This document shows, one piece after another, positions 1-64,000 of a DNA stretch of 64,000 nucleotides. Origin of the DNA: Propionibacteriaceae bacterium (GTDB lineage: Bacteria > Actinomycetota > Actinomycetes > Propionibacteriales > Propionibacteriaceae); contig WRIJ01000005.1 of the NCBI GenBank assembly GCA_009782785.1, positions 1 through 64,000 on the forward strand, given 5' to 3'. Below the pieces are notes generated by a model. It saw nothing but the letters and a program-made list of their open reading frames with translations. It searched no databases and had not been told where the DNA came from. The position numbers were made by a program, and so were the translations under genes. Positions within the stretch are counted from its first letter, which is position 1. Each line of letters begins with the position of its first letter.

Positions 1-288
1 CATTCCCCATTGCTCAATTGCCACGTCAGCAATTTGTGGGGCGGCGTACTCACGTATTCTTTCCCAATCTTGTCCACCCAGGTCTTGGCTAATCTCTGAC
101 CAGGCAGTCAAATATGCTTCAACGGCATCAATGGCTGCTTGTTCTTCTTGGGTCCACCGCGTACTCTCTGCAGAGATGTCACTCTCGGGGTTGGCTACTG
201 GTTCTTCAGCGTCTCCACATCCGACGAGGGATAATCCCACCAGGGCACAACCGACAACTCCGATGACTGCTATGACCAGTTTTCTCAT
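1..288 (-). CDS. Putative lipoprotein, 3' end outside window
   Basis: An open frame runs on the minus strand from an ATG at 288 to the first base of the window with no stop, so the C-terminus is missing. The first 96 residues are visible. They begin with MRKL, a hydrophobic stretch and a lipobox (LVGC, Cys about residue 24), followed by an acidic low-complexity linker and a helical-looking segment rich in Glu, Gln and Trp. This fits a secreted protein that is lipid-modified by Lgt/LspA and anchored to the outer face of the membrane. A GAAAGGA ribosome-binding site lies 6 nt before the ATG, which supports the start. No function is recognised. The frame is certain; the family is not. Confidence 0.8.
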   Translation of the reverse strand, partial: MRKLVIAVIGVVGCALVGLSLVGCGDAEEPVANPESDISAESTRWTQEEQAAIDAVEAYLTAWSEISQDLGGQDWERIREYAAPQIADVAIEQWGM

Positions 289-630
289 TAGTATTCCTTT
301 CACAACAAAGAAATCATTGTCTCCAGTCTTCCCTATGCAGACCACCCTCCGGGGTGTTATCCACACACTGACTTCATGACCTTTTTCGTCCTATGACGCA
401 GTGTCTCCATGTCAGCTCGCACCTCAGTGGACTGAATCGATCTGCAGTGTTGGATAACTCTCCATGGTGTTCCAGACCTTCACCTTGTCAACCTGGCAGC
501 AAGTTGCCATGGGACAGTGGTGACCTTGGATAAAAAGATTTCTACCCGCCTTGGCCCCAAGGACCAAGCCCTCGTCCTCACCCTGGTGTAGGGCAAGTCA
601 GGTGATCGTAGGGTAGCGTGCCAGCCGCCC
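289..630. other. Non-coding gap without recognised feature
   Basis: This 342-nt stretch lies between the 5' end of the lipoprotein gene and the 3' end of the DUF4190-like gene. It should hold the lipoprotein promoter. I found no convincing reading frame, RNA gene or repeat in it. A short imperfect dyad (CCTTGG/CCAAGG near 553-566) lacks a T-tract. Confidence 0.4.
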
Positions 631-855
631 CTACCAGCCGTAATAGTAAGAGGCGTTGGCAACTATGATGATAATAGCTATTATCCAGATTAGACCAATG
701 GCAAGACCGATGATAGAACACACGAGGCCAGCCATGGCTATCGGCCCTTCACCCTTGCGCTGCCCAAGGATCGACAAGATGAGACCCACGATTGCCATAG
801 GGAGTCCCAAGTACGGAAACCAGCAAAAGGCTATAGATGTGATGCCCAGCACCAT
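631..855 (-). CDS. Small DUF4190-like two-TM membrane protein
   Basis: The 74-residue product is almost entirely two hydrophobic segments (about residues 5-30 and 42-68) joined by a short charged loop, GQRKGEG. This is the layout of the DUF4190 domain (MVLGI start, then a second helix beginning MAGLVCS). The usual Pro/Gln-rich cytoplasmic N-terminus is absent: an in-frame stop lies four codons upstream of the ATG, so the protein either is a minimal form or has lost its tail. A fuller relative is encoded at 5351-5776. It is probably an integral membrane protein of unknown function. The ribosome-binding site is weak. Confidence 0.65.
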   Translation of the reverse strand: MVLGITSIAFCWFPYLGLPMAIVGLILSILGQRKGEGPIAMAGLVCSIIGLAIGLIWIIAIIIIVANASYYYGW

Positions 856-968
856 CGTACGATCTCAGCTCTTTTGCTATCACTGCACACTCCATGGTAG
901 TATATTAATAGGGAAGTTAACCGTGAGCTTTCATCCTCTCACGGGGGAAACAGAAGGAAATAGACAGC

Positions 969-1244
969 ATGAAAATGTCAAAAATGTCCCGCATCATTAT
1001 CTCGAGTCTCGGCGCTGCAGCTCTTGCGCTCACCATGTCTGGTTGCTCCAGTAACGCTGGGGGTGCCACTACCTGTAGTCAATTTCTCTCCATGAGCTCT
1101 TCCAAACAAAATGCTGTTGCCAAGCAGGTCATGAAAAACCAGGGTCTTCCAACAGGTAAGGCTGCTGTTTCGTTGATGGCAGGTGGAATTCAATTGGGTT
1201 GTGCTTTCGCTGACGGTGACACAAGGATTGATGAACTCATCTAG
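969..1244 (+). CDS. Small lipoprotein, HdeA-like fold possible
   Basis: The 91-residue product has a signal peptide with a clear lipobox (MSGC, Cys about residue 26). A short mature domain follows, containing two cysteines (TTCSQFL and QLGCAFA). The pattern of an N-terminal CxxFL, a helical basic centre and a C-terminal C followed by GDTxIDE resembles small actinobacterial secreted proteins annotated as HdeA-like or acid-stress-like. That assignment is by motif resemblance only. A GAAGGA box about 10 nt upstream supports the ATG at 969; a second ATG at 975 is possible. It is convergent with the vapBC pair that follows and looks monocistronic. Confidence 0.7.
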   Translation: MKMSKMSRIIISSLGAAALALTMSGCSSNAGGATTCSQFLSMSSSKQNAVAKQVMKNQGLPTGKAAVSLMAGGIQLGCAFADGDTRIDELI

Positions 1245-1415
1245 GGTCGTTTTCTCCACACTGTACTGGGAACGAGCATCAGTATCCCTCCCACAACCAA
1301 GACCCAGAAAAAGCAGTGGATATCCGAGGAAGTTCTTTCGCGGATAATAACCTCCAAAACCGGTGGACGATGGTCACGCCTTTACGAGTGAGTGCACTGG
1401 ATGGCAACGGTGGTG

Positions 1416-1829
1416 TCATCTGACACTGTCCAACACCTGCGATGGTGACCATGCTTCCACGGGGGAGGACACATAGTCTTTTATGTTACGGGTGATGACG
1501 ACTTCTGCTCCAATTCGCTGGGCGGTGGCTGCAAGAATGGCATCCTCAAGATCATTCATGGTGTAGCCCAGAGCCTTAGTTACTGCTGAGGGATGGGTTT
1601 CACAGAGGGGAACAACTTTCGTTAAGGCAAGCACTGCCATACGTGCGGAAGAAGAATCAAGTCCTGCGCGCCGAAGAATGTAGAACACGTCAGCAACACA
1701 ACCGGCTGGGAACCATCCGTCGATCTTTCCTTGTGCGATCAAAGACAGGATTTGATAGGAGTCATCATAGAAACCTTCTCTCTGAAGAAGCACATCAAGC
1801 ACAATATTTGTGTCAACAATGGCCTTCAT
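1416..1829 (-). CDS. vapC: PIN-domain ribonuclease toxin (VapC-like)
   Basis: The 137-residue product opens with the PIN-domain signature (IVDTNIVLDVL, Asp about residue 6). The second acidic cluster (NDLEDA, about residue 105) and the late motif VVITRNIKDY follow. These are the residues expected to hold Mg2+ in VapC endoribonucleases, which cleave RNA when the partner antitoxin is degraded. The start codon overlaps the stop of the upstream antitoxin by 4 nt (ATGA), so the two are translationally coupled. Length and motif spacing look intact and no truncation is seen. The exact RNA target cannot be read from sequence. Confidence 0.88.
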   Translation of the reverse strand: MKAIVDTNIVLDVLLQREGFYDDSYQILSLIAQGKIDGWFPAGCVADVFYILRRAGLDSSSARMAVLALTKVVPLCETHPSAVTKALGYTMNDLEDAILAATAQRIGAEVVITRNIKDYVSSPVEAWSPSQVLDSVR

Positions 1830-2041
1830 TGGCGAGCCAAACGTTCTGCCCGTGCTTCATCAAGTGAAGTGTTGCTCCTGGCAATTCCTGCAATGTAGTC
1901 GAGCAGAGCCACGCGTTCGCTGGCTGGCCCTGTCACCCGTACTGCCTCACGTCCATGCCGTGTGATATAGACATCCTCGCTTGCTGCCAAGTCAAGGTAT
2001 CTCCCCAGATTCTGCTTAAACTGTGTCGCTGTCACAATCAT
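1826..2041 (-). CDS. Prevent-host-death/VapB-type antitoxin
   Basis: The 71-residue product starts MIVTATQFKQNLGRYLDL and continues with a segment resembling YITRHGREAVRV. That is the Phd/YefM fold, whose N-terminus dimerises and binds DNA while the C-terminal tail neutralises the toxin. The start at 2041 is chosen because GGAGG lies 6 nt upstream and because the preceding in-frame extension has no family resemblance. The gene precedes the PIN toxin and overlaps it by 4 nt. It probably represses its own promoter through the ACGAT-type half-sites directly upstream. Confidence 0.87.
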   Translation of the reverse strand: MIVTATQFKQNLGRYLDLAASEDVYITRHGREAVRVTGPASERVALLDYIAGIARSNTSLDEARAERLARQ

Positions 2042-2056
2042 ACGAAACCTCCACAT

Positions 2057-2093
2057 ATCGTTCGGACGATTAATTCTATCATTATCATACGAT
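2057..2093 (-). promoter_or_regulatory. Candidate operator/promoter of the vapBC pair
   Basis: A 14-bp dyad, ATCGT-TCGG-ACGAT (2057-2070), lies 16 nt before the antitoxin ATG. A second near-dyad, ATCATACGAT (2084-2093), lies 23 bp further out. A -10-like TAGAAT reads on the minus strand at 2078-2073, between them. Spaced half-sites of this kind are typical for autoregulated antitoxins, so binding here is inferred. Confidence 0.5.
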
Positions 2094-2129
2094 ATTACGC
2101 GGGGAAATGCCCATCGTTCATGGGCGTGC

Positions 2130-2828
2130 CTACCCAGGTCGAAGAACTGGTGGATTGAGGATCGTTGAAGCAGGATCGAGCCCTGGTCGTACGCGGTATG
2201 TGGTCGCTGAAGGTCCAGGGATGCCCTGTCGTGTCCCAACAGGTTCGAGGAAGTCGGTCGTACCAAGAATTTTTCTGTGGAAGTTTCGTGGATCAAGTCT
2301 GACCCCCCACACAGCCTCGTAGACTGCTCGGAGCTCAGAGATGGTGAACTCAGGTGTGCAAAAGGCACTAGCAAGACCAGTGTATTCGAGTTTAGCTTGT
2401 GCTCTGTTGATTCCGTCGGTGAGGATCGTGTGGTGGTCGAAGGCGAGTGGGGGAACATCCCGGATCGGATACCAGTCAGCGGATGTGGCATCCCCCCCAG
2501 GGTTCGGCGCTTCGAATCGGTTCGAGAGACTCATGTAGGCAACAGAAAGGACAGGTCCTCGAGGGTCTCGTTCGAGTGGACCATAGCTCCCCAGTTGCTC
2601 AAGATGCCCTTGTGGGGACACTGAAGTTTCTTCCTTCAGCTCACGTACAGCAGCTTGGCTCAAGGATTCACCAGCCAGTACGAATCCACCAGGCAGAGCA
2701 AAGCAACCAGCGAAAGGATCGAGCAGACGGGTGGTGAGCAGAACCATTAATTCTCGACTACGGATGGTCAAGGCAACAATGTCAACGGCCACTGGTAGTC
2801 GAGCAGCCGAGTCTGGTAGATCATTCAC
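2130..2828 (-). CDS. nrtR: NrtR-type Nudix transcriptional regulator
   Basis: The 232-residue product has two domains. Residues 1-145 form a Nudix hydrolase fold with a recognisable Nudix box (GG...GES...AVRELKEET, about 47-69). Residues 150-232 contain the winged-helix segment typical of NrtR (FTISELRAVYEAV, then NFHRKIL). NrtR proteins sense ADP-ribose or related NAD metabolites and repress genes of NAD metabolism. The REXXEE core is present, so hydrolysis may be retained. Translation starts at GTG 2828; the nearest upstream ATG runs into a stop. The gene is divergent from an SPFH/NAD-kinase-like pair, and the shared intergenic region carries two matching palindromes. Confidence 0.85.
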   Translation of the reverse strand: MNDLPDSAARLPVAVDIVALTIRSRELMVLLTTRLLDPFAGCFALPGGFVLAGESLSQAAVRELKEETSVSPQGHLEQLGSYGPLERDPRGPVLSVAYMSLSNRFEAPNPGGDATSADWYPIRDVPPLAFDHHTILTDGINRAQAKLEYTGLASAFCTPEFTISELRAVYEAVWGVRLDPRNFHRKILGTTDFLEPVGTRQGIPGPSATTYRVRPGLDPASTILNPPVLRPG

Positions 2829-2849
2829 AGCGCTCAGACTAACATATTC

Positions 2850-2904
2850 GCGTCAGATTGACATAGTTGGATCTCCCCTGTAGATTAATAGCGTCAAAGT
2901 GACA
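2850..2904 (+). promoter_or_regulatory. Promoter with twin palindromic operators (candidate NrtR boxes)
   Basis: Two copies of GCGTCA-N3-TGACA occur at 2850-2863 and 2891-2904, with starts 41 bp apart (about four helical turns). A -35 box TTGACA (2858-2863), a 17-nt spacer and a -10-like TAGATT (2881-2886) read toward the SPFH gene. The first palindrome overlaps the -35 box and the second covers the expected transcription start. A repressor bound to both would block this promoter. NrtR, encoded next door, is the obvious candidate; binding is inferred. Confidence 0.68.
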
Positions 2905-2926
2905 CAATTGATTGAAGGAGGTTCCC

Positions 2927-3925
2927 ATGCCAATCAGACATTACCCATTTCTCAGCCACTACCAGGGGACACCAACCGACTATGTGATCCGTCTTCGCCG
3001 AGGAAAGAGGATCCAATCAGGCCTTGGCCAATCTTTCTGGTTCAAACGATCCCTCACAGCGATCAGTTCGCTACCAGCAACAGATCAAGAATTACCCATG
3101 ATTTTCCACGGGCACACTCTCGACCAGCAAGATGTGACCATTCAAATCACTGCCACCTACCGTTTCTTTGATCCGCTGGTTGCTGCCTACCGTCTCGACT
3201 TCGGGGTGTACCCCGCGCGTTCGCGGGACGCAACTGATGGTGTGAGTACGGTCGCAGGGTTGCTCACGCGACTAGCCCAATCGCTGGTTGTTGCGGATGT
3301 GTCGAAGCGTCGCCTCGTGGATGTGGTTGATGACATCTCCAGGATCTACACCGTCCTCGGGGATGGTTTCCATGATGAAGCCCGCATCCGCGATATTGGT
3401 GTTGAAATCCTTGACTTGCGGGTTCTTGCGATACGCCCTTCGGCGGATCTTGAGAAAGCTCTGCAAACTCCACTGCGTGAACAGATCCAAGCCGAGGCTG
3501 ATCGGGCGACCTATGAACGCCGCGCACTGGCGGTCGAGAGGGAACGTACGATTTCTGCTAATGAACTAGCCAGTAAGATCGAGCTAGCAACCAAAGAAGA
3601 AGAATTGGTGAAGCAGGAGGGTACGAACGCTCAACGCCGCGCCCAAGAAGAAGCAGCTGCCGAGTCAATCACAGCCACCTCACGGGCGAAGCTCCGGAAA
3701 ATCAAAGCAGAAGCCGAGGCAGCAGCGATTGATGTGACAGGCCAGGCCGAGGCAGCCCGTACTGCTTCTTTGATGGCAAGTTACAATCAGACCGATGCGC
3801 AGCATCTGCAAGCCTTAGCTTTGCGCGATCTAGCCCAGAATCTCGGTGACCTCAAAATCAGGCAACTCAGCATCACGCCAGACATGTTGACGGAGATTCT
3901 GAGTGGATGGGGAGGCCCACGATGA
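2927..3925 (+). CDS. SPFH/Band 7 domain protein
   Basis: The 332-residue product has an SPFH-like N-terminal domain (about residues 10-185, with ITATYRFFDP and GVEILDLRVLAIRPS). A long Ala/Glu/Arg-rich coiled coil (about 190-290) and a short C-terminal tail follow. No signal peptide or membrane helix is visible, so it is probably a cytoplasmic or membrane-associated scaffold. AGGAGG ends 5 nt before the ATG at 2927, which fixes the start. Its stop overlaps the start of the NAD-kinase-like gene (ATGA at 3922), so the two are coupled. The promoter lies under the twin palindromes shared with nrtR. The biochemical role is unknown; the context points to NAD(P) or ADP-ribose metabolism. Confidence 0.85.
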   Translation: MPIRHYPFLSHYQGTPTDYVIRLRRGKRIQSGLGQSFWFKRSLTAISSLPATDQELPMIFHGHTLDQQDVTIQITATYRFFDPLVAAYRLDFGVYPARSRDATDGVSTVAGLLTRLAQSLVVADVSKRRLVDVVDDISRIYTVLGDGFHDEARIRDIGVEILDLRVLAIRPSADLEKALQTPLREQIQAEADRATYERRALAVERERTISANELASKIELATKEEELVKQEGTNAQRRAQEEAAAESITATSRAKLRKIKAEAEAAAIDVTGQAEAARTASLMASYNQTDAQHLQALALRDLAQNLGDLKIRQLSITPDMLTEILSGWGGPR

Positions 3926-4816
3926 CAGTGGAGACGAATCAGCGACGCCGAGTGGTTGTCGTATATAGGCGTACCGAACTGGAAGAGCTCCTCGAACGTC
4001 ATGCGACCAGGGGGCAAGTTGAATTCTTTCTCAAGGTACGAGGGCGTACCCTCGCGGAGCTGCAAGGCCGTCATGACCGGATCACAGCGACCCGCCAGGA
4101 CCTCCTGGCGGCGGCTGCCGGCCGAATGGGCCACCACGAGTCTGGAGAGGGAAGATGTGAGTCGCTTCTTGTTCGCTCCTGAGGATTCTATTGTGATTGT
4201 TGGCCAAGACGGGTTGGTTGCCAATGTTGCTAAATACCTCAACGGCCAGCTGGTCATCGGGATCAATCCTGAACCTGAACGCAATCCGGGTGTTCTCGTA
4301 CGCCATAATCTCGAACGTGGTCTGGCAATCCTGCTGGAGCCTACTCGGGCAAGGATTGGTGAACTCGCCACGGTTTGCGCAATGAGTGACATGGATGAAC
4401 AACTCATTGGGCTTAATGAGATCTTCGTTGGCCAGCCGGGTCATCAATCTGCTCGCTACCTCTTGAAGACGCCGTCAGGCCAGGAGCGGCAATCGAGTTC
4501 GGGTGTTGTGGTTGGTACGGGCACGGGTGCAACTGGATGGCTTGCTTCCCTTGCCCACGACCGGGGTGTCGCCGAGTTACCGGCCTTGACAGATCAGGAC
4601 CTAGCCTGGTTTGTTCGTGAAGCCTGGCCTTCACCGACGACTGGCATTGGCTTGACCAGTGGTTGTCTTCAACCAGGGGAACAACTGACATTGAGAGTTG
4701 AATCCGATGAGTTGATAGTTTTTGGCGACGGTATTGAGTCCGACTTTCTTCGACTCACCTGGGGGCAATCGGTCACCATTGATCGAGGCCCTATGGCTGT
4801 ACGTCTTGCCCTGTGA
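3922..4816 (+). pseudogene. NAD-kinase-like protein gene with +1 frameshift
   Basis: Two overlapping frames together encode one protein of about 297 residues. The first frame starts at ATG 3922 (GGGGAGG upstream, 4-nt overlap with the SPFH stop) and gives the N-terminal part (RRRVVVVYRRTELEELL). The second frame, one base further, continues with LPAEWATTSLERED, GQDGLVANVAKYL, a LNEIFVGQPGHQSARY segment and GVVVGTGTGATGW. These are elements of the NAD kinase superfamily nucleotide- and NAD-binding core. The switch falls in GGCGGCGGC at 4107-4115, where one extra G/C triplet-slip base fits. It could be inactivation, a slippage-expressed gene or a sequencing error. The rest of the second frame has no further lesion, which argues for recent loss or continued expression. 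Confidence 0.75.
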
Positions 4817-4847
4817 ACACAGGGGGGGACACCGTGGAAAAACGGGG

Positions 4848-4882
4848 AGACGTACCCGTTTGTCTTTAGACGTACATATACT
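4848..4882 (+). promoter_or_regulatory. Direct repeats and -10 box before orphan antitoxin
   Basis: AGACGTAC occurs twice, at 4848-4855 and 4868-4875, exactly 20 bp apart (two helical turns). TATACT, a good -10 box, follows at 4877-4882. The arrangement suits a repressor that binds the same DNA face, such as the ribbon-helix-helix protein encoded downstream. Regulation is inferred from position. Confidence 0.45.
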
Positions 4883-4950
4883 AGTTAATGGTCAGATGAA
4901 GTTCTACTTCGCCAGGTCGTCACGCAGACACAGAATCGGGAAAGCCCGCA

Positions 4951-5283
4951 ATGACTGAAATAGATGCAACAAAGTACAGAATTATTCCAGGAGGATACCA
5001 GGTGATCGACATAGATTTGGATTCAGCTGGCCTGCACACACTCTCCAGTGATCCCATCACGGAAGAATCTTGCCACGAAGCTTCCTTGGACGCTGAACGG
5101 AAATACCGTGCTGGGCTGATCCCTGGTGGAAAGTCGCTGTCTGGCGGGGGCAAGCATTCACCGCGTTTCCAAGTGATTCTCGGAGAAAACACCGCTGAGC
5201 AAGTACGTGAAGCAGCCCATCAAGAACACATGAGTGTATCGAAATGGTTGCGTCGTACTGTGGAAGAAAAGCTAGCAGCCTGA
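4951..5283 (+). CDS. Orphan ribbon-helix-helix antitoxin-like protein
   Basis: The 110-residue product ends with a helical segment (AEQVREAAHQEHMSVSKWLRRTVEEKLAA by position 82-110) that fits a CopG/Arc-type ribbon-helix-helix. It shares the motif GLIPGGKSLSG and the C-terminal (R)RTVEEKLAA with the antitoxin at 6671-6979, so the two are paralogues. No toxin reading frame lies next to this copy: 134 nt upstream belong to its promoter, and a convergent unrelated gene follows. It may have lost its partner, act in trans on the second system, or be a plain regulator. A weak GGGAAAG box lies upstream of the ATG. Confidence 0.72.
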   Translation: MTEIDATKYRIIPGGYQVIDIDLDSAGLHTLSSDPITEESCHEASLDAERKYRAGLIPGGKSLSGGGKHSPRFQVILGENTAEQVREAAHQEHMSVSKWLRRTVEEKLAA

Positions 5284-5350
5284 ATGTTAGCCGGTGTGTA
5301 GCAGACGTTTGCGTGACCGCCGACAGCCGGTGGTGCTGTTAGGTAGATAC

Positions 5351-5776
5351 TTATAAGCCACCGAACATTCCTCTGCCGAACAACCAGCCTATGTTAATCA
5401 GTAGAATGGCTGGTAGAATGGCTATAGGGATAGCTGAACGAATGAGTCCAGCGGTCGCCATCCCTCCTTGCGGCTTCCTGATTCCAATGAAGGACAAGAC
5501 GAACCCAATAATGGCTAATGGAATAACAAGGGAGCGAGCGCTCCACATGAACATAAAGGCCAGCGACAGGATTCCTAGCACCATTCCAGCAATGGCAAAA
5601 CCTCGAGGTGGCTGAGCCACGTACATCATGGGAACCAGTGGTTGTCCTCCTTGAACTAGCCAGGAACCTTGGTGTGGCATTGATGAATAGGGTGCGGGCT
5701 CTTGTGGCGCGCCGCTGTACTCTGATTGTGGCTGTGAATCATAGTCCGGGTTTGATTCTGACTGGAATTGAGCCAT
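5351..5776 (-). CDS. DUF4190-like membrane protein
   Basis: The 141-residue product has a Gln/Ser/Pro-rich cytoplasmic N-terminus (about residues 1-55) and two to three membrane segments (about 60-82, 84-100 and 108-135). It carries the DUF4190 hallmark GMVLGILSLAF and a connecting loop GIRKPQGGMATAG. It is a longer relative of the protein at 631-855. AAGGAGG lies 8 nt before the ATG. The upstream region contains a 23-nt CT/GA microsatellite 67 bp before the start. Function unknown. Confidence 0.75.
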   Translation of the reverse strand: MAQFQSESNPDYDSQPQSEYSGAPQEPAPYSSMPHQGSWLVQGGQPLVPMMYVAQPPRGFAIAGMVLGILSLAFMFMWSARSLVIPLAIIGFVLSFIGIRKPQGGMATAGLIRSAIPIAILPAILLINIGWLFGRGMFGGL

Positions 5777-5842
5777 GGTGGGATCCTCCTTAGAGGTTTC
5801 GTCCTAGATGAACCAGATGTGAGTGATGGTAACAAGTTTAAG

Positions 5843-5865
5843 CTCTCTCTCTCTCTCTCTCTCTC
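5843..5865. repeat. CT dinucleotide microsatellite, 23 nt
   Basis: An uninterrupted run of CT (11.5 units) lies in the 182-bp region between two divergent genes, 67 bp upstream of the DUF4190-like start and 94 bp upstream of the antitoxin start. Runs of this length are uncommon in bacterial chromosomes and are prone to slipped-strand change. Confidence 0.95.
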
Positions 5866-5946
5866 AGTGAGATGGGGGCGCAAGTCAAGACTCTTCCTGT
5901 TTGCTGCCACAATCCGACTGGAGTGCTGCACTATCGGAAATGGTGC

Positions 5947-5952
5947 TACACT
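5947..5952 (+). promoter_or_regulatory. -10 box of a probably leaderless transcript
   Basis: TACACT ends 6 nt before the ATG at 5959, and there is no Shine-Dalgarno sequence. With the usual distance from -10 box to start site, the A of the ATG would be the first transcribed base. The same spacing appears before the genes starting at 17235 and 46699. Confidence 0.55.
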
Positions 5953-5958
5953 TAACCC

Positions 5959-6210
5959 ATGCCGACAACCCTCGTACGCCACTCGATCACAGAGACAGCC
6001 CAGATTGCAGAAGCGATAGACACAGGCGCTGCAGCGATGCCTGGTGTATCCAGAGCTGAGGTGGTACGCCGATTGATCACCCGAGGTGCTCAAGCAGTTC
6101 GCACCGACGAAGAGGTACGCAAGGCCGTACTCGATAAGTGGGCTGGGTGTTTGACGGACACTATTCCCCAAGACGCAGCCGAGAAACTGAAAGATGAGTG
6201 GCCCAATTGA
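5959..6210 (+). CDS. vapB: Ribbon-helix-helix antitoxin of a VapBC pair
   Basis: The 83-residue product has a short strand (LVRHSITET) followed by two helices (about residues 15-45, including VSRAEVVRRLITRGAQAV). This matches the CopG/Arc-type fold. A charged C-terminal tail follows, probably toxin-binding. The gene overlaps the downstream PIN toxin by 13 nt, so the two are translated together. No ribosome-binding site precedes the ATG; a TACACT box 6 nt upstream suggests a leaderless mRNA. Assignment as antitoxin rests on fold and on the neighbour. Confidence 0.78.
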   Translation: MPTTLVRHSITETAQIAEAIDTGAAAMPGVSRAEVVRRLITRGAQAVRTDEEVRKAVLDKWAGCLTDTIPQDAAEKLKDEWPN

Positions 6211-6578
6211 TTGTCCTCGATGCCTGTGTACTGATCGCCTTCGCAGATAAAGCCAATCGTTTCCACGATGACGCGTTCAAGATTTTGTCCACATCAGATT
6301 CTTTGCTGGTGTCCGCCCTCACTGCAGCAGAGGTCATGGTCTATCCGCTTCCGGCAGCTAGTGGTGACTGGGGGGATCTCTTTCGAGACTTAGGTGTGGC
6401 GATTGCTCCCATAGAAGAAGAAGACGTTGCGAGCATTGCTGAGACCCGGCGAAACTCTGGGCTCAAGATGCCTGATGTCTTAGTACTGTGGCTCGCCCAG
6501 AGCCGAGGTGCTGGTATCGCAACCTTCGATGAACAGCTCATGGCGAAGGCACAACAGTACGGCGTACCCACTGTGTAA
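6198..6578 (+). CDS. vapC: PIN-domain toxin (VapC-like)
   Basis: The 126-residue product begins LIVLDACVLIAF, giving the first PIN aspartate at about residue 8. TAAEVM (Glu about 47), MPDVLVLWLAQSRGAGIATFDEQL (Asp about 94 and 112) complete the acidic site of a PIN ribonuclease. It starts at GTG 6198 inside the antitoxin gene and ends 92 bp before the next, convergent toxin-antitoxin pair. It is a different subfamily from the vapC at 1416-1829: the first-strand motif is LDACVLIAF rather than VDTNIVLDVL. No lesion is visible. Confidence 0.85.
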   Translation: MAQLIVLDACVLIAFADKANRFHDDAFKILSTSDSLLVSALTAAEVMVYPLPAASGDWGDLFRDLGVAIAPIEEEDVASIAETRRNSGLKMPDVLVLWLAQSRGAGIATFDEQLMAKAQQYGVPTV

Positions 6579-6670
6579 CCTGTTCGTACTACAACATCCC
6601 TTCGACCGTCTCCTGGGTGAGATCAACGATACGCGGGAGAGTACGCGGTGGAAGGGCGAGGTCGGTTCCA

Positions 6671-6979
6671 TTAGGCCGCTAGTTTCTCTTCCACGGTATG
6701 ACGGAGCCATCGTGACACACTCACTCCAGCCTCACGGGCAGCTTGCTGCACGTGGTCACGGGTCTCCTTGGAGACAACAACTCGGAGCACGGGTGAGTGT
6801 GAGCCATCACCAGAAAGTGACTTTCCACCCGGTATGAGGCCGTGGCGGCGGTCGATATCGTCATTTTCTTTGTCCATCACATCGTTCGTGATCTGTTCCC
6901 CTGTGATGGGGTCGTGAATCGATTCTGTGTCGAGGTCGATTGTTCCATCGTAGACAATTGTTGGTAACTCTTTCGTCAT
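6671..6979 (-). CDS. Ribbon-helix-helix antitoxin with LIPGGKSLSG motif
   Basis: The 102-residue product has an acidic N-terminus, the motif GLIPGGKSLSG, and a C-terminal ribbon-helix-helix (LRVVVSKETRDHVQQAAREA followed by SRWLRHTVEEKLAA). It is paralogous to the orphan at 4951-5283. It follows the toxin gene, separated by 4 nt. The start at ATG 6979 is chosen because it follows the toxin stop and because the upstream in-frame extension is the toxin gene read in another frame. A GGTGA box lies 5 nt before it. The toxin-first order is the same as in BrnT/BrnA and HigB/HigA systems. Confidence 0.78.
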   Translation of the reverse strand: MTKELPTIVYDGTIDLDTESIHDPITGEQITNDVMDKENDDIDRRHGLIPGGKSLSGDGSHSPVLRVVVSKETRDHVQQAAREAGVSVSRWLRHTVEEKLAA

Positions 6980-6983
6980 GGTT

Positions 6984-7229
6984 TCACCATTTCCTTCCGC
7001 GGGTCCATTCAGCTGGCATGGCGTGCTGAATAATAATGAGGCCGGAGTCTTCCATGGCAGGCCTGCCAATCATGCGCAGGAGCATTCCGCTAGCATCGGT
7101 TCCAAAATAGGCTGTTTTCCCGCCCGGTTCTGCATCGTATTGTACGTGATCGAGATTCTCCATAGCTTCCTTAATGCGGGTCTTGCTGATTCCATGTGAC
7201 CGAGCGTGACTAGCGATTTTAAACCTCAA
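6984..7229 (-). CDS. Small toxin, BrnT/HicA-sized, partner of RHH antitoxin
   Basis: The 81-residue product starts FKIASHARSHGISKTRIKEAM. It continues with a beta-rich part (YDAEPGGKTAYFGTDASGMLLRMIG) and ends with SGLIIIQHAMPAEW. This order of an N-terminal His-containing helix followed by four strands is that of BrnT/RelE-superfamily toxins in which HARxHGIS is typical. Translation appears to begin at TTG 7229; the codon before it is a stop, and no strong ribosome-binding site is present, so low expression is expected. It is coupled to the downstream antitoxin. RNase activity is an inference from the superfamily. Confidence 0.7.
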   Translation of the reverse strand: MRFKIASHARSHGISKTRIKEAMENLDHVQYDAEPGGKTAYFGTDASGMLLRMIGRPAMEDSGLIIIQHAMPAEWTRGRKW

Positions 7230-7315
7230 TCATTCAGTATATGGCATATGCTGGTAGAATTCAATGTGTGTTCCATCTGGTAGTGCCCACCTCAATCATC
7301 TCAACCCTCTCGACC

Positions 7316-7364
7316 TGCCTGCGACAAGTTTCGGTGTCATACAGGGCGAGATGAGGGTTGACCT
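7316..7364 (-). pseudogene. Decayed fragment of a glpC-like gene
   Basis: Read on the minus strand, this stretch encodes VNPHLALYDTETCRRQ. The C-terminal part of GlpC in this window (9178-9226) reads VNPHLALCDTETCRWQ. At the DNA level 41 of 49 positions agree, and most differences are synonymous, so the copy diverged as coding DNA before losing its context. The conserved Cys is Tyr and the Trp is Arg. The surrounding frame (about 7261-7470) has no start codon and no other GlpC motif. Only this fragment of the gene is recognisable. Confidence 0.6.
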
Positions 7365-7451
7365 CGGCAATATCTCGAATATCTGGATTGTCAGATGGTG
7401 AGGCTGCTTCAACGAGTGGGCCGAGGGTGTTGTTACGACTGTCGGGGTTCT

Positions 7452-8234
7452 TTAGTGTGAAGAGGCTTGGATCATGTCATCTTTCAGCTGCTCAGCTGCT
7501 TTCTCAATGTCGTTCCAGCTCAGAGGTCCAACAGCATCAACCACTACGACGACATTGCCGTACTGCAGTACGGCATATTCAACGCTGCCATTTTCGCCCG
7601 GATATTCATGATGATCATAGGAATAAAGACCCCATCCGTAGGCTACGTACCATAGGCCGACGGTGGTTGGGGTCTGTTGGGCTGGAGCGCGAGCATCCAT
7701 GTTTGAATCATCTATTTCTATATCGTCTTGGATCCGTTCATGTTGCCACAGTATGAACTTCCTCGCATTCTCCTCAGTATCGAAGAGGCCAACAGCTAAA
7801 TAATCTTGAGAGAGGTTATTCCCCCGGCCCAGTTCAGCTACACCTTGGCACCCAGCTATTCCCTCACAATCAACCCTTTTGTTCGTTCTCATCTTTTCCG
7901 CCAGTGCGTTGGCAGATGGAAATTCTTCGATGATCGAATCAGTATGCAGTAAAGAATGGGGGTCCCATATCATCTGTGCTAGTTGATCGATAGTGAGTTC
8001 CGGGCCTGGGCGCCCCGACGATTGCCACGGGTGAACGATGACTAGGGTGATGGCTGTAGCGATGACGACTATGGCGCTGGCGAGGGCAGTGATGAGTCCT
8101 TGCATTTTCGGCGAGGGGAAGTCGTGTTGCTGACCACTGGGGTGTATCCCGGCGATGTGTGCGAGGTCTGTTGGTGTAGTACTGGGGTCGACGACTGCCC
8201 GTGTGGCAGTCATGAGGTCTGAATAGTCGTTCAT
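7452..8234 (-). CDS. Single-pass membrane protein with N-terminal LRV-like unit
   Basis: The 260-residue product starts with a short cytoplasmic segment (DPSTTPTDLAHIAGIHPS) that resembles one unit of the leucine-rich-repeat-variant domain seen in actinobacterial proteins. One membrane helix follows (about residues 46-68, GLITALASAIVVIATAITLVI). The remaining 190 residues are extracytoplasmic, with two cysteines (DCEGIAGC) close together and several aromatic strands (VGLWYVAYGWGLYSYD). The LRV unit stops abruptly after HPS, so it may be a cut-down version. No catalytic motif is recognised and the gene stands alone. Confidence 0.72.
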   Translation of the reverse strand: MNDYSDLMTATRAVVDPSTTPTDLAHIAGIHPSGQQHDFPSPKMQGLITALASAIVVIATAITLVIVHPWQSSGRPGPELTIDQLAQMIWDPHSLLHTDSIIEEFPSANALAEKMRTNKRVDCEGIAGCQGVAELGRGNNLSQDYLAVGLFDTEENARKFILWQHERIQDDIEIDDSNMDARAPAQQTPTTVGLWYVAYGWGLYSYDHHEYPGENGSVEYAVLQYGNVVVVVDAVGPLSWNDIEKAAEQLKDDMIQASSH

Positions 8235-8352
8235 GGTGCCTCACTTTCGCCAGTTAGGCTACCTCCGTTTGTTTTTTTGTCCATTTTGGTTTGTATGGAG
8301 AGTTGGTGGTTGGTGATGACGGTCAGACTCCACAACTGTGGATAACCCAGTA

Positions 8353-8894
8353 TCTGGATTCCGCGAGTCGCTTCGCTCCGCGGAATGACATTGCGGGTAG
8401 CTGCTGCCGTTCGCGGAATGACTCTTTCTTGTCACCCCGCGGAGCGCGCCAGCGCGACTCGCAGGGTCCAGATATCACATCGAGCGCGATGGTGGGTCTG
8501 TCGAATATGTTCACCACTAACAGACTCCGTACTGTGGTGATTGCTGATTCTGGATTCCGCGAGTTGCGGAGCCTGTGCTGCGGAGCGCGCCAGCGCGACT
8601 CGCAGTGCTCCGCGGAATGACATTGCGGGTAGCTGCTGCCGTCCGCGGAATGACTCTTTCTTGTCACCCTGCGGAGCGCGCCAGCGCGACTCGCAGGGTC
8701 CAGATATCACATCGAGCGCGATGATGGGTCTGTCGAATATGTTCACCACTAACAGACTCCGTACTGTGGTGATTGCTGATTCTGGATTCCGCGAGTCGCT
8801 TCGCTCCGCGGAATGACATTGCGGGTAGCTGCTGCCGTTCGCGGAATGACTCTTTCTTGTCACCCTGCGGAACGCGCCAGCGCGACTCACAGGG
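8353..8894. repeat. Cluster of about 200-bp intergenic repeats, 2.5 copies
   Basis: Copies start at 8353, 8549 and 8781, each beginning TCTGGATTCCGCGAG. They run through a GC-rich hairpin, CGGAATGACATTGCGGGTAG, a CGCGCCAGCGCG core, CAGGGTCCAGATATCACA and a tail ending in ACTGTGGTGATTGCTGAT. The second copy carries an extra 36 bp that duplicate the CGCGCCAGCGCG core. The third copy stops after the core. Open frames on both strands here are by-products of the repeats. The 871-bp region 8235-9105 contains no gene that I can support. Confidence 0.92.
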
Positions 8895-8978
8895 GGGTCA
8901 GATGCCCCACTGCCCATGGTGGTAACAGTCGGTGGTTGGTGATTATCGCCAGACCACACAATCGTGGATAACCTTGTA

Positions 8979-9012
8979 TCTGGATTCTGCGACTTCGCGC
9001 AGAAAGACGAGG
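8979..9012. repeat. Single hairpin repeat of the same family
   Basis: TCTGGATTCTGCGACTTCGCGCAGAAAGACG forms a hairpin (TTCTGCG/CGCAGAA) and is preceded by GTGGATAACCTTGTA, as the first large copy is preceded by GTGGATAACCCAGTA. A near-identical element lies at 13628-13659. Confidence 0.85.
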
Positions 9013-9105
9013 TTGGGTGTGCAGAATGGCTTCAGCTCCGTCTCCATGCGCGCGAAGCATCGCAGGGTCTAGACTGCCCAGTTGTTTGACTATTGGGTGG
9101 GGGTT

Positions 9106-10323
9106 CTAACTAAGACCGTACGCTTGGTGGATCATCCAGATGGGGTGTTGGACTTCAGCACCAGTGGAGGCCGCGATCTGCCAGCGACAGGTTTCGGTAT
9201 CACACAGGGCGAGGTGAGGATTCACGGTGATGACCTTGTCGAAGAGGGGTTGGCCGACCGCTTGGGCGATGGCGTACTTCTCTTTCTTGAGGCCATAGGT
9301 TCCGGCAATCCCGCAACACGTGGCCTCGGAATCGATCACGGTCAAACCTGGGATGAGTCGCAGTACGTCGAGAGCAGGCAGACCCATACCTTGGCTCTTG
9401 AGCTGGCAGGGCCCGTGGTACGCCACGGTCTCATTGATCGGCTGGAAGTCGAGGGGGAGATCCCCTGATTCAGCGAGGGAAAGCAGGAACTCGCAGACGT
9501 CACGAACACGGGTTCCGACCTCCGCGAGTTTTGGGTCGTTAACACCCAGGATCTCCCGCGCTTCATGTTTGAGCATGCCCGCGCACGAAGCTGCAGAGGC
9601 GATGATCGGTGTGCCAGGTTCGATGTTGAGCTGCTGGGCAAGCTTGTTGACATGCCTGCGAGCCGCATCGAAGAGCCCATTGGATTGCAGGGCGAGACCA
9701 CAACAACCCTGTTTCGGGGTGACCACCTCGTATCCCAAAAACTCTAGGACTTCAACCGTTTTGATGGAGGTATCCACCTCGAAGAATTCGCCCGCACATC
9801 CATGGAAGAACACCACTTTTCCGCGTGTTGGTGTGGGCGGGGTGTGTTTCTTCCACCAAGAGGAGAAGGTACGGCTGTTGGCCCTCGGCATAGGGGCGTG
9901 GCGGTGAATACCGAACAGTTTCTCGATAAACCAGCGTACGGGCCTCAGGCTCAGCTTCCAGTTCGCAATGGGGGCGATGGGTGTCATGACCTTGCCGAGC
10001 AGGGTAGTACGCGAGATGATGCGATCCCTCAGTGGCATGTGGTTCTTTTTCATGACCGCCCGGGCTTGGGAGTTGATCTCAGCGATCTTCACTCCTTGGG
10101 GGCACACCAGGGTGCAGGTTCCACACGAGGAGCAGTAATCCAAGGATTGATCCACCGACTCACCATGGCGATAGCGCTCGGCTTGGGGACCCACAAACTT
10201 CGGTCCGGGGAACTTAGGTGTGACGGCCATCACTGGGCAGTGGGTTTCACAAATCGTACACTTCACACAGTGGTCGAGACTCATGCGAGTTTGCAGATCG
10301 TGTTGGTCGTGGGTGGTTGTCAT
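9106..10323 (-). CDS. glpC: Anaerobic glycerol-3-phosphate dehydrogenase subunit C
   Basis: The 405-residue iron-sulfur subunit passes electrons from GlpAB to menaquinone and anchors the complex. Two ferredoxin-like clusters are visible: Cys 19, 22, 25, 29 (CVKCTICETHCP) and Cys 64, 67, 70, 74 (CSSCGTCTLVCP). Two CCG-type segments follow (HGCAGEFF...QGCCGLA and YHGPCQLK...ATCCGIAG), then the C-terminal CDTETCRWQI. It is the last gene of glpABC, overlapping glpB by 4 nt (ATGA). All cluster ligands are present. A decayed copy of its 3' part lies at 7316-7364. Confidence 0.93.
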   Translation of the reverse strand: MTTTHDQHDLQTRMSLDHCVKCTICETHCPVMAVTPKFPGPKFVGPQAERYRHGESVDQSLDYCSSCGTCTLVCPQGVKIAEINSQARAVMKKNHMPLRDRIISRTTLLGKVMTPIAPIANWKLSLRPVRWFIEKLFGIHRHAPMPRANSRTFSSWWKKHTPPTPTRGKVVFFHGCAGEFFEVDTSIKTVEVLEFLGYEVVTPKQGCCGLALQSNGLFDAARRHVNKLAQQLNIEPGTPIIASAASCAGMLKHEAREILGVNDPKLAEVGTRVRDVCEFLLSLAESGDLPLDFQPINETVAYHGPCQLKSQGMGLPALDVLRLIPGLTVIDSEATCCGIAGTYGLKKEKYAIAQAVGQPLFDKVITVNPHLALCDTETCRWQIAASTGAEVQHPIWMIHQAYGLS

Positions 10324-11555
10324 GATCGGTCACCTCCCAGAATGGATTCGGCTGCTTGATAGGCGGAGGCGATAGCGATCCCATCCCCAGATTTTTCGAT
10401 CCACCTCTGAGCACCGGTGAGCAATCCGCCAACGGCATAGAGATTCCGATAGATCGGTTTCTTGGGCTTACCCGGGTCCACGGCCCTCATCGAAGCATCC
10501 ACTTGCACCCCCACTTCGAACAGTGGTTGGGGTTCCCAATACTCACCAGTGATCAGATCTAGGCGATCAGCGCCAGCGAGCGGCAGGTCGAAGAGGGTTT
10601 CACGTACGTTTCCATAGGAATCGACAACCAAAGCGCCCGACTCGAAACCCCCACCAGCGTAGATGACGTTGTCGCTGGAATAGGTTTGGTCGCAGCCAGC
10701 TTGATGCAGAGTCACCGATGTGACGTGGTCCTTGGTGGCAGTGAATCCTGTGACCTTGGAGCCGAGTACGACTCGTACCCCCAATTCTTTGGCGCGTCGG
10801 GTGAGCTGGTTGTTTAGTCTCATTCCTGGACTCGAGGGGGGAGCCATGATCACTTCCACCACTGGACGTTGCAGGGCTTCCACCAGCTGGGAGTGAACAT
10901 TTTCTGTAAGCCCCAGGATCGCGGGCAGGAGCACAGCCTCCTCATCTTTCATGGTTGCCGAGATTTTGTCGACAAATCGAGAAAGGAAGTCGGGGTTGTC
11001 GAGGGCCTGGGCGTAGTGGACTGGGGAAGAATCCACCTCACCTGGCCGGGCCGGCAAATCAATCCAGTACGGGCAGGTCTCGATCTTGGCTGTTTGAGCG
11101 AGGTTCTCAGCGATGAGCCCAGGGGAGAAGTCTTTGATCTGCTGGATACCCACCACGGCGTATCGGGGAACCACGGGGAACACCATGGAGGGAGGTACGA
11201 GGTGCGTGGGCCGCATGGCACCCAGAGATGTGGGGACAAGGTGGTTAGACTCATCGCGGGGTTGGAGAAGACCAACGGTTTCATCAGTAAACCATGAGAT
11301 GGCTGCGGCGATGGCTGTGGGGGCGATCCGCGAGTAGGGGTGATCGGGGTGGCCCTTGATGAACCCACTCATCTCAGCAAAGGGTGCTCGTACAGGTTGA
11401 TTTTCGACGTACCCCAACACATCAATGGTTCCTTGGCTAAGCGGCAACCCACCTTCGCCGAAACTGAGCAAGGTCACTGATTGCCCCGATTCGGCTAGAC
11501 GAATCGATGCCGTGAGTCCAGCTAGCCCGGCTCCGATGACGATCGTGTCAGTCAT
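10320..11555 (-). CDS. glpB: Anaerobic glycerol-3-phosphate dehydrogenase subunit B
   Basis: The 411-residue flavoprotein begins with a dinucleotide-binding motif (IVIGAGLAGLTASIRLAESG, GAGLAG at 8-13). Its C-terminus carries the second FAD-binding stretch (NLYAVGGLLTGAQRW, GIAIASAYQAAESIL). GlpB joins GlpA and GlpC to oxidise sn-glycerol-3-phosphate to dihydroxyacetone phosphate under anaerobic conditions, with FMN/FAD as cofactor. It starts inside the end of glpA (ATGA at 11555) and ends inside the start of glpC, so the three are translationally coupled. The length is normal for the family. Confidence 0.93.
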   Translation of the reverse strand: MTDTIVIGAGLAGLTASIRLAESGQSVTLLSFGEGGLPLSQGTIDVLGYVENQPVRAPFAEMSGFIKGHPDHPYSRIAPTAIAAAISWFTDETVGLLQPRDESNHLVPTSLGAMRPTHLVPPSMVFPVVPRYAVVGIQQIKDFSPGLIAENLAQTAKIETCPYWIDLPARPGEVDSSPVHYAQALDNPDFLSRFVDKISATMKDEEAVLLPAILGLTENVHSQLVEALQRPVVEVIMAPPSSPGMRLNNQLTRRAKELGVRVVLGSKVTGFTATKDHVTSVTLHQAGCDQTYSSDNVIYAGGGFESGALVVDSYGNVRETLFDLPLAGADRLDLITGEYWEPQPLFEVGVQVDASMRAVDPGKPKKPIYRNLYAVGGLLTGAQRWIEKSGDGIAIASAYQAAESILGGDRS

Positions 11556-13162
11556 GATGCCACCTCCTTGCTTGGCCAGTCACCGAGAGGATCAGGTTCA
11601 ACATTCACTGCGGAGGGTACGTGGGTGATGTCAAGGGTGCCTTGGAGGATCCAGTGGGAGAGAGCGGTTTGGCGTACCTGATCGCCCAGAAGAATCGGCC
11701 ACAGCCCAATCCAGCGATTCTCCAGGAAAAGCTTCAACAATCCCATGGCACGCTCGGCGTCCATCCCAACGCTCTGGGCAATCCCAGCAGCGCGAGTGGA
11801 ACAAAAAGTCCCCTGGCAAGGACCCATACCCAGACGGCACTGGCGACGAAGATCATCGAAACTCGCCTGAGGATACTCGCGTTGCAGACCAACGAACCTC
11901 GCCTTGGTCACCAGTTCGCATTCGCAGATGATGGGTGAATCCCTGCGATCTGATTCGCGTTCGCGCAGGCGCTTGGTCACCTGGTAGGTATGTCCCGGTG
12001 TGGACCCTGGGCAGTTTTCTTGCATCGTACGACAGGGGGTGGATCGGCCGAGTTGCTCCTCCATGGCATTCACAATGTGCTCGGCCATGAGACGGTAAGT
12101 CGTGAGCTTGCCACCGCCAATGGTGAGCAGACCGCGTACGCCATCTCTCTCGTGATGATCAATGACAGCCATGCCGCGACTCATGTGGCGGGTATCACTG
12201 GCCTTAACCCGGTCGTCTTTGATGAGTGGTCGAGCTCCCACCCATGCGTGGACCGCGCGAGCTTCACGGAAACCAGGGATGAGTACTTCGCCCGCGTCCA
12301 GCATCTGTTGGACTTCCGTACGTTCGATGGTTAGGTGGTCGGCGTCACTGACTTTCACATCGGTCGTACCAATAATGCACACAGTGTGAACAGGCACAAT
12401 GATGTCCCCATCAGCAGGGGGGATACAGCGGTTGACCACCGAGTTAACCAATCGGTGGTTCATGGCAACCATGATCCCGCGCCCAGGAACCACGTTGACC
12501 GGTGGGAGCCCGGCCATTTCGCTTATCCTGCCCGCCCAAGGACCTGCGCAATTCAACACAAATGAGCAGTCGATAGTGAGTTCTTCACCAGTGCGCAGAT
12601 CGGTGGCGCTCACACCAGTGATCTGTCCATCGCTGTGGTGGATGTGGGTGACCTTGGTGTAGGTCATCACGTGCCCGCCATGCTCACGGGCTGAGTTCGC
12701 TGCTCCCCAGATAAGTTTCCATCCATCGACCGTACCGTCACGGACGGCAAAAGCACGCTGAATATGCGGATTGAGTCGGGGTTCACGGACTAGAGCTTCA
12801 CCGGGTGTGATCTCTTCGGTCCACATCCCCGCAACCTGGGCACCCGCAAGAAACAGATCCCCGAAGGCGGGGTCATCTTGTTCGGTGATGACGAAGAGCC
12901 CACCGGTTGTTTCAATGGCGTCGGATTGTATGCGGGTGAGAATAGTGTTCTCTTGAGCGCACTCCCGAGCGGACTCAGGATCGGACACCACATAACGCCC
13001 ACCGGAATGCAGGAGCCCATGAAAACGTCCCGAGGTTCCTTGAGCCAGGTCAGCGCGATCCAGCAGGATCGTACGATACCCGCGCATGACACAGTCACGC
13101 AGGACACCCACACCCGTGGATCCACCCCCAATGACCACAACGTCTGCACTGAGCTTCTTCAT
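11552..13162 (-). CDS. glpA: Anaerobic glycerol-3-phosphate dehydrogenase subunit A
   Basis: The 536-residue catalytic subunit has an N-terminal FAD site (VVIGGGSTGVGV, GGGSTG at 12-17), a DAO-type oxidoreductase body, and a C-terminal BFD-like [2Fe-2S] domain (about 405-465). That domain holds the cysteines ICECE and GMGPCQGTFC. It is the first gene of the glpABC operon. A GGCAGG box precedes the ATG at 13162. No regulator lies beside it, and the upstream region is filled by repeats. It should let the cell use glycerol-3-phosphate as electron donor during anaerobic respiration, which suits a propionic-acid-type metabolism. Confidence 0.94.
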   Translation of the reverse strand: MKKLSADVVVIGGGSTGVGVLRDCVMRGYRTILLDRADLAQGTSGRFHGLLHSGGRYVVSDPESARECAQENTILTRIQSDAIETTGGLFVITEQDDPAFGDLFLAGAQVAGMWTEEITPGEALVREPRLNPHIQRAFAVRDGTVDGWKLIWGAANSAREHGGHVMTYTKVTHIHHSDGQITGVSATDLRTGEELTIDCSFVLNCAGPWAGRISEMAGLPPVNVVPGRGIMVAMNHRLVNSVVNRCIPPADGDIIVPVHTVCIIGTTDVKVSDADHLTIERTEVQQMLDAGEVLIPGFREARAVHAWVGARPLIKDDRVKASDTRHMSRGMAVIDHHERDGVRGLLTIGGGKLTTYRLMAEHIVNAMEEQLGRSTPCRTMQENCPGSTPGHTYQVTKRLRERESDRRDSPIICECELVTKARFVGLQREYPQASFDDLRRQCRLGMGPCQGTFCSTRAAGIAQSVGMDAERAMGLLKLFLENRWIGLWPILLGDQVRQTALSHWILQGTLDITHVPSAVNVEPDPLGDWPSKEVAS

Positions 13163-13350
13163 TGAAACCTGCCTGATTGACTACTGTTCTACCGTAGTAC
13201 GGGCAGTCGTTGAAAAGACAGAGTTTCCCACCTCAAGGTTTCCCGTGTTCCGCGTGTGAATGTGAGAAATCGTGCACAACCCCTCAGACGTGCCGCAGTT
13301 GTGAATCGTAGAGATGCAGGATCGCAGCGTTGTCGCTGTTCGTTTCAACG

Positions 13351-13442
13351 CACCCTGGTGACCCGACCATCATCACCCTGCTGACCCGACTACCGTCACC
13401 CTGGCGACCCGACCACCGTCACCCTGCTGACCCGACCACCGT
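13351..13442. repeat. Four tandem 23-bp repeats
   Basis: Four consecutive 23-bp units start at 13351, 13374, 13397 and 13420, with consensus CACCCTGCTGACCCGACCACCGT. Units differ by one to four bases. A fifth partial unit, CACCCTG, continues into GCGAAGTCGC. The array lies in the 532-bp gap upstream of glpA, and no gene is supported there. Confidence 0.93.
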
Positions 13443-13540
13443 CACCCTGCGCGAAGTCGCACCACGACGCAGGTTGAGCGGAGAGTGCGCTTGCGCACTA
13501 TCCCGAAACCAAGGAAGTGGTTGACCGAACGAAGTGAGTA

Positions 13541-13670
13541 ACAGGGTCCAGATATCACACTCACCACCATGAAGAGTCTGTCAAGCATCACCAACCACCG
13601 GCAATCACCATCATGGTGACTATGGATTCTGGATTCTGCGACTTCGCGCAGAAAGACGGGGAGGGTGAGT
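13541..13670. repeat. Dispersed intergenic repeat copy
   Basis: CAGGGTCCAGATATCACA (13542 onward) matches the core of the 8.4-8.9 kb repeats. At 13628-13659 the hairpin TCTGGATTCTGCGACTTCGCGCAGAAAGACG repeats the element at 8979. The DNA between the two is more diverged. Just upstream, GTGCGC-TT-GCGCAC (13484-13501) forms another compact hairpin. Confidence 0.85.
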
Positions 13671-13694
13671 TGCCTAGTGAGGTGGTCGCTGAGG

Positions 13695-14207
13695 TCACAG
13701 CCCGGCTTTGGAAACTCCGTATTCAGCCTGCTCTTGGGTGAATTTGTCTCCTACTACGAGTTGCTCAATGAGGCCATCGCGTGAGAAAGGCATCAGGTCA
13801 AGATACTGCTCAGCTTTCTTGGCAGCCTGTTCATTCCAGTCAGTGTCTAATGCATCAACCCCGTAGGTCGCATCTTCTCTGGTGAATTTGTCTCCTATCA
13901 CGAGTTGCTCAATGAGACCATCGTGGGAAAAAGGCATGGTCACGAGGTAGACCTCTGCTTTCAAGCGAGCTTGCTTCTGAGACGCTGTTTCTTTGGCGGC
14001 AGTCTCTTCTGGTTTGGTTTCTTCTGGGGATTCTGCGACTGTGGAAGCTGGAGTCTCGGGTACATTCTCTTCGTCCTTTCCGCCACCATTTGCTGCGGCA
14101 ATAATGACGATGATCGCGATGATTCCAACCCAGAACCACCACTTCTTCCATATCGGTTTCTTTGTTGGCTGAGTTCCTTGCGGGTTGACACTTTCTTGAG
14201 TAGACAC
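13695..14207 (-). CDS. Ltp-family membrane-anchored surface protein
   Basis: The 170-residue product has a short cytoplasmic N-terminus with basic residues (KKPIWKKWWFW), one membrane helix (about residues 24-40, VGIIAIIVIIAAA) and an Glu/Thr-rich linker. Two copies of a roughly 40-residue domain follow, with the shared core MPFS(H/R)DGLIEQLV(I/V)GDKFT. This is the Ltp repeat (host cell surface-exposed lipoprotein), known from a temperate-phage lipoprotein that blocks DNA injection by other phages. No lipobox is present; a membrane helix replaces it. The start is GTG 14207 with AGAGAGG upstream. It is divergent from an XRE regulator. A role in phage exclusion is possible but unproven. Confidence 0.8.
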   Translation of the reverse strand: MSTQESVNPQGTQPTKKPIWKKWWFWVGIIAIIVIIAAANGGGKDEENVPETPASTVAESPEETKPEETAAKETASQKQARLKAEVYLVTMPFSHDGLIEQLVIGDKFTREDATYGVDALDTDWNEQAAKKAEQYLDLMPFSRDGLIEQLVVGDKFTQEQAEYGVSKAGL

Positions 14208-14282
14208 AATCGACCTCTCTTGGTAGATGCCACTGTTAGGAATAGGCCATTCCCAATATGGCAGTATTTTCCGAAAAACCTG

Positions 14283-14315
14283 CACACTATCGTGTGTAGA
14301 CCTTTAGGCTACACT
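14283..14315 (+). promoter_or_regulatory. Promoter and dyad between Ltp gene and XRE regulator
   Basis: CACAC-TATC-GTGTG (14283-14296) is a perfect 5-bp-arm dyad. It lies 13 bp before TACACT (14310-14315), a -10 box reading toward the XRE gene, and so overlaps its -35 region. The position suits an operator for autorepression by the XRE protein and joint control of the divergent Ltp gene. Confidence 0.5.
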
Positions 14316-14335
14316 ACGCCAGCCTTGTCACCATC

Positions 14336-14554
14336 ATGAAGGGTGATCTCGAGCAAATTTTGGCTGCGAACCTCGTTGCGTACCGCATGGAACGCGGTAT
14401 GAGCCAGGAGGAACTCGCGCACAGAGCTGGAGTTCACCGTACGTACATGCAACGCCTTGAAACGGCCAAACAATCAGCCACCTTGCGTACCGTCGATAAC
14501 ATTGCCGAGAGCCTCGGAATCGACCCTCTCGACTTGCTACGTCCCACCAATTAA
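14336..14554 (+). CDS. XRE-family helix-turn-helix regulator
   Basis: The 72-residue protein is a single HTH_3/XRE domain: NLVAYRMERGMSQEELAHRAGVHRTYMQRLE, followed by ATLRTVDNIAESLGIDPLDLL. This size and sequence pattern match small Cro/C-protein-like regulators. No restriction-modification genes lie nearby; the neighbour is the divergent Ltp-type gene. A dyad upstream overlaps its promoter, so it probably represses itself. No Shine-Dalgarno sequence is visible before the ATG at 14336. The DNA-binding assignment is firm; the regulon is a guess. Confidence 0.85.
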   Translation: MKGDLEQILAANLVAYRMERGMSQEELAHRAGVHRTYMQRLETAKQSATLRTVDNIAESLGIDPLDLLRPTN

Positions 14555-14610
14555 CACAAAAGGTACGTCCCCATGCCGTTTGGGTGCACTCCTTTGCTCA
14601 GAGTCACTTC

Positions 14611-14653
14611 GTGTCCACAGTTAATGGTCATAATGACCGTTAACTGTGGACAC
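14611..14653. repeat. 43-bp near-perfect palindrome
   Basis: GTGTCCACAGTTAATGGTCAT and its complement on the other side differ at one position (T opposite the G of a G-T pair), leaving arms of about 20-21 bp with almost no loop. It lies between the convergent XRE gene and valS. No T-tract follows in either direction, so it is not a standard intrinsic terminator, though it could act on both transcripts. Confidence 0.9.
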
Positions 14654-14667
14654 GAGAGTCGCTAGGG

Positions 14668-17235
14668 CTATTCAGCGAGGGTGACGGTGATCTGGAGGTC
14701 GGAGTCGGTCTCACTCCAGGTGACACTGCCAGTGAGGTGGCTCACAGCGTGAAGATCGGCCTCAACGCTGCGGAGGTGCCCCAATATCTCGGGGCGTCCT
14801 GAGATGACCATGGATTCCACGGGGGTCTTCATCGATGTCTTTGCTTCAGACTTGGCACCACGGATACCCACGAGAACCTCAGAAACAGTCGCCAGCACCC
14901 CGGGGTCGCCTTGACTAGGCAACTCCTCGGCGGTGGGCCATGAACTGCGGTGAATCGACTCCGGGTTCCACCAGCGCCACACTTCTTCGGTCACAAAAGG
15001 ACAGTACGGTGCGAAGAGCCGAAGCAGTACGGCCACCGCTAGCCCGAGAGCAGAACGAGCAGACTCAGTCTCAGCAGAATCAACCACACCCTCCGCGTTT
15101 CCGTAGGCGCGTTCTTTGACGAACTCAATGAAGTCATCACAGAAGGTCCAAAAGAAACGCTCAGTCGCTTCAAGAGCATCAGTGTATTCATAGGCTTCGA
15201 GGGCGGCTGTTGCATTCTCCACAACGGTACGCAACTCCGCGAGCATCGACGAATCCACCGGGTTGGTGACCTTGTCGAGTGACCACGAAGCGGGATCATT
15301 CCCTGGAAGATTCAACACCAACTTGCTAGCGTTCAGAATCTTGGTCGCCAAGCGTCGTCCCACCTTCATCTGGGTCTCATCGAAGGGAGAGTCAGCCCCT
15401 GGGCGAGCCATCGCGGCACGCCAGCGCACTGCATCCGACCCGTACTTCTCCAGGATCTCAGTGGGAACCACCACGTTACCTTTCGACTTACTCATCTTCT
15501 TGCGGTCAGGGTCAGTCACGAACCCCGACAATGCAGTGGTCGTCCACGGCAGGGAGTCGTTCTCGGCATTTGCGCGTACGATCCTGGAAAACAACCAGGT
15601 TCGAATGATGTCGTGGGCCTGGGGTGCCATATCCATGGGGAAGGTCAGATCCCACAGTTCCTCATCACGAATCCATCCGCAGGCCAACTGGGGGGTGAGC
15701 GAACTGGTCGCCCACGTGTCCATCACATCCTTGTCGGCCGTGAACCCACCCGGCTTGTCGCGCTCGGACTCCGAGAAACCGGGGGCAGCCATGGTCATCG
15801 GGTCCACGGGAAGCAGATCCTCGCTTGGGGTAATCGGTGACAAATAATCAGGGTTTCCCTGCCCGTCGAGTCGATACCACACAGGGAACGGCACACCGAA
15901 GAAACGCTGGCGTGAAATCAACCAGTCACCACTGAGCCCGTTGACCCAATCGGAATACCGATGCTGCATATAGTCGGGCACCCACTGGAGTTCTTTCCCG
16001 CGAGCAAGAAGAGCAGTACGCAAGGCCTCATCTTTACCACCATTGCGGATATACCACTGGTTGGAGGCCACAATCTCGAGTGGTTTATCCCCACGCTCAT
16101 AGAACGACACTGGGCGTGAGATGGGTTTCAGCTCACCATCTAAATTCCCAGTCTCGCGTAGCATCTCCACGACAGCTTCGCGTGCCGAGAAAATAGTCTT
16201 TCCCGCCACCATCTCATAACGTTCAGTGCTGACAATCCAGTCCGGGGTTTCACGACTCAGCCGTCCATCACGTCCGATCACGGTACGCGTCGGCAAGCTC
16301 AGTTCACGCCACCACTGCACATCAGTTTTGTCACCGAAGGTGCAACACATGGCGATACCAGCGCCCTTGTCCATTTCGGCGCCGTGGTGAGCCACCACTG
16401 GTACCTCGATCCCAAACAAAGGATCAGTCACGGTCGTACCAAACAATGATTGATAGCGCTCGTCATTGGGGTGAGCAATGAGCGCACACACACTCACCAA
16501 CAACTCCGGGCGAGTGGTCTCAATGAACACCATCTCACCATCGGTGCGATGGAACGACACCCGATGATAGAACCCCGCCTGTTCACGGTCCTCAATCTCT
16601 GCTTGGGCCACGGCAGTCTGATAGGTCACATCCCACATGGTCGGCGCATAATCGAGGTACGCTTCACCGCGAGCCAGGTTCCGCAAAAAAGCAGCCTGAG
16701 ACACACGGATCGCAGCCGGTGACACTGTTGTGTAGAGCTGATCCCAGTCCACTGACAACCCCAGATGCCGCCACAGATCCTCAAATGTTTTCTCATCCTG
16801 GGCAGTCAACTGCTCGCACAATTCAATGAAGTTGGCTCGCGAGATCGGAATCTGTTTCTTCGGGTCCGGGTTCTCCGGTGGTACAAAGTCCGGATCGTAC
16901 GCCAAAGTCGCATCACAGCGTACGCCAAAGTAAGTCTGCACACGGCGCTCGGTGGGAAGCCCATTGTCATCCCACCCCATCGGATAGAACACCTCGAGCC
17001 CAGACATCCTCTTGAAGCGGGCAATCAGATCAGTGTGCGTGTACGAGAAGACGTGACCCACATGGAGTTTCCCTGAAACCGTTGGGGGAGGGGTATCGAT
17101 CGAGAAAACCTCAGCGCGCGAACCAGGGCGGCGAAAAGAATAAACGCCATCGCTGGCCCACTGGGCAGACCACTTGGTTTCCAACCCCTCCAATTGAGGG
17201 CGGTCGGGGGCTATCCCCACAGTCACATCATTCAT
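14668..17235 (-). CDS. valS: Valyl-tRNA synthetase
   Basis: The 855-residue class I synthetase attaches valine to tRNA-Val. The HIGH-type motif is HVGH (58-61) within PTVSGKLHVGHVFSYTHTD. The editing domain occupies roughly 190-350. KMSKS is at 580-584. An anticodon-binding domain and a short C-terminal region follow. The length fits the actinobacterial form. The ATG at 17235 has no ribosome-binding site; TAGGAT ends 6 nt before it, which suggests a leaderless mRNA. The gene stands alone between the palindrome and the sigma-like gene. No T-box or other leader is visible. Confidence 0.96.
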   Translation of the reverse strand: MNDVTVGIAPDRPQLEGLETKWSAQWASDGVYSFRRPGSRAEVFSIDTPPPTVSGKLHVGHVFSYTHTDLIARFKRMSGLEVFYPMGWDDNGLPTERRVQTYFGVRCDATLAYDPDFVPPENPDPKKQIPISRANFIELCEQLTAQDEKTFEDLWRHLGLSVDWDQLYTTVSPAAIRVSQAAFLRNLARGEAYLDYAPTMWDVTYQTAVAQAEIEDREQAGFYHRVSFHRTDGEMVFIETTRPELLVSVCALIAHPNDERYQSLFGTTVTDPLFGIEVPVVAHHGAEMDKGAGIAMCCTFGDKTDVQWWRELSLPTRTVIGRDGRLSRETPDWIVSTERYEMVAGKTIFSAREAVVEMLRETGNLDGELKPISRPVSFYERGDKPLEIVASNQWYIRNGGKDEALRTALLARGKELQWVPDYMQHRYSDWVNGLSGDWLISRQRFFGVPFPVWYRLDGQGNPDYLSPITPSEDLLPVDPMTMAAPGFSESERDKPGGFTADKDVMDTWATSSLTPQLACGWIRDEELWDLTFPMDMAPQAHDIIRTWLFSRIVRANAENDSLPWTTTALSGFVTDPDRKKMSKSKGNVVVPTEILEKYGSDAVRWRAAMARPGADSPFDETQMKVGRRLATKILNASKLVLNLPGNDPASWSLDKVTNPVDSSMLAELRTVVENATAALEAYEYTDALEATERFFWTFCDDFIEFVKERAYGNAEGVVDSAETESARSALGLAVAVLLRLFAPYCPFVTEEVWRWWNPESIHRSSWPTAEELPSQGDPGVLATVSEVLVGIRGAKSEAKTSMKTPVESMVISGRPEILGHLRSVEADLHAVSHLTGSVTWSETDSDLQITVTLAE

Positions 17236-17241
17236 GGGTTT

Positions 17242-17247
17242 ATCCTA
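17242..17247 (-). promoter_or_regulatory. -10 box of probably leaderless valS transcript
   Basis: On the minus strand TAGGAT is followed by six bases and then the valS ATG. There is no Shine-Dalgarno sequence. Leaderless mRNAs are frequent in actinobacteria. A -35 box is not obvious. Confidence 0.45.
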
Positions 17248-17309
17248 GCGATTCGCACCCCAGGACTCGGACCGGTTTCAGAAGCACTACTGCGGAATGG
17301 GTAGCGAAG

Positions 17310-18944
17310 CTAGGGGATGGTCACTTCGTTAGACAGTGCGCCGAGACGATTCTGCTCGGTGTATCTGATCTGAACAACATGCGTCTTCCCATCCACGAGA
17401 ACCTTGCCTGACCCGTTTCCTACCCCGTCAAGGGTCGCATGGGTTTTCACCTCACCATCGAGCAAGATATCGACGCTGGAGGAGGGGAGTCCAGTCATCG
17501 TCAGCCACACATAGTCATCATGGGTTTCTATGGTCAGCGAGGGAGGAAGAGCGATATCAAACTCAGATGTCGCGGGAGTTTTTTGCCCAGCAATCCTCGC
17601 TTCAATAGTCCCACGTGTGGATAGACTCGACTGGTCAGAGATGGGAGTAGCCCACGCACCAGTGGGATCTGAGGTGACCACGATAGTCTGGTCACCTATG
17701 AGTACGGTGACGTCAGTCTCGGGTGTTGTCGTACCAGAAACAAGAGGATACAGGTTATTGAATGCGCCAGTATCGACTTCTGTTATCTGCACCTGAGAAC
17801 CCTCCGGGTTGGGGTTTGGTCCATCAGTTGCCTCGATCACAGAGGAGCCTGGTGCATTCACAGGACCGGGCCCAGGGGAACGTGTTGCGAGCACGACTAC
17901 GAGGATCACAGCAATGAGCGCTAGGGCGATGAGTGCCCCTATTGCGCGAGTACGCCAGGATGCACCATCGCTGGATCTTGGCTCCCCCACGTACTGATTC
18001 TTGTAGGCTGCCCGGGAAAACTCTTCATCACCAGTTTCGACATGTGGCTCGAACCTTGCAGGGGTGTTCTGGACCCCAAGTTTCTCTCGGCGCAGACGTG
18101 AATGTCGCGACGATGACCAGAGGTCGCCTGGCTGCGATGCCCCCGTACGTACGTACCCTCGTGGGCGTGAATACCGTGGTCCCTCCAAGTGCTGGGAGAC
18201 GATTGTGGGTACGGGGGTCATTGCTCGATGTGAGGGGCCTGTGTTGTGGAGATAATCCAACAAGGAGGCTCCCCCGGCAACACCAGCGATCGTGGGAAGC
18301 AGTTCCTTCAAGAGAAGTGACCCCACCCCGACAGCATCCAGATGTGCCTGTGCACAGTGTTCACAAGTGTGCATCACCACTGTTTCTTCTGCTGGTTCTT
18401 CACTGTTTTCCCAGACCTGTCGGCATCGACTCGTGGCAGGGAGTATCGAGAGATGAAGCTCCAACCAACGACGCCGAAGGTTCGCGCGTCCTGCGGCAAG
18501 AATCCGCGACACGTCACGCGGTTCTAATCCCATGAGTTTCGCCATTTGTGCGGCTTTCATCGTCTCAATATGGGAATACCACAAGACTTCGCGTTCTTGG
18601 GCCACGAGACTCCAATAAGCAGGAACAACAAAACGGTCCGGCGTTACAGGCCTTTCCAACCCAGCAGTGGAGCGAATCATATTGTAGAGGTACGGGCGGA
18701 AGCCACTACGTTCATCCATCTTGCCCACACCCAGATCATCAAAGAGACGACACCATGCCCGCGTATTCAATGATTGCACACCCAATTCGGGGGCGAGACC
18801 TTGGGCCACAGCAAAACCATAGGGACTATGGCGATTCCAGAGTTCACTCAGCGCCTCATGATCGCCCGTACGCGAAGCTTCGAGAAGTCCCTGATCACTA
18901 TCAGGAGCGTACGACTGGTCGGGTGAGTGAACCTCTGGTGTCAC
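17310..18944 (-). CDS. Membrane-anchored sigma-factor-like protein with Ig-like outer domain
   Basis: The 544-residue product combines parts seldom found together. Residues about 15-90 resemble ECF sigma region 2 (GLLEASRTGDHEALSELWNRH). Residues about 115-165 resemble region 4 (REVLWYSHIETMKAAQMAKL, then RILAAGRANLRRRW). A short Cys segment (HTCEHCAQAH) resembles an anti-sigma zinc finger. One membrane helix (about 333-354) follows a basic linker, and the last 190 residues outside the membrane look like bacterial Ig-like strands. It starts at GTG 18944, overlapping the DsbA-like gene by 4 nt. It could couple an external signal to transcription, or be a non-functional sigma relic used as a scaffold. 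Confidence 0.75.
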   Translation of the reverse strand: MTPEVHSPDQSYAPDSDQGLLEASRTGDHEALSELWNRHSPYGFAVAQGLAPELGVQSLNTRAWCRLFDDLGVGKMDERSGFRPYLYNMIRSTAGLERPVTPDRFVVPAYWSLVAQEREVLWYSHIETMKAAQMAKLMGLEPRDVSRILAAGRANLRRRWLELHLSILPATSRCRQVWENSEEPAEETVVMHTCEHCAQAHLDAVGVGSLLLKELLPTIAGVAGGASLLDYLHNTGPSHRAMTPVPTIVSQHLEGPRYSRPRGYVRTGASQPGDLWSSSRHSRLRREKLGVQNTPARFEPHVETGDEEFSRAAYKNQYVGEPRSSDGASWRTRAIGALIALALIAVILVVVLATRSPGPGPVNAPGSSVIEATDGPNPNPEGSQVQITEVDTGAFNNLYPLVSGTTTPETDVTVLIGDQTIVVTSDPTGAWATPISDQSSLSTRGTIEARIAGQKTPATSEFDIALPPSLTIETHDDYVWLTMTGLPSSSVDILLDGEVKTHATLDGVGNGSGKVLVDGKTHVVQIRYTEQNRLGALSNEVTIP

Positions 18945-19720
18945 TGTGAATCCAACAGTTCTCGTAGACGGTCCACGTCAAATGCTCCAGTGGTGGGGTG
19001 GATGATCTTGTCGGAGACGTTATCACCATCCAAGAGGAATCGTGGCGTCACATTGAGCCCTTTGGCGAGAGCATAGTCTGTTTGAGAATTCACGAAGCCG
19101 GCAGTATTTTCGTTGTCCACACAGGTCTGGAAATTTTCTAATTGTTCGTCACTCAAGCCAAGCTTGGCTGGCACAGTGTCACGAATCAGTTCCTTGGTGA
19201 GGCCTTCTTCATTAGCGAGAAAGACTTCGTGATTGTACGCAGGGAAGGCTCCTTGGAAATCGGCACAGGCAGCGCCAACGGCGGCAGTCAGTGAGTATCC
19301 TCCCTGGTAATTCACGCTCGTGATGACAACGTTGATTTTGCCTGCCTCAACGTACTCATTCAATGCAGTATTTAAGGTGAGATGGGCAGCTCGGCAGGCG
19401 CCGCAATTGTAGTCGGAAATTATTTCGAGAGTGGGAATATCTTGATTCATCTCCGCCATGGCAATCCCATGGTTTCCTACAGCATTGGGTGGCAGATTTG
19501 TCTCACCAGTTGCAGTTCCTGTACCCGTGCTCGTGGGGTTCGGCTCTTTAGGTCCAGCGGTGAGGAATCCCCAAATCGCGATCCCGATCACGCAAGCGAG
19601 TACGAGCATCCCAGCGATAGTGAAGAGGATCTTGTTGCGGCGTTGCTTACGGGCTTCAGCAAGTCGATGGGCTTGTTGTGATTCTCTTCGTGAGCGACGA
19701 TCTTGCGCACTGCTTGCCAT
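18941..19720 (-). CDS. Membrane-anchored DsbA-like thioredoxin
   Basis: The 259-residue product has a basic cytoplasmic N-terminus, one membrane helix (about 31-53), a Thr/Gly linker and an extracytoplasmic thioredoxin_4/DsbA domain. Its active site is CGAC (Cys 106 and 109, YNCGACRAAH), and the cis-Pro segment is VTPRFLLDG. It should form or isomerise disulfides in exported proteins. The start at 19720 is preferred over an upstream TTG because AGAAAGG lies close before it. Its stop overlaps the start of the sigma-like membrane protein (GTGA), so the two are made together, which makes that protein a possible partner. Confidence 0.88.
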   Translation of the reverse strand: MASSAQDRRSRRESQQAHRLAEARKQRRNKILFTIAGMLVLACVIGIAIWGFLTAGPKEPNPTSTGTGTATGETNLPPNAVGNHGIAMAEMNQDIPTLEIISDYNCGACRAAHLTLNTALNEYVEAGKINVVITSVNYQGGYSLTAAVGAACADFQGAFPAYNHEVFLANEEGLTKELIRDTVPAKLGLSDEQLENFQTCVDNENTAGFVNSQTDYALAKGLNVTPRFLLDGDNVSDKIIHPTTGAFDVDRLRELLDSQ

Positions 19721-19807
19721 GAATAGCCTTTCTCTCAAGTTTTCGTGACCAGATTACTGTAGAGCTTCTCATGCCTGAGTCCCAAATCGAGACTGGGTGT
19801 GGGCTCA

Positions 19808-20881
19808 TCAGAAGAAGGTGACAGTCACCCCGTAAGGGTCCGACAATGTTACGGTGAGGCCTTGGATGGTTGCCGTGTTGTTGAAGAAACTGAGACGGTC
19901 TTTGGAGAGTGCCTCAAATTTCACTGGCACATTAACCCTGGCAGAAGAGTGGGTGAAATCATTTGGATCGATCGTATAGTCTAACGCTGTCCAGTCGGGT
20001 GCAGGATTTTCCAAAGTCCACGAGATAGTGTCCTCGTTGAGTTCAGCACCTTTGACCCCAGCGAAACCAAAACCACAATTCTCGGGTTGGATCTCTTTGC
20101 GGGTCAAGCATTCGGTGAGCAGTCCGTGAGCTTCATCGCGAACGCGGTCGCGGCCTTCGCTGGAGAGAGTAAACCCGAGAGTGAAATCCACATCATTTTC
20201 TGGGTATTCAATGGTGAGATCAGGTTCAACAAACCCGATCATATATTGACTGGTGGTGAGGGTGTACACCCCAGGGAAGAGGTCGACACTGGATTTTCCG
20301 GAGACATCTTCACCGTTAATAAATAGTGGAACCGTATCGGTAATGGCTTGGATGTCCATGTTCTTGAAACCACCAGTGAGATACCATCGCCCATGATTTT
20401 TCTGTACGGTGTAGGTTGCTTCAACCTCTCGTTCTCCTAAAGAGTATTGAGCATTCATCACCATAGATGATCCTTTAGGTTCGACGTCTGTGACAGTGAT
20501 GTTAGCCATGGGATATTTTTTGTGGCTCTCTTTGAGCACCTCCGAAGTTAGCAGGGTTGCATCGCTTTGAGCTGTTGTTGTGTATTTCAATGCTGTTCGT
20601 GCATCGCCTTGAGCGACAGCCGCCAAATATCGTTCCACCGCTTCAGTAGGTGTTTTTGCTCCATCACCACCGCCACTACTAAACCACCACAGTATTCCTC
20701 CACCACCGAAAACACCCACGGCGAGGATAGCCACCATTGCGAGGAAGGCATTGTTTCTTGTCTTTTTCTGGCGATCGGGATCGGAAGGCCTCACCTCTTC
20801 GGGGTCCTGAGCCAGGACCACGGTATCTTCGATGGAGGATTCATCGCCAGAATCGAAGATGCTGAGGGTATCAAAGTTCAT
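19808..20881 (-). CDS. Single-pass membrane protein with NTF2-like outer part
   Basis: The 357-residue product has an acidic cytoplasmic N-terminus (about 1-40) and a membrane helix (about 45-67, AFLAMVAILAVGVFGGGGILWWF). The long outer region starts TPTEAVERYLAAVAQGDARTALKYTT, which resembles the DUF4878/NTF2-like domains of actinobacterial membrane proteins. Further on are two beta-rich parts with PEYxYTLTTSQYMIGF-like strands and a Cys pair (LTECLTR, ENCGFGF). It precedes the DsbA-like gene by 87 bp on the same strand and could be its disulfide substrate. No enzymatic motif is seen. Confidence 0.7.
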   Translation of the reverse strand: MNFDTLSIFDSGDESSIEDTVVLAQDPEEVRPSDPDRQKKTRNNAFLAMVAILAVGVFGGGGILWWFSSGGGDGAKTPTEAVERYLAAVAQGDARTALKYTTTAQSDATLLTSEVLKESHKKYPMANITVTDVEPKGSSMVMNAQYSLGEREVEATYTVQKNHGRWYLTGGFKNMDIQAITDTVPLFINGEDVSGKSSVDLFPGVYTLTTSQYMIGFVEPDLTIEYPENDVDFTLGFTLSSEGRDRVRDEAHGLLTECLTRKEIQPENCGFGFAGVKGAELNEDTISWTLENPAPDWTALDYTIDPNDFTHSSARVNVPVKFEALSKDRLSFFNNTATIQGLTVTLSDPYGVTVTFF

Positions 20882-20935
20882 ACTCTTTCCTTTCCTGAGG
20901 CAGGGATTGTGGTTGAGCCATTCGCAGCCGCCGCT

Positions 20936-22261
20936 CTATTTGAGACTCTTTCCTTTGAGCTCGGGCAGCAGAAGACTCAACAAACAAGCCACCCAGAAGG
21001 CACCACCGAAAAGAATGAAGATAGGTGCAGACCCGAACCCTGCCGACGTACCCCAGACCAACAGGGGCGGAACAATCAACGGAGCAATGATGGAAGCAAT
21101 CCTCCCGAATCCTGCAGCTGACCCGGCTCCCACACCACGAAGATCAGTGGGGAAGAGTTCAGGAGTGGAGGCATAGAGTGCACCCCAGGCTCCAAGGTTG
21201 AAGAACGATAAAGCCATTCCTGCTGCGATGATAGTCGCGGGGGTATGAGCGAAAGCAAACAGCCCAGCTGCGAGAGCTGAACCAGCGAGAAAGACCGCTA
21301 GGGTGCCGCGGCGTCCCCACTTCTCGATAGCTATTGCGGCAGCGAGATATCCGGGTAACTGAGCAAGGGTGATGATGAGGACGTACTGGAAAGACTTGGT
21401 GATCTCGATCCCACTGTTGACCAGCAGCGACGGCAACCAGATAAAGGCGCCGTAGTAAGCAAAGTTGACACAGAACCAGATCAGTCCGATCACGATCGTA
21501 CGCCCTCGCAAGCCAGGTGAGAAGAGTGCACCAACTTTCGCTGGTGGATCCGGGGTTTCCTCTTTGTGGTCGCTGGGGGCTTCCTGTGCTTTGATTCCTG
21601 CTGATTCTTCAAAGGACTGAACTATCTTCTCAGCCTCGGCAGTTCTTCCTTTGCGATCCAAGAAGCGTACTGACTCGGGAAGCCCGATTCGGATAACCAG
21701 AGCATAGGCTGCTGGCACCGCTCCTAGAGCCAGAGCCCAGCGCCAACCAGAGTCACTGCCAGGAATGACAAAGAAACCGATCAGGGCTGCAAGGAGCCAG
21801 CCGACTGCCCAGAAAGCCTCCAGGGCAACGATCACTCGCCCTCGAATGCGAGCCGGTGCGAACTCTGACACGAGTGTCGAGGCGACGGGCAGTTCTGCGC
21901 CGAGACCCAAGCCCACGATGATCCGTAGCACAATGAGTACGGCCACAGTTCCAGCAAGGGCTGAGGCTCCAGTGGCTAACCCGTACACCAGCAAGGTCAA
22001 AGCGAAGACCTGGCGTCGGCCGATCTTGTCAGCGAGCAACCCGCCGAAGGTGGCACCCAGAGCCATGCCGATGAACCCGGCTGAGCCGATCCATCCAGCC
22101 TGAGCAGTGGTGGCGAACTCACTCTTGATGAGCGCTGCCATGACGAAGGAGATCAATCCCACATCCATGGCGTCCAGGGCCCAGCCGATCCCTGACCCGA
22201 CGACAAGTTTTCCGTGTTTGCGGGTGAAGGGTAGACGGTCTAACCGTTCAGCATGATTCAT
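20936..22261 (-). CDS. MFS transporter, NiaP-like (nicotinate) candidate
   Basis: The 441-residue protein has 12 predicted membrane helices in two halves separated by a charged loop (about 210-245). It carries MFS signatures: GGLLADKIGRRQVF after helix 2 and RGRVIVALEAFWAVGW in the first half. The opening ERLDRLPFTRKHGKLVV...GIGWALDAMDVGLISFVM closely resembles metabolite:H+ symporters of the NiaP/YceI type, which take up nicotinate. That substrate would fit the NAD-related genes elsewhere in this window, but no NrtR-type box (GCGTCA-N3-TGACA) lies upstream. Aromatic acids are an alternative substrate. Confidence 0.82.
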   Translation of the reverse strand: MNHAERLDRLPFTRKHGKLVVGSGIGWALDAMDVGLISFVMAALIKSEFATTAQAGWIGSAGFIGMALGATFGGLLADKIGRRQVFALTLLVYGLATGASALAGTVAVLIVLRIIVGLGLGAELPVASTLVSEFAPARIRGRVIVALEAFWAVGWLLAALIGFFVIPGSDSGWRWALALGAVPAAYALVIRIGLPESVRFLDRKGRTAEAEKIVQSFEESAGIKAQEAPSDHKEETPDPPAKVGALFSPGLRGRTIVIGLIWFCVNFAYYGAFIWLPSLLVNSGIEITKSFQYVLIITLAQLPGYLAAAIAIEKWGRRGTLAVFLAGSALAAGLFAFAHTPATIIAAGMALSFFNLGAWGALYASTPELFPTDLRGVGAGSAAGFGRIASIIAPLIVPPLLVWGTSAGFGSAPIFILFGGAFWVACLLSLLLPELKGKSLK

Positions 22262-22399
22262 GGGGTTCTCCTTGATGAGGCGACGGCTTCCAGTCTAAAC
22301 CGTGAGGTTGCCGAGATTGTGTTCTGTCCCAGTCCACGGCATACGACTGACTGAGAGACCAGGTGGTGGAACCTCGTGAGTTCCTGGGGCAATGTCTGT

Positions 22400-22448
22400 G
22401 AGAGAAAAGAAACTGGTTCCCATCGGCGCCGTTGCCGAAGGGAACCAG
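22400..22448 (-). terminator. Intrinsic terminator of rpsT
   Basis: On the minus strand CTGGTTCCC (22448-22440) pairs with GGGAACCAG (22421-22413), followed by TTTCTTTTCT. It lies 35 bp after the rpsT stop. Confidence 0.85.
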
Positions 22449-22482
22449 GGCTTACACAAAACGCCTCGACAGGCGTTGAGGT

Positions 22483-22743
22483 TTAGATCGACGCAGCTGC
22501 CTTGGTGATCTTAGATTTTCGGTTGGCTGCATTATTGGCATGGATGACACCTTTGGTCACAGCTCTATCGAGACTGCGACAAGCCACTTTGGCTAATTCT
22601 TGGGCTTTCTCCGCGTCACCTGCACTCACAGCTTCGCGTACTCGACGAGTCTGGGTTCGCAACTGCGACTTGACTGCCTTGTTGCGAAGGCGGGCGACCT
22701 CATTGGTCTTGTTCCGCTTCATCTGCGATTTGATGTTTGCCAC
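22483..22743 (-). CDS. rpsT: 30S ribosomal protein S20
   Basis: The 86-residue, Lys/Arg/Ala-rich protein begins [21 protein letters not shown] and continues as the three-helix bundle that binds 16S rRNA early in 30S assembly. It starts at GTG 22743 with AAAGGA six bases upstream. It stands alone between the MFS transporter and the nitroreductase and has its own intrinsic terminator. Length and sequence are normal for the family. Confidence 0.96.
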
Positions 22744-22821
22744 TGGTTTTCCTTTAGTACGCTGTGTGGTTTGCGCGAACGCGAGGACTGACTCTACCAG
22801 GATTGTCCAGTGACTCCCAAA

Positions 22822-23367
22822 TTACATCTCGATAATCTTGGTGGAGTCCACTTCGTGGGGAGCCTTTGGTTCCAGGGCGTACCCAAGAAGAACCCCGACC
22901 CCGAACTCGAACCCTTCGGGGATGTATTTGTCCACGAGTTCGCCAGACTTGAAGGCGATCTTGGGCACACCGACGATGCAGGAGTTGATACCTAGTGAGG
23001 TGGCAGCAATGACCATGTGTGAGGCAGCGATCCCGACATCTATGGACACAGGGAAGGGTGCATCGAGTTTTTCTGCGGCAATGATAATCATGGCTGTTGC
23101 GTTATAGAGGAGTTTTCCTCCACGATCCATCATGCGACCATGGGCGGCTTCATCAGCTTCCTTCAGGAGAGCCATTCCGGTGGCATCAATAAACTCGATG
23201 GCTTCTTTGTCGGCGATAACAATGAATCTCCACGGCTGGCGATTGTGGGCGCTGGGTGCCCGTAGACCAGCTTCAGCGATCGAGCGGAGACGCTCCGCAG
23301 GAACCTGGGCATCAGTAAAGCAACGGCAGGAGTGTCGTGTGGCGAGAGCAGCAAGGGTTTCGGTCAT
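22822..23367 (-). CDS. Nitroreductase-family oxidoreductase
   Basis: The 181-residue protein has the FMN-binding nitroreductase fold. ATRHSCRCFTDAQVP and LRAPSAHNRQPWRFIVI contribute to the phosphate and ring sites of FMN. The central helix pair (VSIDVGIAASHMVIAATSLGINSCIVG) and the C-terminal GVLLGYA complete it. These enzymes reduce nitro compounds, quinones or flavin-linked substrates with NAD(P)H. The ATG at 23367 gives the usual N-terminus and the length is typical. The physiological substrate cannot be told from the sequence. Confidence 0.88.
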   Translation of the reverse strand: MTETLAALATRHSCRCFTDAQVPAERLRSIAEAGLRAPSAHNRQPWRFIVIADKEAIEFIDATGMALLKEADEAAHGRMMDRGGKLLYNATAMIIIAAEKLDAPFPVSIDVGIAASHMVIAATSLGINSCIVGVPKIAFKSGELVDKYIPEGFEFGVGVLLGYALEPKAPHEVDSTKIIEM

Positions 23368-23440
23368 GGTTCATTTGTACCACGTCAGCAACTGGCATGG
23401 GTATAGTTTTCCCAAGATAGAGACTCCAAGAGAGGTACCC

Positions 23441-23887
23441 ATGAAGAAAGCTCCTATTGTTGCCGTTGCAGCGATTGTCGTCCTTGCACTGTTCGGCAGT
23501 GGATTAATGCTTCTGACTGCTAAAACCCCCGATGACACCACACCAAGCCCCGAAGGGTCGCCCCAGGTCGATGCTCCCTATGGGTCCTGGATCTTGAAGT
23601 CTTGGAGTTCCCAGGTTGAATTGCCTGCAGACAAAATCACCATGAATGTAGAGTCAGGGAAGGTTTCTGGAGTTTCAGCATGCAACAACTACAACGGCCC
23701 TATTGAGATTGACCAAGAGAGCTTCTCCACTGGGCTTTTTGCACAAACGATGATGTTCTGTGAGGACGTCGATGAAGCTGAGCGCACCTATCTCGAACTA
23801 CTCGATTCGGTCACCTCATGGACTGTTGATGGTGAGTTGATTCTCTCCAGCGAGGGTACGGAAGTTCTGCGCTTCTCCCGGGCCTAA
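23441..23887 (+). CDS. META-domain (HslJ-like) exported protein
   Basis: The 148-residue product has an N-terminal membrane or signal segment (about residues 5-27, APIVAVAAIVVLALFGSGLMLL) and a Pro/Asp linker. A META domain follows, with the landmark features YGSWILKSW, VSGVSACNNYNGP, FAQTMMFC and YLELLDSVTSWTVDG. The two cysteines of the domain (ACNN and MMFC) are present and probably form a disulfide. HslJ-type proteins are linked to antibiotic or heat resistance, but their biochemical role is open. AGAGAGG before the ATG at 23441 fixes the start. It is divergent from the nitroreductase. Confidence 0.85.
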   Translation: MKKAPIVAVAAIVVLALFGSGLMLLTAKTPDDTTPSPEGSPQVDAPYGSWILKSWSSQVELPADKITMNVESGKVSGVSACNNYNGPIEIDQESFSTGLFAQTMMFCEDVDEAERTYLELLDSVTSWTVDGELILSSEGTEVLRFSRA

Positions 23888-23924
23888 AAGGAACACACCG
23901 GGACCTTTTGTGCTCTTGTGTGTT

Positions 23925-24000
23925 GCACTGCGCGGAATGACAGGGTTGGGTCGCACTCCGCAGAATGGCCGAGGTGGGGTGGTCCTCAGAATGACCGAGG
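23925..24000. repeat. Degenerate GC-rich GAATGAC repeats
   Basis: The short gap between the META gene and trpA contains three variants of the CGGAATGAC/CAGAATGGCC/CAGAATGACC element. This element also forms part of the 8.4-8.9 kb repeats. AAAAGG/CCTTTT (23886-23911) just upstream may form a weak hairpin for the META transcript. Confidence 0.6.
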
Positions 24001-24009
24001 AAGAGTGCG

Positions 24010-24810
24010 CTACTGGGGATTCATTGGGCAGCGAAGAGCGTTCACCATGTCGGTGACGTACTGGGTTAATCGGTGGTCAGTGTCGGAGTCTTGACCGGCA
24101 ATGATGTTGACGATAGCGCTCCCCACGATGACGCCATCTGCATGAGCGCTGAGTTCGCGTACCTGCTCGGGGTTCGAGATGCCGAAACCCACCGCTACAG
24201 GAACATCGGTGACTTCACGGATGTGAGAGATGATCCCGGCAATGTCGGTGGTGATAGAACTGCGCTCACCAGTTACCCCCAGAGAGCTCACTAGATAAAT
24301 GAATCCCTCCCCCTGGCGGGCAATCATCTGGGTGCGGTCCATCGAGGTTGGAGCAATCATGGAAATCAGGCACACCCCAGCACCCCCAGCAATTTCACGC
24401 ACCTCGCAGTGTTCCTCGAAGGGAAGATCAGGAATGATCACACCATCGACTCCTACTCGTGCGGCATCAGCAAAGAACTGCTCGTACCCATAGTGATGCA
24501 CCGGATTAAGGTAGGTCATCAACACGAGAGGAACAGTCCTCAGGTCTTCGCGACGCAGAGTCTCCACCAAGTCCAATAACTTCGCTAGCGTCGTCCCGCT
24601 GGCCAAGGCCCGGGCACTCGATGCCTGGATGCTGGGCCCTTCAGCGACAGGATCTGAGAACGGTACGCCGATCTCGACGAGGTTAACTCCGCAATCGACG
24701 AGCATGTTGACGTAGCGGCGGGTGTCTTCAATGCTGGGATCACCACCAGTCAGGAACCCAATGAACGCCTTAGTCTTAAATGCTTCACGAATACGGCTCG
24801 CAGAGATCAT
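24010..24810 (-). CDS. trpA: Tryptophan synthase alpha subunit
   Basis: The 266-residue TIM-barrel subunit cleaves indole-3-glycerol phosphate to indole and glyceraldehyde-3-phosphate, and channels indole to TrpB. Catalytic Glu and Asp lie in [15 protein letters not shown] (Glu about 47, Asp about 58). The phosphate-binding part is [13 protein letters not shown] and VIVGSAIV. It is the last gene of the trp operon, overlapping trpB by 4 nt. The length is normal and all expected residues are present. Confidence 0.96.
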
Positions 24811-25991
24811 GACTCCTCCAGCTTCTGTCCCCGATATCGAGCAATCGAAGCAACATCCTTGTCTCCTCGCCCCGAGAGGCAGATGATGACTGACTCGTTA
24901 TGGCTGAGGGTTGGCACGAGCTTTCGAGCCTGCGCAATGGCATGAGCTGATTCGATCGCGGGAATGATTCCTTCCATGCGGGAGAGATATTCGAACCCTT
25001 CGACAGCCTCTTCGTCGGTGACCGGTACGTAGGTAGCTCGACCGGTGTCGTACAACCACGCATGTTCGGGCCCAATCCCTGGGTAGTCCAATCCAGCAGA
25101 GATGGAATGAACTGGTGCGATCTGTCCAGCATCATCCTGACAGAAATAGGACTTCATTCCATGGAAGATACCGAGTTTCCCGGTTGCTATGGTTGCAGCA
25201 GTACGTTCGGTGTCGACCCCTAGTCCAGCTGCCTCACACCCCATCAAGTTGACCTCTGCATCGTCCATGAACCCGTAGAAGACACCGATGGCATTACTCC
25301 CACCTCCCACACAGGCAAGAACGCTGTGGGGGAGTGTGCCTTCTCTCTCCATGATCTGGTTGCGAGCCTCGCGTCCAATGATGGTCTGAAAGTCTCGTAC
25401 GATCATGGGGAAAGGATGAGGCCCCATCACCGAGCCCATCACATAGTGGGTGTCATCAACTCGTGTGGTCCATTGCCTCATCGCCTCGTTGACGGCATCC
25501 TTGAGGGTTTGGGTCCCCGAGGTCACTCGATGGACGCGAGCCCCCAAGAGCTCCATTCGATAGACGTTGAGTGCTTGGCGGCGAGCATCTTCGTCACCCA
25601 TGAAAATCTCACACTCCAAACCCATGAGTGCTGCAGCTGTAGCTGTGGCAACACCATGTTGACCAGCTCCGGTCTCGGCAATGACTCGGGTCTTGCCCAT
25701 ACGCTGGGCGAGAAGGGCTTGCCCCAACACGTTGTTGATCTTGTGGGATCCGGTGTGATTAAGATCCTCTCGTTTGAGATAAACCTTGGCTCCGCCCAAG
25801 TCTTGAGTCATTTTCTGGGCATAGTAGAGCAGGGATGGTCGCCCAGCATAAGTGTTCAGCAGTGTGGTTAACTCGTTGACAAATCCAGGATCACCTTGGG
25901 CGGCTTCGTACTGCTTCTCTAAGTGGTGAAGCTCATTCATGAGGGTTTCAGGAATATATTGCCCACCATGGATTCCATATCGCTGGTTCAT
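24807..25991 (-). CDS. trpB: Tryptophan synthase beta subunit
   Basis: The 394-residue PLP enzyme condenses indole with serine to give tryptophan. The PLP lysine is in [11 protein letters not shown]. The phosphate-binding loop is [10 protein letters not shown]. The catalytic Glu region is [15 protein letters not shown]. It starts [18 protein letters not shown], the usual N-terminus of TrpB1. It overlaps trpA downstream and trpCF upstream by 4 nt each, so stoichiometric expression with trpA is expected. Confidence 0.97.
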
Positions 25992-27448
25992 GGAGTCCTC
26001 CTGGGGTCTTGGGTTGCACGTACGATGTGAATGAACTGAGCAATCTTGGCTGGGTCTTTGACACCATTCGTCTCGACCCCACTGGAGACATCCACCCCGG
26101 TAACACCCAGGGTTAGGGCACCACTGACATTCTCACACGTGAGTCCACCAGCCAAAAAGAATCCAGGCATATCAGGGTAGTGCCGGACATCATCGAGCAG
26201 AGACCAGTCCATGACTTGCCCGGAACCGGGTTTTGGCCCATCAAAGAGCAGATAGTCAGGATCAACATTCAATGCGTACGCAAAGGACTCGCGGTCAACA
26301 ATGGACCAAGCATTGATGATAGGTACCCGAGGAAGAACCTGTCGCAGAGCTTCAACATAGCTGGGGGACTCGTGTCCATGGAGTTGAATCATAGAAATCG
26401 CGCCAGAATTGACCGCTTCAACGATATCTTCAATAGCCGCATCGCGGAAGACCCCCACGGTCAATATTCGTGGGTCCATCATGGAGCGAAGCTGGGAGGC
26501 AGTCGCAAGATCAACGCGGCGCTGACTTTCTTCAGCGAAAACGAATCCTGCATATTCTGGTAAACACTGGTTGAGGATGGCAATATCATCCGCCCGGGAG
26601 ATGCCACAGATTTTCACCATAGGACACAGGGAGGTCTGGCCCATGGGTGTAGCCATCTCTTGGAGTGCAGCCCCACGTAACCCTCGAAGGGTGGTCGCCC
26701 GATCGGGGGCTCTCATCAAGAATTCTCCAACCAGCATGGCATCGGCTCTGGCTTGCACCGCTTGGGCGGCGTGCTTAAAAGAGGTCACCCCAGATTCCCA
26801 GATGAAGATACGATCCTCAGGAACGCGGCTTCGCAGAGCGGCACTGGTGGACGTGTCCACAGTGAAGGAACTCAAGTCACGGTTGTTCACTCCAATGATT
26901 CGCGCCCCGAGGTCCACGGCTCGATCAACCTCTTCAGCGTTGTGGGTTTCGGTGACGCAACTCAAACCAAGTTCATCCCCGAGGGCGAGAAATTCTTGGA
27001 GCTGCCCGTCACTGAGCAGGGAACAGATGAGCAGTACTGCTGAGGCTCCCAATGCTCGAGCCTGGAAGATTTGGTAGGGATCGATTGTGAAATCTTTGCG
27101 CAGGATCGGAAGCGTCACATGGGTGGAAATGTCATAGAGGTGGGCATCTGAACCCAGAAATTGGGTGGGTTCGGTGAGAACAGAGATCGCGGCAGCCCCG
27201 GCCAGTTGGTAGTCCCGGGCGATGTCCAAGTACGGGAAGTCGCGGGAAATCAATCCTTTTGAGGGGGAGGCTTTCTTCACTTCAGCAATGAAACTCATCC
27301 CAGGTGTCCGTAGTGCTTGTTCAAAGAGAAAACCTTCACGGATAGGGGTGTTGAGGGCTCGGCGAATCATGTCAGCCCTGGAGGTAGTGATGAGGTCGGC
27401 TTCGACTCGTGAACGAGCCGATTGTGCCAAGATGTCGAGAATAGTCAT
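25988..27448 (-). CDS. trpCF: Fused indole-3-glycerol-phosphate synthase/PRA isomerase
   Basis: The 486-residue protein carries two consecutive TIM barrels. Residues about 1-255 are Trp[27 protein letters not shown] and [12 protein letters not shown]. Residues about 275-480 are Trp[29 protein letters not shown] and LTVGVFRD. The first makes indole-3-glycerol phosphate from the product of the second. The C-F order matches the enterobacterial and corynebacterial fusion. The gene overlaps trpB by 4 nt and trpD by 4 nt. No linker oddity or lesion is seen. Confidence 0.96.
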
Positions 27449-28470
27449 GCTTGATTGGTGAGCTGGATGAATCGATCGAGTTGGGTTCGCCCCGCGCCAG
27501 AGTTGATCGTGTCACGGGCCAGCTCAACGGCTTGACTCATGGAGAGATCCTCTCGTGCAAGATAGAGGGCAGCGGCACTATTGAGCAGGACAGCATCAGT
27601 TGTGGGGCCCTGAAAGCCATCGAGGATTGCCCGAGTGATGGTGGCATTTTCTTCTGGTGTTCCTCCGACCAGGTCTTGTTTCGTACATAGCGAGAATCCT
27701 AGTTTCTCTGGGTGAAGGGTGTAGAGCTTAAATTCCCCATGGCGCACTTCACAGACAGAAGTCGGCCCACTCATGGAGATCTCATCGAGGCCATCGTGCC
27801 CATGAACCACCATGGCATTCTCGACACCCAGATTGTGCAGTACCTTGGCCAGCGGTTCAACGAGGTCTTCATCGTAGACTCCCAGCAGTTCCATGGTCGC
27901 ACCAGCAGGGTTGACGAGCGGGCCGAGGATGTTGAAGATGGTACGAATCCCGAGCTCGGAGCGTACTGGGGCAACGAATTTCATGGCCAAGTGGTAGTTC
28001 TGGGCGTAGAGGAAGCACAGTCCGATCTCTTCCAATATCTCTAACGACTTCTCAGGGCTGACATCGATCTTCACCCCGAGGGCCTCGAGGACATCAGCTG
28101 CCCCCGAGCGGGAGGTCGCCGCACGATTACCATGCTTCGCAACTCGTACCCCAGCTGCCGACACGACGAGCGCTGAGGTGGTGGAAATGTTGAAAGAATT
28201 TGACCGATCCCCACCGGTTCCAACAATTTCGAGGACTGGCATGTTGTTGAGCAGACGTACGCAATGCTTACGCATTCCGGCGGCAGAGGCCGTGATTTCG
28301 GTGATAGTTTCACCCTTGAGGCTCATCGCTGTCAGGTATGCCGCCATCTGTATCTGGGTGGCTTTGCCGTTCATGATTTCGTCCATGACACCTTCAGCGA
28401 GATCGTACGACAGTTCTTGGCGTTTCACTGCTTGCTGAATGGCCTCACCGATGTGATTGTTTTCTGGCAC
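27445..28470 (-). CDS. trpD: Anthranilate phosphoribosyltransferase
   Basis: The 341-residue enzyme transfers the phosphoribosyl group of PRPP to anthranilate. The PRPP site is visible as VGTGGDRSNSFNIST and the anthranilate site as VAKHGNRAATSRSGAADVLEALG. Other family segments include FNILGPLVNPA and MVVHGHDGLDEIS. I place the start at GTG 28470 because AAGGAG lies 6 nt before it. A GTG at 28494 would overlap trpG by 11 nt and has no ribosome-binding site. It overlaps trpCF by 4 nt. Confidence 0.94.
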   Translation of the reverse strand: MPENNHIGEAIQQAVKRQELSYDLAEGVMDEIMNGKATQIQMAAYLTAMSLKGETITEITASAAGMRKHCVRLLNNMPVLEIVGTGGDRSNSFNISTTSALVVSAAGVRVAKHGNRAATSRSGAADVLEALGVKIDVSPEKSLEILEEIGLCFLYAQNYHLAMKFVAPVRSELGIRTIFNILGPLVNPAGATMELLGVYDEDLVEPLAKVLHNLGVENAMVVHGHDGLDEISMSGPTSVCEVRHGEFKLYTLHPEKLGFSLCTKQDLVGGTPEENATITRAILDGFQGPTTDAVLLNSAAALYLAREDLSMSQAVELARDTINSGAGRTQLDRFIQLTNQA

Positions 28471-28483
28471 CTGGGTCTCCTTG

Positions 28484-29077
28484 TTAGCGACCACAGTCTA
28501 CGCCCCGAGGAGGTAGTGCTATGAAATTCTCGAGCATTTTCGCACCGTACGGGGTCAAAATGGACTCCGGGTGGAATTGCACACCGTAGATGTCGAAGTC
28601 GCGGTGGTGGATACCCTGGATTTCCCCAAGGTCACTGACGGCTGAGACGATGAGTTCTTCAGGAATCGTGGCAGGATCTGCGACGAGCGAATGGTAGCGA
28701 CCGACTGGTATCTCGGTGGGCAAACCCTCAAACAGCTGGTTGGGGGCCACCACGCGAATCAGTGAGGTTTTCCCGTGCATGAGCTGTGGAGCGTGAGTGA
28801 TCGTGGCACCGTAGGCCTCACAAATTCCCTGGTGGCCGAGGCATACCCCCAGGATGGGAAATCGCTGACCGAGTTCTTTGACCACGTCGATACAGATTCC
28901 CGCCTCTGCCGGATAACCGGGGCCAGGGGAGAGGATCACGTGGCTGGGGTTCATGGAAGCCACATCACTCACACGCAGTGCATCATTGCGGACCACGCGG
29001 ATATCCGGATCGATCGCCCCCACCATCTGATAGAGGTTATAGGTGAAGGAATCGTAGTTGTCGATGATGAGGATCAT
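28484..29077 (-). CDS. trpG: Anthranilate synthase glutamine amidotransferase subunit
   Basis: The 197-residue class I amidotransferase supplies ammonia to TrpE. The nucleophile is the Cys in GVCLGHQGICEAYG and the other triad members are in VQFHPESIL. The N-terminus MILIIDNYDSFTYNLYQ is typical. I place the start at ATG 29077, where it overlaps the trpE stop (ATGA); an ATG at 29098 would add seven unrelated residues. It could also serve aminodeoxychorismate synthase (PabA role), since no separate pabA is visible here. Confidence 0.95.
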   Translation of the reverse strand: MILIIDNYDSFTYNLYQMVGAIDPDIRVVRNDALRVSDVASMNPSHVILSPGPGYPAEAGICIDVVKELGQRFPILGVCLGHQGICEAYGATITHAPQLMHGKTSLIRVVAPNQLFEGLPTEIPVGRYHSLVADPATIPEELIVSAVSDLGEIQGIHHRDFDIYGVQFHPESILTPYGAKMLENFIALPPRGVDCGR

Positions 29078-30576
29078 GGGGTGCCTTGTCTCGTACAAAC
29101 GAGGTCATCACCATGGGGCAGTGACACTGCATCCACGACGGCTTGCATCTTGTTCACAATCTCTTGCCATTCTTTCTCAGGGTCAGAATCGGCCACGATC
29201 CCACAGCCAGCGCGCAGATAGACCCTGCCTCCACGCTTGTACGCCAGCCGTATCGCGATACAGGTGTCGAGATCACCAGTGGTCGACAGGTAGCCGATCG
29301 CACCCCCATAGACTCCGCGACGTACTTGCTCAAGATCGTTAATAATCTGGCAGGCTCTGATTTTGGGCGCGCCCGAGAGGGTTCCAGCAGGGAGTACGGC
29401 GCCCAAGACATCCATGGGTGTCACATCCTCGCGAATTCTTCCTGTGACGACGGAACCAAGATGCATCACATGGGAGAAGCGAAGTACACTCATCAGTTGT
29501 CTTACCTCAACGGATGAGAATTCGGAGATCTTGCCGAGATCATTACGGCCCAAATCAACCAACATCGTGTGTTCTGCGATCTCTTTCTCGTCGCCGGCGA
29601 GTTCTCTTTCCAACAACTCGTCCTCGTTGGCGTCTCGCCCGCGAGGCCTCGTACCGGCCAGAGGGTAGGTCATCACCTGATCGCCAGTGAGTTTGACGAG
29701 GGTCTCGGGGCTCGCTCCAGCTATTTCGAGTTCATCGGAGGAGAAATAGAACATGTAGGGGCTGGGGTTGTGCTGGCGAAGATAATCGTACGTCCCAAAG
29801 AGGCTTCCTTGTGCCTCTGCTTTCACCCGTTGCGAGAGTACGACCTGGAAGATGTCACCTTCCGTAATGTGGTGCGAAGCGGTAGTGACCATGTCAATGA
29901 ATTCATCATGGGTGTGCGACGATTCGAACTCGCCTACCCGCAGCTCCTCCATACTAGCCATTTCCCCATAGGCGACCAGTTCTGCCATGGCGGTCAGGTC
30001 GTCCAGCGCCTGGGTGTAACCACCAGGGAGATCATCGAGGGAGATCGTACGGATGCAGAAGACTTCGCCACGTAGATGGTCGAAGGCTATGACGTGGTCA
30101 AAGAACATGAGGTCGACGTCGTTGAACCCCTCTTCGTCGAGAGCATCCCAGCGTAAACTTGGTTCGCCATATCTCAGATAATCGTAGGCGATGTAGCCAG
30201 CGAGTCCTCCGGTGAACGGTGGGAGCCCTTCGATGCGTGGGCCCAGGTGTTCTGCGATCAGCTGCGAGATGATGGGCCCTGGGGAGTCCACACGCCTGGT
30301 GCTGGGTTCAGCTCCGAGCTCGCGGATGGTCAAAACATGATCGTGGCAGGTGAGTTCGAGTCGAGGGTTGTAGCCCACGAAGGTGTACCGACCCGTGTCG
30401 CCAGAGTCCTCCATCGATTCGAGGATGAAACAATGGTGAGAGATCTTCTTGCAGGCAAGAAATACTTCTGTGGGCGTACGCTCGAGACCTACCATGCGCA
30501 GGACGACAGGAGCGCTACGATAGTCGCCCACCCACGAGTCTAACTCTCCTGGTGTGGTTAAAATGGTGGATTCCAC
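29074..30576 (-). CDS. trpE: Anthranilate synthase component I
   Basis: The 500-residue chorismate-binding enzyme makes anthranilate with TrpG. The N-terminal ILESMED segment contains the position linked to tryptophan feedback inhibition. The C-terminal half has the chorismate site (AGTRPRGRD, DLGRNDLGKI, LPAGTLSGAPK and YGGAIGY). It starts at GTG 30576 and heads trpE-G-D-CF-B-A. The 5' region carries a 10-bp hairpin but no Trp-rich leader peptide that I can see, so attenuation is not supported. It is divergent from tRNA-Trp. Confidence 0.95.
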   Translation of the reverse strand: MESTILTTPGELDSWVGDYRSAPVVLRMVGLERTPTEVFLACKKISHHCFILESMEDSGDTGRYTFVGYNPRLELTCHDHVLTIRELGAEPSTRRVDSPGPIISQLIAEHLGPRIEGLPPFTGGLAGYIAYDYLRYGEPSLRWDALDEEGFNDVDLMFFDHVIAFDHLRGEVFCIRTISLDDLPGGYTQALDDLTAMAELVAYGEMASMEELRVGEFESSHTHDEFIDMVTTASHHITEGDIFQVVLSQRVKAEAQGSLFGTYDYLRQHNPSPYMFYFSSDELEIAGASPETLVKLTGDQVMTYPLAGTRPRGRDANEDELLERELAGDEKEIAEHTMLVDLGRNDLGKISEFSSVEVRQLMSVLRFSHVMHLGSVVTGRIREDVTPMDVLGAVLPAGTLSGAPKIRACQIINDLEQVRRGVYGGAIGYLSTTGDLDTCIAIRLAYKRGGRVYLRAGCGIVADSDPEKEWQEIVNKMQAVVDAVSLPHGDDLVCTRQGTP

Positions 30577-30636
30577 GAGGGAGAATTCCCCTTCCCAGCT
30601 GTGGCAAGATGATGTCCTCTTGCACGGGCGATCACA

Positions 30637-30662
30637 AGGAGAAGTCCGGTTCGACTTCTCCT
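30637..30662 (-). promoter_or_regulatory. Hairpin in the trpE-tRNA-Trp divergent region
   Basis: AGGAGAAGTC and GACTTCTCCT (30637-30646, 30653-30662) form a 10-bp stem with a 6-nt loop. On the minus strand it lies about 60 nt before the trpE start. There is no T-tract, so it is not a plain terminator. It could be a protein-binding dyad or part of a leader. Confidence 0.45.
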
Positions 30663-30680
30663 AGCCAACTAGCGTACACT
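30651..30680 (+). promoter_or_regulatory. Promoter of tRNA-Trp-secE-nusG, overlapping trp promoter
   Basis: TCGACT (30651-30656), 18 bases and TACACT (30675-30680) make a candidate promoter 59 bp before the tRNA. The overlapping AGCGTA reads TACGCT on the minus strand, a possible -10 box for trpE. The two promoters would therefore compete for the same DNA. Confidence 0.45.
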
Positions 30681-30738
30681 GGTCGCTCGTGGTCGAAAGA
30701 CCTAGGCTGTCCTATGCCTTCCCAAGGGTGGCCGACCG

Positions 30739-30811
<73 letters not shown>

Positions 30812-30845
30812 CACGGGAAGGAAGGCACAAAGAAAGGCAAGTTCT

Positions 30846-31325
30846 GTGGCCAAGAAAAAGTCCGACGGTCCCCAGGGGGCTGGCAAGGATGTCGAACGTG
30901 ACAGCGTTGGCAAGAATGATCGCTCAATGAGCGAGGACTCCATCCTGTCCATGTTTCGCGGCGAAGAAGACACCAATGTGATCGTCGACGAGCAGGAGGC
31001 TCCTGCACCCAAGTCACGTACGAAGAGTTCCACCAAGTCTGCAGCTTCGGACCACAAGTCCGATACTTCAGCTCCTGGGAAGAAGAACCGTCCCACACGT
31101 TCTCGCGCAGAGGCCACCACCGACGACACCTCGAAGAGGACAGGTTTTGGAGAATTCCTCTCCCAAGTTGTTCAGGAATTGAAGAAAGTATCGTGGCCGA
31201 CGAGCGCTCAACTCTTTCAATACTTCCTGGTAGTGCTGGCTTTTGTTGTCTTCATGATTGCCTTTATTAGTCTCCTTGATTTCGTCTTCAGTGGTTTGAT
31301 GCTCAAGATCTTTGGTGGAGGGTAG
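30846..31325 (+). CDS. secE: Preprotein translocase subunit SecE
   Basis: The 159-residue product carries the SecE core in its last 60 residues: an amphipathic helix (GEFLSQVVQELKKVSWPTS) and one membrane helix (QYFLVVLAFVVFMIAFISLLDFV). SecE clamps SecY in the protein-export channel. The preceding 100 residues form a charged Lys/Ser/Glu-rich cytoplasmic extension, longer than in most bacteria but common in actinobacteria. Translation starts at GTG 30846. It lies between tRNA-Trp and nusG, its standard place. Confidence 0.94.
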   Translation: MAKKKSDGPQGAGKDVERDSVGKNDRSMSEDSILSMFRGEEDTNVIVDEQEAPAPKSRTKSSTKSAASDHKSDTSAPGKKNRPTRSRAEATTDDTSKRTGFGEFLSQVVQELKKVSWPTSAQLFQYFLVVLAFVVFMIAFISLLDFVFSGLMLKIFGGG

Positions 31326-31331
31326 GACTTG

Positions 31332-32222
31332 ATGACTGAAACAGAAGTGAGTTTTTCCGAACCAACCGATGAATCTGCCGACGATGTGTTGATGATGCCC
31401 AGTGATGAGTCTGCTACGGATATCTCCCTACCAGCAGAGGTCGACAGTGAACTGAATCTCGCCCTTGGTGACGATGAGCCTGAAGAGGAAGACTTGGGTA
31501 TCAATCTTGACCTAGGTGGGAGCGAAACCCCTGAGGCTCCTGCAGATGAGATCCATTTTGAGGACGAGGAAACCCCAGCTGTCAGCGATGAAGAGTCGAC
31601 TACTGATGAAGCTGAACTGGAGGCCACTCGTGAAGAGATTCGAGCATCCTTGGTGTCTCGGGTCGGTGACTGGTTCGTCGTACATACCTACTCAGGTATG
31701 GAGAAGCGGGTGAAGCAGAACCTGGACTCCCGAGTGAAGACTCTCAATATGGAGGACTTCATCTATGAAACAGTGGTTCCCACCGAAGATGTGATTGAGA
31801 TTCGCAATGGTGCCAAGAAAACGATCACCAGGACCGTACTGCCTGGTTATGTTCTGGTACGCATGGACTTAACCGATGACTCTTGGTCAGCAGTACGACA
31901 CACACCCTCGGTGACCGGTTTTGTTGGTCATGCTAATGAGCCAGTGCCGTTGAGCCTCGATGAGGTCGTGGAGATGATGCTCCCGGCAGCAATGGCAGCG
32001 AAGGTGGATAAGGAATCCGGCAAACCTCAACGTAAGAAGAAAGTTGAGTTGCTGGACTTCCATGTTGGCGACTCGGTTATGCTCACGGAAGGACCATTCA
32101 CAGGGGTCCATGCCACGATCACTGAGATCGATACACATAATTCGCGACTCAAAGTCTCTTTGGAGTTCATGGGCCGCGATACACCTGTGGATTTGACGTT
32201 GGATCAGGTACAGAAAATCTGA
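31332..32222 (+). CDS. nusG: Transcription elongation/antitermination factor NusG
   Basis: The 296-residue product has an acidic N-terminal extension of about 110 residues (Asp/Glu/Ser-rich, no cysteine). The NGN domain ([38 protein letters not shown]) follows, and then a C-terminal KOW domain ([22 protein letters not shown]). It binds RNA polymerase and links it to Rho or ribosomes. ATG 31332 is preferred over TTG 31329 because of GGAGGG at 31317-31322. The gene follows secE by 6 nt. Confidence 0.95.
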
Positions 32223-32228
32223 TTCACA

Positions 32229-32267
32229 CCCTGCATGTCAGGGAAACTCCACGGATGGTCCGTGGAG
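32229..32267 (+). promoter_or_regulatory. Two hairpins in the rplK leader
   Basis: CCCTG-CATGT-CAGGG (32229-32243) and CTCCACGGA-TGG-TCCGTGGAG (32247-32267) lie between nusG and rplK. The second is a strong 9-bp stem with a 3-nt loop. Ribosomal protein L1 is known to bind the rplKA leader as a translational repressor, so this could be its target, or a transcription pause or terminator lacking a T-tract. Confidence 0.45.
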
Positions 32268-32293
32268 ACTTCGAGAGTCAAGGAAGGACCCAC

Positions 32294-32725
32294 ATGGCTC
32301 CCAAGAAGAAGGTTGCGGCCCTTGTTAAGGTGCAACTCCAAGCTGGCTCAGCCACACCTGCCCCTCCGGTGGGTACGGCTCTCGGCCCTCATGGTGTCAA
32401 CATCATGGACTTCTGTAAGCAGTACAACTCTGCGACAGAATCCCAGCGTGGCTCCGTGATCCCAGTAGAGATCACGATTTATGAGGACCGTAGTTTCAGT
32501 TTCATCACCAAGACACCTCCAGCATCGTCACTGATTAAGAAAGCTGCTGGTTTGTCCTCAGGTTCAGCGAACCCTCTCAAGGACAAGGTGGGTTCGATTA
32601 ATCGAGCTCAGGTCAAGGAGATTGCTGAAGTGAAGATGCCAGATCTCAATGCTAATGACATTGATGCTGCTATGAAGATCGTTGAAGGATCTGCCCGTTC
32701 AATGGGCATACTCGTCGACGGCTAG
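32294..32725 (+). CDS. rplK: 50S ribosomal protein L11
   Basis: The 143-residue protein starts [19 protein letters not shown] and contains the Pro-rich N-terminal domain ([22 protein letters not shown]). The rRNA-binding C-terminal domain includes [25 protein letters not shown]. It forms the GTPase-associated centre with 23S rRNA and is the target of thiostrepton. AGGAAGGA precedes the ATG at 32294. It lies before rplA in the usual order. Confidence 0.97.
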
Positions 32726-32772
32726 AAGCCCTCGACGTGGAAGGGGAGCGCCCCCGTACCACAACTGGAGAA

Positions 32773-32788
32773 CCACCATGCGAGGTGG
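32773..32788 (+). promoter_or_regulatory. Short hairpin before rplA
   Basis: CCACC-ATGCGA-GGTGG forms a 5-bp stem-loop 21 nt before the rplA start. It may modulate L1 translation; this is inferred from position only. Confidence 0.3.
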
Positions 32789-32809
32789 ATTCAAGGAAAG
32801 GAACCAGAC

Positions 32810-33514
32810 ATGAAGCGCAGTAAAGGATATCGCGAAGCTGACAGTAAACGCGAACCTGGAAAGCTCCACTCAGGAGCAGAGGCGGTCGCCCTCATTAAGC
32901 AAATGGCGACAGCAAAGTTTGATGAGACCATTGAGGTTTCGATGAGGCTCGGTATCGATCCTCGCAAAGCGGATCAAATGGTTCGCGGCACAGTTAATCT
33001 TCCTCACGGCACAGGTAAGACAGCACGGGTCCTCGTCTTTGCTACCGGTGAGAATGCTGCAGCTGCGCAAGCGGCTGGCGCTGATGAAGTGGGTGCCGAC
33101 GAGTTGATCGACAAGGTTGCCGGTGGCTACCTCGACTTCGACGCTGTGGTCTCTACCCCTGATCTCATGGGTAAGGTCGGCAAACTGGGTCGTGTGCTTG
33201 GTCCTCGCGGGTTGATGCCGAATCCGAAGACTGGCACAGTGACGATGGATGTTGCCAAGGCGGTCTCGGATATCAAGGGCGGAAAGATTGAGTTCCGTAC
33301 GGACCGCCACTCCAACTTGGCCTTCATCATTGGTAAAGCATCTTTTTCGCAAGAGCAGTTGCTGGAGAACTACCAGGCTGCCATGGATGAGGTGTTGAGG
33401 CTCAAGCCGAGTTCCTCAAAGGGCCGCTATATCCGCAAGATCACAATGAGCTCCACCATGGGCCCAGGTATCGATATCGAATCCGGCAAGAAATCTGGCG
33501 GTAGCGAAGCCTAG
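32810..33514 (+). CDS. rplA: 50S ribosomal protein L1
   Basis: The 234-residue protein forms the mobile L1 stalk near the ribosomal E site and autoregulates its operon in many bacteria. Recognisable segments are [41 protein letters not shown] and [26 protein letters not shown] lies before the ATG at 32810. Normally rplJ follows; here a 3.7-kb insertion separates them. Confidence 0.97.
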
Positions 33515-33650
33515 GATACCTCGCACTTATCCTCGGGGTTTGTTGACCATACTGCAAGGTCAACTGAAGAAAACAGTTCAGTTCGACTGCCCATCAAGGC
33601 AGAGAAATGACTGCCAGCACCCGGCGTACTGGTGCGCAGTGGTAGCGTAC

Positions 33651-33679
33651 TTCTGTGATCAGAAATCACAGGTTATACT
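33651..33679 (+). promoter_or_regulatory. Promoter with internal dyad, upstream of exopolysaccharide cassette
   Basis: TTCTGT (33651-33656) and TATACT (33674-33679) are spaced 17 bp, as -35 and -10 boxes. CTGTGAT-CAGAA-ATCACAG (33653-33671) is a perfect 7-bp-arm dyad lying in the spacer. TGTGA...TCACA is CRP/FNR-like, but with 7 rather than 6 central bases. Binding at this position would repress. Confidence 0.5.
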
Positions 33680-33728
33680 GGGGCGAACGATCCTAGTCGT
33701 GAGCAGAAAACCTATCAGAGGGGGATCC

Positions 33729-35021
33729 ATGGCACGTGGAAACCGAATGTGGAAAACTGTGGCCCTAGCTTGTGTTGTATCAGTGCTGGCAGGTTCCTTA
33801 GTGAGCTGCCAAAAACCTGAAGAGTACGAGGGGCCATCACTAGAAGAATTGAGTGACTCCTCTCCCGCCTTGGGGTATCTTGCGCAGCGAACTCATGATG
33901 TTGAGGGGTTCCTCTATGCCCCCGGCAACACCACCAATGGCAGCGACTTCTCATATATCTATGAAAACTCAGCTGCAATCATTGCCTTGTCTCACTTAGG
34001 TGCTACTCGCGAAGTAGAACTCATTGCTGATGCCATGGTTTTCGCTCAAGACCACGACCGGTATTTTGATGACGGGCGCCTGCGCAATGCGTACGTGGGG
34101 GGCAACCCACGCGAACAGACAGGATGGTCAGTTTTCCGAGGGGTTGATGCCGTGAGACTACCCGGCACCTGGAAGGACGGCATTTGGCAGGAAGACTTCT
34201 ATGCAGTATCCACGTCGACAGGCAACATGGCATGGGCTTTGATGGCCCTGTGTGAGGCCTACGGGGTTGCCTCAGAATCTAAAGCCGATAGTTACCGGCA
34301 AGCAGCGATTCGAGTTGCGGATTACTTGCTCACCATGAAGTCAGCCACCGGTGGCTTTACTGCTGGTTATGAAGGCTGGGACAAGGACCAGGTGATGGCC
34401 AGCTACAAGTCCACTGAGCACAACATTGATCTCATTGTGGCGTTCTTGATTGCTGCTGATGTGGTCGCTCCCACCGACCCAGCTAAAGAAGCCCAGTATC
34501 GAAGCGCCTCACAACACGCTGAAGAATTTGTTGTGTCGATGTACAACGAGTCACTCAACAATTTCTATACCGGTACGGGTGATGATGGTGTGACCGCCTT
34601 CGAGGGGGTCTTGCCTTTGGATGTTAATGCATGGGCGCTGCTGGCTTTAGCGGAGCGGCTCGACGACACCGACCTCATCGTGGGTTTCATTGAAGAAAAA
34701 CTCAGTGTTGAAGACGGTTTCGGGTTTTCTACTGGTGATCTCTCTGGGGTATGGAATGAGGGTACGGCTCACATGGCTCTGGTTTATCGTGAACTGGAGA
34801 TGACTGATTCTTATGAACGTACGATGGCTTATCTCTCCACCCAGACTGCGGTAGATGGAAGTATCACAGCTGCCTCTAAGGACGGGCTGACAACCGGTTT
34901 CATGGTCAGCGGAACAGAGGTGATGTGGATCTATAACAACATCACCAGCATCGGGGCCACGGTATGGCTTGCCTTCGCTCAGATGGATATGAACCCTCTG
35001 CAATATCCTCGCCCGATTTAG
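33729..35021 (+). CDS. Lipoprotein with predicted glycosidase-like alpha/alpha barrel
   Basis: The 430-residue product has a signal peptide with a lipobox (LVSC, Cys about residue 27). The mature part consists of repeated helix pairs: YENSAAIIALSHLGATREVELIADAM, NMAWALMALCEAYG, HNIDLIVAFLIAADVV and VNAWALLALAERL. This periodic pattern, with conserved aromatic and Asp residues between pairs, looks like an (alpha/alpha)6 barrel as in glycoside hydrolases of families 8, 88 or 127. No catalytic residues can be assigned safely. It is paired with a glycosyltransferase 28 bp downstream, which suggests processing of the polymer made there. GAGGGGG lies before the ATG at 33729. Confidence 0.75.
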   Translation: MARGNRMWKTVALACVVSVLAGSLVSCQKPEEYEGPSLEELSDSSPALGYLAQRTHDVEGFLYAPGNTTNGSDFSYIYENSAAIIALSHLGATREVELIADAMVFAQDHDRYFDDGRLRNAYVGGNPREQTGWSVFRGVDAVRLPGTWKDGIWQEDFYAVSTSTGNMAWALMALCEAYGVASESKADSYRQAAIRVADYLLTMKSATGGFTAGYEGWDKDQVMASYKSTEHNIDLIVAFLIAADVVAPTDPAKEAQYRSASQHAEEFVVSMYNESLNNFYTGTGDDGVTAFEGVLPLDVNAWALLALAERLDDTDLIVGFIEEKLSVEDGFGFSTGDLSGVWNEGTAHMALVYRELEMTDSYERTMAYLSTQTAVDGSITAASKDGLTTGFMVSGTEVMWIYNNITSIGATVWLAFAQMDMNPLQYPRPI

Positions 35022-35049
35022 TGACAAGTAGCCGCGAGAGCCAACAACA

Positions 35050-37023
35050 ATGGGTAAGAAAACATCACTGGCCACTAGGCGAGTCGTACCACATCGGTTA
35101 GGCAACGAATTTTGTGGATTACACCCGTACGTCATTGCCCTGCTCATCGACGTCATGATGCACCTCTTGATTGGTCTGAATGTCGAGACCTCTGCCTACA
35201 TGATTATGCGGTTGACCATCTCGTTTATCTTTTTTATCTATCCACTGTATTACGTGGCCGATGTCTTGTGGTCGATGCGTCCCAGTGTTGCTGCGGTCCT
35301 GTCGGGCGACGCACAGATCAACCGGAAAAACTATGCCAACACTCCGCGTACGGATGTACCGCGAGAGAAACTTCTTCCAGTGACAGTGTCCATCCCGATC
35401 TACACCGAAGATAACAAGGTAGTTTTTGAAACTATTCGCCAAGCCCTCCATGCTGCCGACCATTATCACCAGGTGTCCAACCAGGAGGCGAACGTGGTGG
35501 TGTCTGATGATGGGCTGGCTCCCTTTCTTGGTGGGGTTTGTGACCATGACAGCGTTGCCGACCTCATGGAGTCCTATCTCCCACAAGCCTGCGATGGTTC
35601 TGCCGGTGACCAATTATCGAAGACAGAACGCTTGGCAGCTGAGCGAATAGCTTTCTATCGCACGATGGGTGTGGGTTTCGTTGCGCGCCCAGCGGCAGGA
35701 CGCCCAGGAAAATTCAAAAAGGCCTCTAATTTGAACTACACCCTGCATTTGGGTCATGCTCTCGAGGAGGAATCCCTTGCTGGATTGTGTGCCCCAGGTG
35801 CCCGATTTGCTGGTGGGTATGCCGAGGGGGATATTCGCACCCACGACATCATCATGCTGCTGGATAAGGACTCCGGTCTTAACTCGAAGATCATTGAAGC
35901 GGCCGTACCAGAATTCATTGCTGACGAGACCCTTGCCTACGCCCAGTGCGCGACGAATGTCTGTAATATGTCCGACAATTTCTATGCACGAGCATTTGGT
36001 TACCACACTAATAATCTGTTCCACAATACCTGGCCTGTGAAGGCGCTCCAGGGGTACTTTGTTCCGCTGGTAGGGCACAATGCATTCTTGCGCAAAACCC
36101 ACCTGGAAACCAGCGGTTGGTGGGCTGAAGATAGAGTGTCAGAAGACTACGACAAGGCTATAGATTTTTATAACCATGGATTCCATGGAAAATATCTGCA
36201 TTTCAGGGGATTAGAGTTCAGTGAATACACGTCAAAAACTTTCGCTGAAGAGGCAGGAAAGCAGTTCCGCTATAGTTATGGCCTTCTCGAAATGCTCCTT
36301 CAAGGTACGGTGAAAATCGGCACAACTCGCGCTTGTGACGTATTCTTCATGATCTTGTACTTCTGCTCACTGATCAATGCTGTCATGTTGCTACCGATGG
36401 CTTTACTGGAAACCCACTTCGGTAACCTCCACCTGTTGTGGGCCGGTTTCCTCTTCTGCAATATGTGCTTCATTTTTCTTCCGTGGATCCGAAGTATCTA
36501 CATGCGCCGTCGAATCCCTGCTGATGAACGAACCCACCTGGGTCGTACCTTGGTGATCGCATTATCCTTCCTCGGGCATGCCTATTCTGCTTTTGCAGGA
36601 GTGTGTCGGTTCTTCACCAATCTTCTCCGATCCACCCCCAAAGCTTTCCCTGCTACTAATGTTGATGATGATCAAAACACGCTTTGGGACGGGTTAAAAA
36701 TTGTTGGGGAATACTTCTGGAAGAACAAGCCGTACTTTATTATTGCGATCTTGTGTATTGAGCGCGGGATGTACGTACTGACCCTCAAATATGTTGGGTT
36801 GGGTACGACTATTTCGTACACCTATATTCTGCTCGTATCAGTGCTCGTACCCTTTATTCTCACTCCACAGTTGTATACCCCCCTTGTCCGGGCCTTGACC
36901 AGAACCAAGTCCACACCTGGGCGCACTCCACCACCAGCTCTCAGTGATCAGGTGAGTGAGCAGTACGCCGAGATGGAGGAAGCACACCCAGCAGGGGAAG
37001 AAATTCGAAATTTGGTTGGATGA
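35050..37023 (+). CDS. Processive family-2 glycosyltransferase (membrane)
   Basis: The 657-residue protein has two N-terminal membrane helices (about 26-45 and 52-75), a cytosolic GT2 domain and about four C-terminal helices. Catalytic signatures are SDDG (about residue 152), DKDSG (about 274), SEDYD (about 364, catalytic base) and QFRYSYG (about 405, in the place of the QxxRW motif). This layout fits cellulose-synthase- or hyaluronan-synthase-like enzymes that polymerise and export a beta-glycan. No PilZ domain is present. The gene forms a cassette with the preceding lipoprotein, lying between rplA and rplJ. The ribosome-binding site is weak. The polymer is unknown. Confidence 0.85.
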   Translation: MGKKTSLATRRVVPHRLGNEFCGLHPYVIALLIDVMMHLLIGLNVETSAYMIMRLTISFIFFIYPLYYVADVLWSMRPSVAAVLSGDAQINRKNYANTPRTDVPREKLLPVTVSIPIYTEDNKVVFETIRQALHAADHYHQVSNQEANVVVSDDGLAPFLGGVCDHDSVADLMESYLPQACDGSAGDQLSKTERLAAERIAFYRTMGVGFVARPAAGRPGKFKKASNLNYTLHLGHALEEESLAGLCAPGARFAGGYAEGDIRTHDIIMLLDKDSGLNSKIIEAAVPEFIADETLAYAQCATNVCNMSDNFYARAFGYHTNNLFHNTWPVKALQGYFVPLVGHNAFLRKTHLETSGWWAEDRVSEDYDKAIDFYNHGFHGKYLHFRGLEFSEYTSKTFAEEAGKQFRYSYGLLEMLLQGTVKIGTTRACDVFFMILYFCSLINAVMLLPMALLETHFGNLHLLWAGFLFCNMCFIFLPWIRSIYMRRRIPADERTHLGRTLVIALSFLGHAYSAFAGVCRFFTNLLRSTPKAFPATNVDDDQNTLWDGLKIVGEYFWKNKPYFIIAILCIERGMYVLTLKYVGLGTTISYTYILLVSVLVPFILTPQLYTPLVRALTRTKSTPGRTPPPALSDQVSEQYAEMEEAHPAGEEIRNLVG

Positions 37024-37035
37024 GGACTTTACCCG

Positions 37036-37168
37036 TACACTATCAACGGCCGAAGACCGCCGGTTGTGAACCACAATTCACTGAAGAATCATTCGATTAA
37101 CCTGCGCAGGTGAGATATTGCGTCGTGCACGCCTTGATCGCTTGGGCAGATCGAGGCGTTTTTCTTTT
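37036..37168 (+). promoter_or_regulatory. L10 leader RNA with promoter and attenuator
   Basis: TACACT (37036-37041) is a -10 box. The following RNA contains GGCCGAAGACCGCCGGTTG and AACCTGCGCAGGTGAGAT, features of the actinobacterial ribosomal protein L10 leader, through which L10(L12)4 represses rplJL. It ends in GCCTTGATCG...ATCGAGGC with TTTTTCTTTT (37131-37168), an intrinsic terminator that could act as attenuator. Confidence 0.78.
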
Positions 37169-37216
37169 GTGTGTTCCTCCCGACTCGTCTTCGACCGTGG
37201 AATGGAAGGAGACCTC

Positions 37217-37852
37217 ATGGCGAGGCCAGATAAGGAAGCCACTGTTAAGGAGTTGAGCGAAAAGTTCTCTTCTGCTTCGGCTACCGTTCTGACAGAGTAC
37301 CGTGGCTTATCAGTCAAGGCTCTCAAGGATCTGCGTCGTTCTCTTGGGAGCGATGCCACCTACTCCATTACGAAGAACACCCTGACCATACTTGCTGCCA
37401 AGGATGCTGGAATCGAAGGACTCGATGACAAGCTGAGTGGTCCAACGGCTATTGCCTTCATCAATGGTGACGTTGCCACGGTAGCGAAAGGTTTGAAGAA
37501 CTTCGCAAAGGAAAACCATTCTTTGGTCATCAAGGGCGGCTACATGGACGGTTCAGTCCTTGATGCCGGTACAGTGTTGAAACTCGCAGACCTGGAGTCT
37601 CGCGAGGTGCTGCTGTCCAAGATGGCTGGAGCAATGAAGGCCAATTTGTCAAAGGCTGTCTATCTCTTCGCAGCGCCGCTCAACCAAGCTGCGCGTGTGA
37701 TGGGGGCACTCCAAGACGCGGCCACCGCCAACCCCAGCCTTCTTGGCTCTGGTGGCACAACAACAGCCGTGGAAGCGGCCATCGAGGTGGAAGCCTCAAT
37801 TCCCGCAGCAGACGCTGGGGATGAAACCCCGGCAGAAGATGCCACACAATAG
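37217..37852 (+). CDS. rplJ: 50S ribosomal protein L10
   Basis: The 211-residue protein anchors L7/L12 dimers to the ribosome. It begins [16 protein letters not shown] and includes [28 protein letters not shown] and GPTAIAF. The C-terminal helix for L12 binding is followed by an Ala/Glu-rich tail of about 30 residues. ATG 37217 is chosen because GGAAGGAG lies 5 nt upstream; the in-frame extension further upstream lies inside the leader hairpin. It is co-transcribed with rplL, 14 nt on. Confidence 0.97.
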
Positions 37853-37866
37853 GAAGGATGCCGTAC

Positions 37867-38256
37867 ATGGCTAAGCTCACTAAAGAGGATCTCCTCGACG
37901 CATTCAAGGACATGACTCTGATTGAACTCTCTGAGTTCGTGAAACTTTTTGAAGATACTTTCGAAGTGACTGCAGCAGCACCAGTTGCTGCTGTGGCTGC
38001 CGCTGGTCCCGCTGGAGCTCCTGCAGCTGAAGCCGCAGAAGAAAAGGACGACTTTGATGTTGTTCTCGAATCTGGTGGCGACAAGAAGATCCAGGTTATT
38101 AAAGAGGTTCGTGCACTGACCAGTCTCGGCTTGAAGGAAGCCAAGGATCTCGTGGAAGAAGCTCCCAAGGTTGTCCTGGAGAAGGTCAACAAGGAAGCTG
38201 CTGATAAGGCGAAGGAACAGCTTGAAGCTGCCGGAGCCACGGTAACAATTAAGTAG
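37867..38256 (+). CDS. rplL: 50S ribosomal protein L7/L12
   Basis: The 129-residue protein has the N-terminal dimerisation domain ([20 protein letters not shown]), an Ala/Gly hinge and the C-terminal factor-binding domain ([35 protein letters not shown]). It recruits translation GTPases. The ATG at 37867 has AGGAAGG nine bases upstream and gives the conserved N-terminus; an ATG at 37858 would add three residues. A strong terminator follows. Confidence 0.97.
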
Positions 38257-38261
38257 TACGC

Positions 38262-38364
38262 CAGCTTCCTTCCCTCCACGTGGACATGAAGGAAGCTGCG
38301 TTCCCCAACTCTGTCGCTGGCAGTGGTCACCAAACAATAGGTAGCCACTGTCAGCGACTTTTTT
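38262..38364 (+). terminator. Double hairpin terminator after rplL
   Basis: The first stem is CAGCTTCCTT/AAGGAAGCTG (38262-38298), without T-tract. The second, GTCGCTG-G-CAGTGG with CCACTG-T-CAGCGAC, runs to TTTTTT (38313-38364) and is a complete intrinsic terminator. It separates rplJL from rpoBC. Confidence 0.9.
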
Positions 38365-38431
38365 CTCCAATCGATCAGAGAATGACGTACACTGGGGATT
38401 TGTGTTTGGCTACACAGGAAAGGATTCACCC

Positions 38432-38746
38432 ATGAAAAAACTTGCAGCCGTGATGGGGATGATCGTTGTCGCTTCGCTGTGCGGGTGTTCCGATAGTGTT
38501 TTGAAGGAATCCCCGGAAGTGTTGGCGGAGAAACTCACCACTGATGCAGAATTGTGGGGATTGCCACAAGATGCGACGATTGATTGCGGTAAGAAAAAAA
38601 TTGTCATGGAGAAAGACAAAGTTATTACCTGCTCCTTGACAGCTCCTAGTGATCCGCAGAAGTACGAGGTTGTCGTGACGATCACTGACGCTGATCTCGT
38701 GACCTATGAGTACGCCTACAAGGTCGTCAAGGTGGAGGACAACTGA
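38432..38746 (+). CDS. Small lipoprotein, DUF4333-like
   Basis: The 104-residue product has a signal peptide with lipobox LCGC (Cys about residue 20). A domain follows with IDCGKKKIVMEKDKVITCSLTA and YEVVVTITDAD. The Cys pair and the alternating strands resemble DUF4333, a small extracytoplasmic domain of actinobacteria with no known function. AGGAAAGGA lies before the ATG at 38432. The gene sits between the rplJL terminator and the rpoB promoter and is not part of the usual rplL-rpoB spacing in most relatives. Confidence 0.75.
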   Translation: MKKLAAVMGMIVVASLCGCSDSVLKESPEVLAEKLTTDAELWGLPQDATIDCGKKKIVMEKDKVITCSLTAPSDPQKYEVVVTITDADLVTYEYAYKVVKVEDN

Positions 38747-38844
38747 CAAGATTGTGGGAAATCTCCACAGTTTCAGTCGATAGCGCTACACTGGTATGAG
38801 TCTAGTCAATGACGCCTAGATCCTACACGTCCGGGGGTTTGCAT

Positions 38845-38873
38845 TTGACCTCTTGGTAGGCTATCGTTGTAGT
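38845..38873 (+). promoter_or_regulatory. Candidate rpoBC promoter
   Basis: TTGACC (38845-38850), 17 bases and TGTAGT (38868-38873) form a plausible promoter 86 bp before the rpoB start. Another -10-like TACACT lies near 38787. The region 38747-38958 has no gene. Confidence 0.5.
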
Positions 38874-38958
38874 TTGCCCCTGCGTGTCTTTTCTCGTGTG
38901 CTCTTTTTCATGAAGAAAGACCTGCCTTTCCACCTGGCGAGTTCTGGAAGGACCGATC

Positions 38959-41900
38959 TTGGCCGCCCTGCGTAGCGCGAAGAAGAACCATATTATATCT
39001 GGTACCGATCGTATTTCTTTTGCGAAGATTCACGAACCTATGGAGGTACCAAATCTCCTTGATTTACAAAGGGATTCCTTTGATTGGCTGATTGGCTCCG
39101 AGACCTGGAGGTCCAAGGTTGCCGACGCCAAAGATCATGGACGACATGACATCAACACCAAGTCTGGTTTGGACGAGGTCTTTGAAGAGATCTCACCGAT
39201 TGAAGACTTCGGCGGGATGATGTCTCTCTCATTTCGGGAACCGAGGTTCGAAGAGCCGAAGTACACGATCAGTGAATGCTTGGAGCGTGACGCCACCTAT
39301 TGTGCGCCGTTGTACGTCAAAGCTGAATTCATGAATAACGAAACCGGTGAGCTCAAAGAGCAGACGGTCTTCATGGGTGATTTCCCACTCATGACCCCCG
39401 ATGCGACCTTTGTCATCAATGGCACCCAGCGTGTGGTTGTCTCCCAATTGGTGCGTTCTCCCGGTGTGTATTTTGAGGTGACTCCCGACAAAACCTCGGA
39501 CAAGGACATTTATACGGCGAAGGTTATTCCTTCTCGTGGTGCTTGGCTTGAGTTTGAGATCGACAAGCGTGACACGGTTGGCGTACGCCTCGACCGTAAA
39601 CGTAAGCAGTCGGTCACGATCTTTCTCAAGGCTCTCGGGTGGACCGAGGAGGAGATCCTTGAAGAATTCTCTGAGTTTGAGACCATGAGAATCACCTTGG
39701 AGAAGGATCCGGTTCACACTGAAGACGAAGCCTTGCTGGATATCTATCGCAAGTTGCGCCCGGGTGAACCCCCAGCACGAGAAGCTGCCAAGCAGTTGAT
39801 TGACGGCTATTTCTTCAACCCTAAACGATATGATCTGGCAAAGGTTGGCCGTTACAAGATCAACAAGAAACTTGGTCTGACCTTGGGTATGGAAGAGCAG
39901 ATCCTCACCAAGCAAGACATTACTGCCGCTATTCGTTATGTCTGCGCCATGCATGAGGGGCGTGCGGACATTGATGGCGTGCCCATCGAAACTGATGACA
40001 TCGACCATTTTGGCAATCGCCGTTTGCGTACCTCAGGTGAATTGATTCAGAACCAACTGCGTACTGGATTGTCTCGAATGGAACGCGTGGTTCGTGATCG
40101 AATGACCACCCAGGATATTGAGGCCATCACCCCCCAGACGCTGATCAATATTCGTCCAGTTGTCGCGGCACTTCGAGAATTCTTTGGTACCTCGCAGTCT
40201 TCACAGTTCATGGACCAAACCAACCCAGTTGCCGTGCTAACCCACAAGCGACGCTTGTCTGCTCTCGGCCCTGGCGGTTTGAGCCGTGATCGGGCAGGGA
40301 TGGAAGTGCGTGACGTTCACACCTCCCACTATGGGCGTATGTGTCCCATTGAAACCCCTGAAGGTCCCAACATTGGTCTCATTGGTTCACTGGCATCCTT
40401 CGCACGAGTGAATGCGTTCGGTTTCATCGAAACTCCGTACCGCAAATGTGAGAAGGGCCGCGTTACTGATCAGGTGGAATACCTCACAGCTGATGAAGAA
40501 GATCGGTATGTCATCGCCCAAGCGAATGCAAAAGTTGACGAGAAGGGCAAGTTCCTCGAAGAACGCGTCTTGGTACGCATCAAGAGTGGCGATGTTGACC
40601 AGGTTCCTCCTGGAGAAGTCCAATACATGGATGTGTCCCCACGGCAGATGGTGTCCGTAGCCACGGCTCTCATCCCCTTCCTTGAGCACGATGATGCATC
40701 TCGCGCGCTCATGGGTGCCAACATGCAACGCCAGGCGGTGCCGTTGATTCGTAACGAAGCTCCACTCGTGGGTACGGGTATGGAATACCGTGGCGCTGTC
40801 GACGGTGGCGAGGTGACTCTGTCAGAGAAGCCAGGTGCTGTGCAATCAGTGAGTGCTGACCTCATTGAGATTGCTAATGATGATGGAACCTATTCGGCGT
40901 ACAAACTCAAAAAGTTCATGCGCTCCAACCAGGCCACCTGCATCAACCAGCGCCCGCTGGTCAAGCAAGGGGAGCATGTTGAAATTGGTACGCCTCTCGC
41001 AGATGGTGCATGCACCGATCGTGGCGAAATGGCTCTCGGGCGTAACCTCTTGGTGGCTTTCATGCCCTGGGAGGGACTCAACTATGAGGATGCCATCATC
41101 CTGTCGGAGAGACTGGTTCAAGATGATGTGTTGACCTCGATCCACATCGAAGAACATGAGGTTGATGCTCGCGATACGAAATTGGGCCCCGAGGAGATTA
41201 CCCGGGATATCCCTAATGCTTCTGATGATGCACTCGCTAACCTTGATGAGCGCGGAATTATTCGTATCGGGGCAGAAGTCACCACAGGTGACATTCTGGT
41301 GGGAAAGGTCACACCGAAAGGTGAAACCGAGCTGACTCCTGAGGAACGCCTGCTTCGTGCCATCTTCGGCGAGAAAGCCCGTGAGGTACGTGACACCTCG
41401 ATGAAGGTGCCCCACGGTGAGTCGGGAACCATCATTGGTGTGCGCGTTTTCGATGTTGATGAGGGTGATGAACTCGCCCCTGGTGTCAACCAAATGGTTC
41501 GGGTCTATGTTGCGCAGAAGCGCAAGATCTCGGTAGGTGACAAAATGGCCGGGCGCCATGGCAACAAGGGTGTCATTTCCAAGATCCTTCCCCAAGAGGA
41601 TATGCCCTTCTTAGCTGATGGAACCCCAGTGGACATTATCCTCAATCCGATGGGTGTCCCTTCACGTATGAACGTGGGCCAGGTGCTCGAAACCCATCTG
41701 GGATGGGTTGCCAAATCTGGTTGGGATATCACTGATGTGAAAGAACCGTGGGCTGATCGTCTCCGCGATTATGGTCTCGCTAAAGCTGAACCTAACCAGC
41801 GGGTGGCAACTCCAGTGTTTGATGGTGCTGAAGAGTCTGAGATCACTGGTCTTCTTGCTCATGGTCGCCCTAATCGTGACGGGCTCACCTTGGTGAATGC

Positions 41901-42426
41901 TGGTGGCAAGGCTCGCCTTTTCGATGGGCGATCGGGTGAGCCGTACCCAGAGCCGATTGGTGTGGGGTATATGTATATGCTCAAACTCCACCACCTTGTC
42001 GACGATAAGATTCACGCCCGTTCTACCGGACCGGTCTCGATGATCACTCAGCAGCCTCTCGGTGGAAAGGCACAGTTTGGTGGTCAGCGTTTCGGTGAGA
42101 TGGAAGTATGGGCCTTGGAGGCTTACGGTGCCGCCTGGGCTTTGCAAGAACTGCTGACCATCAAATCTGATGATGTCACTGGGCGAGTCAAAGTCTATGA
42201 AGCTATCGTCAAGGGCGAGAACATTCCCGAACCTGGGATACCTGAATCCTTCAAGGTGCTCGTGAAAGAGATGCAGTCATTGTGTCTCAATGTGGAGGTG
42301 CTTTCCTCCGATGGGCAGGTTGTGGATTTGAAAGACAATGAGGATGATTTCCGAGTTTCAGAAGACTTTGGGATTGACCTATCACGTCGCCCTGGAGTGG
42401 ACACCTTCGCTATTGAAGAAGTCTGA
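38959..42426 (+). CDS. rpoB: RNA polymerase beta subunit
   Basis: The 1155-residue protein is complete, from [17 protein letters not shown] to VDTFAIEEV. Translation starts at TTG 38959, with GGAAGGA upstream; no ATG is better placed. The rifampicin-binding segment reads [21 protein letters not shown] (about residues 412-432). Positions equivalent to E. coli L511, N518, L521, S522 and E523 are Ser, Thr, Val, Ala and Val. D516, H526, R529 and S531 are unchanged. The catalytic and switch regions ([27 protein letters not shown]) look standard. It precedes rpoC by 45 bp. Confidence 0.97.
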
Positions 42427-42471
42427 TCCTAGGCATCGGCAAAGAACTTAGAGGATATTCGAGGAAAGTGA

Positions 42472-45400
42472 ATGACAGTGCTGGATAGCAACTTCTACGA
42501 TGAACTACGCATTGGTTTGGCAACAGCGGATGAGATCCGTCAGTGGAGCCATGGTGAGGTGAAGAAACCCGAGACCATCAACTACCGTACTCTCAAACCA
42601 GAACGCGATGGGCTGTTCTGCGAGAAGATCTTCGGTCCCACGAGGGATTGGGAATGCTTCTGTGGAAAATACAAGCGAGTACGGTTTAAGGGCATCGTCT
42701 GTGAGCGTTGTGGGGTTGTGGTGACCAGGGCAAAAGTCCGCCGCGAGCGCATGGGGCATATCGAACTTGCTGCTCCCGTCACTCACATCTGGTATTTCAA
42801 GGGGGTTCCTTCACGGTTGGGGTACCTGCTCGATATTGCACCGAAAGACTTAGAGAAGGTCATCTATTTTGCCGCTTACATGATCACTGAAGTCGATGAG
42901 GAAGCGCGCCATCGTGATCTTGCTTCCTTGGCTTCACGAGTGGAGACTGAACGCAAGAACCTTGCCACCCGTCGCGACTCGGATCTCAACAATCGCATGA
43001 CCAAACTCGAAGAGGATCTTGCCACCTTGGAAGCTGAAGGGGCAAAGTCTGATGCGAAGAAGCGCACGCGTGACAATGGTGAGAAAGAGATCAAAGCCAT
43101 CCGTGATCGCGCAGAGCGTGAACTCAATCGCCTCAACGCCGTGTGGGACCGTTTCACTGGTTTGAAGGTTCAAGACTTGGAGGGTGATGAAACCCTCTAC
43201 CGTGAAATGCGCCATCGTTTCGGGAAGTACTTTAAAGGATCCATGGGGGCCGAAGCTATCAAGGCTCGTTTAGCCAATTTTGATCTGGATGAGGAAGCTG
43301 CCAAGTTGCGTGAAATCATCACCACTGGCAAGGGTCAGCGCAAAACCAGGGCTCTCAAGCGTCTCAAGGTTGTCTCTGCTTTCTTGACAACCAGAAACTC
43401 TCCTTTGGGAATGGTCTTGGATGCTGTGCCGGTGATCCCACCGGATCTTCGACCAATGGTTCAACTTGATGGTGGCCGTTTTGCTACCTCCGATCTCAAT
43501 GATCTCTACCGTCGTGTGATCAATCGCAATAACCGTCTCAAGAGACTCCTCGATTTGGGTGCCCCAGAGATCATTGTGAACAATGAAAAGCGCATGCTCC
43601 AAGAAGCAGTGGATTCCCTGTTCGACAATGGTCGCCGTGGTCGCCCTGTTGCAGGTCCGGGCAACAGGCCACTGAAGTCGATTTCTGACATGCTCAAGGG
43701 CAAGCAGGGTCGTTTCCGCCAGAACCTTCTCGGTAAGCGTGTTGACTATTCTGGTCGTTCGGTGATCGTGGTGGGTCCCCAGCTGAAGCTCCACCAGTGT
43801 GGTGTGCCTAAAACGATGGCTTTGGAACTGTTCAAGCCTTTCGTCATGAAGAGGCTCGATGATCTCAACCATGCTCAGAATGTCAAGGCGGCTAAGCGTT
43901 TGGTTGAACGCCAACGTCCAGTAGTGTGGGATGTTCTCGAAGAGGTCATTATTGAGCATCCGGTTCTTCTCAACCGTGCCCCCACCTTGCACCGCCTAGG
44001 TATTCAAGCTTTCGAGCCACAATTAATTGAAGGGAAAGCTATTCAGCTTCACCCGCTCGTGTGTACGGCCTTCAACGCCGACTTCGATGGTGACCAAATG
44101 GCTATCCACCTGCCACTGTCAGCTGAGGCTCAGGCGGAGGCTCGGGTCTTGATGCTGTCGACCAATAATATTCTCAAACCAGCTGATGGGCGTCCGGTGA
44201 CTATGCCGAACCAGGATATGGTCATTGGGCATTACTTCTTGACCATTGAGCGTCCAGGCGCCAAAGGTGAAGGCAGGGCTTTCTCTTCTGTTGCCGAGGC
44301 ACAGATGGCCTTCGATCATCATGAAATCGAGATCGGTTCTCTCATCACGATTCGCATGACACAGTTCGTACCTCCTGCAGGGACAGAAGTACGCGCAGAT
44401 GGTTCTTTCACGATCCAAACAACGTTGGGTCGAGCATTGTTCAATCAGACTCTTCCAGCTGACTATGCCTATGTGAACGAGGTTGTTGGTAAGAAGAAGT
44501 CCGGCCAGATCATTAATGATCTTGCTGAGCGCTACTCGAAGATCGAGGTTGCTGCTACCCTCGACAATTTGAAGGATATTGGCTTCCAGTGGGCTACCCG
44601 CTCGGGTGTCACAGTCTCCATTTCTGATGTGGAAACTCCCGCATCGAAACCTGAGATTCTCGCAGGGTATGATGCCAAGGCAGCCAAGATTGACCAGCTG
44701 TACGAACGTGGAGCTGTCACAGAAGATGAGCGCCGTCAAGAGCTCATTCAGATCTGGACTGATGCGACAGCTGAGTTGACTGCTGCCATGGAGGCCAACT
44801 TCACCAAAGATAACCCGATCTATATGATGGTTCATTCGGGTGCTCGAGGGAACATGACCCAGATGCGTCAGATTGCTGCAATGCGAGGACTGGTGGCTAA
44901 CCCGAAGGGTGAGATTATCGCTCGTCCTATTAAGTCCAACTTCCGTGAAGGCCTGTCCGTGGTGGAATACTTCATTTCGACTCACGGTGGGCGTAAGGGA
45001 CAGGCTGATACTGCTCTTCGTACTGCAGACTCTGGCTATCTCACTCGACGTTTGGTCGATGTCTCTCAGGATGTGATTATCCGTGAAGAGGATTGTGGAA
45101 CTGAGCGTGGGATCACCAAGACTGTCACTGTTCCTAAAGATGGCGGACTGGTTCCAGTAGCCAACATTGAGGCGGCGGTTTATTCTCGTACACTGGCTGA
45201 GGATGCACTCGATGCCCAGGGCAAGGTTGCTGTGGCAGCTGGTACGGCTATCGGTGACAACGAAACAGCCCAATTTGTTGCCGCTGGTGTCACAGAAGTC
45301 AAAGTACGCTCTGTGCTGACCTGCGAGGCTGTCTCTGGTACCTGTGCGATGTGTTATGGGCGTTCACTAGCGACTGGAAAGATCGTCGATGTGGGTGAAG

Positions 45401-46350
45401 CGGTCGGTATTATCGCTGCCCAATCTATTGGTGAACCAGGAACCCAGTTGACGATGCGTACCTTCCATACTGGTGGTGTCGCTGGTGATGACATCACCCA
45501 GGGTCTTCCTCGCGTTGTGGAGTTGTTTGAATCGCGTACTCCGAAAGGCAAAGCACCTATCGCTGGAGCAGCAGGGGTCGTACACTTCGATGATTCGGAG
45601 CGTACTCGCAAGATCATTCTCACCCGTGATGATGGTGAAGAAGACATGGTCTACCCGGTTCCTCGCCGCGTACGTTTGGAATGGGAAGACCAATTCGGTG
45701 AGATGCAATCGATCAAGGATGGGATGCATGTCGAAGCTGGGCAGCAGCTCACTGCTGGGACGATTGATCCCCAAGATGTTTTGAGGGTACGTGGTGTCCG
45801 TGCGGCCCAAGAGCACCTCGTTGATGAGGTGCAGCGGGTGTATCGCACTCAGGGTGCACCGATCCATGACAAGCATATCGAGATCATCATTCGCCAGATG
45901 CTTCGCCGCATTACGGTTATTGAGTCGGGCGACACGGTTTTCTTGCCTGGTGAGCTGATTGATCGCGCCACTTTTGAGGCTGAAAACCGCCGGATCGTGA
46001 ATGAATCTGGGGCTCCCGCTCAAGGTCGCCCGGTACTCATGGGTATCACCAAGGCCTCTTTGGCAACCGAGTCATGGTTGTCGGCTGCCTCCTTCCAGGA
46101 AACAACTAAGGTGCTCACTGATGCCGCTATTCAAGGAAAGTCGGATACCTTGGTGGGCCTGAAAGAGAATGTTATCTTGGGCAAGCTCATTCCGGCCGGA
46201 ACAGGTTTGGAGAGGTACCGCAACATCCGGGTTGAACCCACTGCTGAAGCGAAGGCGAAGGCCTATTCACTGACCTTTGATTCCTATGTCTATGACCAGG
46301 GTTTCACTGGCAGCTCGGCTCTGCCTATGGAAGAGTACGAGCAGTTCTAG
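42472..46350 (+). CDS. rpoC: RNA polymerase beta' subunit
   Basis: The 1292-residue protein carries the zinc-binding N-terminal fingers ([20 protein letters not shown], about 63-81) and the active-site [10 protein letters not shown] (about 536-545). The bridge and trigger regions ([44 protein letters not shown]) and the second zinc site ([13 protein letters not shown]) follow. Length and domain order are those of actinobacterial RpoC. GAGGAAAG precedes the ATG. A convergent small gene ends 23 bp after its stop, with no clear T-tract terminator. Confidence 0.97.
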
Positions 46351-46372
46351 GACTCTTGCCTTCCCGCAACTG

Positions 46373-46699
46373 TTAGTTACGGCGGAAGCCGAGACCCATC
46401 GTGATCGCTGTGACGAGTACGATCCCGGCCCAGCCCACTGATAGTCCGATAATGCCCAAGGACCCTTGCGCAATAGCAGACAGCGGAATAGCCATCGTCA
46501 AAATGATGGCGAGTACCGCGATCCTTTGGCCAGGAGTAAACCCAGTATTTGCTGGGGTGAGACTGAACTTGGAATGATCTGGTGGACTCTGGTGTGGAAG
46601 GGTCAGACCTCGGTTGGAGGGTGTTCGACCAGTGGGTAGAGAGGTAGGGGGCTCTTCAAGACTGGCGAGAGGCCAAGCAGCTTCACGATCATGGTTCAT
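46373..46699 (-). CDS. Small two-TM membrane protein, unrecognised
   Basis: The 108-residue product has a Pro/Ser-rich cytoplasmic N-terminus (about 1-55) and two membrane helices (about 62-78 and 82-103, RIAVLAIILTMAIPLSAIA and SVGWAGIVLVTAITMGLGF). The ATG at 46699 is preferred because TACACT ends 6 nt before it. That suggests a leaderless transcript starting at the ATG, as for 5959 and 17235. It resembles DUF4190-like small membrane proteins in size and layout but lacks their motif. Function unknown. Confidence 0.65.
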   Translation of the reverse strand: MNHDREAAWPLASLEEPPTSLPTGRTPSNRGLTLPHQSPPDHSKFSLTPANTGFTPGQRIAVLAIILTMAIPLSAIAQGSLGIIGLSVGWAGIVLVTAITMGLGFRRN

Positions 46700-46833
46700 G
46701 ATTCCAGTGTAGGCATTGATGGGGTGCAGGAGAAGCTGCAAGAGCTGATAGCAGGGCTAGTTCAGGGTTGACCCTAGGGGCAGCGTCGTCGAACCACACC
46801 CATTGAAACCTTGACCCTCGATCCTTTGCCTTG

Positions 46834-46873
46834 CAGAAAACCATCGACCCCCTGGAGAACCAGGGGGTCGATG
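46834..46873 (-). terminator. Intrinsic terminator of the Bax inhibitor-1 gene
   Basis: CATCGACCCCCTGG and CCAGGGGGTCGATG (46842-46855, 46860-46873) form a perfect 14-bp stem with a 4-nt loop. On the minus strand it is followed by GTTTTC. It lies 24 bp after the stop codon. Confidence 0.85.
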
Positions 46874-46896
46874 ATAGAAAGGAGGAAAGTCGCCAA

Positions 46897-47847
46897 TTAA
46901 CGTCTGATATAGGAGAGGATGCGAAGCAGGTTGACGTACAACCACACGAGGGTGACCGTCAAACCATAGGCAGCTCTCCATGATTCTGATGAGGGAGCAC
47001 CGTTTTCGATGCCCTGCTCAACGTACTGGAAGTCAGCGATGAGGCTGAAGACTGCGAGTCCAACACCAATAGCAGCGGCTAGCCATGCCCAACCGGTGAC
47101 CTCCTGGGTGGGGCCGGGGAACAATCCGAGGTCGATTCCCGCGAAATGCAGGCCAAGGTTAACCAGTGCAACACCGACGTAAGCCATCATGGAGATGGAG
47201 ACGATTTTGATCACCTGGTTACTCAAGCGAATCTTGCCGAATCTAAAGGCAACCAACACTAGTGCTGCAGCTACGAAGGTAGCCAGGACAGCTTGGAGGA
47301 CGATTCCTGGATACACCAGTTCGAAGATGAGTGAAATCGCACCAATGAATACTCCTTCAAGAATGGCGAAAGCGATCGCAATTCCGGGGCCTACTTTGCG
47401 TCGAGCTGCGGCAATGAAGGGGAAGATAATAGTGCCGAGACCGCAAATCAACCCGGCAGTGCTGAGTGCAGGAAGTGTTGTGTAGAGTTCTGGGTCAATA
47501 GCTTTCGCCAACCAGACTGTGCCCACAGCAACCATCACCATGAGGCCAAGGGTGATTCCTGTCTTGGTGAGGACATCATCAAGAGTCATCGGCCTTTCCA
47601 CTGGTGGGGTTGGCTGCGCCCAGGTTTGATTTCCGTATTGCCCTTGAGGATCAACACCTTGCTGATATTGCCCGGGGGCATAAGGATCCGATGGGGTATA
47701 GGTTCCGCCCCCGTACGGCGACTGGGTGCCGAACTGGGTAGTGTTGCCATATTGGCCTTCGGTGAAGCCAGGCTGTTGTCCACTGGGGTAACCTGAAACA
47801 TACTCGTCAGAGAATACTCGTGACTTGGCGAGAACAGGATTGGTCAT
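46897..47847 (-). CDS. Bax inhibitor-1/YccA-like membrane protein
   Basis: The 316-residue product has a Tyr/Gly/Gln-rich cytoplasmic N-terminus of about 85 residues (YGN, QYQQG repeats). Seven membrane helices follow: MTLDDVLTKTGITLGLMVMV, GLICGLGTIIFPFIAA, GVFIGAISLIFEL, and so on to a C-terminal YVNLLRILSYIRR. This is the BI-1 family, whose bacterial members form pH-sensitive calcium leak channels or interact with the FtsH protease. The length is that of the actinobacterial subgroup (DUF4870-like tail absent). The start at 47847 has a weak box. It is followed by a strong terminator. Confidence 0.88.
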   Translation of the reverse strand: MTNPVLAKSRVFSDEYVSGYPSGQQPGFTEGQYGNTTQFGTQSPYGGGTYTPSDPYAPGQYQQGVDPQGQYGNQTWAQPTPPVERPMTLDDVLTKTGITLGLMVMVAVGTVWLAKAIDPELYTTLPALSTAGLICGLGTIIFPFIAAARRKVGPGIAIAFAILEGVFIGAISLIFELVYPGIVLQAVLATFVAAALVLVAFRFGKIRLSNQVIKIVSISMMAYVGVALVNLGLHFAGIDLGLFPGPTQEVTGWAWLAAAIGVGLAVFSLIADFQYVEQGIENGAPSSESWRAAYGLTVTLVWLYVNLLRILSYIRR

Positions 47848-48008
47848 GGTTGCTCCTTGTACACGTTGGTGACAACCATTTTAGCGCGTTTGGCTGACAT
47901 AAATCACTCACGGGTCACCTGAACCCTTGGTGAGAGCCTCACCGTAGTCAGGAGCGACCACATGGCGAACAGAAGAAATGACATCTTTTCAATCGTGGTC
48001 AGTGGGGG

Positions 48009-48059
48009 TATGGTCGTACCCACGAGCAATGGGGCTCGTGGGACCAGGATTCATCCTGG
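48009..48059 (+). promoter_or_regulatory. Promoter and two leader hairpins before SRPBCC gene
   Basis: TATGGT (48009-48014) may be a -10 box. It is followed by CCCACGAGC-AATGGG-GCTCGTGGG (48019-48042, 9-bp stem) and CCAGGA-TTCA-TCCTGG (48044-48059). The RNA would be strongly structured up to 21 nt before the ATG at 48081. No T-tract follows either stem. Confidence 0.4.
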
Positions 48060-48080
48060 CGTAGTCAGAGAGGCTTGATC

Positions 48081-48482
48081 ATGACGGAGCAAAACGAATC
48101 GCAAGCATCAGTCACCACCGTGGTCTCACGAGTGGTGGACTATCCGGTGAAAACCGTGTGGGGTGTTCTTCTCAGCCCTGATGGGCAAACAGCATTACTC
48201 GGCGAAGGTGCCACGCTGGGTGATAAGGGGGATACCTGGACCGCAGATGATGGCACCTGGGGAGTGACACGGTCGTACCATCCTTTAGAATCGATGAGAT
48301 TTTCTTGGCATAAGGATGCCGATTCCCCCAAAACCTGGGTGGAGGTCACGTTGACGAAGCTAGGGTCAGACTCGACAAAGATACAAATCAGCCACGACCA
48401 TTCAGACACAGATATTGATGTGGAGAAGATGACCACCAGGTGGAAAGCCGCACTCAAGAGGATTGACGCTGACGCCTTGTGA
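48081..48482 (+). CDS. SRPBCC/AHSA1-like domain protein
   Basis: The 133-residue product fits the START/Bet v1 (SRPBCC) fold. It opens VVSRVVDYPVKTVWGVLLSPDGQTALLGEGATLGDKGDTW, continues with MRFSWHKDADSPKTWVEVTLTKLGSDSTKIQISHDH and ends in a long helix (VEKMTTRWKAALKRID). This matches AHSA1-like proteins, which carry a hydrophobic ligand cavity and are of varied or unknown function. AGAGAGG lies 7 nt before the ATG at 48081. It is followed 19 bp on by the MoxR operon and may be co-transcribed. Confidence 0.82.
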   Translation: MTEQNESQASVTTVVSRVVDYPVKTVWGVLLSPDGQTALLGEGATLGDKGDTWTADDGTWGVTRSYHPLESMRFSWHKDADSPKTWVEVTLTKLGSDSTKIQISHDHSDTDIDVEKMTTRWKAALKRIDADAL

Positions 48483-48501
48483 GCCTTGATAGAGTTCTGT
48501 T

Positions 48502-49470
48502 GTGTCCGAGATGCGACGAACCATCAACTCAGTGAAGAACCGTGACATGGCTTCCATGGGTGACCCTTTTGCGATCGTACGAGCCATGGAGCGGGTGCTC
48601 ACCGGACAACGCGAAGCCATTGAACTAGCAGTGATCACCCTACTTGGGGAAGGGCACCTCCTTATTGAGGACATTCCTGGTGTGGGCAAAACCACGCTCG
48701 CTCGGGTTTTGGCGGCTGCCATGGATGTTGATGATTCACGCATCCAATTCACCCCGGACCTGTTGCCTTCAGACATTGTCGGGGCTAGTATTTTCCGCCC
48801 ACAGGCTGGGATCTTCGAATTCGTGGAAGGACCAGTATTTTCGAATATTGTCATTGCCGACGAAATCAATCGTGCTTCTCCCAAAACTCAGTCAGCCCTA
48901 TTGGAAGCCATGCAGGAAGCCCATGTCAGTGTTGATGGAAAGACCTACCGACTTCCACGTCCATTCATGGTGGTAGCGACACAGAATCCAGCAGAAATGG
49001 AGGGAACCTACCCCCTCCCAGAGGCCCAACGTGATCGTTTCATGGTGCGCATGAAATTGGGTTACCCGAGTGCAGCCGATGAAGTACGGATGCTCGACTC
49101 TCAAGAGTTTGCTGATCCTCTTGATTCGATCGAACCAGTGGTCACAGCTGCCCAGGTGGCTGGAATGATTGCAGCAGTACGAGCGCTGCACAGTTCGGAC
49201 GCAGTCAAGGCTTACATTGTTGACCTTGCCCGAGCAACTCGACAACTGAGTCAAGTGAAGCTGGGAGCATCACCGCGAGCAGGAATCCAGTTACTGCGAG
49301 CCGCTAAGGCAGCAGCAGTTCTTGCTGGGCGTGACTATGTGTTGCCTGATGACGTCCAGAAAATGCTTCCCCACGTGTGGGGTCATCGCCTAGTTTCCGG
49401 GCGTACGGTGTCACAAGAGTCCCTCAGCGCAGCCCTGGAGCAGATCCTTCATGAAGTGAAGGTTCGGTAA
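48502..49470 (+). CDS. MoxR-family AAA+ ATPase
   Basis: The 322-residue ATPase has Walker A (EDIPGVGKTTLARVLA), Walker B (VIADEINRA), sensor 1 (VVATQNPAEMEGTYPLPEAQRDRF) and a C-terminal lid. MoxR proteins act as chaperones that activate or assemble partner proteins, often with von Willebrand-type domains. It starts at GTG 48502 and its stop overlaps the DUF58 start (TAATG). The MoxR-DUF58-transglutaminase order is a widespread conserved operon; its substrates are poorly known. Confidence 0.92.
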   Translation: MSEMRRTINSVKNRDMASMGDPFAIVRAMERVLTGQREAIELAVITLLGEGHLLIEDIPGVGKTTLARVLAAAMDVDDSRIQFTPDLLPSDIVGASIFRPQAGIFEFVEGPVFSNIVIADEINRASPKTQSALLEAMQEAHVSVDGKTYRLPRPFMVVATQNPAEMEGTYPLPEAQRDRFMVRMKLGYPSAADEVRMLDSQEFADPLDSIEPVVTAAQVAGMIAAVRALHSSDAVKAYIVDLARATRQLSQVKLGASPRAGIQLLRAAKAAAVLAGRDYVLPDDVQKMLPHVWGHRLVSGRTVSQESLSAALEQILHEVKVR

Positions 49471-50633
49471 TGACCTTGGGGGTTCGTCCACTGGTGCGGA
49501 CTGTGGTCCTTGGCATCATGGGGCTGATCTTCATCATCATTGGCCATCGCATGGCCTCGGGGCCGCTGGTGGCTGGAGCCGGAGTTGTCGTCCTTGCCGT
49601 GATCATTGATGGTGTCGTTTTCCTCCTGACCAGTACTCGATTCTCACTGGAATCTTGTGAGAGGCGGATCGAACCGCATCCTTGTTTTCTGGGTCATGAC
49701 CAACTCGTACGGCTAACAAATACCTTGGCGCCTGGCAGAGATTATTCTGGGGTGGAGGAATGGTTACCTGATGATCTTAGTGGTGCTGTGGAGGTCATTC
49801 CTCGCAGTGAAAGAAATCCTGGATCGATACTGGAGTACGTCATCCATCCCCCCAAGCGTGGAACATGGGTCATTGGCCCAGCAAGCCTTCGCCACTACAG
49901 CGGCCTCGGATTATGGTCGAGGCGTATCACCAGTGACCAGACGAGCGAGATCATTGTATGGCCCCAGATCAGGGCACTAAATATTTTTGTCCAAGCCCAT
50001 GATCGTCAAGCGGTGATGGGCCATACTACTTTCGCGCAACCTCATCAAGATAATGTGACAGTACGCCCGTACGCTGCTGGTGATGATGTTCGCAGGGTTC
50101 ATTGGCGTTCCTCTGCTCACCAGGGAGAGTTGATGACTCGGGCTGAAGAACCCACTGATGGGGATCGTGCTTGGGTCGGTGTACATGTCGCTACCCATGC
50201 TTTAGATGAGGTACGAGAGGTGGTTCTCTCTTTGGCGGCCTCGTGGATCGTGGAGCTGACACAAGCAGGATTTGGGGTGGACCTGGACTGTGCAGGGGAA
50301 CTGCATCGACGATCATCCACCCACCAACTCACCAGGTTGGCTGAGGTGACCACTGAGGACCTAAGTCGGGACCTCTCCACTACTAGTGTGGCCGGTGTGC
50401 CCATGATGTTTCTTGCTGGGGACGACCCGATCTCTGCGGATATTCATACCAGTGGTGGATCTGGAAGTTTCGCAGGTTCCATGGCTGTCGTCTGGTCGGG
50501 GTCAAGCGACCTTGCGGACCGGTTGAGAAAACTAGGGTGGAGCGTACTCGAATTGTCGTCAGAGTCCTCCTTTGATGACAGCGCTGAGCAATTGTCAGAA
50601 TTTGCCCGTTCCATGTCGGTGGTCCTGCAATGA
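49470..50633 (+). CDS. DUF58 domain protein
   Basis: The 387-residue product has two membrane helices near the N-terminus (about residues 10-30 and 32-50), a beta-rich part and the DUF58 signature RPYAAGDDVRRVHWRSSAHQGELMTRAEEP (about 190-220). A von Willebrand-like C-terminal part follows. It overlaps the MoxR gene by 1 nt and the transglutaminase-like gene by 4 nt (ATGA at 50630). DUF58 proteins are thought to be partners of the MoxR ATPase at the membrane. Confidence 0.9.
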   Translation: MTLGVRPLVRTVVLGIMGLIFIIIGHRMASGPLVAGAGVVVLAVIIDGVVFLLTSTRFSLESCERRIEPHPCFLGHDQLVRLTNTLAPGRDYSGVEEWLPDDLSGAVEVIPRSERNPGSILEYVIHPPKRGTWVIGPASLRHYSGLGLWSRRITSDQTSEIIVWPQIRALNIFVQAHDRQAVMGHTTFAQPHQDNVTVRPYAAGDDVRRVHWRSSAHQGELMTRAEEPTDGDRAWVGVHVATHALDEVREVVLSLAASWIVELTQAGFGVDLDCAGELHRRSSTHQLTRLAEVTTEDLSRDLSTTSVAGVPMMFLAGDDPISADIHTSGGSGSFAGSMAVVWSGSSDLADRLRKLGWSVLELSSESSFDDSAEQLSEFARSMSVVLQ

Positions 50634-52729
50634 ATAGGGTGCTGATAGCGGTGTTCACCTGCACAACTATGATTGCTACAGCAATGGGGATCAGCAATCT
50701 TGTTCCGCCTGACCCGTGGATGACCGATGTTGTCACCATGACCATCATGCTCAGTGTTGTCATGTGGGGGGTCGCCCATGTTGTTGTGCCCAAGAACCAA
50801 GTGATAGGGACACTGGGTGGTCTTGCCTGCGGATTGATGGTCTGGGTGTGCTATCTGTGCTGGAATGTGGGTAGATCCTTGGCGTCTGTGTTCCCTCGCC
50901 ACAGCACTCTACGACAGGTCGTTGATGCTATCTACGAAGCATTCAAACCTCCTGGGCAACAGTCGTTGATTGACCCGACGCCAGCTATCTTGGCTGGAGT
51001 TGGGATCGTGGTGATCACCTCATTAATCCTTGCCCTGTATGCCAAACGTCCCATGTGGGTGGGCGTGCCGGTGGTGGTGAGTTGGGTGGTCTTCGTCACC
51101 TATGATTCCACCGGTGGTATGGGGTGGATCCTGGCCACAGCCATGAGCTACCTTTTTCTGATTGCTCAATGCCGTCGACACTTAGTGGCACCAAGTGGGG
51201 TGTCACTTCTTTCGGTTCCTGTCGTGGTGTTGGCTGTGGTGCTCTCCCTGAGTTTTCCTAGTGTGGCACGTGGCATACCCGGATGGGGTGACGGTTTCTC
51301 CTGGGGATCACATCAGGCACCCCCAGATCGTACTGGCTTATCCACCCAAGGACCACTGTCAGTCAGTGACCATCTTCGGTCGAATTCCATGGAGGTCATG
51401 TACTTCGTCCAAGGCGACAACATTGATGTCTTGTCGCTCACCTCCTATGAACTCTTTGATGGATTCACCTGGACTGGCACACATCCCGGCATGTACGGCT
51501 ATAACGCAGGTGACATGATCTGGAGTGACGGTTTCAGAACCAGGCAAAATCAACCAGCTCACGGGTGGGAGCCAGCTGGCGAGTTTCAGATCCGTTTAGC
51601 TTCGTCGAAGTCAACAGGACTTCCCACGACTCCCGGCCCGCGCTCGATCATACGCACTGGTGGGATGGAGATCCGCTATGAGGCAGGTTCGGATTCTTTT
51701 CACTCCGCTAGCGATCTTGTTTCGGGCATGACCTACACGGTAGGAAAATCTCAGTTTGATCCGTCGGTGATTCACGACGTGCCGCAATCATGGGAGCTGT
51801 ATTCCCAGATTGTTGGTTCGCGACAAGAGACTCCCGAGTTGGCCCACAGTGACCAGATCAAGGCTTTGACTACGAAGGTGGTGGCAGGGGCAACAACTCA
51901 AGATGAGATGCTCACTGCCATCGAGTCCTATCTTCGGGGTCGTGACTTCACGTACACCCTCTATCCTCGGTGGAGTTCACCAGATCCTGTCTGGGGGTTC
52001 CTCACCACGGGTAACGGCTATTGCATACATTTCGCGACAGCGATGGCAGTGATGGGATCCTCGGTGGGTATTCCCATGAGAGTGAGCGTGGGTTACCGCG
52101 TGGAGGGTTCTGCCGCTGATTCGTGGAAGGCAGTTTTTTCTCAGCAAGCCCACATGTGGCCGGAGGCTTACTTCGAGGGTGTGGGGTGGGTGCGCTATGA
52201 GCCAACCCCATCAATATCACCTGGTGAAGCAGGATGGTCACCTCCCGAACGCAGTTCCCCCACCGAAGGCAGTGCAGCTTCACCAGCACCACCTCCTGAG
52301 GACACCGGTCCTGGAGCCCAAGACCCAGAATCTTCACTAGGGCTACCTCAAGATACAGATACGACGAGGGTCGGCGCCCTGGTGTGGGTCATGATTGCTT
52401 TGGCAGTCATCATAGGAATCGGTGCCTGGGTGGTGTGGGTGCGCTCGTACACGAGCGAACGGGCCTGGAAAACTATCATGAGGTACGCCGTGAGGAGGGG
52501 GATCTTATCTCCAGGTACGAGTGTACGTTGTGCAGTCAATCTCATCAGTGGGCTTTCACCTGGGTTGAGCCAGGAGTTGGTAACCCTTCGTGACCACTTG
52601 GAGTCCACTCGGTATGGGCCCCACAATGTCGCAGAGATAGGGGCTCAGGCCCCACCAGTGGGGTTCCCGCTCTACCGACTAGCGAGAAGAGTTATCCACG
52701 TACTGTCGCGGGCCCGACCATGGAAGTGA
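50630..52729 (+). CDS. TgpA-type membrane transglutaminase-like protein
   Basis: The 699-residue protein has five to six N-terminal membrane helices (about 1-215), an extracytoplasmic transglutaminase-like domain, a Pro/Ser linker and a further helix (about 583-605). A cytoplasmic tail follows. The presumed catalytic Cys is in GNGYCIHFATAMAVM (about 465), the His in QQAHMWPEAYF (about 507) and the acid in GWVRYEPTP. It completes the MoxR-DUF58-TgpA operon. In other bacteria TgpA is involved in envelope processing; the substrate here is unknown. Confidence 0.9.
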   Translation: MNRVLIAVFTCTTMIATAMGISNLVPPDPWMTDVVTMTIMLSVVMWGVAHVVVPKNQVIGTLGGLACGLMVWVCYLCWNVGRSLASVFPRHSTLRQVVDAIYEAFKPPGQQSLIDPTPAILAGVGIVVITSLILALYAKRPMWVGVPVVVSWVVFVTYDSTGGMGWILATAMSYLFLIAQCRRHLVAPSGVSLLSVPVVVLAVVLSLSFPSVARGIPGWGDGFSWGSHQAPPDRTGLSTQGPLSVSDHLRSNSMEVMYFVQGDNIDVLSLTSYELFDGFTWTGTHPGMYGYNAGDMIWSDGFRTRQNQPAHGWEPAGEFQIRLASSKSTGLPTTPGPRSIIRTGGMEIRYEAGSDSFHSASDLVSGMTYTVGKSQFDPSVIHDVPQSWELYSQIVGSRQETPELAHSDQIKALTTKVVAGATTQDEMLTAIESYLRGRDFTYTLYPRWSSPDPVWGFLTTGNGYCIHFATAMAVMGSSVGIPMRVSVGYRVEGSAADSWKAVFSQQAHMWPEAYFEGVGWVRYEPTPSISPGEAGWSPPERSSPTEGSAASPAPPPEDTGPGAQDPESSLGLPQDTDTTRVGALVWVMIALAVIIGIGAWVVWVRSYTSERAWKTIMRYAVRRGILSPGTSVRCAVNLISGLSPGLSQELVTLRDHLESTRYGPHNVAEIGAQAPPVGFPLYRLARRVIHVLSRARPWK

Positions 52730-52809
52730 GCATGTGCCGGTGGCCCAAGTTGTTGTGTGTTAAGCTCGACACGGTTCCGCCGATCCTGGCGACGACAAGA
52801 AGGTGAAAC

Positions 52810-53190
52810 ATGTCAAGATACCAAAATGCGATTCAGACTCCTGAACTGGCTGAGACCTATGCTCCGGCCATTAACCAATTCATGATCAATGAGGGGTTCA
52901 CCTTAGTTGATTACAAGTCAGCGCAGGTGTGGAAAAAGGGGGTAGGTCTTGCCACAGCTCCACAGTTCCTTTCGATCCAGTACGTTGGCAATACCATTTA
53001 TCTGGACGCGTTCATCCGCTATCCCATCTTGCCAGGGGTTTATGTCGGAGAGATGGGATTGACTGGTTTCATCGGTGCTCTACCCAAGGGCTTGCTGAAG
53101 AACAGGGTTCAAGCTGTTGAGGCTTACATCTTCAGCCTCTGGCAACAGCCCATGAATGCCGCACCACAGCCGCAGCAGCCACAGGGTTAA
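52810..53190 (+). CDS. Conserved-looking small protein of unknown function
   Basis: The 126-residue product has no signal peptide or membrane helix. It is a mixed alpha/beta sequence: AETYAPAINQFMINEGFTLVDYK, VWKKGVGLATAPQFLSIQYVGNTIYLDAFIRY and VYVGEMGLTGFIGALPKGLLKNRVQAVEAYIFS. It ends with a Pro/Gln tail. The pattern resembles a pleckstrin-like or NTF2-like small domain but no family is recognised. AAGAAGGTG precedes the ATG. It sits between the TgpA operon and transketolase and may be co-transcribed with either. Confidence 0.75.
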   Translation: MSRYQNAIQTPELAETYAPAINQFMINEGFTLVDYKSAQVWKKGVGLATAPQFLSIQYVGNTIYLDAFIRYPILPGVYVGEMGLTGFIGALPKGLLKNRVQAVEAYIFSLWQQPMNAAPQPQQPQG

Positions 53191-53236
53191 ACCTCTTTGA
53201 TGCACGGAGTTGCCTGGAGTGAGGGAAAGGGTCGAG

Positions 53237-55312
53237 ATGGCAGCCTTTCAGTGGAGTGAGCTCGATGCAAAAGCGGTGGATACCGCTAGGATCCTCGCAG
53301 CTGACAGCGTGGAGAAGGTGGGTAACGGCCATCCGGGGACAGCAATTTCGATTGCGCCGCTTGCGTACCTTCTCTACCAGAAAGTCATGACCTTTGACCC
53401 AGCCGACCCCACCTGGTTGGGTCGCGATCGATTCGTACTGTCCATCGGGCATTCATCGATCACCCAGTACGCTCAGCTCTATCTCAGCGGATGTGGTCTC
53501 GAACTTGATGACCTCAAAGCATTCCGCACCAGGGGATCATTGACTCCTGGGCATCCGGAGTACGGGCATACTCCTGGAGTGGAATGTACGACTGGCCCAC
53601 TGGGGGCTGGTGTGTCTAATGCGGTGGGTTTCGCTATGGCTGCTCGCAAGGAACAGGCCCTCTTTGATCCTAGTGCCACCGCTGGGGAATCCATCTTCGA
53701 TCACTATGTTTATTGCGTTGCTGGGGATGGCGATATGCAGGAGGGGGTTGCCGGTGAGGCGGCTTCGCTGGCGGCTACCCAAGAACTCGGTAACCTCATT
53801 GTCATCTATGACGACAACCGTATCTCTATCGAGGGGGACACCGCCATTACTTTCAGTGAGGATGTTGTCGCTAGACATCAGGCGTACGGTTGGGATGTCC
53901 ACAGTGTTGATTTCACCCATGGCGGAACTGGGTATGAAGAAAAAGTCGAAGAGCTGTTTAAAGCTATCGAGAAGGCCAAGGCTGTGGCCGATAAGCCCAG
54001 TTTCATCAAGGTCACAACGGTGATCGGATGGCCGCTTCCCACGAAAGCTGGAACAGCAGAGATTCATGGATCAAAAATTGGCGCTGACGAGGTTGCTGCT
54101 CTCAAGAGCGTCCTAGGTTTTGATCCAGCGAAAAGTTTTGAGGTCGCTGACGAGGTCGTCAACTACACCCGTACGAACGCGGCACACAGGGCACAAGAAA
54201 CCCGTGCAATCTGGGACAAAAAGTACGACCAATGGGCGAAAGCCAACCAGGAGTCTAAGAAACTTCTTGACCGCATTCTCGCACAGGAGATCCCAGACCT
54301 TGAAGGGATTATTGAACCGTACGAAGCGGAAACGCGAAAGTCTACTCGCGCTGCCTCAGGTGAAACCCTCACCGCTTTGGCTGATACGATGCCCGAACTG
54401 TGGGGTGGATCAGCAGATCTCGGCGGATCTAATAACACGACGATGAAAGGGAAGGGATCCTTCCTGCCTGCCAGCCGTGGATCATCCGACTGGACACCAG
54501 ACCCTAATGGGCGTGTTCTCCATTTCGGGATCCGCGAACATGCCATGGGTGGAATCCTTAATGCACTTAATTCTGGGTTGACTAGGGCATACGGTGGGAC
54601 TTTCCTCGTTTTTGCTGACTATATGCGTACACCTATTCGTCTGGCTGCTCTCTCGGGGGTTCCTTCGATCTTCGTCTTCACCCATGATTCTATTGGCGTG
54701 GGGGAGGATGGCCCCACCCATCAGCCTATCGAGCAGATCGCCTCATTGAGACTCATCCCCAACCTGGATGTGATTCGCCCCGCTGATGCGAATGAAGTTG
54801 TTGAAGCGTGGAAGCTCATTGCCGACAATCATGATCACCCCAGTGCGCTGATCCTTTCTCGTCAAGATTTGGATGTCATTTCGCGGGCACCGTGTCGAGG
54901 TTTCGCTCCAGCATCTGACATGATTTTTGGTGCTTATACTCTGCTGGCTTCGATGACTGATGAGCCGCAGGTCGTTCTTGTTGCTACTGGTTCGGAAGTG
55001 GAGATTGCCTTAGAGGCCCGCGATGGCCTTCAAGAGTTGGGTATTGGTACGTCAGTTGTGTCTGCCCCGTGTTTGGAATGGTTTGCTGAACAGGATCAGG
55101 ATTACCGTGAAATGGTTCTTCCTCCCCACGCTCTCAAAGTGTCTATTGAAGCAGGGGTCACCGCTGGTTGGTCAGACATTGTTGGCAGCAGTGGGATCAC
55201 CATTGGAATTGATCACTTTGGTGCCTGCGCTCCTGGCGCAGAGCTCTACCGCGAGTACGGACTCACCAAGGACGATATCGTTGCACGCGTCCGTACTTCC
55301 CTCGGGATATAA
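53237..55312 (+). CDS. tkt: Transketolase
   Basis: The 691-residue thiamine-diphosphate enzyme transfers two-carbon units in the pentose phosphate pathway. Visible sites are GNGHPGTAISIAPLAYLL, ThDP-binding GDGDMQEGVAGEAASLA with DDNRISI, IKVTTVIGWPLPTKAGTAEIHG, GVGEDGPTHQPIEQIASLR and GIDHFGACAPGAELYREYGLT. ATG 53237 is preferred over a TTG at 53210 because GAGGGAAAGG lies close upstream and the N-terminus then matches the family. All catalytic residues that I can check are present. Confidence 0.96.
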   Translation: MAAFQWSELDAKAVDTARILAADSVEKVGNGHPGTAISIAPLAYLLYQKVMTFDPADPTWLGRDRFVLSIGHSSITQYAQLYLSGCGLELDDLKAFRTRGSLTPGHPEYGHTPGVECTTGPLGAGVSNAVGFAMAARKEQALFDPSATAGESIFDHYVYCVAGDGDMQEGVAGEAASLAATQELGNLIVIYDDNRISIEGDTAITFSEDVVARHQAYGWDVHSVDFTHGGTGYEEKVEELFKAIEKAKAVADKPSFIKVTTVIGWPLPTKAGTAEIHGSKIGADEVAALKSVLGFDPAKSFEVADEVVNYTRTNAAHRAQETRAIWDKKYDQWAKANQESKKLLDRILAQEIPDLEGIIEPYEAETRKSTRAASGETLTALADTMPELWGGSADLGGSNNTTMKGKGSFLPASRGSSDWTPDPNGRVLHFGIREHAMGGILNALNSGLTRAYGGTFLVFADYMRTPIRLAALSGVPSIFVFTHDSIGVGEDGPTHQPIEQIASLRLIPNLDVIRPADANEVVEAWKLIADNHDHPSALILSRQDLDVISRAPCRGFAPASDMIFGAYTLLASMTDEPQVVLVATGSEVEIALEARDGLQELGIGTSVVSAPCLEWFAEQDQDYREMVLPPHALKVSIEAGVTAGWSDIVGSSGITIGIDHFGACAPGAELYREYGLTKDDIVARVRTSLGI

Positions 55313-55345
55313 CGCGGTGGCAGGAGAAAAGTGTGAGGAACCCAG

Positions 55346-55515
55346 CTAGCTGGTGTCGATAGGACGACGGACGGGGATCACCTGCACCCATGGTTCGAGG
55401 CCAAGAAAGTCGTCGGGATTGGTGGTGTATAAGGGCAGGTCGTTGACTGAGGCTGTTGCTGCAATCATCAGGTCGAGGCTTCGCCTACGGTGGGTACGAC
55501 CGATAGCATTGAGTC
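55346..55515 (-). pseudogene. C-terminal remnant of a VapC PIN toxin
   Basis: The minus strand encodes GRTHRRRSLDLMIAATASVNDLPLYTTNPDDFLGL and ends with VIPVRRPIDTS plus a stop. That is the C-terminal third of a VapC PIN domain, including the second and third acidic motifs. The first acidic motif and the start are missing; an in-frame stop lies just upstream. No antitoxin is adjacent. The fragment borders the truncated MFS gene, so one deletion may have removed the 5' parts of both. Confidence 0.82.
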
Positions 55516-55527
55516 ACCAACCGGGGG

Positions 55528-56379
55528 TTCTGGCTTATTGCTTCGATGTGTGTGTTGTACTATTCGGCAGTTTTCCCCTTCCAGAAATATGCTGTCAATG
55601 TTCTGGAATGTAACCTGAAATTTTCTCCCCGACACCAGGATTCATTCTGGGTGACCACAACAGCCACGACCATACAATATGTGGTCATGCTTGGTGTTGC
55701 TGCCTTAGCTTTTACAGGAAGTTTCTGCCGTAAGCGACTCAAAATTTCGCTCTTTACCGGTTCACTGGTGTTACTTGTTGTGTTTTGCTTCTTCACCTAT
55801 CAGCAGCAATCAGCAGGGGCGATATTCGCAATATTCCCACTTTTGGCCATGTGTTTGACACCTTTGCTGGGGAACTTCATTGATCGTAAAGGGAAGAGCC
55901 TCTCTTTGCTGATCCTCGGATCACTCTTGCTCATCGTGTGTCATCTCGTCTTTGCTTTCGTGGTGCCGTCAATGGATGGAGGGGGCTCCAGTTTTGTCGT
56001 GTCCTATCTTGCGATACTCGTGTTGGGTGCTTCCTTTGCTCTCGTACCAACAGCCGTATGGCCATTGATCCCCAGATTGGTGGATGCCCGGATCCTCGGT
56101 ACGGCGTATGCTTTCATCTATTGGGCGCAGAGTGTTGGATTGTGGTTGTTCCCGATCATCGTGGGAAAGGTACTAGCCCAGACAAACACCCAGGTTCGCG
56201 AACAAGTGGACTCTGGTGCGATATCAGCTGATCAGGGGTCCATGATGTACGACTACACAGCACCATTGGTACTATTCGCAAGCCTCGGTGTGGGTGCCCT
56301 CGTACTCTCTTTGATATTGAAAACGCGAAATTCCCGGCACCATCTCGGCTTAGATGCCCCCACCGTAGGCACGCTCTGA
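55528..56379 (+). pseudogene. MFS transporter gene lacking its 5' half
   Basis: The frame encodes the C-terminal part of an MFS protein: LYYSAVFPFQKYAVNVLECNL, a charged FIDRKGKSLSLL loop after a helix pair, LGASFALVPTAVWPLIP, RLVDARILGTAYAFIYWAQSVGLWLFP and a last helix. About six helices are visible, with the first five or six missing. The frame continues upstream only to TGA 55510. An ATG at 55546 is available, so a truncated protein of 277 residues may be made, but it would not be a whole transporter. The closest resemblance by pattern is to MFS proteins common in Bacteroidetes, which hints at horizontal origin. Confidence 0.8.
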
Positions 56380-56482
56380 GAGCCCCACGAGATACGTCCA
56401 ACTCCCAGACAAGGTAAGCTTCTGCCAAGAACATGGATGTTCTTCTTTGAAAAATTCCACTCCACAGGAGAAAGGCCCGCGC

Positions 56483-58021
56483 ATGAGGATAGGTATCCCC
56501 ATGGAATCCGCACCCGCGGAAACCCGAGTAGCAGCCACCCCCAAGACTGTCGGTCAACTCATCACATTGGGGTACGAGGTGGTCGTTGAGGAGGGGGCAG
56601 GAGCCAAGGCCTCCTATCCAGATTCCGAATATGTCGCCGCCGGTGCTGTCATTGTTGGTCGAGCTGTCGTCTGGGCGGCAGATGTGGTTGCCAAGATTAA
56701 CTCTCCTATCACGGCTGAACTTGATGCGATGCGCGAAGGAGCAACACTCATAGCGATGGTCGAAGCTCCGCGTTCCCCAGATTTCCTTGACGATGTTGCC
56801 AAGCGTGGATTGACCGTACTGGCGATGGATAGCGTACCGAGAATTTCGCGAGCCCAATCCTTAGATGTGCTCAGTTCCATGGCAAATATTGGTGGGTATC
56901 GCGCTGTCATCGAAGCAGCACACGAATTCGGATCCTTCTTCACTGGCCAAGTTACTGCCGCAGGTAAGGTCCCCCCAGCGAAAGTATTCATTTCCGGTGC
57001 TGGGGTTGCAGGTCTTGCTGCCATTGGTACGGCCAACTCTTTGGGTGCAGTGGTCAGTGCAACAGATATTCGTCCCGAAGTGGCTGAACAGGTGGAATCC
57101 ATGGGCGCCACTTTTGTGGGTGTCAAAGTCGATGAGGAGCAAACCTCGAGTGATGGATATGCCAAGGAAGCTTCTGCCGCCTATGCCCAGGCTGCTCAGG
57201 TGATGTACGCCGAACAAGCTAAGGTCTCTGACATCATCATTACCACGGCACTCATTCCAGGGAAACCGGCCCCTCGACTGTTGACTGAGGACATGGTGGC
57301 CTCCATGAAACCAGGGTCTGTGATTGTGGATATGGCCGCTGGTTCTGGTGGTAATGTCGCCGGCAGTGTCGCGGACAAAATGGTGGTGACCACAGGTGGG
57401 GTGAAGATCATCGGATACACCGACCTGGCAGGACGTCTGCCCACTCAAGCTTCACAACTTTACGCCACCAACATTGTGAACCTATTGAAGCTGCTGACCC
57501 CGGATAAAGACGGCGTACTCACCCTCGATATGTCGGATGTTGTCCAGCGTGCTATGACTGTGGTGGGTAATGGTGAGGTCATGTATCCTCCGCCCGAAGT
57601 CGCAGTGTCAGCCTCTCCACCAGCACCCGCAGCAGCCGCCGTACTCACGGCTAAGGAAAAAACCAAGCTCAACCCTGTAGCCCTCGGGGCTGGTCTGGCG
57701 CTGTGCGTCCTTGCTTTATTGGCTGTGTTCTGGAAATCACCAGATGTGCTTTTGGGCCACTTCATGGTGTTCATGTTGTCGGTTGTGATCGGCTATTACG
57801 TCATTGGCAATGTCAATCATTCCCTGCATACTCCACTGATGAGTGTCACGAATGCCATCTCAGGCATCATTGTCGTGGGGGCCTTGATTGGTTTGAGTAC
57901 GGTCCATGTGGTGCCAGTGATAGCTGTGTTGTCCATCACAGGAATCCTGCTCGCCAGCATCAATATTTTTGGTGGGTTTTTAGTAACTCAACGAATGCTC
58001 AAGATGTTCAGGAAGGCATGA
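56483..58021 (+). CDS. pntA: NAD(P) transhydrogenase subunit alpha
   Basis: The 512-residue subunit has the NAD(H)-binding domain I ([57 protein letters not shown]). A Pro/Ala linker (about 385-405) and four C-terminal helices of domain II follow. With PntB it couples hydride transfer from NADH to NADP+ to inward proton flow, giving NADPH. The fused alpha1-alpha2 form resembles the E. coli chain. AGGAGAAAGG precedes the ATG at 56483. PntB starts 1 nt after its stop. Confidence 0.96.
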
Positions 58022-58022
58022 C

Positions 58023-59444
58023 ATGACTCAATCACTGATTACCGGTTCGTACATCTTCGCAGGGCTATGTTTCATCCTTGCCCTGGCTGGGCTCTCCAAG
58101 CACGAAACCTCCAAGAGGGGCAATCTTTTCGGCATGGTGGGGATGGCTATCGCCCTACTCTTTACTGTCTTAGGAACTGTGTTAAAGGTCACCAACCGCC
58201 ATACCGGTGTTGCAGAAGGCGGGCCCTCCTGGGTGATGTGGGCCATCGTGATCGCTATGGGAGTGGGGGCCATCGTTGGGCTCGTCTTAGCTCTGCGCGT
58301 GGAGATGACGGGAATGCCAGAACTGATCGCCATGCTTCACTCCTTTGTGGGTCTCACTGCTGTGCTTGTTGGGTGGAATGCCTTCTTGAAGGAAACCAGC
58401 GAAGCGAGTCAACATATCTCTCGGCTGTCCCTCGGTGAACTCTCGGTCGGCATCTTCATTGGTGCGGTGACGTTTACGGGTTCAATTATTGCTTATCTGA
58501 AATTGTCGGCGAAAATGCGTTCGAAACCCATCATGCTCCCTCACCACAATGTGGTGAATCTGGCAGCTGTCGTGGTGATCATTGGAATGACCGTGTGGTT
58601 TGTTGCCGACCCACATCTATGGCAACTCATTTTGATTACGCTGGTCTCCCTCGCTTTAGGTGTTCACTTAGTAACCTCGATTGGTGGAGGGGACATGCCT
58701 GTTGTCGTGTCCATGTTGAACTCCTATTCGGGATGGGCCGCCGCAGCAGCAGGTTTCACTCTCAACAACGATCTGCTCATCATCACTGGTGCATTAGTGG
58801 GTTCCTCAGGTGCCTACCTGTCGTACATCATGTGCAAGGCCATGAACAGATCCTTCATCTCGGTCATCGCTGGCGGTTTCGGCTCTGATGGTGAGATCAC
58901 TGGTGATGAGAAAGACTATGGTGAACATCGTGAAACCTCGGCTGGTGAAGTAGCCTCCCTACTGACTAATGCTCGATCGGTCATCATTACCCCCGGTTAT
59001 GGGATGGCTGTTGCGCAAGCACAAGCAGCTGTTGCTGATCTGACCAGCAAATTGCGAGCAGCTGGAGTGGAAGTACGTTTCGGCATCCATCCGGTCGCTG
59101 GGCGACTCCCCGGTCACATGAACGTACTCTTGGCCGAAGCTAAGGTCCCCTATGACGTGGTCTTAGAGATGGACGAAATCAATGACGACTTCCCCAGTAC
59201 GGATGTGGTCTTGGTCATTGGGGCTAACGACACGGTTAACCCTGCTGCCCTTGATGACCCAACAAGCCCCATTGCAGGGATGCCTGTCCTTGAGGTATGG
59301 AATGCAGCGAACGTGATCGTTTTCAAACGCTCGATGAGTGCCGGGTACGCTGGGGTTCAGAATCCATTGTTCTTCAAAGAAAACACGATGATGCTCTTCG
59401 GCGATGCCAAGGAAAGAACTGAAGACATTGTCCGTGCCTTGTGA
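58023..59444 (+). CDS. pntB: NAD(P) transhydrogenase subunit beta
   Basis: The 473-residue subunit has about nine membrane helices (residues 1-270) and the NADP(H)-binding domain [52 protein letters not shown] and [20 protein letters not shown]. It forms the proton channel with the helices of PntA. It starts 1 nt after the pntA stop, so expression is coupled. Length and motifs are normal. NADPH supply fits the neighbouring transketolase. Confidence 0.96.
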
Positions 59445-59532
59445 GATTCATACCACCGATGTGGTGACCACGGAGTGACGCGGAGCAGGGAAACGATTAG
59501 ACTAACCGAGGTTCGTATTCAAGGAGGCCCAG

Positions 59533-60171
59533 ATGGAACTATTCAAGCACCGGTTGATCCCGATTGTTGTGATCAATGATGCCGAGGATGCCTACGAGCT
59601 GGCAACGACATTAGTGAAAGCAGGGCTTCCAGTCGCGGAAGTAACTTTCCGTACAGAAGCCGCAGCTGAATCCATTGCTATCATGTCCGAAGTTGAGTCC
59701 ATGATTGTTGGTGCTGGTACGGTCGTCGACCCAGCCCAGGTTGAACTCGCTGTGGAAGCTGGTGCCCAGTTCCTCATGAGCCCCGGCTTGCGTGCCGATA
59801 TTGTGCGCGAAGCCCAACTAGCTGGCAAACCTATCCTTCCAGGTGTGGGGACCCCAGGGGACATCATGGCTGCTCAAGCCCTGGGAATCGACACCGTCGA
59901 AGTTTTCCCTGTGGATCTCTATGGAGGCCCGAGAGCAATCACGGCACTGTCAGCACCCTTCACCACCACACGTTTCGTACCCACCGGTGGGGTTTCTATC
60001 AAGAACATGGAGGAATACCTCACCATGGACTGTGTGCCAGCAGTGGGAGGAACATGGATGACTCCAGGAAAACTCATTGACGCTCGCGATTTTGAAGGGA
60101 TCACGAAACTGGTGAAAGAAGCCTTAGCAGCAGTGGAGTTGATTCCGAACAATTGCACCCGGTGCGACTAG
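59533..60171 (+). CDS. KDPG-aldolase family protein lacking the Schiff-base lysine
   Basis: The 212-residue protein has the Eda/KDPG-aldolase TIM barrel: PIVVINDAEDAYELATTL, VAEVTFRT (catalytic Glu), IVGAGTVVDPAQV, SPGL, GVGTPGDIMAAQALG and FVPTGGVSIKNMEEYL with VGGTWM. The strand that usually reads LKFFPAE reads VEVFPVD, so the Schiff-base lysine position is Glu 123. Normal class I aldolase chemistry would be lost. It may bind a keto-acid without cleaving it or use a different nucleophile. AAGGAGG lies 6 nt before the ATG. No edd or other Entner-Doudoroff gene is adjacent. Confidence 0.85.
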   Translation: MELFKHRLIPIVVINDAEDAYELATTLVKAGLPVAEVTFRTEAAAESIAIMSEVESMIVGAGTVVDPAQVELAVEAGAQFLMSPGLRADIVREAQLAGKPILPGVGTPGDIMAAQALGIDTVEVFPVDLYGGPRAITALSAPFTTTRFVPTGGVSIKNMEEYLTMDCVPAVGGTWMTPGKLIDARDFEGITKLVKEALAAVELIPNNCTRCD

Positions 60172-61052
60172 CGCTTGGTACGCAAAGTGTCGTGCCATTC
60201 GCTGCGAATAGTGGTTCCCTGATCGTCCACATGAGCGATGACACATGATGCTGTTCCCAGGGGTCGCACAGGAATATCCACCGCACCCATCATGGCTGGA
60301 ATCAGTGGGCGATGTCCGCAAGCAACCACTGGTTCCCCCGACTGGGAGATTTTCGCCACCAGGCGGGCCATGTAAGCCTCTGCTTCGAGTTCTGTGGCAT
60401 TTTCGCTCAAAGCCTCAGTACTGATGATCTCCAAACCTCGTGATTGGCCATAAGGCTCTAGGGTCGATACGCATCGCAGTGCGCTCGATGAGTGAAGCTT
60501 CGTGACACCAAAAGGACCTAGAATCTGGGAGAGGTACGGAAGTTGAGCGCGGCCTTTCGCACTCAAAGGCCTCAACTTGTCAGCCTTCTTCCACAATTCG
60601 CGTTTGGCTGCTTTGCCGTGGCGCAAGATGATCACAGGAGTCGTGTGTGGCAATGCCAATGCCTCAGCAAGAACCTCGCGCTCATCAGCATAGGAGAGCA
60701 TCTTGGTAGCCTTCTTCGGGCTCATCCATTGAATCTGATCAACCTCAGAGTTTCCCTTGTGTTTCTTCATGGTGAGCGGAACCCCCACCCACCAACTGGT
60801 GAATTTCATCGTCTGGCCCAGCACATATCGCGTGGGGGTGAGTGTTGAGCCTAGACGTATCGCAACACTGGTTTCTTCCTCGACTTCGCGTACAGCAGTG
60901 GTGGTGAGGAATTCGTTAGTTTTAGCCTTGCCTTTCGGCAATGTCCAGTCATCATAAGCTGGTCGATGAATGAGAAGTACCTCGCGGTCTTTTCCTGTTC
61001 CCCGAAGAGGTACGCCACCAGCTGCCCAGATCGGTGCAGGGGAAATGCTCAC
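60168..61052 (-). CDS. mutT1: MutT1-type Nudix hydrolase/histidine phosphatase
   Basis: The 294-residue protein fuses a Nudix domain (about 1-130, WTLPKGKAKTNEF...AVREVEEETSV) to a histidine-phosphatase domain (about 138-290, VIILRHGKAAKRELW and ACGHRPLIPAMM). This is the architecture of mycobacterial MutT1, which sanitises 8-oxo-dGTP and cleaves diadenosine polyphosphates. All three Glu of the Nudix box and the RHG motif are present. The stop codons of this gene and the convergent KDPG-aldolase-like gene share CTAG (60168-60171). It lies 41 bp after ppk on the same strand. Confidence 0.9.
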   Translation of the reverse strand: MSISPAPIWAAGGVPLRGTGKDREVLLIHRPAYDDWTLPKGKAKTNEFLTTTAVREVEEETSVAIRLGSTLTPTRYVLGQTMKFTSWWVGVPLTMKKHKGNSEVDQIQWMSPKKATKMLSYADEREVLAEALALPHTTPVIILRHGKAAKRELWKKADKLRPLSAKGRAQLPYLSQILGPFGVTKLHSSSALRCVSTLEPYGQSRGLEIISTEALSENATELEAEAYMARLVAKISQSGEPVVACGHRPLIPAMMGAVDIPVRPLGTASCVIAHVDDQGTTIRSEWHDTLRTKR

Positions 61053-61093
61053 AGTTCAACCCTACACATAGATCGATCGTGAATTCCACATGG

Positions 61094-63994
61094 CTAGTTG
61101 GAAGCTCGCCGGGTTTTCGTTGCTTGAATGAGATGGTCTTGAAGGTCAAGAAGCGGGTCACCTTGGACATCTGCTGTGCGCTGCTCCCAACCTTTATCTG
61201 TCAACCACCATGATGCAGTACGATCATCGAACGCAAGATCGAATAGTGACCCGATCTTGGTGATGTGTTCCTCATTCGTTAATTGCACCAGCGCCTCCAC
61301 GCGGCGATCCAGGTTGCGGTGCATGAGATCTGACGAGCCGATGCCTACACGCGGTTTACCACCATTGTCGAACCAGAATAAGCGTGAATGCTCCAAGAAT
61401 TGACCCAGAATTGACCGTACTCGAATATTGTCGCTCAACCCTGGAACCCCAGCTCGCAGGGCACAGATTCCGCGTACCCACAGATCCACGCGAACCCCCA
61501 CCTGGGAGGCATGGTACAAAGCATCAATGATTTTTTCATCGACAATGGAATTCACTTTGATACGGATTCTTCCTGGTGTTCCCTGCTTCTGTAAGGCAAT
61601 CTCATTGTCGATCATGGCCATCAACCCGGAGCGGATGCCATGTGGTGCCACCATGAGACGGCGATAATTGGATTCTGCGGTCATACCGGAGAGGTGGTTG
61701 AAGAGTCGAGCAACATCCTCAGTGATGATCGGGTTTGAGGTGAGCAAACCCAAATCCTCATAGAGTCGAGCAGTCTTAGGATTGTAGTTTCCTGTGCCAA
61801 TATGGCAGTAGCGTCGCAGGCCTTCACCTTCGTCGCGGATCACCAGTGACAACTTAGCGTGAGTCTTGAGCCCCACCAGTCCATAGACAACGTGGACTCC
61901 AGCTTTTTCTAGCTTACGAGCCCAGGCAATGTTTGCTTCCTCATCAAAACGTGCCCGAATCTCTACCAAGGCCAGAACCTGCTTGCCAGCACTGGCTGCT
62001 TCAATGAGGGCATCAATGATGGGCGAATCACCACTGGTGCGATAGAGGGTTTGCTTGATGGCGAGAACTTGTGGGTCGGCAGCGGCCTGTTCAATGAACC
62101 GTTGGACGGTCGTTGCGAAAGGATCATAGGGGTGATGCAGGAGCACGTCACGTTTCTTCAGTGCCCCAAACAGGTCAGCTGGGCGAGAGGTTTCAACCTC
62201 ACTGAGGTGCTCGGGAGTTTTGGGAAGGAAAGCAGGGTATTTCAGATCTTGGCGATCCATATCAGCAATGAGGAATAACCCTGTCAAATCTAACGGTGTT
62301 CCCACAACAATGATCTCTTGGGGACTGACCCCCAACTCTGCTGTCAGAATCTCTAGCATCTCGCAATCAATACTGGTCTCAACTTCGAGCCGTACGGGAG
62401 GCTGACCGATTTTCCGTTTGAGCAATTCTTTTTCGAGAGCCATGAGAATGTTCTCAGCGTCATCTTCTTCGACTTCAAGGTCTTCGTTTCTGGTGACACG
62501 AAAAACAGTGAAATTAGTGACTTCAAGTCCGGTAAAGATCGTATCCAGGTGGTGGGAGATCACATCCTCAAGCGGGACGAATCGGCCCTCCGAGACTTGG
62601 AGGAAACGCGGGAGAACATTCGGCACCTTGATTCTCGCGAAAAGGCGACCACCCGTCGTGGGATTGCGCAGTTGGATGGCGAGGTTGAGACTGAGCCCAG
62701 AGATGTACGGGAACGGATGGGAGGGGTCAACAGCGAGAGGAGTCAAAACAGGGTAAATGCGGTCTTTGAACAACTCGGAGAGTTGGCCGCGTTCCTCATC
62801 GCTGAGTTCTGGCCAACGCAAGATCAGGATACCCTTGGCAGCTAGTTCGGGCAGGATCTCTTCGTTATAGATTCTGGACTGTTCCGCCACGAGTTCACTA
62901 GCGGTTTCCAAGATGGCTTCATGAAGGTCGCGAGGGAGAAGCCCTGAGCTTCCGGGTTGGGCGAGGCCAGCTTCCATACGCCGACGCAACCCAGCGACCC
63001 GTACCATGAAGAATTCATCCAGATTAGACGAGAAGATAGCTAAGAACTTTGCTCGTTCGAGCAGTGGGACCCGGGGGCGATCTTTAGCCAATTCGAGTAC
63101 GCGCTGGTTGAAGGCCAACCAACTTAATTCCCGGTCCGAATAGCGGTCCATGGGCAGACCGGAAGAATCCTGTACAGGCGGTGGTTCTTGTGGAATAGGC
63201 AGGGTACGGATCGGTTGTGCTGCAGGAATAGTCAGTGGAGTTGCCGTCACTGGGCTAGGAATACCAGGATCAGGTTCGCTATCGCTGGTTTCTTCGCTGA
63301 GAGAAAAATCGGCAGGCAGGTCAGGAACCGCAGCAGTGGGCGCTGGGGGCGGACCAGAGTCGATTATTTCCGGTGTGCCTTCATTAGTGCTTGGTGTCGG
63401 CGGTGGTGGGGAAGGAGGGGTTCGATCCCCACCATTCCTGTGAGGGTCGAGTACGATTGGCGGACTGCTTTCGGTCAGGGAAGCAAGAATGCGCTCAGAC
63501 AGGGGAATGGTGTCTTCTTGAGTCTCTTGAGTCAGATCCAGTTTGAAGAGATCCTCACCGCCAGAGCGAACACGTGCCTGTGCGCTGGGAGTATCGCGGC
63601 GTGGTTGTGTCATGGGTGGGGAACCTTCATGGGATGAAAAGATTGCCGGTGGCATCTCGGGTGGGTAGAGACTACCACTTGGTGGCCTCGTCGAGCCGAC
63701 TTCGGAGCGCCTCGGATCAAGGGAATGATCTTGAGTGTAGCCCACCTCTGACCACGACGAAGGCTGCAAGCGACCAGGACGTGGTGGGCGAGGGGTAGTG
63801 ACGCGCCGAGTGGGTGGATAGGGATCCGGGGTGTGGCGAGTGTCCCTCTCGTGAGAGAAGGGGTCAGGGAATCGTGGATCACCGGAGTATCCACTTCGGC
63901 GTCGAGAGTCTTGAGATGACTCATCGGATCGGGTGAAAGGGCTTGGTGGTGGAGTGTGGCCCCCATGATCGCGATGGCTTTCACGGCGGGACAT
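61094..63994 (-). CDS. ppk: Polyphosphate kinase with long disordered N-terminus
   Basis: The C-terminal 685 residues are a complete PPK1: [21 protein letters not shown] (from 282), [36 protein letters not shown] and [19 protein letters not shown], where His 731 should be the autophosphorylated residue. The first 280 residues are Pro/Ser/Arg/Asp-rich without predicted fold, a feature I do not know in standard PPK1. The start at ATG 63994 is 6 nt from the window edge, so the true N-terminus could lie outside. PPK1 makes polyphosphate from ATP; mutT1 follows in the same direction. Confidence 0.92.
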
Positions 63995-64000
63995 CCACTC

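Follow-up and report, generated by a model that had tools for sequence, protein, structure and literature searches.

An NrtR-type regulator gene with paired candidate operators adjoins SPFH and NADK2-like genes in actinobacteria

Layout of the locus

The window, the whole 64,000-nucleotide stretch of Propionibacteriaceae DNA analysed here, contains an nrtR-type regulator gene, an SPFH gene and a gene for an NADK2-like protein. Their arrangement, with the promoter elements, is as follows.

2130..2828, minus strand: nrtR-type regulator, with an N-terminal Nudix domain and a C-terminal NrtR winged helix
2850..2863: candidate operator 1, GCGTCA-GAT-TGACA, containing the -35 box TTGACA (2858-2863)
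2881..2886, plus strand: putative -10-like element TAGATT, 17 bp after the -35 box, proposed from a reading of the sequence
2891..2904: candidate operator 2, GCGTCA-AAG-TGACA, at the expected start site of the SPFH gene
2927..3925, plus strand: SPFH/Band 7 protein, 332 aa, PF01145 above cut-off
3922..4182, plus strand: N-terminal part of the NADK2-like protein; the frame ends in a stop at 4182
~4094..4816, plus strand: remainder of the NADK2-like protein in another frame, carrying GQDGLVANVAKYL, LNE and TGTGATGW

The divergent orientation of nrtR (2130-2828, minus) and SPFH (2927-3925, plus), described in a first-pass annotation, was confirmed, as was the coupling of the SPFH and kinase-like genes: in the sequence and its open reading frames the latter begins at 3922 within the SPFH stop codon (ATGA, a 4-nt overlap). 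Both reported copies of GCGTCA-N3-TGACA are present, 41 bp apart, and their positions agree with the placement of one over the -35 box and of the other at the expected SPFH start.

The regulator

The regulator matches PF00293 (8.6e-17) and PF21906 (NrtR_WHD; 7.2e-12), both above cut-off, and the combination of Nudix and NrtR_WHD domains supports its earlier assignment to the NrtR type. Its closest solved relatives are AraR (5bs6), the best profile match, and 3gz5. Against the NCBIfam equivalog 'ADPR responsive repressor' it scores 89.5 bits for a cut-off of 400, and it is therefore family kin rather than a member of the equivalog. Its Nudix box is complete except for a Ser in place of Gly at the last-but-one position. 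In our alignment the box is kept in 41 of the 42 main-clade rows and in none of the 11 rows outside the clade; the regulators of two trios (G526 and G404) lie outside the main clade and are without the box, and the four aligned proteobacterial copies have a degraded one.

More than half of the main-clade rows (23 of 42) do not stand beside a trio, and a streptomycete orthologue persists in two genomes (G317 and G479) without an NADK2-like match, so this type of NrtR has other targets. The best-studied NrtRs respond to a breakdown product of NAD; ADP-ribose acts on other NrtRs according to PMC6800001 and PMC4666351. Effectors vary within the family, with L-arabinose reported for AraR and NAD for NdnR. 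From this family knowledge we infer that the regulator at our locus may sense NAD(P) or ADP-ribose.

The paired palindromes

The window contains two mismatch-free copies of GCGTCA-N3-TGACA and no more. With up to two mismatches it has 17 matches against 23.5 expected by chance, so the loose motif alone means nothing. In the window's sites, true palindromy is confined to the core GTCA-N3-TGAC. Single cores are not special (57 in the window's genome versus 33 for the reversed control); a core pair occurs once in the 1.88 Mb of this genome and not at all in the reversed control. Applied to the window's 101-bp spacer, a generic test for twin palindromes chose another pair (best p 0.015; the p-values of this test, which tried ten palindrome lengths at each locus, are uncorrected), and the window by itself is consequently weak evidence for operators.

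The trio of nrtR, SPFH and kinase-like gene recurs in actinobacteria, and so does the palindrome; a search of actinobacterial genomes for both had been proposed, with absence of the palindrome from homologous loci as the outcome that would refute the idea, and this outcome did not occur. Among 54 actinobacterial loci, a set dominated by one genus (f2 g13), limited to matches with a retrieved locus and including five loci (L031, L113, L114, L116 and L122) without a kinase-like match in the available DNA, the strict twin is present in 42 (shuffles: 0.1%), 33 with nrtR adjacent, meaning an NrtR match anywhere within the locus, and nine without. Three loci retrieved later, and counted outside the 54, comprise one with the twin (G122, nrtR adjacent, spacing 34 bp) and two without. 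The spacing in relatives is mostly 34 bp, compared with 41 bp in the window, and most actinobacterial relatives carry the form TCGTCA-N3-TGACGA; in many of those with 34-bp spacing, operator 2 overlaps a -10-like TTATCG. A strict long pattern was found in five of 396 actinobacterial genomes, each time just upstream of SPFH, and never in the reversed control. Cross-genome conservation is strong evidence for the predicted paired operators. On the genome count, the 396-genome scan and the shuffles of the 54 loci, we reject chance as the origin of the paired palindrome.

The SPFH and NADK2-like proteins

The SPFH protein matches PF01145 at 1.2e-08 (35.7 bits; cut-off 23.6). It lacks a stretch hydrophobic enough for a typical membrane anchor (maximum 19-residue Kyte-Doolittle value 1.35), and no N-terminal anchor or hairpin was found in four SPFH proteins (maximum hydropathy 1.08-1.61), of which the R. 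etli protein gives the highest value, borderline and not N-terminal.

The kinase-like gene of the window is split by a frameshift near the overlap of its two frames. This frameshift was overlooked in the first-pass annotation. The N-terminal piece (3922-4182) is 53-69% identical to relatives over the matched stretches, and the remainder (4094-4816), which has no internal stop and retains codon-position bias, is 62-63% identical to two same-genus copies. In the compared relatives the gene is a single open frame, except in G404, where it is split elsewhere; a programmed frameshift was rejected on this ground, and the split is either a recent mutation or an assembly error.

Profile comparisons place the kinase-like protein closest to human NADK2 (1.9e-15 and 4.1e-19, versus 1e-5 and 2e-5 for the top-scoring canonical NADK chains). 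The match spans the N-terminus to the TGTG region and includes the LNE region. GGDGT is an NAD kinase motif; where NADKs read GGDG, all 11 kinase-like rows read GQDGL. Two intact relatives stay below the gathering score of PF01513 (17.4 and 16.0 bits versus 25.5), one of them also below that of PF20143 (12.7 bits versus 23.7), and the window's fragment matches no NAD kinase family in Pfam. Sequence records label these proteins variously 'sugar kinase', 'ATP-NAD kinase PpnK-type protein' or 'hypothetical protein'.

In the window's genome, estimated to be 96.8% complete, one canonical NAD kinase lies elsewhere, there is one NrtR, NadA has no match and the sole twin site stands at SPFH. These observations support the earlier suggestion of a module apart from ordinary NAD synthesis.

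Occurrence beyond actinobacteria

Of 57 plasmid records with a match, 12 were opened, and the SPFH and NADK2-like pair is present in all 12, proteobacteria and Treponema among them. In seven of these loci, all proteobacterial, an NrtR gene stands next to the pair in divergent orientation. At the pair's promoter we found lineage-specific repeated palindromes in a test of eight of the 12 loci, the set leaving out pAST2 and the Streptomyces plasmid; the Roseomonas locus (L171) has no perfect palindrome with 8-bp arms. At least two bacterial phyla share the three-gene arrangement. We found no description of the module in the open-licence literature, a scope that does not contain the founding NrtR paper.

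A model for the module and its alternatives

We favour, with somewhat better than even confidence, a self-contained conserved module in which NrtR represses the SPFH/NADK2-like operon until, probably, ADP-ribose or a related molecule lifts the repression. The NrtR-type protein would bind the two palindromes across the promoter, blocking RNA polymerase, and would probably also act on its own divergent promoter. Binding of an NAD-turnover product to the Nudix domain, most probably ADP-ribose or something close to it, would then release the repressor. The intact Nudix box of most actinobacterial regulators suggests that the protein may hydrolyse its inducer and so reset itself; with the degraded box of the four aligned proteobacterial copies, it would be a pure sensor. 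The operon would yield an SPFH assembly in soluble form together with an NADK2-like kinase whose substrate is probably NAD(H) or a derivative of ADP-ribose, as an answer to a loss of NAD(P) integrity. Sequence comparison establishes the trio, the operators, co-divergence, the kinship to NADK2 and the GQDG signature; binding, effector, hydrolysis, kinase substrate, SPFH assembly and physiological role are predictions. Several observations weigh against the model. Twelve of the 54 loci lack the strict twin, and in G089 and G064 it is missing at SPFH although these genomes encode a main-clade NrtR. The other targets of this NrtR type, the trio regulators outside the main clade, the sub-threshold Pfam scores, the frameshift in the window's kinase-like gene, the variety of effectors in the family and the predominance of one genus among the 54 loci count on the same side.

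A rival reading, to which we give about one chance in three, is a stress-induced second NAD kinase that would simply make NADP(H) while NAD is degraded, with SPFH tethering or oligomerising the enzyme. The kinship to NADK2, LNE and TGTG regions included, the conservation of the Asp of GQDG in all 11 rows and the presence of a canonical NADK for basal supply fit this reading, but the invariant GQDG in place of GGDG suggests an altered donor or substrate. A bolder and rather unlikely proposal is a cross-phylum NAD-damage response module in which an NrtR-type sensor-hydrolase of an ADP-ribose-type signal controls an SPFH cage with a GQDG kinase that would phosphorylate ADP-ribose or damaged NAD(P), not NAD. 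Regulator, scaffold and kinase would then form one sense-and-clear circuit. That the palindromes are bound by another regulator, the adjacent NrtR being incidental, we regard as improbable. The twin persists in the nine loci without adjacent nrtR, and eight of the 12 loci lacking it have nrtR beside SPFH. However, seven of the nine loci lie in genomes that were checked, all with a main-clade NrtR elsewhere, and the other two are plasmid records. Co-divergence also argues for NrtR: three genomes of one genus (G003, G100 and G025), whose only NrtR is the Nudix-degenerate type, have no operators, and proteobacteria have different palindromes at the same promoter.

An anti-phage or other conflict module sensing ADP-ribose, a role raised in the first-pass annotation, has little probability in our view. 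The module can be plasmid-borne, standing beside tet(H)/tet(J) in three opened records, its distribution across the window's genus is patchy, the trio in the window has PIN-domain genes on its flanks, and Nudix-HTH regulators occur in predicted anti-viral ADP-ribose systems (PMC9503650), although neither SPFH nor NAD kinase figures in the text of that paper. PADLOC returned nothing for the SPFH or kinase-like pieces and only a weak Nudix match for NrtR (PDC-S07, 22.4 bits). Of ten neighbour proteins from four loci, one is without a Pfam match; the other nine match ordinary families, among them DNA polymerase III alpha, arginine deiminase and pfkB. With a crude gene caller, which is unreliable in GC-rich loci, no further gene family proved common to three or more of the 11 wide loci compared; statements on neighbours use Pfam or blast where cited. 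The kinase-like protein has no relative in 50,697 phage records, nor did a pattern scan find one in viral contigs. Phage defence is thus unsupported, and PADLOC, the ordinary neighbours and the absence from the phage records and viral contigs led us to reject it as the main reading. A link to RNA repair, with the module handling ADP-ribose products of RNA end healing, is similarly doubtful. A Pnkp gene, next to one that we take to be Hen1, stands beside the pair in four of seven streptomycete-type loci (one of the other three is cut by a contig end), and in the single genome inspected, a second type of streptomycete NrtR is encoded close to RlaP. The Pseudomonas rtc locus includes an SPFH gene, according to PMC13086221. 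Yet no such match occurs in the window or in the other examined loci longer than 5 kb, the neighbours could reflect local synteny of one genus, and the lead stayed weak.

The favoured reading, an NrtR-repressed SPFH/NADK2-like operon, would show NrtR-type regulators acting on a specific, conserved target other than NAD synthesis, point to an uncharacterised NADK2-like kinase family and tie an SPFH protein to pyridine-nucleotide metabolism. It makes three directly testable predictions: operator binding, the effector and the kinase substrate.

Comparison with known systems

The window's SPFH protein shares PF01145 and a long Ala/Glu-rich C-terminal part with HflK, flotillin and slipins; its profile match to HflK is weak (0.0024), and unlike these membrane scaffolds it shows no clear membrane segment by hydropathy. 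Human mitochondrial NADK2 is the closest solved relative of the kinase-like protein, which differs in having GQDGL for GGDGT and in being bacterial and encoded in an operon with SPFH; its kinase activity is predicted.

On the regulatory side, the best profile match among solved structures, Bacteroides AraR, responds to L-arabinose and illustrates how the NrtR family can be recruited to other pathways; in contrast to AraR, there are no sugar-utilisation genes at the window locus. The predicted Nudix-HTH-controlled ADP-ribosylglycohydrolase systems (PMC9503650) share a Nudix-HTH sensor, proposed there to respond to ADP-ribose, and differ in their effectors, which are ARG and phosphatases. The NrtR repressors of NAD metabolism (3gz5, M. 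smegmatis NrtR and C. glutamicum NdnR) resemble our regulator in the combination of Nudix domain and winged helix, and in repression via promoter palindromes with divergent genes, which is predicted here. Unlike in those systems, the neighbours are SPFH and NADK2-like genes, not nadABC, and the candidate operators are paired. The M. smegmatis NrtR operator is GTTTTCGA-N7-TCGAAAAC, compared with TCGTCA-N3-TGACGA in most actinobacterial relatives, and the M. smegmatis protein has lost its Nudix box, whereas the main actinobacterial clade keeps the box intact.

Architecture of the locus

The locus consists of an nrtR gene divergent from an SPFH gene, which is followed by a gene for an NADK2-like (kinase-like) protein. 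A sequence and ORF check placed all three genes and both palindromes where the first-pass annotation had located them.

Features of the window locus
1416-2041, minus strand: PIN-domain gene (PIN_3, 4.5e-17 for 1416-1829) with a small partner ORF
2130-2828, minus strand: nrtR, its product combining Nudix and NrtR winged-helix domains (Pfam)
2850-2863: operator site 1, GCGTCA-N3-TGACA
2891-2904: operator site 2, same palindrome
2927-3925, plus strand: SPFH gene, its product scoring above the PF01145 cut-off
3922-4182: first frame of the kinase-like gene, ending in an early stop
about 4094-4816: conserved remainder of the kinase-like gene, in a different frame
about 5960-6578, plus strand: second PIN-domain gene with a small partner ORF

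Hydropathy of the window SPFH protein peaks at 1.35 over 19 residues, and no segment of it resembles a membrane anchor. The third gene starts within the SPFH stop codon, and this 4-nt overlap recurs in 20 of 30 relatives, a count that excludes the cut-off locus L031 and scores L011, which is not cleanly readable, as a miss. The genome (1.88 Mb, 26 contigs, completeness estimate 96.8%) has one canonical NADK, located elsewhere, and gave no match to NadA. The PIN genes and partner ORFs flanking the trio resemble toxin-antitoxin pairs; the second PIN gene and both partners were identified by eye from ORFs. Shared stretches ('CHSAE' and 'TTVRSLLVVNIFDRP' among them) in several ORF translations at 8290-8960 point to repeated DNA.

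The kinase-like gene is broken in the window. Two genomes of the same genus (G556, G558) have a single open frame across the match, at 62-63% identity. Of the 18 same-genus genomes searched besides the window's own, two gave a full match, one a contig-edge piece and 15 no match. Because codon-position bias is kept in both halves and the larger half has no internal stop, the frameshift is either recent or an assembly error.

Beyond the trio, no gene family was common to at least three of 11 wide loci analyzed with a crude gene caller, in which SPFH was found in 10, the NADK2-like gene in 10 and NrtR in seven. A Pfam scan of 10 neighbours from four loci gave ordinary matches in nine and none in one.

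Paired operators at the SPFH promoter

Single GTCA-N3-TGAC cores are common in the window's genome (57 versus 33 for the control); a pair of cores with a start-to-start spacing of 29-51 bp is found there once, at this locus (control 0). An initial comparison of 32 loci, counting that of the window, showed two sites with at most one mismatch each in all 30 loci with an adjacent nrtR. Their spacing is mostly 34 bp, with 33 in two loci; the window has 41 and its sister L031 has 43. Locus L014, which is without nrtR, has no operator sites, and in L004, where nrtR is not adjacent, the twin is present but changed.

The idea that the palindrome recurs upstream of SPFH in homologous loci held up when the sample was enlarged to 54 actinobacterial loci. 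This larger set contains the initial 32, and its members are not independent because one large-genome genus dominates it. A strict twin is present in 42 loci, of which 33 also contain nrtR and nine do not (shuffles 0.1%). Spacing is 34 bp in 31 of these, 33 in seven, 44 in two, and 41 and 43 in one each. The strict twin is absent from 12 loci, eight with nrtR and four without; degenerate pairs visible by eye in several of them (L076, L084, L094, L168) were left out of the count. A strict long operator pattern matched in five of 396 actinobacterial genomes (reversed control 0), by coordinates always just upstream of SPFH; it misses the window pair because the outer arms there are weaker.

The -35 box lies inside site 1, and site 2 falls at the start or the -10 region. 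This layout suggests simple repression by occlusion, which, by analogy with other NrtRs (PMC6800001, PMC4666351), ADP-ribose may relieve. L-arabinose and NAD are known alternative effectors within the family (PMC4666351).

Regulator and operator across genomes

Regulator and operator co-occur across genomes, with exceptions. Streptomycete-type loci (f6 g23, the streptomycete assignment being inferred) have nrtR next door in none of seven cases, and the strict twin is kept in six and a degenerate twin in the seventh; all seven genomes encode a main-clade NrtR elsewhere. In G122 nrtR is adjacent and the twin sites are spaced by 34 bp. Three genomes of one genus (g14; G003, G100, G025) have the SPFH/NADK2-like pair with only the Nudix-degenerate NrtR type, and operators are absent. 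However, G089 and G064 encode a main-clade NrtR somewhere in the genome and have no strict twin, and G317 and G479 have the streptomycete orthologue and no NADK2-like match.

The main clade comprises 42 of 53 rows in the NrtR tree (support 97/98), a tree in which the bootstrap is unsettled and some branches are long. It holds 19 of 21 trio-adjacent rows, nine streptomycete orthologues, eight proteins of a second streptomycete type and six others. The Nudix box G-x5-E-x7-R-E-U-x-E-E is kept in 41 of 42 main-clade rows versus none of 11 outside. The window NrtR groups with that of a close-relative MAG labelled Propionibacteriaceae (100/99). Two trio NrtRs, from G526 and G404, fall outside the main clade. 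In G404 (L086, 3549-5873) the order nrtR-SPFH-kinase runs on one strand, the proteins are very divergent, and the kinase-like gene is likewise split across two frames.

In four of the seven streptomycete-type loci (L079-L082) the pair lies beside Pnkp and its adjoining gene, which we take to be Hen1, with arginine deiminase on the opposite side. For the second streptomycete NrtR type, the single genome examined (L143, 5480-6247) shows an RlaP gene (PF10127) close by.

Loci beyond actinobacteria

A protein search found relatives of the kinase-like protein, covering at least 80% of its length, in 57 plasmid records, 42 of them from Rhizobium. SPFH is directly upstream of the kinase-like gene in all 12 records opened, the pAST2 copy being truncated. 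In seven (Cupriavidus, Methylomonas, two Rhizobium, Providencia, Moraxella and Proteus) SPFH has a divergent NrtR next to it, and in Treponema an NrtR lies about 4 kb away; none was found in the stretches from Kitasatospora, Roseomonas, pAST2 and Streptomyces. All five plasmid-collection regulators scanned have the NrtR winged helix by Pfam. Nudix boxes, read by eye, are degraded in all four proteobacterial NrtRs aligned and intact in Treponema. The NADK2-like gene adjoins tet(H) or tet(J), for tetracycline efflux, in three records (L178, L179, L180): pAST2, Moraxella osloensis pNP7-1 and one from Proteus mirabilis.

Repeated palindromes occur at the SPFH promoters of these records, with lineage-specific sequences (eight loci tested). 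Shuffle p-values, uncorrected and taken at the best of ten lengths, were 0 of 200 in six loci and 0.005 in two; the Methylomonas pair is poor. Strong between-group variation of NrtR motifs is reported in PMC4666351.

Palindromes at SPFH promoters of plasmid records
Moraxella, Proteus, Providencia: TTAGTGTC-N5-GACACTAA-like
Cupriavidus: AAGTTGTAC-N-GTACAACTT
Treponema: AAAGTAGT-N5-ACTACTTT

Relation to known systems

The open-licence literature, as far as it was accessible, yielded no description of the NrtR/SPFH/NADK2-like trio; an earlier prediction may exist in RegPrecise or in Rodionov et al. 2008 (NAR 36:2047), the founding NrtR paper.

The kinase-like protein does not reach the Pfam NAD kinase cut-offs. 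Its nearest relative by profile search is human mitochondrial NADK2 (1.9e-15; 4.1e-19 with a cross-phylum profile), and the best canonical NADK chains score 1e-5 and 2e-5 against the kinase-like profiles. Among 396 actinobacterial genomes, 60 gave matches at E<=0.001. Thirteen of these, the window's included, exceed 100 bits, and the best matches in the other 47, at 43 bits or less, look like canonical NADKs or fragments. GQDGLVAN is invariant in all 11 kinase-like rows from three phyla; where these proteins read GQDG, in contrast, the aligned NADK chains have GGDG.
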